Positions 1-34,663 of a stretch of 34,663 nt of DNA are shown here, piece by piece. The translations under genes were made by a program, and so were the position numbers. Origin of the DNA: a virus; IMG/VR virus record IMGVR_UViG_3300031251_000072, positions 1 to 34,663 of that record; one strand, 5' to 3'. The notes under the pieces were generated by a model. The model worked only from the letters and a program-made list of their open reading frames with translations. It was not told where the DNA came from and ran no database searches. How positions within the stretch are numbered: position 1 is the first letter of the stretch; the number at the start of each line of letters is the position of its first letter.

Positions 1-252
1 TGCCGCAAGCGCCGCCTTCTGCTGCCCAAGCAACTGACTTTGCTTCAACTGCGCTTGCTCCGCCTCAGCCTGCCCCTGCTGAAGCGCCACAGACCGCTGC
101 TGACTCGCAATCAAAGCATTATTCGCCACGATTTGCGCGTTATAATTCGCCGATTTCTGCGCCGCATCCGCCTGATTCGACGCCGCAACGCCCTGCATCG
201 CCGCCGATCCAGCCGCAGCCACCGCAGCAATAGCCAATAATGGTGTACACAT
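1..252 (-). CDS. Internal virion protein, T7 gp14-like (partial, N-terminal 84 aa)
   Basis: The frame opens with MCTPLLAIAAVAAAGS and runs off the left edge of the window. After a short hydrophobic Ala-rich N-terminus it becomes an Ala/Gln-rich helical stretch (repeated AQ, QAEAEQAQ, QQRS patterns) that looks like a coiled coil. T7 gp14, an internal core protein ejected into the host envelope, has the same plan: Met-Cys start, hydrophobic helix, then long Gln/Ala-rich helices. The gene follows the gp13-like gene by only two bases, the order found in T7. The assignment rests on context and composition as no catalytic motif exists in this family. The C-terminus is not in the window. Confidence 0.65.
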   Translation of the reverse strand, partial: MCTPLLAIAAVAAAGSAAMQGVAASNQADAAQKSANYNAQIVANNALIASQQRSVALQQGQAEAEQAQLKQSQLLGQQKAALAA

Positions 253-254
253 AC

Positions 255-713
255 TCACCCCGCCCGCATTTCAAATTTAACCATCAACAAGCCCGGTTTA
301 AACTCCGCCGTCTGCAAAAAAACAAACCCCAAGCGCCGCAACCAACGGATAGTCTTAAGATTGCGGCAATCCACCCAATTAAACAACACCGGATAGCGCT
401 CCAACATCAGCGCCACCCTAAGCCGCGCCTCGGCATGCAACCGAAAGCCATAGCTATCCAATAGATCAGTACCCACCAGCCAGGGATTACCCGACACAGA
501 CACCCCGCCAATACAAATCAAATGATCGCAAACCCGCGCGGCAAACAAAAAATCAGGATCGCTGAGCCTAACGGAGTCATAAACAGCAGAGTATCTAGAC
601 GTATAATTAGGTATACAATCCAGTTCATCCCTATCAGCCTGACGCATATTTTCTATCAGCACCGCCATATCCGCCGTTGTCGGCGCTCTAAACTCAATCT
701 CGCTAGCCCTCAT
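255..713 (-). CDS. T7 gp13-like internal virion protein (GNAT-fold, DUF2833 type)
   Basis: This 152-aa protein begins EIEFRAPTTADMAVLIENMR and continues with a GNAT-like pattern. DELDCIPNY and DFLFAARVCDHLICIGGVSV form the beta-strand region. RLRVALMLERYP and NLKTIRWLRRLGFVF resemble the last helix and strand of an acetyltransferase fold. T7 gp13 belongs to a phage family with this fold, and it is a virion protein, so enzymatic activity is doubtful. The start overlaps the end of the tailspike gene by 11 bp and the stop sits two bases before the gp14-like start, so the three are probably translated from one late mRNA. A true acetyltransferase modifying a virion or host component is the alternative. 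Confidence 0.6.
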   Translation of the reverse strand: MRASEIEFRAPTTADMAVLIENMRQADRDELDCIPNYTSRYSAVYDSVRLSDPDFLFAARVCDHLICIGGVSVSGNPWLVGTDLLDSYGFRLHAEARLRVALMLERYPVLFNWVDCRNLKTIRWLRRLGFVFLQTAEFKPGLLMVKFEMRAG

Positions 714-3700
714 TCAAAACCCTCCCAATCTGCGGATACTGCGGAAAAAAACTAAACCTATCGCCATCGTCCGCCTTCCAACTGCCAATTCCTGCAAAGC
801 CGTCGGCCAACGCCTGATTAACCGCCCTGCTCATCGTCGCCGGCGTTCCCATAAACGCCGCGCTGCCAAAATTCGACCAGGTATTTTCGGCGTCTTGATT
901 GCTCATCAAGCCCTCAACCAAAAACCCCTGCGCCAATCCGTCCCAATAGTCGGTGTTGGTGTCAACGCCGCCGGTCCATGTATCTGAAAACGCATTACAC
1001 CCCACCAGTACCCGGCACCTAAAGCGGTAGGGGATAGTAGTCAAAACATATTGATACACCTCATTCCAAAACCACTGCGGCGCATGCGGTATAGCTGTCG
1101 TGCTGCCGGCGTTCTCGGTATAGGTCATGATATGCATCATATCCACCCGCTGTACCAACGTTGCATAGTCACACCAGCCGGTCCACGTAGCCACCAAATC
1201 GTAAGAAGTGCCGGTAATCGCCGGTACCGCTATATGGCATTCTTTGCGAATGGCGTGCAGCGCATCCGCCGCAGCCAAAATAAACGCAGTCGCCGCCGCG
1301 CGGTCTGTTTGCAGCACATTCTCAATATCGATAATCGCCCCGTCCCAGCCATCCGCCGTCACGGCAGCAACGAGAGCCGTTACATAGCCCGAATACGCGC
1401 TAACCACCGTATGAGCCAATGCGCCGTCAAAATCACCCAGCGCATAATTAAAATTAGTCACATACAGCAAACATTTAATCCCGCGCGACTGCAAAAACGT
1501 CTTATCGTTCGGATAGGCGGCGACCTCGGAAACAGCGCCGTGACCCGTACCTGTCGCCCAGCTTTCGCCGGCGGTAAAAGAGCCGCTAAAACCCGTAATC
1601 GAACAAATCGAATGATTAGCATCACCATTAAACCACTCCACCACGCCAGAACCCGAAGGCCCGCTAATTGACTGAGCCGCCGAAATCGTCCCGGTAATCG
1701 CCGCACTAAACGTAATGTACGTGCGGCCATCGTTAAGCCGGCTTTTATAAATACCGCCAGCCGCATTAAAGCTATAAGCATCAAACCCCACGAACTTAAG
1801 CGCCCCGTACGCGTAACGTATCGTTGCATTTCCCCCGGCATCCGGCTCAAGACTGGTCTGCCATTTCACGCCACCGTGTTGCGCATCCGGCCACAGCGCC
1901 CCACAAAACGCCGCCAAATTATTCAGGCTAGTTGCAATCGGCGCATCACCATAAATCAACAACCGCGCCATCGCCCACTTAGTTTTTCGTATGCCGGGTT
2001 CATCCAGCAGACCATCTACATGATTGACGCTTGGCCAAGTGCCTTGCCCATCCACAAACCCACACGCGGCCATCACAGCCTTCATGCCGGCGCTAATATC
2101 CTGGGTATTGGTCAATATAGCCGGCCCAGATGCAGCCTCATCATATGCGCCAAACGGATAAACAATCCGCGTCGGCGATCCAGAGGAACCGGCGACATAG
2201 GAAAAAGTTTTAATGAATGGCCGACCAACCGCGTAATTGCTGGCGTAAATATCAGAACCTGTGTTTTGCAAATAATAAGCCGCCGGCGCAGTGCCAAAAC
2301 CATACACATAAGGCACCGCGCCATACTGATCGACATAAATACGCAGCAAAGAGGCCTGTCCGGTATAAGGGCAGGCATTGTTGGTCAAAAAACGAATCCA
2401 ATAATTGCCGCCACCAAAGGTATAAGGCGTATCCAGCGTAATTTCCTGCCAGCCATAATCTGTATAGTTTGGCGCAAAAGTCGCGACCAGCGTCCAAGGC
2501 CCGGTATGCGAGGTGCCTATATAGCAACCCGCTTGGATAGGATAATAGTCGCCCAGGTTAGCTACAAACTTAAACGCCAGCGTGTAAGCAGTATGCGGCA
2601 CGTCAGGCACGTACAAAAATTGGCTATCAACCTTAGTGCCATCAAGATAGGTCCCGAACGCGACACCGACATACAACAACGGCGATTCCTCAAAATACCC
2701 ATTGTCGTGCTCAGTCCACACCGCCGCCAAATACTGATTAATCGCTTGATTATTCGTCAGCAAATCCGCCTGTATCGCCGCGTCAAATGTTGCCGTACTC
2801 ACCAGCGCCCCTGTGCCATCGCCTAAAATCATCACCGGCACGGCAGGCATGGCCGAACCAGCCGGGTAGTCAATCATAGTCGTAACGTTATTAACGCCAG
2901 GGACAACAGACACACAATTTGACGTGCAACTAAAATTGCCGGTAAAGTCCGGCAGCGCATAACAGCGCATCAAACCCGGCCCGATATTCTGTGTCGCAAA
3001 CGTCAACGTGTACGATGTCCCGGCTACCACAGCAAACGGCGTCGTCAGCTGAAGCGTAACAAACTCCCGCTCTTTCCATTGGGACCGAGTTGGATATGCT
3101 GTTGGCTCAATCACACCAGCAAACACCAATGTGGCTCCAACAGTAACATGCAAACTTACTGCATAGCCAGCCCCCGCCGGTACGCCCAACGCCGCCCAAA
3201 AGCGGATAAGGCTCACAGTCATAGATAGCGTAGCATTGAACGTAATGGCAGTAGTGATAGGTGTCGAGCCGGCAGTCACCCCGCCCTGTGGTGTCAGTGT
3301 CGCCGCGTCGGTGCCCATGATCGGCAAGCCCCAACTCACGCCCTCAATGTAGGACCAATCCCACCAATTGCGCGTATCACCAGCCTTTTTATGGAAAACC
3401 ATGCCGTTATCGTTCCACCAAGGCCCTTGCATAATCGGCTGAGTATCGCCCGCCACATCACTGATATTCAAGTGATGCAGATTATAGGTATGGCTCATAA
3501 TCTCGCATAAGCCGCTGGCCACGTAGCCCTGCAAAGTCGCCCAACTAATAAAATCGCCCTCGGGATTGCGCAGGTGCAAGCGCCGGCCAATAATCGCCAC
3601 GCTAAACGGTATCTTATTCTGCATCAGCCAGATCGCAGCTAGGCTAATAGACGCTAAGCCGTCATCAAACTGTATACAAGCAATCGGCCCGGCAGGCGTC

Positions 3701-3891
3701 CACGCCCCAGATCGCCACGCGCTATATTGAGTCGGCGAAACAAACTGATAACCCAAGTTCTGCATATAATTAATATGCATAATAAAGTGATCCATCCGCT
3801 CCCGATATGTCAATCCCACGCTGTTAGCCGCCACAAAACCGTGATACACAATCACCACATTGTTCAAGCCGTTGCGCCTAAAACTAGCCAT
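703..3891 (-). CDS. Giant tailspike: split polysaccharide deacetylase (CE4, PgaB-like) fused to a GH18-like hydrolase
   Basis: This 1062-aa protein sits at the tail-fibre position. The N-terminus shows carbohydrate esterase 4 motifs: YHGF (16-19), FDDG (75-78) and SHTYNLHH (133-140). H134 and H139 have the five-residue spacing of the PgaB metal histidines. The third motif, YPFGAYDE, appears only at 578-585. Two beta-rich blocks interrupt the deacetylase, at about 160-355 and 390-555. Both resemble jelly rolls (the second has Trp/Tyr-rich WQEITLDTPYTF and NYWIRF) and probably bind sugar. The C-terminal part (about 695-1062) is a TIM-barrel type with DGAIIDIE at 850-857, the GH18 acid motif with D855 and E857 kept, plus MMHIMTY at 918-924. 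A small beta insertion lies at about 715-790. I infer an enzyme that deacetylates and cuts an N-acetylglucosamine polymer on the host surface. It overlaps the upstream fibre-anchor gene by 8 bp. Confidence 0.8.
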   Translation of the reverse strand: MASFRRNGLNNVVIVYHGFVAANSVGLTYRERMDHFIMHINYMQNLGYQFVSPTQYSAWRSGAWTPAGPIACIQFDDGLASISLAAIWLMQNKIPFSVAIIGRRLHLRNPEGDFISWATLQGYVASGLCEIMSHTYNLHHLNISDVAGDTQPIMQGPWWNDNGMVFHKKAGDTRNWWDWSYIEGVSWGLPIMGTDAATLTPQGGVTAGSTPITTAITFNATLSMTVSLIRFWAALGVPAGAGYAVSLHVTVGATLVFAGVIEPTAYPTRSQWKEREFVTLQLTTPFAVVAGTSYTLTFATQNIGPGLMRCYALPDFTGNFSCTSNCVSVVPGVNNVTTMIDYPAGSAMPAVPVMILGDGTGALVSTATFDAAIQADLLTNNQAINQYLAAVWTEHDNGYFEESPLLYVGVAFGTYLDGTKVDSQFLYVPDVPHTAYTLAFKFVANLGDYYPIQAGCYIGTSHTGPWTLVATFAPNYTDYGWQEITLDTPYTFGGGNYWIRFLTNNACPYTGQASLLRIYVDQYGAVPYVYGFGTAPAAYYLQNTGSDIYASNYAVGRPFIKTFSYVAGSSGSPTRIVYPFGAYDEAASGPAILTNTQDISAGMKAVMAACGFVDGQGTWPSVNHVDGLLDEPGIRKTKWAMARLLIYGDAPIATSLNNLAAFCGALWPDAQHGGVKWQTSLEPDAGGNATIRYAYGALKFVGFDAYSFNAAGGIYKSRLNDGRTYITFSAAITGTISAAQSISGPSGSGVVEWFNGDANHSICSITGFSGSFTAGESWATGTGHGAVSEVAAYPNDKTFLQSRGIKCLLYVTNFNYALGDFDGALAHTVVSAYSGYVTALVAAVTADGWDGAIIDIENVLQTDRAAATAFILAAADALHAIRKECHIAVPAITGTSYDLVATWTGWCDYATLVQRVDMMHIMTYTENAGSTTAIPHAPQWFWNEVYQYVLTTIPYRFRCRVLVGCNAFSDTWTGGVDTNTDYWDGLAQGFLVEGLMSNQDAENTWSNFGSAAFMGTPATMSRAVNQALADGFAGIGSWKADDGDRFSFFPQYPQIGRVLNEG

Positions 3892-4525
3892 TGCTTACCA
3901 CAATCAGGCTAAACTGCAAGCCCACCGCGCCAGCAGCAAAGGTAATATCCATGCTGGTGTAATAACTCGCAGCGCCCACCACGGTTTGATTCAGCACCCA
4001 GCTAACCGCCGAATTATTCCCATTGACGCATATATATATAGTGGGCGCAGTCGCAAAGGTCAGCGACGGAAACGTAATATGCACCGCCGTACCCGTAACG
4101 CTAAAGGTCTCAGCATAACTAATTCGCTGCAACGCCGGCAAATTGGTCGGGTTCTGGATCATATCCAGCAGCTGCTGCGACAGGATCGCCAAGTAATCAA
4201 TAATCGGATTAATCACCCCCGGCCAAAACCCGCCGGCGGAACTGATAGCCGCTTCCTGCAGAAAGGGTAGCGCGGAAATGATGGTCAGCGTATAACCCGC
4301 CGGCAATGCATTCGCCAGCGTCACAGTGCCGCCAGGACCCGCCAAAGCACCGTTCACGCTCACGGTAAAATCAGTACCGTACGTCAGCTCCACCTGACCG
4401 ACCACAGCGGAGGAAATCGTACAAGCCACTTGCGTAGGATCAAACACCAAAAACGGAAACGAAAACGTACTTACCAGCCCGTTGCCACTATACACCGCCC
4501 GCCGCGTTGAAGAAGTAACCGCCAC
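3884..4525 (-). CDS. Tail fibre anchor / adaptor protein, T7 gp17 N-terminal type
   Basis: This 213-aa protein starts at a GTG directly after the TAA of the tail-nozzle gene, with an AGGGGG ribosome site just upstream. Its N-terminal half, with RRAVYSGNGLVSTFSFPFLV, DPTQVACTIS, YGTDFTVS and the helix NPIIDYLAILSQQLLDMIQ, matches the virion-binding domain of T7-like tail fibres. In T7 this domain is followed by a long triple-stranded fibre. Here the protein stops after a short beta-rich C-terminus, and the receptor-active part is the separate downstream tailspike gene. It therefore probably serves as an adaptor between the tail and the spike, an arrangement known from phages with modular depolymerases. 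Confidence 0.8.
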   Translation of the reverse strand: MAVTSSTRRAVYSGNGLVSTFSFPFLVFDPTQVACTISSAVVGQVELTYGTDFTVSVNGALAGPGGTVTLANALPAGYTLTIISALPFLQEAAISSAGGFWPGVINPIIDYLAILSQQLLDMIQNPTNLPALQRISYAETFSVTGTAVHITFPSLTFATAPTIYICVNGNNSAVSWVLNQTVVGAASYYTSMDITFAAGAVGLQFSLIVVSNG

Positions 4526-6757
4526 TTAACCCCCTGCCGCGATTTCCATCGCTACATAAGAAATTTCCAGCGGCAAAGGGTCGCTCATCTGCACATACAC
4601 CATGCCATCCTGATTGCTATCCGGCATGATCGTCAATTGATACTCACCACTGAACAACGGCGGCGGCGTACCCGGCGCTTGATTATCCCGCAACGTAATA
4701 GCGTTTAATACCGCCAGTGACGGACCGGCTTTAAACGCGCCGCTGTTCACGATCCGCGCCCAGATCTTGTTAATATTTTTAACGTGGCCAAAACCAAACG
4801 TCTGATCTTGGAATGACGCCGGCGGCAAACCCATTTGACACGTCATCGGCAAACCCACCTGCACCACAGTTGCCGCCGCATCCAACGTAATTGCGCCACC
4901 AGTAACAACCTTTTGGTTATTCACCGCGCCATCGCCCAGCACGTTGACCGTCTGCCCCTCAAGCCAAGTAATGCCGGATATAGTCGTTATTGGTCCGGTT
5001 AGCGACGTATACGTAAACCCGCAATCTACACAATACGCACTTGATTGCGCGGTCCACTGCCGGGTATCCATATATTCTATATAGCGCACGGTAGCGCCAT
5101 TAATTACCCGCCGCACCACCAAATACAACACATCGTGATCGGTCTCTGTCACGGTTGCTATGGATTCAACAAACCCATTAACTGTCACATGTTGGTGCCA
5201 GGCTTGGACCTGCTGATCCGGCAGATACGTGCAGCCCAACAACACACCCGTACTGCTCAGCGCCCAGATCACTGGATAAGGCGAACGGCTATACGCCAGA
5301 TCGACAATCGTATAACCATCAAACAAATGCTTAGACATCAAAGACAAATCATCAGACTGATAGCCATTCATCTGCCACGAATAAGACATCGTACGCAAAT
5401 GACCACCCACAGCCGCGACATAAACCGCCAAATTATTAGCAATCACAGGCTGCACACCGGAAGCGCCGTTTTGCGCCTGCGCTTTGATGGATATGGTTGA
5501 AGGCGTCAGCGCCGAGCCATTATCAGAAAATATCCGCCATTCGGTCGAAGCCGTCAGCGCGATCATGTCCAACAGCGTCACCAAATGCGAAATAAAATTA
5601 GCTTTCTGCGCGGCAATCGCAACCCGCAAAGCGTCATTAGCTTGCGAGGGGATGGAATAATTCATATTGTTTTGGGTACCGGACTGGGTACCCCATAAAT
5701 TCTCGGGCTGATTATTCGTCCCAGCAAACCAGCGCCGTTGCTCGTAATAACCCACAGCAGACGGATAATTTCCAGTAGTCGTGAACAGCATAGCGCTGGT
5801 AGAGCCGTAATCGTAATCGTGTTGTGGCGGCGTCCGCGTAAAATCCGGCGTAATATTATTATCAATCAACTGCAACGCAGTCACCTGACCCACAAACCCA
5901 AACGCACCGGAAATCGACTTATAAACATTGTACAAAGTCGCGCCGGACACAGTCGCCCAGGTAATCGTATTAAAATTGCCGGAAATCGTCAGATCATTAG
6001 ACACCGGTGTAGTATTCAAAGACGCTACGGATTCTTCGAGACCGTTAGAATCCAGCGCCGTAATCACATAAGTCTGGGTATTCGGATAGCCGGCATGGGC
6101 ATAAGTCGCCGCACACGCGGGCGACGTAGGCGCTAAAATAAGCGACGCAAACGACACCGGCACAAACGACCACCAAAGATTCCCGTACCTCCGCAACTCC
6201 ATAGGCGGATACTTTGGATGCACCAACGTAACAATATCGCCGGACTGCACATAATGAATATCGAATAAATCCGCCTCAGCATAACTATTCGCTACTTGAT
6301 AAGGCGTCTTAGACGCGTCCGACGGCGCAACCGCCCAATAAGCCCCGGCCACCGGCACAACATTAGTATTTGCGGTTAAGCAATTCCAGTTAAACCCCCC
6401 ATAAAAAACGACCCAGCCGGGTTTATATGCCTGGGTGTTGCTCCAGCTCGTACAGTTGCCAATCAGCAACTGAGCGCCCAAACTCCAAAACCGAAAATAC
6501 CCGGCGCCAAGCTCAAGCACAAAGGTCTGCGAAGCCGAAAACGAAAATGAAATAATCCGCGTCGGCTGTGTACTATTCAAGATACTGCCGGCATAGCGGG
6601 TGCCGCCCCGCGTCATCACGCCACCCTGAGGCAAATGCAAAAAATTCTTGCTCAGCGCCAAGCCGTTTTTAACCGGCGCAAGATCCACCCGTCCATATAA
6701 TGACGGGCAAATTTCGCCGCCGGAAAAACTATTGGTGATAGTGCGTATATTCGGCAT
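4526..6757 (-). CDS. Tail nozzle protein, T7 gp12 / tail tubular protein B-like
   Basis: This 743-aa protein begins TITNSFSGGEICPSLYGRVD, followed by NFLHLPQGGVMTRGGTRY. That is the signature start of the podoviral tail tubular B family, which forms the hexameric nozzle where fibres and spikes dock. The rest is beta-rich and consistent with the usual family length (700-800 aa). It includes one fibronectin-like stretch (ALDSNGLEESVASLNT, TITWATVSGATLYNVYKS) near residues 230-285. The start codon overlaps the stop of the preceding 32-aa gene by one base (TAATG), so translation is probably coupled. It lies between tail tubular A and the fibre anchor as in T7. Confidence 0.85.
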   Translation of the reverse strand: MPNIRTITNSFSGGEICPSLYGRVDLAPVKNGLALSKNFLHLPQGGVMTRGGTRYAGSILNSTQPTRIISFSFSASQTFVLELGAGYFRFWSLGAQLLIGNCTSWSNTQAYKPGWVVFYGGFNWNCLTANTNVVPVAGAYWAVAPSDASKTPYQVANSYAEADLFDIHYVQSGDIVTLVHPKYPPMELRRYGNLWWSFVPVSFASLILAPTSPACAATYAHAGYPNTQTYVITALDSNGLEESVASLNTTPVSNDLTISGNFNTITWATVSGATLYNVYKSISGAFGFVGQVTALQLIDNNITPDFTRTPPQHDYDYGSTSAMLFTTTGNYPSAVGYYEQRRWFAGTNNQPENLWGTQSGTQNNMNYSIPSQANDALRVAIAAQKANFISHLVTLLDMIALTASTEWRIFSDNGSALTPSTISIKAQAQNGASGVQPVIANNLAVYVAAVGGHLRTMSYSWQMNGYQSDDLSLMSKHLFDGYTIVDLAYSRSPYPVIWALSSTGVLLGCTYLPDQQVQAWHQHVTVNGFVESIATVTETDHDVLYLVVRRVINGATVRYIEYMDTRQWTAQSSAYCVDCGFTYTSLTGPITTISGITWLEGQTVNVLGDGAVNNQKVVTGGAITLDAAATVVQVGLPMTCQMGLPPASFQDQTFGFGHVKNINKIWARIVNSGAFKAGPSLAVLNAITLRDNQAPGTPPPLFSGEYQLTIMPDSNQDGMVYVQMSDPLPLEISYVAMEIAAGG

Positions 6758-6855
6758 TATCGACCCCTAGTCAATCCCACGAATACCACCACCCCAAGCA
6801 TAATGACAGGCGTAAGCATCAAACCGTAATACACAATACAAACTAACGTAATCAT
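6757..6855 (-). CDS. 32-aa single-pass membrane microprotein between the two tail tube genes
   Basis: The product starts MITLVCIVYYGLMLTPVIML and is almost wholly hydrophobic, ending VGLTRGR, so it looks like one membrane span with a positive C-terminal tail. Its ATG overlaps the TGA of tail tubular A (ATGA), its TAA overlaps the ATG of tail tubular B (TAATG), and a GGAG lies seven bases before the start. This tight coupling on both sides is the main evidence that it is real. I do not recognise the family. It could be a lysis accessory or an injection-related membrane peptide. That role is inference only. Confidence 0.6.
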   Translation of the reverse strand: MITLVCIVYYGLMLTPVIMLGVVVFVGLTRGR

Positions 6856-7493
6856 GCGCGACTCCTAATACCAGCCGGCACAGAAACTGGCCGCTGGCGA
6901 CGATACTGCCCATCGTTCTCGACCGCATCGCTAAACACGGCTGAAAAAAGTTTACCGAATTTTTGTGCCGCCGCCGCGCCCGTATCGCCCTTCAAGATTG
7001 GGCCGGCCAGATAAGAGGCAAGCAGGGTCGCTAAAGCCTCAGCAAACATTGGTTGATACACAGACGGGTCATTAAAATTATTACTCACATACACCAGCAC
7101 CGCGCTATCAAAGTTAGAATACAGCGTACTGCCCTGCACCTCGTATTCAATTGCGGCATTAACGTTTGCCGGCACTTGTGAGCGATACGGCGAGTAATAC
7201 AAAGGCGCGGACGCAGCGCTTTTTATTTCCACCAACGAAAAATAATCAGCAGGCAGCGTGTACGCATACGTCCAAAGCGGATTAGAGTTGTTCGTAGCTT
7301 GGACCAGGGCAACAGTCGTAGTCGCAAACGCCCAAGCATGTTTGTCCATCAGCACATTCAGCGCTTGCGGATAATAAATAGCGCAATAATTAGCCTGCAT
7401 GGACCCATCAGGCGGACTAATGCTCGATACAGTTGCCACGTCGCCCAGCTTAGCCAGCGCGAGGTTGCATATTTGGGGTTGGGTATAGGCCAT
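6852..7493 (-). CDS. Tail tubular protein A, T7 gp11-like (head-tail adaptor/gatekeeper)
   Basis: This 213-aa protein opens with ICNLALAKLGDVATVSSISP, followed by YPQALNVLMDKHAWAFAT, the diagnostic N-terminal helices of podoviral tail tubular A and of adaptor proteins. It forms the ring joining the portal to the nozzle. Length fits the family (190-220 aa). It starts one base after the SGNH-hydrolase stop codon without a strong ribosome site, so translation is probably coupled to that gene. Downstream it overlaps the 32-aa microgene by 4 bp. Confidence 0.88.
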   Translation of the reverse strand: MAYTQPQICNLALAKLGDVATVSSISPPDGSMQANYCAIYYPQALNVLMDKHAWAFATTTVALVQATNNSNPLWTYAYTLPADYFSLVEIKSAASAPLYYSPYRSQVPANVNAAIEYEVQGSTLYSNFDSAVLVYVSNNFNDPSVYQPMFAEALATLLASYLAGPILKGDTGAAAAQKFGKLFSAVFSDAVENDGQYRRQRPVSVPAGIRSRA

Positions 7494-7494
7494 T

Positions 7495-9609
7495 TTAGTT
7501 CACGCTACTGCACGTAAACACCGGCGTACCGCTCGCCCAGTTCGCCAAAAACATCGCCCCGGGCGGCAACATAATGGTCTGATTAGCCGCCGGCAATTGT
7601 TGCAACATCCCGCCAGAAATCAGCCAATAGGTAGGCGTCACCGCCGATCCGGTAATCACAATCTGTTGCGTATATTTCGTGCGGTTCACGTACGGCGCAT
7701 ACGCCAAATAGTTACCACTTGCTTGCGCGGTCAACCGGCCTTGCAAATTGATCGTCGTACCCGCTACACTTTGCACAACCTCAGGCAAAGCCAACCCGCC
7801 GCCAGGGCTATTATTAGCAGCCGCAGTGCTCAATAAGACCTGACCCATCGCCACACCGGTTGGCGTAGCAGAGGCAACCATTGATGACGTTCCAGAAGCC
7901 CCTCCCGAGCCAAGCGTAAACGCCACTGCTTGCGGCAATGTCAGCACCTTGGGCAGCACATCATCAACCGGAATAATGTTAAAACTCTTAATCGTAAATG
8001 CCGGCATCTGATTGCCGGACGGACTAACAGGCAATCCGCTAGCGATATACACATACAAGTTGTAATACTCAAAATTAGTGTCGGTTGCAGCTGGTATAAA
8101 TGGCGGTGTGCATAATATAAGCTGCTGCCCAGCGGGCAGCATTCCGCTAATACCCTGATTAGTATAATAATTACCTACGGCGGTTTCGTGCCGATTAGCA
8201 TAAGCTAAGTTGATACCCGGATTGCTTTGGCTGTTTAGCTCAATATTCCAAATATTTGTCGAGTTGTTGATAATAATTTCTGCCACGGCCATATAGGTCG
8301 TGTTCACATTCAGCGGGTATGAAGTTGAGTTCATTGTCGCAAGAAAACCGCTAGTGCCCTGAACATAGCCACTCGTATACCCAGTGATAACAACATCAAT
8401 CCCGCCATTCGGATTAGCATTTGCTGTCGCTGTGCATTGCGCGCAATTCAGCGCCCAAGGCGTATAGTTTTGGTCCCGTGTCGTGCCGTTTGTTGTGCCT
8501 GCCCCGGAACCATCGCCCACAAAATTAGGATTTAAAATCGCTGTTTTCTGCTGCCAGGTAGGCTGCCCGCTTTGATAGTTCAGCTTGGGCACAATCATTT
8601 TGTTCTGAAACAGCCACGGAAACTGCGCGATCAAAAACTGAGCGCGTAAAATTTCGCCCATCATATTGGGGTGTATGCCGTCCGGTACGCCAGAGCTAAC
8701 GTAGGTAAGATAGGCTTGTAATGGAATGCCGATATTATTAGGATCAAGTCGAGAATTATTATTCTCGACAATAATATTCGAGTATAGATTAGGCAGTCCC
8801 TTAATAAACGCGCAGGCAAACTGGTAAAGAAGTTGATTGGTATATATCGTTACCGACGCACCTGAAGCAGCTGCAACAACTGCGCTATCATTGCGGTTAT
8901 TACCATTAGCAGATGTCCAGCCGGCGTATAAAGTAGAAGGATCAGGTAAATAAAAAAACGAAGGATTAGGGCAAGAATAGCAAATAACAATATTAGGAAA
9001 CTTCTGCTTCCACAGCTCAACATCGCGGATAATTGCAGCAGCAATAACAAGCTTACCAGCCGCCAAAGTACCAGACCACATGGCTATATCGTTTTCCAGT
9101 TCATTATGACAAAACACAAGCTGCGGCTTATCGATATACGCATCAAGCACAGCTTGCTTGCGGTTTAACATATTGCCAGCAGAACCCGTATTTAATATAG
9201 CGCCAGAATAACCATAGCAACCAAGATGGTCTAAAACCTCATCAGCGGCAGAACCAGATTGCACACCAAAATTAATTGGATGCGATCGCGCCCGATCAAA
9301 CGCCGCGCCAGACAGCATATGTAATGCGGTCATCAACCCGTTAGCTTGCCAAAAAGGCGACAAGCTAAACGAATTCATAGCGCTACTCTGGGCATTTATA
9401 CCCGACAGCCCAGCAATGGAGTTTCCAGTACTTGCAGCGGACCAACGACTAGATACCAGCGCCCCAATATTACTAGGCGTCACAGAACCATAATCCAGTG
9501 CGCTTGCCGGCACAACTGGATACTGTTTTCCGTTCGGCCCCTGAAGCGCAATCAGTGTACTGCTATCATCCGAATAAACCCCCGCCGGAGCCGGCCCCAA
9601 TCTGCTCAT
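7495..9609 (-). CDS. SGNH/GDSL-type hydrolase, probable virion-borne sugar esterase
   Basis: This 704-aa protein has an N-terminal SGNH hydrolase region. Block I is TGNSIAG with candidate nucleophile S64 (GNSI in place of GDSI). NFGVQSGS (113-120) supplies the oxyanion Gly. HNELENDI (168-175) corresponds to the GxND block. PDGIHP (309-314) supplies the D310-x-x-H313 dyad. Residues from about 340 onward are beta-rich and low in motifs, probably carbohydrate-binding or trimerising. Such enzymes remove acetyl groups from capsule or O-antigen. It lies between the lysis genes and tail tubular A, so it is probably a second receptor-modifying tail component alongside the CE4-GH18 spike. A strong GGGGGATAGGGT ribosome site precedes the ATG. 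Confidence 0.78.
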   Translation of the reverse strand: MSRLGPAPAGVYSDDSSTLIALQGPNGKQYPVVPASALDYGSVTPSNIGALVSSRWSAASTGNSIAGLSGINAQSSAMNSFSLSPFWQANGLMTALHMLSGAAFDRARSHPINFGVQSGSAADEVLDHLGCYGYSGAILNTGSAGNMLNRKQAVLDAYIDKPQLVFCHNELENDIAMWSGTLAAGKLVIAAAIIRDVELWKQKFPNIVICYSCPNPSFFYLPDPSTLYAGWTSANGNNRNDSAVVAAASGASVTIYTNQLLYQFACAFIKGLPNLYSNIIVENNNSRLDPNNIGIPLQAYLTYVSSGVPDGIHPNMMGEILRAQFLIAQFPWLFQNKMIVPKLNYQSGQPTWQQKTAILNPNFVGDGSGAGTTNGTTRDQNYTPWALNCAQCTATANANPNGGIDVVITGYTSGYVQGTSGFLATMNSTSYPLNVNTTYMAVAEIIINNSTNIWNIELNSQSNPGINLAYANRHETAVGNYYTNQGISGMLPAGQQLILCTPPFIPAATDTNFEYYNLYVYIASGLPVSPSGNQMPAFTIKSFNIIPVDDVLPKVLTLPQAVAFTLGSGGASGTSSMVASATPTGVAMGQVLLSTAAANNSPGGGLALPEVVQSVAGTTINLQGRLTAQASGNYLAYAPYVNRTKYTQQIVITGSAVTPTYWLISGGMLQQLPAANQTIMLPPGAMFLANWASGTPVFTCSSVN

Positions 9610-9612
9610 ACC

Positions 9613-9825
9613 CTATCCCCCAAAATGAAACTTACCACCCAACAGCCAAGTCACCCCGGTTGCCAGCACCCCCACGGTAAACACAATCCCGGCAATAAAC
9701 CCCCGTTGCCGGGTTTGAAACTCCAACACCTTATCAATCTTCTCATGCAGATCGCCCATATAAGCGTCATGCCCATTGGCCCGCGCCTCCAGTCTCGCCA
9801 AGCGTTCTTGCTCTTCCGCGCTCAT
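9613..9825 (-). CDS. Small holin-like protein (coiled coil plus C-terminal membrane helix, XhlA-like)
   Basis: From the ATG at 9825 the product is 70 aa. An N-terminal charged heptad region (EEQERLARLEAR, DLHEKIDKVLEFQTRQRG) is followed by one membrane span (FIAGIVFTVGVLATGVTWLLGG) and a short tail. This is the layout of XhlA/haemolysin-type phage membrane proteins that help holins. The start overlaps the lipoprotein stop (ATGA). A TTG three codons upstream is possible but less likely. Neighbouring lipoprotein and hydrophobic genes suggest a lysis cassette separated from the lysozyme gene by the capsid module. Assignment as the holin itself is an inference. Confidence 0.6.
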   Translation of the reverse strand: MSAEEQERLARLEARANGHDAYMGDLHEKIDKVLEFQTRQRGFIAGIVFTVGVLATGVTWLLGGKFHFGG

Positions 9826-10058
9826 TTCCCACAATCCCGCTCATAACTCATTTTCGCCACCGCCGCCGCTTTCAAATCCGCATCGCTCATCGCCGCCAAC
9901 TCAGCTGGGCTAAACGGTCTTAACGGCTGTAGGCACTGCGATTGCAACGCCGGCGTTATTGCCTGCATTCCCTGTGCTGTCCGCACTAGCTGACTGTTCG
10001 AGCAAGCTAATAAGCTGCTCACGACTAAGGCCGCCAACAGCAGTTTTAATTTCATCAT
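9822..10058 (-). CDS. Small lipoprotein, candidate outer-membrane spanin-like lysis protein
   Basis: From ATG 10058 the product is 78 aa. It has a signal peptide (MMKLKLLLAALVVSSLLAC) with a clear lipobox LLAC, so it should be lipidated and anchored in an envelope membrane. The mature part is Pro-containing and ends with a Cys two residues from the C-terminus (ERDCGK). An AAGGGG ribosome site lies seven bases before the ATG. The first 50 codons overlap the 3' part of the upstream 167-aa gene in another frame, a nested arrangement also seen for Rz1 genes. No classical Rz partner is recognisable, so spanin function is only suggested by position. Confidence 0.6.
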   Translation of the reverse strand: MMKLKLLLAALVVSSLLACSNSQLVRTAQGMQAITPALQSQCLQPLRPFSPAELAAMSDADLKAAAVAKMSYERDCGK

Positions 10059-10413
10059 CACTCAACCCCTTAGCCTTTTCAGGCGTAAAAATAGCCGCCA
10101 AACTCCCCACAATCCCAATCAACGCCGGCAAACCGGTCGCCAAAGCCCCGACATAATTACCAGTCGCCACACTAACCAACGTATCGGCCACATTCTGCGC
10201 GATGGTCGGAGCCAAAGCCGCCCCGCCGACCGCGCCCAGTAGAGTTGACTGTTCACCGGACCGCGCAGACATATAATCCCCAACAGCACCGGCAGCACCC
10301 GAAACCATCCCCCCAAAGCCGCCAGACGCACCCGCAGAAACCGCCCCGGACACCGGCACAAACGACACATTTCCCGCACCATCCACCACCTGCCTAAAAA
10401 AAGTATCAGCCAT
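9910..10413 (-). CDS. Hydrophobic Gly/Ala-rich phage protein, possible membrane or virion protein
   Basis: This 167-aa protein has an N-terminus MADTFFRQVVDGAGNVSFVP, a long Gly/Ala/Ser-rich section, and a hydrophobic segment (ALATGLPALIGIVGSLAAIF, about residues 91-110) followed by TPEKAKG. The tail SDDEIKTAVGGLSREQLISLLEQ is helical. The hydrophobic helix with a charged tail could suit a holin, but the length and Gly-rich start fit a structural or ejected protein equally well. The last 152 bp also encode the start of the lipoprotein in another frame. I do not recognise the family. Confidence 0.5.
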   Translation of the reverse strand: MADTFFRQVVDGAGNVSFVPVSGAVSAGASGGFGGMVSGAAGAVGDYMSARSGEQSTLLGAVGGAALAPTIAQNVADTLVSVATGNYVGALATGLPALIGIVGSLAAIFTPEKAKGLSDDEIKTAVGGLSREQLISLLEQSASADSTGNAGNNAGVAIAVPTAVKTV

Positions 10414-10415
10414 AA

Positions 10416-10634
10416 CTAAACCGCCGCCGGCAGCACCAATTCAGCCGTATAATCAGCCGCACTCAAAATGCTAGCGGCCCCGGCGGCATCGGTAATCAAA
10501 TAATCACCCACGCTCACAGCCCCCTTAGCCGGCACCACCGCCCCCGACTGTGTCGACACATTCACCGCCGTAATCTGATCCGCCATCACCGTAACAGTAA
10601 TAGTCTTCTTCAACTGCACTTGCTGACCTGCCAT
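10416..10634 (-). CDS. 72-aa hypothetical phage protein, beta-rich
   Basis: The product (MAGQQVQLKKTITVTVMADQ...) alternates hydrophobic and polar residues and includes GDYLITDAAGAASILSAADY, suggesting a small beta-sandwich or head-decorating protein. A GGGGG ribosome site precedes the ATG and the stop is two bases before the next ATG. It sits in the capsid-to-lysis interval. I do not recognise the family. Confidence 0.55.
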   Translation of the reverse strand: MAGQQVQLKKTITVTVMADQITAVNVSTQSGAVVPAKGAVSVGDYLITDAAGAASILSAADYTAELVLPAAV

Positions 10635-10690
10635 AAAACCCCCAAAAACAAAAAATCACAACACACACCCAAGGCACACACCACGCACAA

Positions 10691-10900
10691 CTACACCGTT
10701 TCGGCTTCCTGAAACTCCTCAGCCGACACAGTCGCCACCGGCCCCTTCACCTCCACCCACTCCGGATGCACCTTCCCATCCGGACAATTCGCCACATCGT
10801 AATCAAACTCAGCCCCCGGCGCATAATAGCCACCGTTCAAAAAGCCGCCCATCGGCGTAATAAATCGCTTAAACACTGGTCTTTTCTTTGCAACCGCCAT
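10691..10900 (-). CDS. 69-aa hypothetical phage protein
   Basis: I place the start at the ATG at 10900 because GGAGGA lies at ribosome-site distance. A longer open frame to 10987 would run into a REP-like palindrome. The product is basic at the N-terminus (MAVAKKRPVFKRFITP), has an aromatic Gly-rich loop (GGFLNGGYYAPGAEFDYD), and ends acidic (EEFQEAETV). CPDGKVHPEWVEV may bind a metal or fold as a small beta unit. Position between cement protein and lysis genes suggests a minor head protein, without further support. Confidence 0.55.
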   Translation of the reverse strand: MAVAKKRPVFKRFITPMGGFLNGGYYAPGAEFDYDVANCPDGKVHPEWVEVKGPVATVSAEEFQEAETV

Positions 10901-10916
10901 AAATCCTCCAAACCCC

Positions 10917-10992
10917 GTAGGGTGGGCACTGCTTTTCGTGCCCACGAGGGTTAAACCAAAAACCGTGGGCACAAAACCCGTGCCCACCCTAC
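10917..10992. repeat. REP-like palindromic element (GTAGGGTGGGCAC family)
   Basis: A perfect 13-bp terminal inverted repeat, GTAGGGTGGGCAC against GTGCCCACCCTAC, encloses a second inner pair (CGTGCCCACG against CGTGGGCAC). The 76-bp unit sits exactly between two phage genes. Elements of this look are dispersed in many bacterial chromosomes, including methanotrophs and cyanobacteria as I recall. As RNA it would fold into a strong hairpin that could protect or end transcripts. It has no coding potential. Confidence 0.8.
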
Positions 10993-11001
10993 AATTGCTC
11001 T

Positions 11002-11523
11002 TTAAATAATCCCAAACCCACTAGGATAAAAATCCCTACCGTCCTGAATCTCAACCCCAAAATCCGCAAACACCGCACCAGCGGTACCGGTGCCGGTCGG
11101 TACAAACCTAAACCCCCAATAGCGTTGACTCAAACTCGTCGTATTCGCACCCTGTGGCGAAATATAAGGCGACAACTGCAACGCAAACGAAGCGCCGGCG
11201 GTTAAATTCGCCACCGGAATCGCCTGCAAAGAATTATGCACCGTCAAATTCGTAGACAAGGCCGCATCATCCGCGCTCACCACCTGAATATCCAAATAAG
11301 TCAAACCGGTAAACGCAACCGTAACCTGAAACCGCGCATACAGATCAGAGCCCTCGCCAATATCCCGCTTCTGACTCAAATCCAAAGAACTGGTAGACAG
11401 CACGGCAGTCGCCCCGGTCACCGTCTGCCCGGTAATCGTACTCGTCACCTGACCAGGACCACCCGGCGCGCCCTGGATCTGCGCAATCGACCCCGCCAAA
11501 ATCAAATTGTTATCCACAAACAT
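11002..11523 (-). CDS. Capsid cement/decoration protein, Bbp16-like
   Basis: This 173-aa protein opens MFVDNNLILAGSIAQIQGAPGGPG and continues with SLDLSQKRDIGEGSDLYARFQVTVAFTG, VVSADDAALSTNL and GVEIQDGRDFYPSGFGI. The RDIG.G, IPVA..TAG and final YPSG patterns are those I associate with Bbp16, the cement protein of Bordetella phage BPP-1. Its place directly downstream of the major capsid gene matches BPP-1. A GGGGTGA ribosome site precedes the ATG. It probably forms a jelly-roll decoration on the outer capsid. Confidence 0.72.
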   Translation of the reverse strand: MFVDNNLILAGSIAQIQGAPGGPGQVTSTITGQTVTGATAVLSTSSLDLSQKRDIGEGSDLYARFQVTVAFTGLTYLDIQVVSADDAALSTNLTVHNSLQAIPVANLTAGASFALQLSPYISPQGANTTSLSQRYWGFRFVPTGTGTAGAVFADFGVEIQDGRDFYPSGFGII

Positions 11524-11558
11524 AAATCACCCCTAAAAAAATCAACACGCCGTCATCT

Positions 11559-11667
11559 GGTTCCCAAGCTCCAGCTTGGGAACCCCGTCTTGGAAGCTCT
11601 AGCTTCCTGATACGCTAAAGCAAGCAAGAGCTTGCAAGACCCAGTTCCCAAGCCAGAGCTTGGGAAC
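11559..11667. repeat. Composite REP-like cluster of four short palindromes
   Basis: Four adjacent palindromes lie between the cement and capsid genes. 11559-11584 is GGTTCCCAAGC..GCTTGGGAACC, 11592-11607 is GGAAGCT..AGCTTCC, 11620-11635 is GCAAGC..GCTTGC, and 11644-11667 is a second GTTCCCAAGC..GCTTGGGAAC. All share an AGCT or AAGC core. The cluster looks like a chromosomal BIME-type mosaic that entered the phage. It could lower read-through or stabilise capsid mRNA. Confidence 0.8.
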
Positions 11668-11679
11668 CAGCGTTTAAAA

Positions 11680-12738
11680 TTACGAAATCACCGCCTCAAC
11701 ATTCGAAATCGCATCCACCTTACGCAAAGGAATCCCCTCAAACGAAGCCCAACGTTGCACGGTGCCAAACTGATCAGCCCCCTGCTCCAAAGCCAACGCA
11801 TAAGTAGACTTCTCCATCGCCTGTCTACGCAGCAAGGAATACACCGACCGATTCATATAAAACGCCGGCCTCAACCCCGCCATATTCGGAATCCTATCAA
11901 TCGCCCGCAGCATCAAATGGATCAACTGATTAGCGTAAACAGTACCCGAGCCCACCTGTTGATTGCCGGACATCGCCGCAAAGGTCGAAGTATCCAAATT
12001 ACAAATCCGCACCACATAGCGCCAATCCTTCACGCACAAACCGTTATCCCAGGCGTAATGCGCCTGATAAGCTTTGTACGGATTATTCGCCGTGTCATAC
12101 ACCGTCAACAAGCCATCGTCCTCATAATTCAAACCCGCCTTAGAGCCCTTCGGAAACGGACAAAAAACCGAATTTTCCCCCCAACAGATCAACCAAACCG
12201 AAGTCTGCTGATTCGCCGTAACCCCGCCGCCGCTTAAGATATTCGCCGCATTCCCAGGATTCGCGGAAATAGCCGAATAGCGCCCGCTCAACCCCAAATA
12301 CTGCCGAGGATCGCCGCCGGAAACAGCAGGGTTAGGATTCGCATAAAACATCGCCCAAGCCTGTTCCTGATTCATCGCCTCCATAAAGCCGGAATCCTCA
12401 GACTGCCTAAACGCCGCCGCATTGCCGTTCAGCTCCATCAACTTCTGATCGACGCGCGAATAAGCCTCCAACATCCCGCACGCTTCATCCACCTGCGCAG
12501 TGGTGGATTTGCTGCCCGGCACCCCTTGGTTAATCGACCGCCAATACACCGCCGGCAAGCCGGTTCTAATCGTACAACGATGTCCAGTCGGTAAATTCCC
12601 TTCCAAAAACACCGCATCTTCTAAAATCTCGTTTTGCTGAGACAAAATCTCAGCAATCCGCGTCTCAATCCCGCCATCCGGCGCAAGCCGCTTAGCCCAA
12701 TCGGCCAAGGTCAACGCGCCCGCTGCTAAAGCTGCCAT
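11680..12738 (-). CDS. Major capsid protein, BPP-1 Bbp17-like (HK97 fold)
   Basis: This 352-aa protein begins with an N-terminal helix (LTLADWAKRLAPDGGIETRIAEIL), then NEILEDAVFLEGNLPTGHRCT and TGLPAVYWRSINQGVPGSKS. This set of motifs marks the major capsid proteins of BPP-1-like podoviruses. It contains a clear P-domain-like stretch (ANQLIHLMLRAIDRIPNMAG followed by PAFYMNRSVYSLLRRQ). No separate protease is present and scaffold is a distinct upstream gene. GGAGTG lies at ribosome-site distance from the ATG. The downstream cement gene supports the call. Confidence 0.88.
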   Translation of the reverse strand: MAALAAGALTLADWAKRLAPDGGIETRIAEILSQQNEILEDAVFLEGNLPTGHRCTIRTGLPAVYWRSINQGVPGSKSTTAQVDEACGMLEAYSRVDQKLMELNGNAAAFRQSEDSGFMEAMNQEQAWAMFYANPNPAVSGGDPRQYLGLSGRYSAISANPGNAANILSGGGVTANQQTSVWLICWGENSVFCPFPKGSKAGLNYEDDGLLTVYDTANNPYKAYQAHYAWDNGLCVKDWRYVVRICNLDTSTFAAMSGNQQVGSGTVYANQLIHLMLRAIDRIPNMAGLRPAFYMNRSVYSLLRRQAMEKSTYALALEQGADQFGTVQRWASFEGIPLRKVDAISNVEAVIS

Positions 12739-12846
12739 ACGTCACACTCCAAAAAATCGTTAGGGCTTAGGGAAGATGGTTCAAACAGCAACGGCATTGA
12801 TTCCTAAGCCGCACCCGCCGCCAAATAAACCATCTGCGCTAAACAC

Positions 12847-12987
12847 TCAGCCGTAAATTACGTTTACATCAAATCGATTGGTTACAAGCCAATCTGTCTT
12901 AGACCCAGACCTTAACTCTGCTGTCCAATAAACCGAAAATTGCTTTGTCATTTCATTAGCTTTTCTTGTTGCTTCATCGAAATTCAT
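12847..12987 (-). CDS. 46-aa hypothetical phage protein between scaffold and capsid genes
   Basis: A short frame encodes MNFDEATRKANEMTKQF, then SVYWTAELRSGSKTDWLV and ends VNVIYG. An AGGTG precedes the ATG. Composition is ordinary and protein-like, with an amphipathic helix followed by strands. It uses A/T-rich codons compared with its neighbours, which hints at later acquisition. The remaining 108 bases to the capsid start hold the capsid ribosome site and nothing else that I can identify. Function unknown. Confidence 0.5.
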   Translation of the reverse strand: MNFDEATRKANEMTKQFSVYWTAELRSGSKTDWLVTNRFDVNVIYG

Positions 12988-13009
12988 AATCACACCTGCT
13001 TCATCTTCA

Positions 13010-13789
13010 TTATTTCAACCCAGGACTATTCGGATACATAAGACGTGCATCGCCCGTTGCCCCGCCTAACCGCGACGATCCCGCAACCACGCCGTCTTCC
13101 TTCAACATGCTGCCAATTTTCACAAACGCCTTAACCAAATCCGGATGATTGCCTATACCCGTCTGATCAAACAACAGCTTCAACTCATCCGGCACAAACT
13201 GCTTAACGGCTCTAGCCGCCGCAGTCATAGACGCATCAAACTTATCGCCGCCGATTTCCGCATCGGCCTTGGTCTCATTAAACCAAGCTGTTTTTTGCGT
13301 TTCCAGCGCTTGCGCCTGTTGCGCCAAAAGCCCTTGCGTCAACTTCACGCCCAAATCCGTCAGTTGTTGCGCCTGCTCCTGCTTCAAACCCATAGCCTGA
13401 GCCACGCCCTTAAACTCCCCCAGTAACTCCGGGTTTAACGTAACGCCCTCCGGTACACTAAAATCCGCGTACTCAAGCGCCGCCCCTTGCGCATCCCCGC
13501 CGGTTTCAGCATCGCCTGAAGCCGCGCCAGATTCCACAGCTGCGCCACCCGCAGCCGCACCTGCCGTTCCATCCGCGCCCGATCCGCCCGCTGCTTGATC
13601 ACCCGCACCCGCACCGGCAGCACCTGCCGCACCTTGTTGGCCGGCAACCCCGCCCGCGCTTTGTGTAGCTCCCGCACCTTCACCCCCTAAAACTGTAGAT
13701 ACACCCGCACCAGAGCCCGCGCCGCCTCCAGCCTCACCCGCGGCAGCTTCAGCCATCAAAACCAATCTCATCGCCCTAATCAGCGTCAT
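13010..13789 (-). CDS. Capsid scaffolding protein
   Basis: This 259-aa protein has an N-terminal 100 residues of Gly/Ala/Ser low complexity (GGAGSGAG, GGVAGQQGAAGAAGAGAGD). Then comes YADFSVPEGVTLNPELLGEF and a helical part rich in Gln/Ala (QEQAQQLTDLGVKLTQGLLAQQAQALE). The C-terminus contains a helical hairpin, FVPDELKLLFDQTGIGNHPDLVKAFVKIGSML. The motif set YADFxxPEG..L and TGIGNHP is typical of podoviral scaffolding proteins. It precedes the capsid gene as expected. The start is chosen at 13789, where GGAGG lies upstream; M12 is a possible alternative. Confidence 0.82.
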   Translation of the reverse strand: MTLIRAMRLVLMAEAAAGEAGGGAGSGAGVSTVLGGEGAGATQSAGGVAGQQGAAGAAGAGAGDQAAGGSGADGTAGAAAGGAAVESGAASGDAETGGDAQGAALEYADFSVPEGVTLNPELLGEFKGVAQAMGLKQEQAQQLTDLGVKLTQGLLAQQAQALETQKTAWFNETKADAEIGGDKFDASMTAAARAVKQFVPDELKLLFDQTGIGNHPDLVKAFVKIGSMLKEDGVVAGSSRLGGATGDARLMYPNSPGLK

Positions 13790-14087
13790 CGCTCACCCCC
13801 TCCTGCAACAATAAAATATAAAACCCCGGATACTCAGCAAACAAAGACTGCAACCACAGCCCCACCGCCCGCTTACCCTCCAAAAACGCACTTAATCTAT
13901 CGGACTCCGCAAACGTACCGCGATGCGTACCGCACTCACCCAACAGCCGCCGCACAAACCGCCGACCGGCATGCGTCTCGATCACCGCCTTAAAATCAGC
14001 ATCCTCCAACAACTTACGCAGCCGGTTACGCTCCTCAATTTCTCGTTGCTGTTGGCGTTCGGTTAACAGACTCATAGGGGTAATCAC
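13776..14087 (-). CDS. Bbp19-like small phage protein
   Basis: This 103-aa protein has a basic N-terminal helix (ERQQQREIEERNRLRKLLED), then FKAVIETHAGRRFVRRLLGECG, THRGTF and FLEGKRAVGLWLQSLF. The GRRFVRxLL..CG and EGKRxVGLxL pattern is that of the Bbp19-like domain found next to head genes in BPP-1 relatives. The GTG start overlaps the lysozyme stop (GTGA), and the end overlaps the scaffold start by 14 bp. ATG at 14075 is an alternative start. The exact role is unknown. Confidence 0.65.
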   Translation of the reverse strand: MITPMSLLTERQQQREIEERNRLRKLLEDADFKAVIETHAGRRFVRRLLGECGTHRGTFAESDRLSAFLEGKRAVGLWLQSLFAEYPGFYILLLQEGVSDDAD

Positions 14088-14530
14088 GCGCCCACCGCTG
14101 CAAACCGCGGCCTCACAATCGCCGCCTTAGCCAACACATCCGCCGAATAATTATTCCCGGTCGTCCCCACATCCATGCGCTCAACAGTCCGCACATTCCC
14201 CGGTCCCACGTTATAAGCCGCAATCGCCCCGCGCAACTGATCAGCCTTAGACCAACTCGGATGCGCCCGGCTCACCGCGTTCAACATATCCCGCAAAATC
14301 GTCGCCGCCTGCGTCACATGCTCCACGCTCGAAGGCTCGCCGACTAACTGGTGATGGCGGCGGTCAACCTGCATAATCCCGTAACCAAAGCCATGATCAC
14401 CAAACCCTTTAGGGTCTAAATTCTTCCCAAAACAAGACTCCCGCCAAGCAATCGCCGCCAACACCTCAGGCGGCAACACCAACGCCGAACCCACCGACAC
14501 AAAAATATCCCTCAATGCTGGTGAAATCAT
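14084..14530 (-). CDS. Lysozyme / lytic transglycosylase (SLT/goose-type fold), probable endolysin
   Basis: This 148-aa protein includes LPPEVLAAIAWRES with catalytic Glu31. GFGYGIMQVDRRHH follows at 47-60, and AIAAYNVGPGNV at 102-113. These are the three motifs of the transglycosylase/goose lysozyme fold. No signal peptide is seen, so release would need a holin. It sits among head genes rather than next to the lipoprotein/holin-like genes. It could therefore be a virion-associated enzyme used during entry; either reading fits. Start and stop overlap both neighbours by 4 bp. Confidence 0.82.
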   Translation of the reverse strand: MISPALRDIFVSVGSALVLPPEVLAAIAWRESCFGKNLDPKGFGDHGFGYGIMQVDRRHHQLVGEPSSVEHVTQAATILRDMLNAVSRAHPSWSKADQLRGAIAAYNVGPGNVRTVERMDVGTTGNNYSADVLAKAAIVRPRFAAVGA

Positions 14531-14790
14531 AATGGGTTACCTGTGCTGCCATGTTTCTCAAGAGCCGCTACCGCTGTAGCAGCCACCTGAATTAATTCCG
14601 CTAGAGCGCTATTTCTTCCAGGATGGTTTTTACACCAACCCAACTTAGCCTCATTAAGCTCAGCCTCTAATACCAACAAATACCCTGATAAATTTTGCTT
14701 TTTATCATCCAAAGCACCCCATTTTTCGTCTTGTTTATTGCGCTCTATATCAATCAACGCATAGACTTCTTCTCTGGTTAAAGCCGTCAT
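14527..14790 (-). CDS. MazG-like nucleotide pyrophosphohydrolase-type small protein
   Basis: From the ATG at 14790 (TGATG overlap with the portal stop) the product is 87 aa. The helices RNKQDEKWGA, YLLVLEAELNEAKLGW and SALAELIQVAATAVAALEKHG follow the all-alpha NTP pyrophosphatase pattern, with an ExxxE acidic pair and a closing ELIQVAA helix. Phage members of this group are thought to hydrolyse (d)NTPs. The protein is shorter than typical MazG, so activity is uncertain. Confidence 0.55.
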   Translation of the reverse strand: MTALTREEVYALIDIERNKQDEKWGALDDKKQNLSGYLLVLEAELNEAKLGWCKNHPGRNSALAELIQVAATAVAALEKHGSTGNPL

Positions 14791-16487
14791 CAAACCCCCG
14801 CCTTAAGCGCCGCCTGCGCCCTCATAGATTGCATCAAATCCCCCGCCGCCGTCCCCGGCTGCGTAGACACCGACCCCGCCTTATTCATCACATCAGCACC
14901 CTGCTGCATCATCGCCATCTTCTGCTGTTGCGCCTGAGCGTCCGCCCGCTGTTGGCGAATCAACGCCACCTGCTTATCGGACACAATAAGCTGTGGATCC
15001 ACCCCCAACTTCTCCGCCAAGGCATCCGCATACTCATCAGCATTCAGCTTATCCAAAATCGAAGGCGCAAACGTTGCGATCTGGCCGATAGACTGCGCAA
15101 ACCGTTCCATCCCAGACACCGCCACGGCTTTTTGAGCCTGAGCCAAAATCGACACATACTCAATATTCAGTTCATGCCCCGCCAATTCCTGTGGTGCCGG
15201 GGGCAACAAGCCACCTTCCAGCAACCGCGCAAACGTCGTCTCAATCAAGGGAGCCAAAAGTTCATTCGAAAGCCGCTCCACCACCGGCCCCAGCATCAAC
15301 ATCTTCTCTTCATTTCGAGCGGCAACCTCGGTCGCAGTCATAGAGCCATTCGCCGGCTGCTGAGAAATCATCAAAAACAAATCCGAATAAAACGCCTTAT
15401 TGATGCGTAACCGGCAATCCTGCTGTTTCTCCATCAACCCGCGCAGATCAAGCTGCACATCAAACGCCGTCTTAATCGCAGCCCCAGCGCCGGTTGCATC
15501 GTAATAACTAATCCCGCCCGGAAAAATCTCAAGCTCCCGATTTTTCATAGACGTCGGCACCTGCAACGGCGGGTTAGCCTGATAATCTATGCCCTGTTGC
15601 ATCCGAAACTCAGCATTCTGCAAGCCCTTGATGTCGCCAAGCGCAAACATCCCAGGGCTCAAGCCATAAATATCCCCGCCAACCGTCTTCCAACGCGGAC
15701 ACACACACGGGAAAGACTTAAACCCCGATACCCGTAAAGGTCTGGCACGAAAAGACGCGTCGTAATAAACCGATTTCCACGCCATGTTCTTGGCATCCGG
15801 CAGGTTGGTATCTCTATCGGTACGCGGCTCAATCGCGTGAACAATGGTGACCCACTGATCAAGAGAACCCCGATCAAACTGATTTTGCCAAGCAAACGAA
15901 ACATTTTCATAACCAAACTCCGCCACCACCGCCGCCAAGGGTTTTTGAAACTCGCGGTACAAGGTTGTCACCTCCCCGCGCCAATCGACAGACAACGCAT
16001 ACTCGCCAATGGTAAACGGGTGCAAATGGATAACATTACGGTAATCATCGGCGATCAACGCCGCCGCCGTACCAAAACAACCCAGTTCCTCATACATGCC
16101 ATGTAACACCCGATACACATTGGACGCGGCAAACACATCCTCAATCTTGCCGGTCACCAGGCTTAACCAGACTTTCACCGGCTCAAACGCCAACAAATCC
16201 CGATCAGCCAAAGTCAACGCAAACCAAGGCCGAGAAGGCGAGGTCATGCCCGACATCATCCCCGCCGCCAACGTATTCAACGCATCGGAACCGGTATTGT
16301 CATAAATCGCATTAAACCGCTTATAACCTTTATTGCGATCACTCAGAAAAAAACGCCCGTTCACCGGCAACAAAAATTCACTCAACTCATACCAATGCTG
16401 CCACCAAGTCGAACGCTCGCTCTTCAACGCCCCCCAACGCTGCTGAAGCAAAACAACCTCTTTAGCCCACTCGCCACAGTCGATCAT
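14790..16487 (-). CDS. Portal (head-tail connector) protein, podoviral type
   Basis: About 565 aa from ATG 16487. This start overlaps the upstream TGA (ATGA) and is preferred over a GTG at 16499. The N-terminus shows QQRWGALKSERSTWWQHW and AIYDNTGSDALNTLAAGM, then MSGMTSPSRPWFALTLAD, classic for the podoviral head-tail connector family. MEKQQDCRLRINKAFYSDLF and MTATEVAARNEEKML occur in the second half, also hallmarks. The C-terminal 60 residues are Gln/Ala-rich helix, probably the barrel. It forms the dodecameric ring through which DNA passes. Confidence 0.92.
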   Translation of the reverse strand: MIDCGEWAKEVVLLQQRWGALKSERSTWWQHWYELSEFLLPVNGRFFLSDRNKGYKRFNAIYDNTGSDALNTLAAGMMSGMTSPSRPWFALTLADRDLLAFEPVKVWLSLVTGKIEDVFAASNVYRVLHGMYEELGCFGTAAALIADDYRNVIHLHPFTIGEYALSVDWRGEVTTLYREFQKPLAAVVAEFGYENVSFAWQNQFDRGSLDQWVTIVHAIEPRTDRDTNLPDAKNMAWKSVYYDASFRARPLRVSGFKSFPCVCPRWKTVGGDIYGLSPGMFALGDIKGLQNAEFRMQQGIDYQANPPLQVPTSMKNRELEIFPGGISYYDATGAGAAIKTAFDVQLDLRGLMEKQQDCRLRINKAFYSDLFLMISQQPANGSMTATEVAARNEEKMLMLGPVVERLSNELLAPLIETTFARLLEGGLLPPAPQELAGHELNIEYVSILAQAQKAVAVSGMERFAQSIGQIATFAPSILDKLNADEYADALAEKLGVDPQLIVSDKQVALIRQQRADAQAQQQKMAMMQQGADVMNKAGSVSTQPGTAAGDLMQSMRAQAALKAGV

Positions 16488-16570
16488 GAAAACAGCCACC
16501 GCAAGCCATTAATAAATTTAATCAGCCACTTAACCACCACAAGCAAGCCAATCAACGCCAAAACGTCCAT
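16484..16570 (-). CDS. 28-aa membrane microprotein upstream of portal
   Basis: The product MDVLALIGLLVVVKWLIKFI plus NGLRWLFS is a single hydrophobic, Trp-containing helix with two Lys. The ATG shares a base with the stop of the preceding 67-aa gene (TGATG) and its TGA overlaps the portal ATG. Such one-span peptides are common near terminase and portal genes but their role is unclear. Coupling on both sides is the evidence for translation. Confidence 0.5.
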   Translation of the reverse strand: MDVLALIGLLVVVKWLIKFINGLRWLFS

Positions 16571-16773
16571 CACTGCCCCAACAGCGTCTTCACGCCCAAA
16601 GTTTGCGATGAAACCGGATCGCCCAGTCCGCCTGTCAACAACGTAGACCCATACTGCTGAGCAGATTGCGCAGCAGTAGACGCCCGCACAGCCGCAGCAG
16701 CAGGCTGCACAGCAGCTTGTGGCGGCGGCGGAGCAGCAGCAACAGCCGGCGCGGATGGAGCAGAAAAACACAT
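16570..16773 (-). CDS. 67-aa conserved-type podoviral protein (MCF...KTLLGQ)
   Basis: The product starts MCFSAPSAPAVAAAPPPPQA, is Ala/Pro-rich and ends GLGDPVSSQTLGVKTLLGQ. Small proteins with the plan MCF/MC + Pro/Ala linker + GLG...K(K)TLLGQ occur between terminase and portal genes of many podoviruses. The function is not established. Another reading frame over the same DNA gives a Cys-rich peptide, but that is an artefact of the Ala/Pro codons. Confidence 0.65.
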   Translation of the reverse strand: MCFSAPSAPAVAAAPPPPQAAVQPAAAAVRASTAAQSAQQYGSTLLTGGLGDPVSSQTLGVKTLLGQ

Positions 16774-16776
16774 AAA

Positions 16777-18297
16777 CTACCTCTTAAACGGATCATGACC
16801 CCGCACAGCAAACGCCTTATCACGACCACCACGCGGAATACCTTGTTTTTTCAAAACGGGAAAAGCAAACGACAGCGCCAGCGCATCCGCCTTATTCGGC
16901 GACGGCAGCTTACGCCGCTTCATATCCTGCTTACTCTCCAGCTGTATCTTCCCATCCAAACGCGGTACCGTTTCAGGACCGGTCAAATCAGCATACAACT
17001 CAGCATCATCGGGAATCGAACCGCCTTCCTTCAGCCAGTCTTTTGCCAGCCCCCACATTTCAGCTCGTTTATTCAGGTAGCCAGGATTAGATGACGCCCC
17101 GCCAAACTCCACCAGCCTCCAGTTACGACCTAAACTCTTACCCGCTGAATAAATACCGGTCCCGTAACCCATATCGATGAACACCGCATCTGCGTCATAC
17201 TCATCCTCAAAATTCATCAGCAGGTTGGCGATATAAATATCATCATCATTCTTGGGTAACACCTTCAGAATTTTGAACATCAAACCCTGCCGCATGGCGA
17301 TCACCAGATCATCATCGCCTTCCCAGGCCGGATCACAGGTAATGATGATCGGCGCAAAACTGACTTGCTCTTTTCGCAACATAACCTTTTGCGCAGCATC
17401 CACCAAGTTCGTACCAATAAACTGCTTAGTCGATGCAGACGGAAACATCCCGCGAACCCGAACCTTCACCCTGTCAGAGTCAATGCCGAAATCGGCAATG
17501 TCTTGCGCGATCTTCTCTTTGTTGGGCAGGTGAGCCGTGCGGCTATCAATCTGCCGAGTAATCCAGCGATGACGCATGCCATGAAACGATTTATGAAACT
17601 CACCACTGCCGCGCACCGGATTACCGAACGTAAAAAACATCGGTTCCCCGTCAGTCAATCCACCTTCAGCCACCTCAAAAACTTTGTTGTGGATCGCTGA
17701 GGCCTCATCGAAAATATAAAAAGATGTGGAATTGGCGGCATGCTGCCCAGCAAATGATTCAGAATTGTGCTCATCAGACGTTTCACCCTTCACCACCCAA
17801 GATTCTGGGTGATCATGTTGATAAATCTGCATATTCCCCTTGCCGGTGTTGATCTGAAACAACGAAGCCGTAATCGACCGATTAAACCAATAGGCGATCT
17901 GAGCCCAGGTTTTGCCATGCAACTGGGTGTACGTGTTCGCGGTCACAGTCCCCTTGCAAAAAGGCCGAGTGCTCATTATCCACGGCACCAGCCAGCCGGT
18001 AAGACTCGATTTGCCAATACCATGACCGGACGCCGTAGCCATCCTAATCGGATCAACTGCGTGTTGGCCGTCAAAACGGCGCTTGCGCACCTCAGCACCC
18101 AATTCTTCAAGAAAGTCACAAGCCCATAAATCCGGACCAAACTCAGATTGATATTTGTCACGGTATTGAGCCGGCAACGGCACCAGTTGAATTGCCTTGT
18201 CAGTTGTCCATGGAAACGCATACATCACAAATCCCAGCGGATCGTCATAGAACTCAGCCATCCGAGCGGCCAATTCTTTCAGATCATCAGCGGTCAT
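16777..18297 (-). CDS. terL: Terminase large subunit (packaging ATPase/nuclease)
   Basis: This 506-aa protein has a Walker-A-like motif ASGHGIGKSS (89-98) and Walker B YIFDEAS (194-200). Motif III-like FTFGNPVRGSGEF is at 222-234. The nuclease acidic residues lie at TCDPAWEGDDD (D322), VFIDMGYGTG (D376) and NKADALALSF near 475. Gln-box-like residues precede. It pumps DNA into the prohead and cuts concatemers. The start overlaps the small subunit stop (ATGA). Length and order are normal. Confidence 0.93.
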   Translation of the reverse strand: MTADDLKELAARMAEFYDDPLGFVMYAFPWTTDKAIQLVPLPAQYRDKYQSEFGPDLWACDFLEELGAEVRKRRFDGQHAVDPIRMATASGHGIGKSSLTGWLVPWIMSTRPFCKGTVTANTYTQLHGKTWAQIAYWFNRSITASLFQINTGKGNMQIYQHDHPESWVVKGETSDEHNSESFAGQHAANSTSFYIFDEASAIHNKVFEVAEGGLTDGEPMFFTFGNPVRGSGEFHKSFHGMRHRWITRQIDSRTAHLPNKEKIAQDIADFGIDSDRVKVRVRGMFPSASTKQFIGTNLVDAAQKVMLRKEQVSFAPIIITCDPAWEGDDDLVIAMRQGLMFKILKVLPKNDDDIYIANLLMNFEDEYDADAVFIDMGYGTGIYSAGKSLGRNWRLVEFGGASSNPGYLNKRAEMWGLAKDWLKEGGSIPDDAELYADLTGPETVPRLDGKIQLESKQDMKRRKLPSPNKADALALSFAFPVLKKQGIPRGGRDKAFAVRGHDPFKR

Positions 18298-18824
18298 TTT
18301 ACAATCCGCTCGCGCGCTTCAAGCAACATATCGGCAAATGAGTTATCAACCTCGACAGCCAACTTATCTTTCAGCATGCCTTGGTGCCGCATAATCAACT
18401 GAATCGCATCGAGCTTAGGCCACAGCTTGATTTTATATGTCCGACCGACAAGCTTGCCGTCTTCGTCGGTTTTGTCGATAACTTCAATACTTTGTACCGC
18501 ACCAGCCAACGCATCAGGCCAGTCCTGTACGGGGATAACGGCCCCATCGGCATCAAAGAACGCCTTCAGATTGCTATAGCCTATAACGATCAATTCAGAC
18601 AATACCCTGTCTTGACTAACGCCAACTCTAAGCGCTCTTTCGGCCTGTTTCTCTTCGATTGCTTTCACAATAGCCGGATTTGTCAGGTTCTGAGAAGCCT
18701 GCTGACGCGCAGACTTATTGCTATAGCCAGCACGAATAGCGGCTTGAGTACCATTGGCATCCATCAAGTACTCATCAACAAATAACTGTTGGCGAGCATT
18801 TAAAATATCGTACGCGGCACTCAA
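18294..18824 (-). CDS. terS: Terminase small subunit (Terminase_2 family)
   Basis: This 176-aa protein shows LNARQQLFVDEYLMDANGTQ, AAIRAGYSNKSARQQASQNL and NPAIVKAIEEKQAER. These form the standard helix-turn-helix DNA-recognition part of Terminase_2 proteins. The C-terminal part (IQLIMRHQGMLKDK) contacts the large subunit. The best start is a TTG at 18824 with GGAG upstream; no ATG in frame would keep the first helix. It is the first gene of the late packaging/head operon, placed after a terminator. Confidence 0.88.
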   Translation of the reverse strand: MSAAYDILNARQQLFVDEYLMDANGTQAAIRAGYSNKSARQQASQNLTNPAIVKAIEEKQAERALRVGVSQDRVLSELIVIGYSNLKAFFDADGAVIPVQDWPDALAGAVQSIEVIDKTDEDGKLVGRTYKIKLWPKLDAIQLIMRHQGMLKDKLAVEVDNSFADMLLEARERIVK

Positions 18825-18880
18825 AACCTAACTCCAAAAACGCGACAATCGCCGCAAAGCCACAAACAAAAAAAATTCCA

Positions 18881-18912
18881 AAAAAAAAGCCCGCTCGTTT
18901 CCGGGCAGGCTT
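18881..18912 (-). terminator. Intrinsic terminator between the Q-like gene and terS
   Basis: On the minus strand, GCCCG pairs with CGGGC around an 8-nt loop (18889-18893 with 18902-18906), followed by eight T residues (18888-18881). It faces transcripts coming from the early minus-strand genes. Late genes beyond it would need antitermination or a new promoter. Confidence 0.75.
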
Positions 18913-18967
18913 TCGTCAAGTATAGCGATTTATAGGGCAAAACTGCGTCAGTGTCAAGCAGCGTCAA

Positions 18968-19477
18968 TCAATGCGCCAAACACGATTGCACCGCCATATC
19001 TAAACCACTGAGATAACTAATAATTTCCCGATACCGTCCAACCCAGCGCCGCCGCCAAGTAGGATCAGAAAAACCGACAAACTGGGCCACTTTGCGCCCG
19101 GATAGCGGTTCGACACCCAATTTCCCAGGCTCTGGCCGCACGACATCAAACACCGCCACCCGAGAAATCCGCAGCAACAATGCCTGATCGGCATCCCAGC
19201 TTTGCCGCTCAGCCAGTTCAGCAGCGCGGTCGCAAGTGGCAGAAACCAGCCATTCAGTCGCTTGCGGATCCAGCAAGTACTTAGCCAGCGCAAAACTCAT
19301 GGCATCAGAAGCCAAGCCACCCAACATCCCGGCCAGCTCGCTCTTGGTCAACACCACATCACCACTACGCCCTGAATCGTGTTCAGCCAACATCGACCCC
19401 ACACCCATCAAAGCAATCAACTCGACCCGCTCAAATCGTTCAACCTTTGCTATCAACCACCTCCGCCTGTTCGGCAT
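18968..19477 (-). CDS. Candidate late-gene regulator (Q-like position, C-terminal helix-turn-helix-like)
   Basis: From ATG 19477 the product is about 169 aa. The N-terminal half is helical (ELIALMGVGSMLAEHDSGRS, LTKSELAGMLGGLASDAM, FALAKYLLDP). The C-terminus has SGRKVAQFVGFSDPTWRRRW followed by YREIISYLSGLD, resembling a DNA-binding helix-turn-helix. It is the last early gene before a terminator and the packaging genes, the place of antiterminator Q in lambdoid phages. Sequence similarity to Q is not evident to me, so the name rests on position. The first residues overlap the upstream gene and the true start is uncertain. Confidence 0.45.
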   Translation of the reverse strand: MPNRRRWLIAKVERFERVELIALMGVGSMLAEHDSGRSGDVVLTKSELAGMLGGLASDAMSFALAKYLLDPQATEWLVSATCDRAAELAERQSWDADQALLLRISRVAVFDVVRPEPGKLGVEPLSGRKVAQFVGFSDPTWRRRWVGRYREIISYLSGLDMAVQSCLAH

Positions 19478-19670
19478 ACTGTTTACATTTACGGCCCAAA
19501 AGCTTGCCCTTATCACAATAATCCTCGCCCCACTCAGTCCGCACCCAAGCGCAGCCCGCACACGTCCCGTTTTCCAGCGAGATCAACAAATCCAGCGGGT
19601 CGCGATACCCCCGCCGTTCTAAAATTTCAGCTATCCACACCTCCCATTTAAAAAAACTTCTGCCTGACAT
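19440..19670 (-). CDS. 76-aa cysteine-rich phage protein, possible zinc binder
   Basis: From ATG 19670 the product starts MSGRSFFKWEVWIAEILE. It then has LENGTCAGCAWVRTEWGEDYC and GKLLGRKCKQY. The four cysteines (CAGC ... C ... C) could hold one zinc ion. A longer open frame to 19874 would cross the GC-alternating tract and has an unlikely composition, so I reject that extension. It is upstream of the Q-like gene and overlaps it by 38 bp. Family unknown. Confidence 0.5.
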   Translation of the reverse strand: MSGRSFFKWEVWIAEILERRGYRDPLDLLISLENGTCAGCAWVRTEWGEDYCDKGKLLGRKCKQYAEQAEVVDSKG

Positions 19671-20098
19671 CTTTGGCGGCCATGCGCCCAACCTCGCCCA
19701 ACCTAAAACTTTTAACGTTGGGCGGCTGCAACCCTTGTCTTTTCTACCTTTGCCTAACGTCCAAGGTAAAACAGTAAAATAAAAAAAATAAAAACGCCGA
19801 AGATTACACGCGCGTACACGCGCGCGCGTATGTGTGCGCCCAAGGGAAAAACCTTGGACATTGGGCGAACCCATGCGGAGCGCGGTCTACAGCCGCCCAA
19901 CGTTCTAAATCCGCCCAGGGCGAAAACCCAAAACCTCCATTTTTTGCGTGCGAGCTGCCGCTGGCGCGAGGGCGAAGCGCGGCAAAAGAAAACAGAAAAA
20001 ATCGCGAAAAACCGCTAGCGCAGGCGCAGAGTGGCGCGGCACATCGCCGAAGAACGGCGCGGAAGAAATAATGAGTCCTTCGGACGTTAATTTTGATT
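19671..20098. other. 428-bp non-coding block with origin-like structure
   Basis: No credible gene occupies this gap next to the primase. It holds seven CGCCCA(A/G) motifs in both orientations: tandem CGCCCAACCT at 19685 and 19695, an inverted copy at 19716, then 19837, 19861 (inverted), 19893 and 19911. AACGTTGGGCGGCTG (19714-19728) recurs perfectly inverted at 19890-19904. An A-rich stretch (19764-19795) adjoins a 35-nt alternating purine-pyrimidine tract. Repeats plus an easily melted segment beside a primase gene suggest a replication origin or a regulator-binding region. A+G-rich DNA with several A-runs follows to 20098. Confidence 0.45.
19805..19839. other. Perfect 35-nt alternating purine-pyrimidine tract (Z-DNA prone)
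   Basis: Every step from 19805 to 19839 alternates pyrimidine and purine, mostly CG and CA/TG steps, including (CG)5. This is a strong candidate for left-handed DNA under negative supercoiling. It lies between an A-rich run and a CGCCCAA motif. Confidence 0.85.
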
Positions 20099-22621
20099 TT
20101 AAGCATTCTGACTCTCCGAAGGCGTCGAATATTTTTCAAAGTCCGACTTGATCCGGCGCTGCTCAAGCGGTCTTAGAAACCCACGGCGCCGCAATACCCC
20201 GCACCGAGGGCTTGGCTCTTTCACATTCACCCATCCCATAGCAGCCATCACGCGACCCAAACGTTGCGACATCTCGCCCCTGGGATCGATCTTTTGCCGC
20301 TCTATCCCGCAGCCTTTAATCAACAGGTAATTGGTTGGAAACCAGTTAAAGTCAGAATTGAAATTGTTATTGATGAATGAATCCAGCAGCTCGATCCACT
20401 GATCGTCTTGCAATCGGGCATTTTGTTCGGGCACGAAATACAGATCTTCTTCTTCCCGCGCCGGGTAATAGCGCTCGCCGGAATTCACGCGGTGAATCGC
20501 CTCGGCAAACAACAGCTCTTTATGCTCTCGAAGCCATTCAATATCGATCTCTGTACAGCGGAGGGGCCAGATACGTCGATTACCTGTCATGTCACGCAGA
20601 TACTGATCCAAATTGGTTGTGCCGCCAAAAACACAACAACGAGGCGAAACGATCGGCCGCTTGTCATACGGCCGGCGGAACTTGTCGCTAACCACGGTCA
20701 TGAACTGTTTGAAATCCCGATCTTCGGCTCGGTTAAACTGACCCATTTCGGCGAATTCATGCAACCAAACACCCTGAATGGCCATAATGCCTTCGTTGGT
20801 ATTGATCTCAAACGCGGACTCAGAAAACCACGGCTCAGCCAAGGCGCGGAACAATGTCGATTTACCCTGACCCTGAGAACCCTCAAGAACCAGGCAATAA
20901 TCAAATTTACAGCCAGGCCGGAAAGCACGGGCGATCATGCCCATAATGAAAAACCGGCCGGCCAGCTTTAAATATTCCGAGCGCTCGCTATCAGTAACCT
21001 CGGCCAGCCAGTAATCAAGCCGATCAACACCGTCCCATGCCGGCAGCGAATTTAAATAATCTTTCAGCGGATGATAGCGATGGTAATCTGCAGCCAGGGA
21101 AACACCGTCCTTGATCGTGGACTGGCTCTTGATGACCAGATTTAAGTTATCAACCAGCCACTCATTAAATCGCAAATCGTCAGAGTCCTGCCAATCGCCA
21201 AGTGTTTGGTTCCACGGCGCATTGTGTCGCTCATATGATTGAGCAAATTCGTTATAGCGGATGCAGCCCTTTAGCAGTGGATGATGCCGCAAAATCTTGC
21301 CGATATTCGACATACAAGGCTCATACGCGCCGTTGGATTTTTTCAGCAGATCATCCGACCACCACGGCCCTTGGCCAGGTCGAGGCTCATCATCCGCCGG
21401 CGGCTCATCACCACCCGAACCCAAAGCACCATTCCCGCCGCCAGCGCAAGCAGGTACAAGCGGGGGATTGACTTTGTTTTCCTCGGTATCCGGCAAATCC
21501 GGCTTAAATCGCCGAGATTTAGTCTTAATGTATTCGGCCAATCCGTTAGAGTCCAGCCCGTCGCCGGCCGCATCCACAATATCCCAACCGTTTTTCTTAA
21601 CGCCAGGCTCATCGATGTCCATCACGAACACCGTACAATCAAACCCGGCCAGAATAGACGCAATCTGCTGAGCTGTTTTATAGCCAGGCTGTTGCTCCAG
21701 CGGCAAATAATCAGGCACAAAATCCGCCGGCGCATCCTTGGGTCGCTTTGCGCGTTGGCTATCAGTATCCGGCCAAATCACCACGCGTCGACCAGCACAC
21801 GGCGACCAATCAGCACGATCAGGAACCTTTCCACCGCCTGGCCAGGACAAAACAGCCAAATCTGGAAGGGATTCATGCGCAAAATCCGCACACTTCTCGC
21901 CTTCCACGATAAAAAGTGTCGCCTCAGGCTTGGCCGCCAGGCGATCTAGGCCGTAAAGCGGGCGCGGCTGCGTCCATTGCATCCAGCGCCAATCACATTT
22001 TTTGGTTTTTTCGTGCCGAGCCCAAACCAGAGGATACAGCTCCTTGCCGCCCTCTGAATTAGTGTAACGATACATATAGCCCAGCAGCTCACCGCTCAGG
22101 CCTTTATACGTATAAATGGCCTCCGGTAATCCTCGATACATATGCGCACGAGGTACGGCTGTTACATTGGCAGGTGCCGGCAGGGATAGCCATTTCGGAT
22201 CTAAATCTTTATCGCTCTCGGGCGGATTATTCACCGCCCGAGTAGGCTTTTTCGTCGCAGCAGCCCCTTGGCTGCTGTTAGTTGGTTGTTTCTTTGAGGA
22301 CTGTCTCTTCGAATCCAAATACGGCTCAACGCCGCAAATCTCTGCCACGGCCACCGCTGCCTCAGCAGACTCAATGCCATGCAGAAACTGATAGAGATCG
22401 ATCATATCCGTGCCGATATCGCCGGTCGCAAAATCCACCCACAAACCAGCCTTGCCGGCAACATTCACTTTAAAGCTACCGACATGCGCATCCGCTCGCG
22501 TCGGATTCCGGCACACATATTCCGGCCCCTCGAACTTTCCACCCGGCAACCAGTCGCACACCAGCTGCCGGATCTGATCGAGACTGGCCCGCTTAATGGC
22601 AGGAAAATTAATTTTAGCCAC
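20099..22621 (-). CDS. Primase-helicase fusion (zinc-ribbon-like N-terminus, Toprim, VapE/VirE-type ATPase)
   Basis: This 840-aa protein has three parts. Residues 1-100 have a primase-like start (EYVCRNPTRADAHVGSF, LWVDFATGDIGTDMIDLYQF). A Toprim domain lies at about 233-345 (LFIVEGEKCADFA, VIWPDTDS, VFVMDIDEPG). The C-terminal VapE/VirE-family ATPase has Walker A LEGSQGQGKST at 579-589. It also has WLHEFAEMGQF and an arginine-rich stretch RDMTGNRRIWPL. It probably primes and unwinds phage DNA. A low-complexity linker (380-415) separates primase from helicase. The adjacent repeat block is a natural candidate for the origin it serves. Confidence 0.85.
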   Translation of the reverse strand: MAKINFPAIKRASLDQIRQLVCDWLPGGKFEGPEYVCRNPTRADAHVGSFKVNVAGKAGLWVDFATGDIGTDMIDLYQFLHGIESAEAAVAVAEICGVEPYLDSKRQSSKKQPTNSSQGAAATKKPTRAVNNPPESDKDLDPKWLSLPAPANVTAVPRAHMYRGLPEAIYTYKGLSGELLGYMYRYTNSEGGKELYPLVWARHEKTKKCDWRWMQWTQPRPLYGLDRLAAKPEATLFIVEGEKCADFAHESLPDLAVLSWPGGGKVPDRADWSPCAGRRVVIWPDTDSQRAKRPKDAPADFVPDYLPLEQQPGYKTAQQIASILAGFDCTVFVMDIDEPGVKKNGWDIVDAAGDGLDSNGLAEYIKTKSRRFKPDLPDTEENKVNPPLVPACAGGGNGALGSGGDEPPADDEPRPGQGPWWSDDLLKKSNGAYEPCMSNIGKILRHHPLLKGCIRYNEFAQSYERHNAPWNQTLGDWQDSDDLRFNEWLVDNLNLVIKSQSTIKDGVSLAADYHRYHPLKDYLNSLPAWDGVDRLDYWLAEVTDSERSEYLKLAGRFFIMGMIARAFRPGCKFDYCLVLEGSQGQGKSTLFRALAEPWFSESAFEINTNEGIMAIQGVWLHEFAEMGQFNRAEDRDFKQFMTVVSDKFRRPYDKRPIVSPRCCVFGGTTNLDQYLRDMTGNRRIWPLRCTEIDIEWLREHKELLFAEAIHRVNSGERYYPAREEEDLYFVPEQNARLQDDQWIELLDSFINNNFNSDFNWFPTNYLLIKGCGIERQKIDPRGEMSQRLGRVMAAMGWVNVKEPSPRCGVLRRRGFLRPLEQRRIKSDFEKYSTPSESQNA

Positions 22622-22654
22622 GGCCTAAAATCCCTTTAAAAATCCGTAAGCTCA

Positions 22655-22888
22655 TCAATCGCAATCAGGGCACGCTTTAGCCACGCCAACACCGACCACC
22701 AAGGCACCAACAGCATGCTCAAACGGCGGCGCCAACGTAGTGACTGCAATCGTGTAAGGCGGTATTGCCTGAAGATCGTCCCATTCATCCAAAACGCGAT
22801 AATCAGCCAGATGAGGGATCGCCAAAAGCCGCTCAATAAAGGCATTCTTCTTAGCTCCGTCCTCGCCGTAGACAATGACTATACTCAT
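22655..22888 (-). CDS. 77-aa hypothetical early protein
   Basis: From ATG 22888 (TGATG overlap with the upstream stop) the product begins MSIVIVYGEDGAKKNAFIER. It continues LLAIPHLADYRVLDEWDDLQ and ends with GVGVAKACPDCD. The first strand-loop-helix resembles a nucleotide-binding fold with a degenerate loop (GEDGAKKN), but the key GK[ST] is missing. A C-terminal CPDC may bind metal. Role unknown. Confidence 0.55.
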   Translation of the reverse strand: MSIVIVYGEDGAKKNAFIERLLAIPHLADYRVLDEWDDLQAIPPYTIAVTTLAPPFEHAVGALVVGVGVAKACPDCD

Positions 22889-23148
22889 CACCTAGCCCTG
22901 GCCAATTGCGACGGTTTTAAATGCAATACCAAATCCTCTTTCATCACCTTGGCGACGCTTCGAAGCTGGTCAGTTGTCAGGGTCCGCACCGCCAACCCTA
23001 AAATAGTGCCATCTCTAAACCCCCGATATACCGCACCGGGGATCGCCCACGCATCTTCGTTAGCCGGATCGGCAAGCACGAAACTACGCGAACCGATATG
23101 CGCCATCGCCACAAAATCAGTTTTTAATTTTTTCGCTTCATCTCTCAT
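22888..23148 (-). CDS. 86-aa hypothetical early protein
   Basis: The start at 23148 overlaps the stop of the upstream membrane microgene (ATGA). The product (MRDEAKKLKTDFVAMAHIGS...) contains AWAIPGAVYRGFRDGTILGL and a C-terminal basic helix (LTTDQLRSVAKVMKEDLVLHL). I do not recognise a family. A compact alpha/beta regulator is possible. Confidence 0.5.
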   Translation of the reverse strand: MRDEAKKLKTDFVAMAHIGSRSFVLADPANEDAWAIPGAVYRGFRDGTILGLAVRTLTTDQLRSVAKVMKEDLVLHLKPSQLARAR

Positions 23149-23264
23149 AAAATCACCGTCATGATAAAAAACAACAACCAAAACCCAACCCGCCAAGGTC
23201 CAAAATGACTCACCAAGGCCCAAATAACCGCCAATGGCAACAGCAGGTAATCAATCCATCGCAT
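23145..23264 (-). CDS. 39-aa membrane microprotein
   Basis: MRWIDYLLLPLAVIWALVSH is followed by FGPWRVGFWLLFFIMTVIL, giving two short hydrophobic spans linked by HFGPWR. It overlaps the LuxR-like gene by 14 bp and the next gene by 4 bp. The protein is compatible with a membrane hairpin. The coupled arrangement supports translation. Confidence 0.55.
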   Translation of the reverse strand: MRWIDYLLLPLAVIWALVSHFGPWRVGFWLLFFIMTVIL

Positions 23265-23547
23265 CAGCCACATCCTCAGGAAACAACCCGGCATGCATCG
23301 CCTTCAGCACCGCCGCAATCCGCGCATTATCGTGCCCGGCACTCACGCCCAATTTCGTATAAATCATCCCTAAATGTGTACTGACGGTTTTCGGCGATAT
23401 CGCCAACCTGACAGCAATCGCCTTGTCACTCAACGCCATACACACCAACCGCAAAACCTCCATCTCCTTTGCTGTCAAATAAAACGGCAGAGAGACAGGA
23501 GCGGCCTCTGAACGATTAACCACATACAACGGCACTGGCTCACACAT
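23251..23547 (-). CDS. Small LuxR/GerE-type DNA-binding protein
   Basis: The 98-aa product (start ATG 23547, AGGGGA upstream) carries a single GerE helix-turn-helix: LTAKEMEVLRLVCMALSDKA, IAVRLAISPKTVSTHLGMIY and TKLGVSAGHDNARIAAVL. No receiver or autoinducer domain is present, so it is a stand-alone regulator. Its early-operon position suggests control of phage genes or host quorum/phosphorelay circuits. Stand-alone LuxR proteins are uncommon in phages. Confidence 0.8.
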   Translation of the reverse strand: MCEPVPLYVVNRSEAAPVSLPFYLTAKEMEVLRLVCMALSDKAIAVRLAISPKTVSTHLGMIYTKLGVSAGHDNARIAAVLKAMHAGLFPEDVADAMD

Positions 23548-23656
23548 AAAATCCCCTAGACAGAAAACACCAGGCAATCAGCCCGATACCCGCGCCGATC
23601 AAAATCGACGATCCTATGCCTGCCGCAAAAAGACCGCCCCATGGAGGCGGCGGCAT
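23540..23656 (-). CDS. 38-aa membrane microprotein downstream of the tRNA
   Basis: MPPPPWGGLFAAGIGSSILI is followed by GAGIGLIAWCFLSRGFYV, one long hydrophobic Gly-rich helix. The stop overlaps the LuxR-like start by 8 bp. No clear ribosome site precedes the ATG, so confidence is low. The frame could be extended upstream only through the tRNA gene, which is unlikely. Confidence 0.35.
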   Translation of the reverse strand: MPPPPWGGLFAAGIGSSILIGAGIGLIAWCFLSRGFYV

Positions 23657-23707
23657 ATAGGCAAGGTAAGAGCAGACACATCCATCCGGTCTGCAAGCGG
23701 TTAAAAC

Positions 23708-23781
23708 TGGTAGCGACCAGAGGACTCGAACCCCTGGCTCCGGGTGATAATCCCGGTGTTCTGCCGCTGAACTAGGTCGCG
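23708..23781 (-). tRNA. tRNA gene, anticodon read as UAU (Ile, AUA), atypical
   Basis: A cloverleaf can be drawn: six acceptor pairs (GCGACC/GGTCGC), D arm GTTC..GAAC, anticodon stem CCGGG/CCCGG around ATTATCA, T arm AGGGG-TTCGAGT-CCTCT, and an encoded CCA. U33 is present and positions 34-36 read UAU. Oddities are C37 (normally a purine), a C1-U72 mismatch and a 4-nt variable loop. It lies inside the early minus-strand operon, unlinked to the attachment site. It may supply a rare-codon tRNA or be degenerating. Confidence 0.75.
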
Positions 23782-23819
23782 TTAGAAAATAGCTAGTACA
23801 ACTACTTACGTATTCCTGC

Positions 23820-24017
23820 TTATTTCCGGTCGGGTTCCGGCCATGACGGATCGCCGCCAGCAACGCGAAGGATTAAAGTGGCCTCGTGATGACGTTTTTT
23901 AGCCCAATCGAGCAATATCTCATTCACTACCTCAGAGCGCGGGCGCTTACCGGCACTGGCATAAGCATCCAGCACAGCGGCTACGGCATCAGGTATTTCG
24001 ACACGAAGCTCAGGCAT
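23820..24017 (-). CDS. Ribbon-helix-helix (Arc/CopG-like) small DNA-binding protein
   Basis: From ATG 24017 the product is 65 aa: MPELRVEIPDAVAAVLDAYA, then SAGKRPRSEVVNEILLDWAK. This is the beta-strand-helix-helix pattern of the RHH fold, with the PRSEVVNEIL helix. It overlaps the cro-like gene by 8 bp and would be its co-transcribed partner. It probably represses a phage operator, an analogue of the second early regulator in lambdoid phages. Confidence 0.7.
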   Translation of the reverse strand: MPELRVEIPDAVAAVLDAYASAGKRPRSEVVNEILLDWAKKRHHEATLILRVAGGDPSWPEPDRK

Positions 24018-24240
24018 CGAAAATATGAGGTGCAAATTTATAAGGGGGAATACGGCCTTCAACGGCTTTACTTAATCTTTTAGCCGTATCACCTCGCGGC
24101 AATGCATCGCCGCGCAAATATTTGCCGATAGCGCCTTGTGTTAAGCCGGCTTTTTCAGCTAAAGCTGCTTGGGTGTCACAAAGCGCAACCGCTTCGGCGA
24201 CCGACTTTTTTACGATATCTTTAATTTGAGAGGTATTCAT
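24010..24240 (-). CDS. Cro-like repressor (YdaS/Cro helix-turn-helix)
   Basis: This 76-aa protein begins MNTSQIKDIVKKSVAEAVAL and carries the helix-turn-helix AALAEKAGLTQGAIGKYLRG followed by DALPRGDTAKRLSKAVEG. It is divergent from cI with three operators between, the classic cro position. The promoter -10 at 24249-24254 puts the transcript start only a few bases before this ATG and there is no ribosome site, so the mRNA may be leaderless. A stretched start at 24282 would lie upstream of the promoter and is rejected. Confidence 0.8.
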   Translation of the reverse strand: MNTSQIKDIVKKSVAEAVALCDTQAALAEKAGLTQGAIGKYLRGDALPRGDTAKRLSKAVEGRIPPYKFAPHIFDA

Positions 24241-24248
24241 GGTTATAA

Positions 24249-24276
24249 ATAATACCAGAGTATTACACGGAGTCAA
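24249..24276 (-). promoter_or_regulatory. PR-like promoter for the cro operon
   Basis: On the minus strand TTGACT (24276-24271) and TATTAT (24254-24249) are separated by 16 bp. The -35 overlaps the second operator and the -10 overlaps the first, so repressor binding would block polymerase. Confidence 0.75.
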
Positions 24277-24312
24277 TACCAAGGTAGTTTGTCTAAATAA
24301 TACTTTTGTATT
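24251..24312. promoter_or_regulatory. OR-like operator triplet between cro and cI
   Basis: Three 14-bp palindromes of form AATAC-N4-GTATT: 24251-24264 (spacer CAGA), 24275-24288 (CAAG, one arm mismatch GTAGT) and 24299-24312 (TTTT). Starts are exactly 24 bp apart, about two helical turns, so bound dimers would lie on one face for cooperativity. The same palindrome recurs in front of the plus-strand early operon. Confidence 0.88.
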
Positions 24313-24325
24313 AGGCTTTAAATCT

Positions 24326-25024
24326 ATGAAATTAACTTACGGACAGCGGCTTCAGATCGCTAGAAACCACAAGGGCTTATCCCAACCGCAATTAGCGGAA
24401 ATTTCAGGCGTCGGACAAGGCTCGATTTCAAAAATAGAAAGAGGAGGCCAGGACAGTTCATCTTATGATGCTGTACTTGCATATCACTTAGAAGTGGAAG
24501 CCATGTGGCTTTCAACCGGAGACGATAAATTTGCGCCGGATTGGTTAGTTTTAGACAATAAAATAAAGAAAACGCAGGATAAAGTTTCTGAGCCACCCAG
24601 CAAGGAATACAAATCAATACACTACGGAAGCTTTAGATTGGAAGCAGGAATCAACGGATTCACAATAGATTTTTTAGACGAAAAACTTGAGCCCATCTTT
24701 TTAAGAGAAAGCTGGCTAATAAAAAGAGGGCTTAAAGCTGAAAAATTGCTGGCCTGCGAAGTCACGGGGGAATCAATGGAACCAACGCTTTCAGGCGGCG
24801 ACTCAGTCATCATCAACACGGCGGACGTAACCCCGCAGGACGGAAAGGTTTTTGCAATTAATTACGAAGGCGAGTTAGTCATTAAAAGACTGCATCGAGA
24901 CTCGGGACAATGGTTTTTACAGTCCGATAACCCGGATAAGACACGATACCCAAACAAGCATTGCTCTGAAGAACTATGCCTAATTCTCGGCAAGATTGTT
25001 TATATTTTAAGCGAAACAATTTGA
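24326..25024 (+). CDS. cI: CI-type lysogeny repressor with S24 self-cleavage domain
   Basis: From ATG 24326 the product is 232 aa. The N-terminal helix-turn-helix is GLSQPQLAEISGVGQGSISK (17-36). A linker leads to a LexA-type domain. Cleavage bond A107-G108 lies in RLEAGINGF, nucleophile S150 in TGESMEP and Lys187 in ELVIKRL; the S-K spacing of 37 equals LexA. All three catalytic elements are present, so it should be RecA-inducible. An upstream open frame from 24239 crosses the operators and is rejected. No ribosome site is obvious, so the mRNA may be leaderless or weakly translated. Confidence 0.9.
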   Translation: MKLTYGQRLQIARNHKGLSQPQLAEISGVGQGSISKIERGGQDSSSYDAVLAYHLEVEAMWLSTGDDKFAPDWLVLDNKIKKTQDKVSEPPSKEYKSIHYGSFRLEAGINGFTIDFLDEKLEPIFLRESWLIKRGLKAEKLLACEVTGESMEPTLSGGDSVIINTADVTPQDGKVFAINYEGELVIKRLHRDSGQWFLQSDNPDKTRYPNKHCSEELCLILGKIVYILSETI

Positions 25025-25033
25025 GTTTTATAA

Positions 25034-25375
25034 ATGAAAAAAGCCTTAACTTTTGCAACATGTTCAGCTAGCGCCATATTGTTAACCGCATGCTCAATCA
25101 CCCTCCCGGTCCAAGGTCAAATGCAAGGCAGCCCTGAAACTTTTACCGGTACTGCAACCGGCTATCTTAATAGAAGCGGCATTCTAGAGGTAAAAACAAC
25201 ATCTGGAGCGATCTGTAAAGGCAAGTTTGTTTACATTGATAGCCGCCAGGGAAACGGTGTATTCACATGCAACGATGGCAGAAACGGACCCTTCGAATTC
25301 ACATCAACCGGCAGATCTGGACTAGGCGTAGGCTCGCTGGGCGATAGAAAGCTGACGTTTACCTTTGGTGATTAA
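25034..25375 (+). CDS. Lipoprotein encoded directly after cI, candidate lysogenic-conversion protein
   Basis: The 113-aa product has a signal peptide MKKALTFATCSASAILLTAC with lipobox LTAC. The mature part is beta-rich: TFTGTATGYLNRSGILEVKT, GAICKGKFVYID and NGVFTCNDGRNGPFEFTSTG. It starts nine bases after the cI stop, so it is probably made in lysogens. Lipoproteins in this place often block superinfecting phages at the cell surface or change host envelope properties. That function is inference. The two non-lipobox cysteines in the mature part may form a disulphide. Confidence 0.75.
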   Translation: MKKALTFATCSASAILLTACSITLPVQGQMQGSPETFTGTATGYLNRSGILEVKTTSGAICKGKFVYIDSRQGNGVFTCNDGRNGPFEFTSTGRSGLGVGSLGDRKLTFTFGD

Positions 25376-25519
25376 ATGACACTCAAGGAAAAGTTTGATA
25401 TCACCTTCAAAACAGCATTGCTTCTGTTGCTTGCTTATATTGCATACCAATCCGACGAAATACATATCAACGGAGGCGGCCTCAATGTAACTGGCTCGAT
25501 CATATGCACGCCAGGCTAA
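25376..25519 (+). CDS. 47-aa membrane microprotein in the cI operon
   Basis: The ATG follows the lipoprotein TAA with no gap. The product has a charged start (MTLKEKFDITFK), one membrane span (TALLLLLAYIAYQ) and an outer tail SDEIHINGGGLNVTGSIICT. A terminator follows. It is the third gene of the presumed lysogen-expressed operon and may act with the lipoprotein. Family unknown. Confidence 0.55.
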   Translation: MTLKEKFDITFKTALLLLLAYIAYQSDEIHINGGGLNVTGSIICTPG

Positions 25520-25544
25520 CAAAAAAAATCATAATTACCACATC

Positions 25545-25568
25545 AAACCCGCCTTGAGCGGGTTTTTT
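25545..25568 (+). terminator. Intrinsic terminator closing the cI operon
   Basis: AAACCCGC (25545-25552) pairs with GCGGGTTT (25558-25565) around CTTGA, continuing into a T-run to 25568. It separates the cI-lipoprotein operon from the second early operon. Confidence 0.88.
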
Positions 25569-25621
25569 ATTGCCCTTCGTAAGACATCAAAATTTTTTTT
25601 CATCGTCGAAAAAAATAAAAT

Positions 25622-25659
25622 AATACCAGGGTATTTACATTTATTAATACTATGGTATT
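25622..25659. promoter_or_regulatory. OL-like operator pair
   Basis: Two perfect palindromes, AATAC-CAGG-GTATT (25622-25635) and AATAC-TATG-GTATT (25646-25659), start 24 bp apart, the same spacing as in the cI-cro region. They are placed to control the plus-strand early operon. Confidence 0.85.
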
Positions 25660-25661
25660 AT
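25634..25661 (+). promoter_or_regulatory. PL-like promoter for the plus-strand early operon
   Basis: TTTACA (25634-25639), a 16-bp spacer and TATTAT (25656-25661) overlap the two operators in the same geometry as the PR-like promoter. Transcription would start near 25668, giving a leader of about 130 nt before the first gene. Confidence 0.7.
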
Positions 25662-25679
25662 TTTCATCAGCCCGCGTAG

Positions 25680-25706
25680 GTCCGATTAGCGTCAGCGTAA
25701 TCGGAC
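25680..25706. repeat. REP-like hairpin in the early leader
   Basis: GTCCGATTA and TAATCGGAC form a perfect 9-bp inverted repeat around GCGTCAGCG. The unit resembles dispersed bacterial REP elements and would fold in the untranslated leader of the early transcript. Confidence 0.75.
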
Positions 25707-25801
25707 GCATGCCGGACACTGGAAGCCCCAAGCAGATCAAGTCGGAGCACCCGCCCGCCGGAGCCTATCCGGCACCTGCATTACCGAACCGGAGAGTCAT
25801 C

Positions 25802-25987
25802 ATGCAAATCACCATCACAATCCCGTTGCTCGACCACGAAGCCTGGGCGCTTGCCCAATTCGTCAAGCGTCTCAGCTACCGAGAAATTCGCGATAACGCT
25901 GTCGACGAACAGGAAGCAGACAATATGAAATCCGCCATAAACAACCTGCAGAAATCACTAGCCGAATCCGGCTTCAACCCTAGGTAA
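25802..25987 (+). CDS. Early protein A of a three-member paralogous family (61 aa)
   Basis: Start ATG 25802 with GGAGAG upstream. The product MQITITIPLLDHEAWALAQF continues VKRLSYREIRDNAVDEQEAD and KSAINNLQKSLAES. The pattern strand, then xxALAxFxxRLxxxxIRxxA, then KxxxxxLQKxLxxS recurs in the genes at 26030 and 26895, so the three arose by duplication. It is the first gene after the PL-like promoter, a place often used for anti-host or antitermination proteins. Function unknown. Confidence 0.65.
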   Translation: MQITITIPLLDHEAWALAQFVKRLSYREIRDNAVDEQEADNMKSAINNLQKSLAESGFNPR

Positions 25988-26029
25988 ACCAACATGAATA
26001 CAACCACCAATAAAAAGGAAGCCAGAGTC

Positions 26030-26383
26030 ATGAAGAATTTTTACATCAGACTGCAGTTGATGAATGGTTCAGCAACATATCGGCCTGTTATCGCATCGAC
26101 CAAAGCAGAAGCATTTGAAAAAGCGGAAGCCGCTTGTTCATTACCGGTATCAAGCATGGGAGTAGCGCTCGTAACTGATATAGAGCAAAAAGAAGAGGGA
26201 ATAGCAGTCACAACAATCCTTACCGAGCGACAAATACAAGCCTTTGCAAATTTTCTAGGCCGACTCGAAGCCTGGGCCATTTCCGAATATGCCACAGATC
26301 GCGCGGAATTACGCTTAATCAAAGACGGCGTAGAAGCTCTAGAAAAATCGCTCCACGAAGCCCAAAAAAATCAAAACGCATGA
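26030..26383 (+). CDS. Early protein B of the paralogous family (117 aa)
   Basis: ATG 26030 is chosen because AAGGAAG precedes it; ATG 25994 would add 12 residues. The N-terminal part (MKNFYIRLQLMNGSATYRPV) and the Ala/Glu-rich middle (STKAEAFEKAEAACSLPVSS) are specific to this copy. The C-terminal part carries the shared unit TERQIQAFANFLGRLEAWAI, then ELRLIKDGVEALEKSLHEAQ. The overlap of its TGA with the following ATG suggests coupling to a 37-aa frame. Confidence 0.6.
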   Translation: MKNFYIRLQLMNGSATYRPVIASTKAEAFEKAEAACSLPVSSMGVALVTDIEQKEEGIAVTTILTERQIQAFANFLGRLEAWAISEYATDRAELRLIKDGVEALEKSLHEAQKNQNA

Positions 26384-26493
26384 CCAAGTCAATCAAGAAA
26401 GCCCTGCTGGCCAATATAAATAAAGTATTGATTAGCACTCGAGGTGAGGTCGGCAGGGTTTTCTTGATGGGCCAACCATCCTGGAAGCCGTAA
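26380..26493 (+). CDS. 37-aa early microprotein overlapping a long RNA stem
   Basis: An ATG overlapping the previous stop (ATGA) opens MTKSIKKALLANINKVLIST followed by RGEVGRVFLMGQPSWKP. The product is basic. The same DNA encodes a 16-bp RNA stem-loop, so the frame could be a by-product of the stem. I give it moderate weight because the overlap is typical of coupled phage genes. Confidence 0.35.
   Translation: MTKSIKKALLANINKVLISTRGEVGRVFLMGQPSWKP
26392..26468 (+). ncRNA. Long stem-loop in the early transcript (possible attenuator, processing site or small RNA)
   Basis: ATCAAGAAAGCCCTGC (26392-26407) pairs with GCAGGGTTTTCTTGAT (26453-26468), 16 pairs with one G-U. Four more pairs form inside (26409-26412 with 26448-26451). 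The A/T-rich loop could form a further hairpin. A terminator follows 50 bases later. Confidence 0.5.
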
Positions 26494-26518
26494 GCAGTAA
26501 GTCAGGGCAACATGCGCG

Positions 26519-26539
26519 CCGGCCGCCCGCCGGTTTTTT
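26519..26539 (+). terminator. Intrinsic terminator inside the early operon
   Basis: CCGGC (26519-26523) pairs with GCCGG (26529-26533) around CGCCC, followed by six T residues (26534-26539). It separates the first early genes from the 110-aa gene and those beyond, like tL1 in lambda, and implies read-through or antitermination. Confidence 0.75.
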
Positions 26540-26552
26540 CTAAGGAACAACC

Positions 26553-26885
26553 ATGCCATCCATCAAAGAGCAAAAACCAAGGATCAAAATCACAAACTGG
26601 AGCGATGAGGACAATTTAGAAATCACGCTAAACAATAACCCAGCGACAGATTTACTAGCCGGCGAATCCAAACATTTCGAAATCAAAGCTGGAGACAAGC
26701 TAAAGCTTGTGGGCGCTGGTGATGATATCGCGGTTGAAATCGAAAACGAAACCGATCATCACCAATTCTCTTACCACGAAGATGACCAGCACGAAGAAAT
26801 GCTCGATCACTGGGAATCCGACTGTATCGACCTCGATGCTGGCATCACGCTTCATATCCGTCTCCACCAGCCTACTGAAGAATAG
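26553..26885 (+). CDS. 110-aa acidic early protein
   Basis: MPSIKEQKPRIKITNWSDED leads to a beta-rich body (NLEITLNNNPATDLLAGESK, FEIKAGDKLKLVGAGDDIAV). It then becomes very acidic and His-rich (ETDHHQFSYHEDDQHEEMLD). AAGGA lies before the ATG. Acidic small early phage proteins often mimic DNA or bind host proteins; nothing more specific can be said. Confidence 0.55.
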   Translation: MPSIKEQKPRIKITNWSDEDNLEITLNNNPATDLLAGESKHFEIKAGDKLKLVGAGDDIAVEIENETDHHQFSYHEDDQHEEMLDHWESDCIDLDAGITLHIRLHQPTEE

Positions 26886-26894
26886 GAGAAAAAC

Positions 26895-27398
26895 ATGGAC
26901 GCCTTAAAACTAAAACCCAAAACCCGGTACCCGCTACATACCCCCGCGCCACGTATCGAGCCGCACTTCAGCGACGCAGACCACGTTATCGTCACCGCGC
27001 ACCTGCCCGAACTTTTCCTCCAGGCACTCGCCAACTTCCTTAACCGCTTGGAACCGGAAACCATCCGCGCTCACGCAGCCAGTCCGCTAGAACTCACTCA
27101 CATCAAAGAAGGCTTAGAAACGCTGCAAATCGCCCTCCGCGATGCACAAGCCATTCCGGCCCCGCGCCTCCCTGAAAATATCTACCATGGCCCGGCAGAA
27201 ACCGCCCCGCCAGACGCCATGGAATACATCAATATCGTCCTCGATCGCACAGCGCAACGCCACGGCGTCGACCAACAAGATTTGATGGCCGCCAAAAGAC
27301 TAGCATTACATCATTTAAAAGCCGGCGCCACAGCAGCCCATGCCCATTCTGAAGCCCTAAAAATCATCAGAAACCATCAGACGGCCCCAGCCGCATAA
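26895..27398 (+). CDS. Early protein C of the paralogous family with an added C-terminal domain (167 aa)
   Basis: The shared unit is LPELFLQALANFLNRLEPET, then ELTHIKEGLETLQIALRDAQ (about residues 36-87). After a Pro-rich linker a second helical domain follows: MEYINIVLDRTAQRHGVDQQ, DLMAAKRLALHHLKAG and AHSEALKIIRNH. The ribosome site (AGGAGAAAAACATG) is identical to that of the next gene. Function unknown; the family seems to be made of small helical binding modules. Confidence 0.62.
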   Translation: MDALKLKPKTRYPLHTPAPRIEPHFSDADHVIVTAHLPELFLQALANFLNRLEPETIRAHAASPLELTHIKEGLETLQIALRDAQAIPAPRLPENIYHGPAETAPPDAMEYINIVLDRTAQRHGVDQQDLMAAKRLALHHLKAGATAAHAHSEALKIIRNHQTAPAA

Positions 27399-27409
27399 AG
27401 GAGAAAAAC

Positions 27410-27559
27410 ATGATCCGCCTATCGGACCAAACAATAAAAGAAAACATCGCTTTAATCGTCATTGATTTTTCAAGATATATGGTTCTGCAAGAAACATACG
27501 CCAAGGTTTTCGAGTATGAAAAACGGACCGGTAAAATTTTCGGGGATGAAGAAGAGTGA
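27410..27559 (+). CDS. 49-aa early protein
   Basis: An AAGGAG site precedes the ATG. The product is MIRLSDQTIKENIALIVIDF, SRYMVLQETYAKVFEYEKRT and GKIFGDEEE, an alpha-helical acidic-ended peptide. Its last codons overlap the GTG of the PAPS-reductase-like gene (GTGA). Probably translated with that gene. Family unknown. Confidence 0.55.
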   Translation: MIRLSDQTIKENIALIVIDFSRYMVLQETYAKVFEYEKRTGKIFGDEEE

Positions 27560-28362
27560 GTAAACCTTTACGTGTTTTAAGTCTTGGTGCCGGGGTCCAG
27601 TCATCAACATTGGCGCTAATGGCAGCCCATGGCGAAATCGAAATGCCCGATTGTGCGATTTTCGCTGATGTTCAAAGTGAGCCCGCCTCGGTTTATATTT
27701 GGTTGGATTGGTTGGAAAAGCAACTACCGTTCCCAGTTTATCGGGTGTCGGCTGGTGTGCTAGCAGATACCGCTCTACAAGTTCGAATTTCGAAGAGTGG
27801 CACCCATTACCAAAAGTCGTCGCCGCCCGCCTTCATAATTGATGATTCTTTTGCTGTTGGCTTATTAAAGCGGCAATGCACATCCGATTTTAAAATTACA
27901 CCGATAATTCGCAAATTGCGCGAGCTTGGAGGCAAAGAATCTGGTGTTTCTCAGATCATCGGAATTAGCTGGGATGAGCGGATCAGGATGAAGCCTGCTC
28001 GTTATTCATGGATCACAAATACTTACCCTCTAATCGATCATCGCATTACTCGCACACAGTGCAAAGAGTGGATGGCAGCTAAAGGCTATCCAGAGCCGCC
28101 CCGGTCTAGCTGCTATATCTGCCCATATCGCTCTTCGGATGAATGGGTTCGCCTGCAAACTAATGAACCTGAATATTTCGATAAAGCGATAACTTGGGAA
28201 AAACAATTCCAAACAACAATGCATCAAGTGTCTGGATTTCGCGGAACGCCTTTTTTAAATCGCGAATGCAAACCTCTTGATCAAATTGATTTTGCATCGC
28301 AATTGATAAGTCATCAAGTTGATTTATTTGGACAAGAATGCGAAGGAATGTGTGGCGTATGA
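27556..28362 (+). CDS. PAPS-reductase-like (adenine nucleotide alpha hydrolase, DndC-related) enzyme
   Basis: This 268-aa protein starts at a GTG in GTGA overlap. A PP-loop type nucleotide site SLGAGVQSST lies at 9-18. Other motifs are IFADVQSEPASVYIWLDWL, RQCTSDFKITPIIRKL (Cys108) and SQIIGISWDERIRMKP. The C-terminal RSSCYICPYRSSDEW holds Cys186 and Cys189, and Cys169 is in TRTQCKEW. Four cysteines could hold an iron-sulphur cluster as in sulphur-transfer enzymes of this superfamily. It overlaps the methyltransferase by 4 bp. It may prepare sulphur or adenylated substrates for DNA modification rather than assimilate sulphate, as no other sulphate genes are present. Confidence 0.8.
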   Translation: MSKPLRVLSLGAGVQSSTLALMAAHGEIEMPDCAIFADVQSEPASVYIWLDWLEKQLPFPVYRVSAGVLADTALQVRISKSGTHYQKSSPPAFIIDDSFAVGLLKRQCTSDFKITPIIRKLRELGGKESGVSQIIGISWDERIRMKPARYSWITNTYPLIDHRITRTQCKEWMAAKGYPEPPRSSCYICPYRSSDEWVRLQTNEPEYFDKAITWEKQFQTTMHQVSGFRGTPFLNRECKPLDQIDFASQLISHQVDLFGQECEGMCGV

Positions 28363-29876
28363 AAACGAAACTTATCGTAGACATCTTCGCCGGGGGCGGC
28401 GGCGTCAGCACCGGAATCTACATGGCCACTGGCCGCCATCCCGACATTGCGATCAATCATAGCGACGACGCACTTTCCATGCACCGCGTCAACCATCCGA
28501 AAGCTCGGCATTTTATTGCCGATGTATACGAGGTTTGTCCGTTAGGGGCTACCCAGGGCAAGCCAGTTGGTTGGTTGCATATGAGCCCCGATTGCCGTCA
28601 TCACAGCCAGGCCGCCGGTGGACAGCCCCGCAGCAACAAAATTCGCGGACTCGCCTGGGTAGGTTATCGCTGGGCCGGGCAGGTTAAACCCGACGTAATC
28701 AGCTTGGAAAATGTTACCCAGATTTTGAAATGGGGCCCACTGATTGCAAAACGCTGTAAATCTACCGGGCGCGTCATCAAGTTGGATGGAACAGTAGCAT
28801 TACCAGGCGAACGTGTACCCGTTCAAGAGCAATACCTTATTCCCAATCCAAAACGCGCAGGCCAAACGTGGCGCCGGTTTACTGCCGCCATTCAATCGCT
28901 AGGCTATTCACTGGAAAGCAAAACGCTTTGTGCGGCAGATTTTGGAGCACCCACCACCCGCGAGCGCTTATTTATGATCGCGCGACGGGATGGTAATCAA
29001 ATAGCTTGGCCTGAACCTTCCCATTTTAAAAAACCCACAAAAGAGCAAACTAAATGGCGAGCCGCAGCGGAATGCATTGACTTCAATATTCCCTGTCAGA
29101 GCATTTTCGACCGCAAAAAACCCTTGGCTGACGCCACAATGCGCCGGATCGCCAAGGGATTAAAACGCTATGTGCTGGAAAGCGCGGATCCGTATATCGT
29201 TCAAATCGCACATTACGATGGCCAGAACCGAACGCACTCAATACATAATCCGCTCAAAACTATAACAGCGGCCACCAAAGGAGGAGAATTCGCAATGGGC
29301 GTTCCAGTGATTGTGCCTGCAACCCACCAAGGCGCGGACAGGGTTAATGACATACAAGAACCATTAAAAACGGTGACGGCTGCACATCGCGGCGAAATGA
29401 TGCTATCGACTCCAATTCTCGTAAAATTTAGGGCGGAAAGTTCGGGATCGTCAATTGAAGATCCAACCGCCACAATAACAACTGAAAACAGATTGTGTAC
29501 GTTATCGCCAGAGCACGAAGAGAAAGCGCAACGAGTGGCCGCCTTCCTAATGCATTACTACACAGAAGGTGGAAGCCAGCACGGATCGCTAAAAAATCCA
29601 ATGGCGACCATCACCACCAAGGACCGACTCGCTCTTGTCACAGTAACAGTAAACGGTACACCGCACGTCATTATCGATATCGGCCTGCGCATGTTGCAAC
29701 CTGCGGAACTGTTCAGAGCGCAGGAATTCCCTGACACCTACGGCATTGAGCAAGGTCACGATGGCCGAAAGTTTTCAAAAACCATACAAGTAAGGCTATG
29801 CGGCAACAGCGTCCCACCACCTTTAATGGAAGCGATTGTTCGCGCCAACATTGATCAAGCTGGTTATTTGAAATGA
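28359..29876 (+). CDS. Variant C5-cytosine DNA methyltransferase with repeated target domain
   Basis: The product is 505 aa. Motif I is VDIFAGGGGVSTGI (7-20). The catalytic motif IV is SPDCRHHSQAAGG, with Cys79 in PDC rather than PPC. Motif VI is LENV (116-119), motif VIII TTRERLFMIARR and motif X GNSVPPPL (482-489). The region between VIII and X holds five copies of a P-L/x-x-TIT unit: near 255, 298, 335, 369 and 414. The variant PDC motif and these repeats mark a phage-type group. It probably methylates cytosines, or acts on a modified base made by the neighbour. Confidence 0.88.
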   Translation: MKTKLIVDIFAGGGGVSTGIYMATGRHPDIAINHSDDALSMHRVNHPKARHFIADVYEVCPLGATQGKPVGWLHMSPDCRHHSQAAGGQPRSNKIRGLAWVGYRWAGQVKPDVISLENVTQILKWGPLIAKRCKSTGRVIKLDGTVALPGERVPVQEQYLIPNPKRAGQTWRRFTAAIQSLGYSLESKTLCAADFGAPTTRERLFMIARRDGNQIAWPEPSHFKKPTKEQTKWRAAAECIDFNIPCQSIFDRKKPLADATMRRIAKGLKRYVLESADPYIVQIAHYDGQNRTHSIHNPLKTITAATKGGEFAMGVPVIVPATHQGADRVNDIQEPLKTVTAAHRGEMMLSTPILVKFRAESSGSSIEDPTATITTENRLCTLSPEHEEKAQRVAAFLMHYYTEGGSQHGSLKNPMATITTKDRLALVTVTVNGTPHVIIDIGLRMLQPAELFRAQEFPDTYGIEQGHDGRKFSKTIQVRLCGNSVPPPLMEAIVRANIDQAGYLK

Positions 29877-30496
29877 AAGAAAAACCCATAATATTTTCAA
29901 CGTCTATGGTCCAGGCTATTCTCCACGGCAGAAAAACTCAAACCCGGCGTATCGTTAAGCTAAAACTAAACAAGGATGGCGAATTTCTACACGCAAACAA
30001 TCATGACTTAGCGCATAAAGAAATCATTGAATTTAGGCAACAAACTGGCCGATGGTTTGGTTTGTCCGGATACAGCACGCTGGCTTATTCAAATTGCCCC
30101 TATGGAGATATTGGCGATAGGCTTTGGGTGCGTGAGGCATTAATAGAGTCGTTTGAAAAAGGTAAAGGCACAGTCACTCGGTACGCAGCTGATGGAGCTG
30201 ATTTGTGTTATGGGTGGGATTACCATGTCAGAAAAAGACCATCAATCCATATGCCTCGCTGGGCCAGTCGTATCAACTTGGAAATCACCAGCATCCGCGT
30301 TGAGAGATTGCAGGATATTAGCGAAATTGATGCGCTTGCAGAAGGTGTTTCCGACAATATGGGGATTCGCTTTCAATCTGGAGACGATACACCAATAGGC
30401 ATGTACGCAGAGCTATGGGAATCAATTCATGGGCAAGGCTCGTGGGATGCTAACCATTGGGTTTGGGCAATTGAATTTAAAACGGTATCAGTATGA
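29873..30496 (+). CDS. ASCH/PUA-like prophage protein
   Basis: This 207-aa protein opens with PIIFSTSMVQAILHGRKTQT then RRIV, the start of ASCH-like proteins that follow methyltransferases in many prophages. Further motifs are CPYGDIGDRLWVREA, RPSIHMPRWASRINLEITSI and RVERLQDISEIDALAEGV, ending WDANHWVWAIEF. The fold is thought to bind RNA or modified bases. It overlaps both neighbours by 4 bp. Its constant linkage to the methyltransferase suggests a joint role in DNA or base handling. Confidence 0.75.
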   Translation: MKEKPIIFSTSMVQAILHGRKTQTRRIVKLKLNKDGEFLHANNHDLAHKEIIEFRQQTGRWFGLSGYSTLAYSNCPYGDIGDRLWVREALIESFEKGKGTVTRYAADGADLCYGWDYHVRKRPSIHMPRWASRINLEITSIRVERLQDISEIDALAEGVSDNMGIRFQSGDDTPIGMYAELWESIHGQGSWDANHWVWAIEFKTVSV

Positions 30497-30732
30497 AGCC
30501 ATCAGATTATCTAAAAGAAATTCTAGACACACTACGCAGCCAAGAACGAGATAACCGGCTGTGGTCAATTGACGATCTGCAATGGTATTTCGACGTAGCG
30601 CAAGCGCAAGCCTACAAAATAGCTAACCATCCAACTTTCCCAAAACCGATCAGAGCGCTAGAAAAAGGCCAACCGCGTTGGAAACCGGAAGAAGTTAAGG
30701 GGTGGGCGGAAACCCGAAAAAGTGCTGCGTGA
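30493..30732 (+). CDS. Excisionase-like small DNA-binding protein
   Basis: This 79-aa protein has a winged-helix-like core: LWSIDDLQWYFDVAQAQAYK, then HPTFPKPIRALEKGQPRWKP and EEVKGWAE. This matches the AlpA/Xis pattern where a helix-turn-helix (SIDDLQWYFDVAQAQAYKIA) precedes a Pro-rich wing. It lies directly before the attachment site and integrase, so it is probably the recombination directionality factor. Overlaps the ASCH gene by 4 bp. Confidence 0.72.
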   Translation: MKPSDYLKEILDTLRSQERDNRLWSIDDLQWYFDVAQAQAYKIANHPTFPKPIRALEKGQPRWKPEEVKGWAETRKSAA

Positions 30733-30743
30733 TTATTTTGACT

Positions 30744-30942
30744 GGATCAATTTTGGATCATAAACCCTGCATACTGCATTCTATAAGGGTTTATGGTGCC
30801 GAGGAGAGGACTTTTTTATATTATAGTCCTTTTTATTGTTTTATATTTCTCTATATTTTTTATCGCCTTACGTTGATTAGAATCTAAATTTTGTTATTCT
30901 TTTATGGTCTTTTTTATTCTTTGTGGATCAAAATTGGATCAT
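30744..30942. other. attP-like attachment site with tRNA 3'-end core
   Basis: The 19-bp core TGGTGCCGAGGAGAGGACT (30794-30812) is, in reverse complement, the 3' end of a tRNA: A58-G59-T60, T-stem strand CCTCT, acceptor strand CCTCGGC, A73 and CCA. A tRNA-Leu-like target is my guess. AGGACT (30807-30812) is mirrored by AGTCCT (30825-30830). A 9-bp hairpin (30760-30768 with 30786-30794) lies on the left. GGATCAATTTTGGATCAT (30744) and GGATCAAAATTGGATCAT (30925) flank the core as likely arm sites. It lies between the excisionase-like gene and the integrase. Confidence 0.8.
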
Positions 30943-31918
30943 GGCAACATTTACAAAGCGCGGCGACAGTTGGTACGTACGAGTTAGAATCAAAGGCATC
31001 AGTAGGGCGGGCAGCTTTCCGACAAAGGGGAAAGCTCAAGCCTGGGCCACGCAAACCGAAGCGGATATTTTAGCTGGAAAAGCAGAACAGGCCCCCAGTA
31101 CAAAAACATTGGCCGAGGCATTCGACCGATACGCCGAAGTTATTTCCCCCACTAAACGCGGATCCAGATGGGAAATTATTCGATTAAATAAATTCAAATC
31201 CCTGCCGTTTGCTTCTCATAAAATAGGGGAGGTCACTACACCCACGCTAGCCGAATGGCGAGACGAACAATTGAAAACGCTAAAATCCAGTAGCGTAAAC
31301 CGCGAAATGAACCTGCTTGCATCCGTCTTTGAAATCGCGCGGCGCGAATGGAAATGGATAGAGATAAATCCGATAAGAGACGTAACCCGGCCAGCCCAGC
31401 CGAGGCACAGGGAAAGACTTTATAATACAGACGAAATAACTAAAATCACCAACCAACTTGGATATACAAAAGCCAAGCCGGAAACGAAACAACAAATCAT
31501 TGCAGCAGCCTTTCTGTTCGCACTCGAAACCGCCATGCGCCGCGAAGAAATTACCACACTAACATGGGATCGTGTCAGCTTAAACGATAGATTCATCACG
31601 CTGCCGATGACCAAAAACGGCGAGGCCAGAGACGTCCCGCTCACGACAAAAGCGGTCGAAATCTTAAAAAAAATGCAGCACCTGGAAACACCGTTTCCGG
31701 TCGATAAAGATGTCCTGTCGACATTATTCCGCCGTGCCTGCAACGATACGGGCATAAAAGACGCTCACTTCCACGACTCCAGAGCCAACGCCATCACCGC
31801 ATTATCTCAGCAGCTCGATATACTGGAATTGGCTAGAGCAATAGGGCATAGGGATGTAAGAAGCTTACAAATTTACTACCGAAAGACAGCGGCAGATATT
31901 GCTAAAAAACTCCGCTAA
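30941..31918 (+). CDS. int: Tyrosine integrase
   Basis: The product is 325 aa from ATG 30941. The N-terminus GDSWYVRVRIKGISRAGSFP is an arm-binding domain, and the core-binding part lies at about 60-150. The catalytic residues are R200 (ETAMRREE), K225, H278-x-x-R281 (HFHDSRAN), H303 (AIGHRDV) and tyrosine Y313 (or Y312) in LQIYYRK. All are present, so it should be active. GTG at 30923 lies inside the right arm site and is less likely as start. The gene ends 4 bp inside the convergent virion gene with no terminator between. Confidence 0.93.
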   Translation: MATFTKRGDSWYVRVRIKGISRAGSFPTKGKAQAWATQTEADILAGKAEQAPSTKTLAEAFDRYAEVISPTKRGSRWEIIRLNKFKSLPFASHKIGEVTTPTLAEWRDEQLKTLKSSSVNREMNLLASVFEIARREWKWIEINPIRDVTRPAQPRHRERLYNTDEITKITNQLGYTKAKPETKQQIIAAAFLFALETAMRREEITTLTWDRVSLNDRFITLPMTKNGEARDVPLTTKAVEILKKMQHLETPFPVDKDVLSTLFRRACNDTGIKDAHFHDSRANAITALSQQLDILELARAIGHRDVRSLQIYYRKTAADIAKKLR

Positions 31919-34663
31919 TGCCGCACTCCCAACCCCAAAGCCAAAGGATTCCCCGTCTCACCCTCAGCAATCGCCTGCACCCCAGACCAAGTATTATTAA
32001 TCTGTACAGCCGGCAATCCCATCGTTTCCCCAAGCTCCGTAACAAAAGCCTTCCTAAACTGCTTATCAAACTCCCCTTGCCAACCCTGTTGAGCCAACGC
32101 CGCCGTATCGTACACAAGACGCAACCCCGTAGGCCCATTGTAATTATCCAAACCGTTCGAAATCATAGACCCCATTTCCCGGCCGCCGGCAAACAACCCA
32201 AACAAAAAGGAAAATTCCTCTTTCAAAGCCCTAGCCCACACCTCATCGTCATCACCACCGCCCACAGTAGGCGTCAGCAAATCTTTCAGCAACCAAGTTA
32301 GCTGCGGCACCACCACCAGCAACAACAGCATATCCACCCCGGTTTTCGCCGTCTCACGCGCCGCCGCGTCTTTATTCTTATTCACCTTGTACGACAAATA
32401 GACGTTATTCAATGTCATATTCATAAACGAATAAAACGCCGTAAACAGTTTGATCAGCGCCGGCCCGCGCTCGATCCCGGACTGATCGACCGTTTCGCCG
32501 CCGCCTTGCGAATCTTTTACCGCTTGGTCAGCCAGCGACACCGCCAAATCATGGTCATTCGGATCCGCATCCAGCGCCTTCAAATAGCCACCCCACCAAG
32601 TCGGAATATCCGCCAACAACTGCGCACGCACCAGCAGCCAATACCCATAGCGGCTCATAAACTCCTTAAACCCACTCGGCCCGTTCATCTGCGTGGCTAA
32701 TTCATGCAGATCCCGAAAGCGGTTCTGCGTACGCTGCTGAAGATAAACCGAAAACTGCATAGCCTCTCTTGCCGACTCAATCGGACTGGACGCGTACTTA
32801 GTCACCCCTTGGCCCCACCACTTCCAGCCCAATCGCGGAATAGAGTTAACCACGCCTATCGGCTGCAACATCGCCGTTTTCACCGAGAACGCCAGCGCCG
32901 ACAGCGTCACCGATTGCCGCAAATACCCGGCCCAGCGTTCCAGCTGGTGATTTAATTTAGTCTGGCCCAAAATAATATCATTGCGCCAGGCCTCAAACTC
33001 TTCATGCACCGTCGGACCGTAATAGTTGGACATCGCTTCAAAGATGGACCGGTCCCGCAACAACCGATTCATATCAATAACCCATTCATGCCAAGCCAAG
33101 TCATGAATTACATTGCTCACACCAGAATAAAGCCCCTGAATATTCAGCAGCAAAGGCCGCCCGTTCAGCTCTTCCACCCGAGTCTCCAAATGCCCCCGCC
33201 GAGTCGCCGCAGCAGAAAACGCCGCTTTCATCGCATCCTTTAAATCCTGGGTATTGGAATTTTGCCGAGACATCAAATTCACACGCGGATCAAACACCAC
33301 CGGATAATATCCGCCTTTCAATGTTACGGTCTGGCCGTCCGCTGTTTTAATAGTGATAGGCCGCGCCTTAATCCACAACGGCCCTTTAATCCCTAACCGC
33401 TTCTGCTTAGCCTCAATCAGCGGTCGGTACATTTCAAAATGATTCCAAACCTGTTGCGCCGCCAATACCTGATCACTAGTCAACGTCTCCAACACATCCA
33501 TCACCTGCCGGGGAGTCAACCGCTCAGCCACGTTCGCAATCCCGCCCTGCATCAACCGGCTCATGTTCGATTCGTTGCCCACATTCAGCAGCACCGCAAA
33601 ACGTTCCATAAAATTCAGCGACACGCCCGGAATGCTGGCGATTTTCCGCCCCTTACCGACCTTATCCATCACCGGCACCTTAGCCAGCACCGGCCGCAAT
33701 ATAGCATCCAGGGCGGCTACAGCATCACTCTTCAACCCAGTTTCATACGAAGCCCGCTCATTCGCCGGCATCAACATATAGCGCCACAGCGCGCCGTTAT
33801 CCTTACCGCCATCCATAATCCGGATCCAGATCGGTACCCGGATATGCGCAATGCCAAAGGAATAAATTTTCTGCCCCCAACGGCCAATCAAATCGTTCGC
33901 GGACCTGACATTTTTCCCGCCCTTGCCGCCGTGGTCGACAATCTCCGCGTGGATATCATCCCGAATCTCTTCAAAGCTTTTCTTATCCAGCGCCGTTAAC
34001 ATGCGATGCTTAAGCCGCCCCAACTGCTCGATAGTTTGCACGGTATCGTACAAACCGCGCATTTCTTCAACCGTCGCATCTTTGTAAGACTTCACGGAGC
34101 TTTTATCGATCAAGTCCGCCAATAACTTAATCTGCTCTTCGTCATCCGCATAAATCAAATTACCGTTGCTATCACGGCTTTCAATCGCCGCCAAATACTC
34201 GGCCATCGCCTCCGCATTCAGCAAGGTTTCAGAAATATATGGCACCTCGCCCTCAGCAAGCCGCGCCTGCACCCAGCCACGCAACTTAGATACCTTGTCG
34301 ATTTTCGCGCCCGACAGCTGCCGGAAGTTATACTTATCCAGCAAGCCCCTAATTTCATCGGCATAATCGAAATCGATTTTTTTCAAATCGCTGGTGTAAA
34401 ACTTCTTAAAGTAGCGGACAAACTTATCAATATCATCCTGCGCACTAAACGCCTCACGCGCCGCATAAAAATTGATTTGCTGATTACGCTTTTCCGCTGC
34501 CGCCGTTTTAATATCGCCCGCTTTTTCCGCACTTGACGACGCAGCCGCCGCCCGCGACTCAGCGCGTTGATACTGGCCAGGATTCAAATCCCGCACCTTC
34601 AACTTGGCAATCAGCTGCTCAGCAAAGGCTTTGGCCGCCTGCATCAATAGCTTTTTCTCCCCG
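31915..34663 (-). CDS. Very large virion (ejection / polyvalent) protein, C-terminal 916 aa (partial)
   Basis: The frame stays open beyond the window end, so the visible part is the C-terminus. The N-side is helical (KAFAEQLIAKLKVRDLNPGQ, RAAAASSSAEKAGDIKTAAA). The last 400 residues contain LRQSVTLSALAFSVKTAMLQ, WLLVRAQLLADIPTWWGG, ADQAVKDSQGGG, ALIKLFTAFYSFMNMTLNNV and a hydrophobic helix GVDMLLLLVVVPQLTWLLKD. This C-terminus (AD...W.GY....A, Q, F..F.N) is typical of the giant podoviral proteins ejected with DNA, the analogue of T7 gp16. The gene is in the same orientation as the gp14-like gene at the other window edge, so they probably belong to one operon. Convergent overlap with int is 4 bp. 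Confidence 0.7.
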   Translation of the reverse strand, partial: GEKKLLMQAAKAFAEQLIAKLKVRDLNPGQYQRAESRAAAASSSAEKAGDIKTAAAEKRNQQINFYAAREAFSAQDDIDKFVRYFKKFYTSDLKKIDFDYADEIRGLLDKYNFRQLSGAKIDKVSKLRGWVQARLAEGEVPYISETLLNAEAMAEYLAAIESRDSNGNLIYADDEEQIKLLADLIDKSSVKSYKDATVEEMRGLYDTVQTIEQLGRLKHRMLTALDKKSFEEIRDDIHAEIVDHGGKGGKNVRSANDLIGRWGQKIYSFGIAHIRVPIWIRIMDGGKDNGALWRYMLMPANERASYETGLKSDAVAALDAILRPVLAKVPVMDKVGKGRKIASIPGVSLNFMERFAVLLNVGNESNMSRLMQGGIANVAERLTPRQVMDVLETLTSDQVLAAQQVWNHFEMYRPLIEAKQKRLGIKGPLWIKARPITIKTADGQTVTLKGGYYPVVFDPRVNLMSRQNSNTQDLKDAMKAAFSAAATRRGHLETRVEELNGRPLLLNIQGLYSGVSNVIHDLAWHEWVIDMNRLLRDRSIFEAMSNYYGPTVHEEFEAWRNDIILGQTKLNHQLERWAGYLRQSVTLSALAFSVKTAMLQPIGVVNSIPRLGWKWWGQGVTKYASSPIESAREAMQFSVYLQQRTQNRFRDLHELATQMNGPSGFKEFMSRYGYWLLVRAQLLADIPTWWGGYLKALDADPNDHDLAVSLADQAVKDSQGGGETVDQSGIERGPALIKLFTAFYSFMNMTLNNVYLSYKVNKNKDAAARETAKTGVDMLLLLVVVPQLTWLLKDLLTPTVGGGDDDEVWARALKEEFSFLFGLFAGGREMGSMISNGLDNYNGPTGLRLVYDTAALAQQGWQGEFDKQFRKAFVTELGETMGLPAVQINNTWSGVQAIAEGETGNPLALGLGVRH

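Follow-up and report, generated by a model that had tools for sequence, protein, structure and literature searches.

The locus studied here raises the question of what a short, repeat-rich intergenic block may do for a phage in which it lies directly 3' of a primase-helicase gene. The whole stretch of DNA that was analyzed, referred to as the window, is the virus record IMGVR_UViG_3300031251_000072 (34,663 bases, one strand). Judged by its gene content, the window is a temperate phage, with a CI-like repressor, a small terminase (PF03592), a large-terminase match and a portal protein (PF12236) detected in Pfam/PHROG searches. A nucleotide search against annotated phages gave no match. The block (19671-20098) is flanked by the stop codon of a VapE primase-helicase gene and by the next minus-strand gene, and the earlier placement between the primase gene and its neighbor agreed with both the gene list and the Pfam/PHROG searches. 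A sequence-only reading had proposed two possibilities for the block, the phage origin of replication or a region where an unknown regulator binds. The features of the locus are as follows.

20099..22621, minus strand: VapE-type primase-helicase, 840 aa (PF05272, 4.7e-64; PHROG primase/helicase families; fold)
19912..19918, minus strand: iteron variant CTGGGCG, closest to VapE (motif count)
19890..19904, no strand: proximal 15-bp inverted-repeat arm CAGCCGCCCAACGTT (repeat search)
19894..19900, minus strand: iteron TTGGGCG inside this 15-bp arm (motif count, repeat search)
19851..19869, no strand: proximal inverted-repeat arm with a degenerate iteron and the iteron at 19861-19867 (motif count, repeat search)
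19837..19843, minus strand: iteron TTGGGCG abutting the tract (motif count)
19805..19839, no strand: strictly alternating purine-pyrimidine tract, 35 nt (alternation scan, B-to-Z model)
19768..19796, no strand: A-rich run that may serve as melting element, next to the tract on the side away from VapE (39 loci show AT excess on this side)
19749..19767, no strand: distal inverted-repeat arm with degenerate iterons TTTGCCTAACGTCCAAGGT (pairs with 19851-19869, 84%)
19718..19724, plus strand: iteron TTGGGCG, opposite direction (motif count)
19714..19728, no strand: distal 15-bp inverted-repeat arm AACGTTGGGCGGCTG (repeat search)
19685..19704, minus strand: two tandem iterons, AGGTTGGGCG x2 (repeat search, iteron family)
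19685..19918, no strand: core of the putative origin, a Z-prone tract surrounded by iterons and nested inverted repeats (sequence and conserved architecture)
19440..19650, minus strand: next gene downstream, probable small cysteine-containing protein (translation read by eye in the frame of ORF 19440-19874, start codon provisional; no match in Pfam and PHROG searches)

A tRNA-Ile gene with the anticodon TAT was also found in the window (23708-23781, minus strand), between the replication genes and the repressor. Bacteria seldom use a TAT anticodon; their AUA codons are as a rule decoded by a CAT tRNA carrying a modified base.

The repeats described by the sequence-only reading were recovered by motif counts and repeat searches. 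Seven CGCCCA(A/G) motifs are located in 234 bp (19685-19918) in both orientations, at 19685, 19695, 19718 (minus), 19837, 19861 (minus), 19894 and 19912, the first two forming the tandem 10-bp pair CGCCCAACCT. The 15-bp inverted repeat (19714-19728/19890-19904) is perfect, the A-rich run was located at 19768-19796, and the alternation of the tract is strict over its 35 nt. A second inverted repeat (19749-19767/19851-19869, 84%), absent from the earlier description, is nested within the first, and the 180 bp adjacent to VapE (19919-20098) contain none of the seven sites. The whole window has 30 CGCCCAR sites against 18.3 expected, a density that predicts about 0.13 in 234 bp; the remaining 23 sites are scattered. 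An even spread of the motif, named beforehand as evidence against an origin, was therefore not observed, and CGCCCAR clusters only in this block. The GC skew proposed as a further check is negative on both sides of the block without a turn, so an origin here is neither marked nor excluded by it.

The 840-residue VapE protein consists of a DnaG-like N-terminal half (zinc-binding-like and TOPRIM parts), a PriRep1-like helicase (418-740) and a C-terminal domain (741-820). Its AF2 model (pLDDT 87.5) matched the structure of SaPI PriRep1 with dsDNA (7pds) over residues 418-821 (Z 32.5, rmsd 4.1, 390 residues aligned), while the N-terminal half matched DnaG (1d0q, 4edg) over 1-104 and 148-373. A fold match to papillomavirus E1 was also found (Z about 10.8). 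The first ~100 residues are folded like the zinc-binding domain of DnaG (1d0q, Z 11.3), but, read by eye, this N-terminal sequence seems to lack the cysteines of the zinc site.

In the first four viral relatives inspected, with VapE proteins 33-41% identical, short-repeat arrays of other sequence were found around an alternating tract directly 3' of the gene. Loci were then selected by the VapE protein alone, 80 from bacterial genomes and 78 from viral contigs, and the 500 bp 3' of VapE were compared with 2743 control windows of the same loci, using the 99th percentile of the controls as threshold. Among the 52 full-length close relatives, the window counted in, the alternating tract exceeded this threshold in 45 and iterons, scored as 7-mer copy number, exceeded it in 41. 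Both features occurred together in 38 of the 52 and in none of the 2743 control windows. In more distant full-length relatives (profile score 640-850) the thresholds were seldom passed (2 and 1 of 27). The tract-bearing carriers are dozens of phages and prophages, mostly of Betaproteobacteria. The relatives include prophages of Methylovorus, Nitrosospira and Herbaspirillum (L021, L022, L036).

The tract starts a median of 125 bp past the VapE stop (IQR 105-174, 45 loci). In all 39 loci with clear iteron and tract, iterons were present on both sides of the tract, and the innermost copies were directed away from it in 35 of 39 on the left and 38 of 39 on the right. The iteron arrays of these 39 loci span a median of 248 bp, and a short stretch with AT excess adjoins the tract only on the side away from VapE (0.59 vs 0.46, p 1.7e-5). 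In the window, this stretch corresponds to the A-rich run, which lies between the arrays' outer limits and has an AT score of 23; in most relatives the center is the GC-rich alternating tract. The iterons differ in their letters between phages and nevertheless belong to one family, AGGTNNGGAMG, with AGGTTGGACGG, AGGTATGGAAG, AGGTTAGGAAG, AGGTGTGGAAG and others as members and AGGTTGGGCG in the window. Compared with most relatives, the window has a more degenerate array, in which only four copies match a 9-mer core with one mismatch.

A converse search of viral contigs used only the 19-nt tandem AGGTATGGAAGGTATGGAA and returned 56 stretches; without L105, which the set already contained, 55 new loci remained. 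A VapE stop was located 4-206 bp from the tandem iteron in 46 of the 55 loci, and a tract was likewise present in 46 of 55; tract and VapE stop co-occurred (Fisher p 7e-8) in these contigs, which partly overlap the protein-selected sample. The tandem specific to the window, GGTTGGGCGAGGTTGGGCG, had four matches in viral contigs, none adjoining VapE. A tandem pair of GGTTGGGCG was seen in four viral contigs (L223-L226) with neither VapE nor a tract nearby, probably in another context.

Genes for proteins related to VapE in the primase half only (L121, L126, L060, L067, L146) are likewise followed by arrays of other iterons, some with alternating tracts; the arrays of this set are TAGACCA x13, TGGACCA x14, CTGCACA x11, GCGTAAC x11 and CGAAACA x7. 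A separate shared element, CCAGGGATCG followed by a variable hairpin and CGGAAAAGG, lies within ~40 bp 3' of the VapE stop, often three bases past the stop codon, in 12 loci (L002, L005, L008, L020, L026, L031, L090, L094, L097, L100, L102 and L103). It was not seen in the window, and no Rfam match was obtained at the element.

The distances between iterons were compared with those between proteins by Mantel tests in 40 loci and by sliding windows along VapE. Iteron distance followed the C-terminal half of VapE given the N-terminal half (partial r 0.68, p 0.0005) and did not follow the N-terminal half given the C-terminal half (partial r -0.26). The best single predictor of the iterons was the last 100 residues of VapE, with a partial r of 0.45 given the helicase. 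Since the end of the gene that encodes the C-terminus is physically nearest to the block, part of this signal may be linkage alone. The gene on the other side of the block tracked the iterons weakly (r 0.26), in a gene set that was picked mechanically and includes some wrong frames. Together with the PriRep1-dsDNA match, which extends over the C-terminal domain (741-820), this co-variation suggests indirectly that the domain probably binds the iterons.

Taken together, the position 3' of an initiator-helicase homolog, the conserved two-sided iterons, their co-variation with the helicase C-terminus and the precedent of SaPI/PICI strongly favor an origin over the site of an unknown regulator. 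The block is thus very probably (roughly 0.85) the iteron replication origin of the phage itself, of the SaPI/PICI rep-ori type, and in the best reading its center is a Z-prone tract that replaces or accompanies the AT-rich core usual in such origins.

Across the relatives, the tracts are up to 59 nt long and aperiodic, with a longest dinucleotide run of 5-12 nt. Their GC content is raised (0.66 vs 0.57), and TA/AT steps are underrepresented for this composition (0.106 vs 0.185 expected), while the share of TA among pyrimidine-purine steps equals background (0.116 vs 0.115). Pairing in the tracts showed no excess over alternation-preserving shuffles (mean z 0.08), by which a hairpin or cruciform was rejected, and tract strength was unrelated to genome GC (rho -0.08), by which a by-product of high GC was rejected as well. 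Between related origins, changes in the tract were mostly transitions (338:112, vs 974:1050 in the flanks), a kind of change that leaves the alternation intact; the pairs overlap in membership and all were tract-selected, so the p-value of this contrast should not be read literally.

The 35-nt tract of the window combines the strict alternation and favorable B-to-Z energy expected of a Z-DNA element. In a simple model of two states, which used hand-entered dinucleotide energies, it has the lowest critical supercoiling for the B-to-Z transition in the 34.7-kb record (best stretch 19808-19827, about -0.041). The top B-to-Z site fell in the 420 bp 3' of VapE in 43 of 51 other loci. Two loci of near VapE relatives (L006 and L087) kept the inverted arms around a poly-T or AT-rich center and had no tract. 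The tract is therefore not indispensable, and the center may be either AT-rich or Z-prone; the window has both. That the layout is kept in dozens of related phages despite differing letters suggests an unusual DNA shape as a working part of the origin. Whether the tract forms Z-DNA and acts through it we put at slightly below even odds.

The best-supported course of initiation would be as follows. VapE would bind the iterons via its C-terminal domain, and two VapE assemblies would probably form, flanking the center. VapE would then melt the center, two helicases would set off in opposite directions, and synthesis would start from primers laid by the fused TOPRIM domain. The role of the tract would likely be topological, with negative supercoiling flipping it to the left-handed Z-form. 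In this form it might hold superhelical strain between the iteron arrays or fix the adjacent point of opening. If the initiator returned the tract to B-form, the strain would pass to the AT-rich neighbor, which would melt.

The main rival accepts the same origin and takes the tract as flexible, distortable B-form DNA, a spacer or a region where the TOPRIM domain starts primers, with Z-DNA never forming. Alternation does maximize pyrimidine-purine steps, which then occupy every second step, and TA at background level gives no evident selection at that level against a step disfavored in Z-DNA. The SCCmec primase also prefers starts in the iterons of its own origin (PMC7581432). However, an easily melted element should be AT-rich, and the tracts are GC-rich and depleted of TA/AT steps; strict alternation over as much as 59 nt also exceeds what flexibility or priming needs. 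We consider this rival unlikely, although it is the one to be taken most seriously.

The other explanations deny an origin. The block could be a control region, that is, an operator array through which a regulator acts or VapE regulates itself, or else a leader or attenuator RNA for the genes that follow, and it does abut the next gene. Its inverted repeats, taken as RNA, fold to a stable hairpin (z -4.5 and -5.4), but no Rfam match was found in the block, and a structured RNA was rejected; direct repeats point to DNA sites instead. Some iterons are also direct repeats, and the copies vary in concert from phage to phage, neither of which is required for RNA pairing. No promoter-like or terminator-like site was found in the block, a control function would give the alternation no role, and the position 3' of the initiator gene also speaks against it; this reading is improbable. 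Still less probable is a packaging (pac/cos) or partition site, for which the small terminase gene ~1 kb away in the window could be cited. Among the 45 tract loci, though, only for the window and L086 did the flanking DNA retrieved include this small terminase, while the tract keeps within a narrow range of distances from VapE; the cos end annotated in VarioGold is ~1.6 kb from the stretch 3' of VapE, and the VarioGold paper names no origin. Expansion of CA or CG repeats can yield alternating tracts, but those found here are aperiodic, have letters unrelated between phages and occupy the same place. Since none of the 2743 controls has both features, chance clustering or a microsatellite is refuted and carries a negligible probability. 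An integron attC site was also rejected, as the core-like GCCCAAC/GTTGGGC is present but attC spacing, judged by eye, is absent.

The reading of the block as an origin of this phage has wider consequences. The loci may represent a widespread class of phage origins with a Z-DNA-forming core, a supercoil-operated switch between two initiator arrays in which the property is selected and the letters are free; we offer this tentatively, at a little less than an even chance. A working role of Z-DNA in bacteria has long been debated, and to our knowledge clean test systems for it are lacking. The vapE gene with ~250 bp would be a small portable system in which alternation could be broken and restored with replication as the readout. 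The layout also offers a means to locate origins in VapE-encoding phages, and it assigns a probable recognition sequence to each helicase C-terminus.

Phage P4 alpha, a primase-helicase fusion and initiator on repeated sites (ori/crr), resembles VapE in these respects, and its protein architecture and repeats differ from those of the VapE system. PMC6092414 refers to P4 alpha together with its cognate ori. The SV40 T antigen and papillomavirus E1 are likewise hexameric initiator helicases that recognize and open their own origin. We know of no counterpart of the Z-prone center in SV40 or papillomavirus origins. In contrast to the predicted C-terminal binding by VapE, these proteins bind the origin by an N-terminal domain (PMC7581432). 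The putative origin of SCCmec Cch2 is similar in being intergenic and in having direct repeats to which a self-loading helicase binds with its C-terminal domain, but that helicase belongs to the Primase_Cterm family, the repeats are three short AAGTG copies and no tract is described in the passages of PMC7581432 consulted.

The closest likeness is to the rep-ori of SaPI/PICI (SaPIbov1, SaPI1, EcCICFT073). In PICIs, the origin follows rep on its 3' side and consists of an AT-rich region flanked by two sets of iterons, and rep and ori of EcCICFT073 were assayed for autonomous replication on a plasmid (PMC6092414). The SaPI Rep helicase recognizes iterons directly downstream of its own gene via the C-terminal domain (PMC7581432). 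Similarly, the window has an initiator helicase of related fold (PriRep1, 7pds), a block beginning at the VapE stop, two sets of short iterons with element-specific letters around a center, and a C-terminal domain as the probable binder. In contrast, the published center is AT-rich, whereas in these loci a Z-prone alternating tract takes its place and AT-rich DNA is confined to a neighboring stretch. SaPI primases are of AEP type (PMC7581432), while the primase half of VapE is of DnaG/TOPRIM type. The carrier also differs: PICI satellites need virion genes of a helper phage, and the window has its own portal, terminases and repressor, so that it is a phage and not a satellite island. A literature search on Z-DNA with phage origins or iterons, thin in subscription journals, gave no matching description. 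As far as this literature shows, the rep-ori arrangement is already known from SaPI/PICI, and the conserved Z-prone center spread over many phages has not been described.
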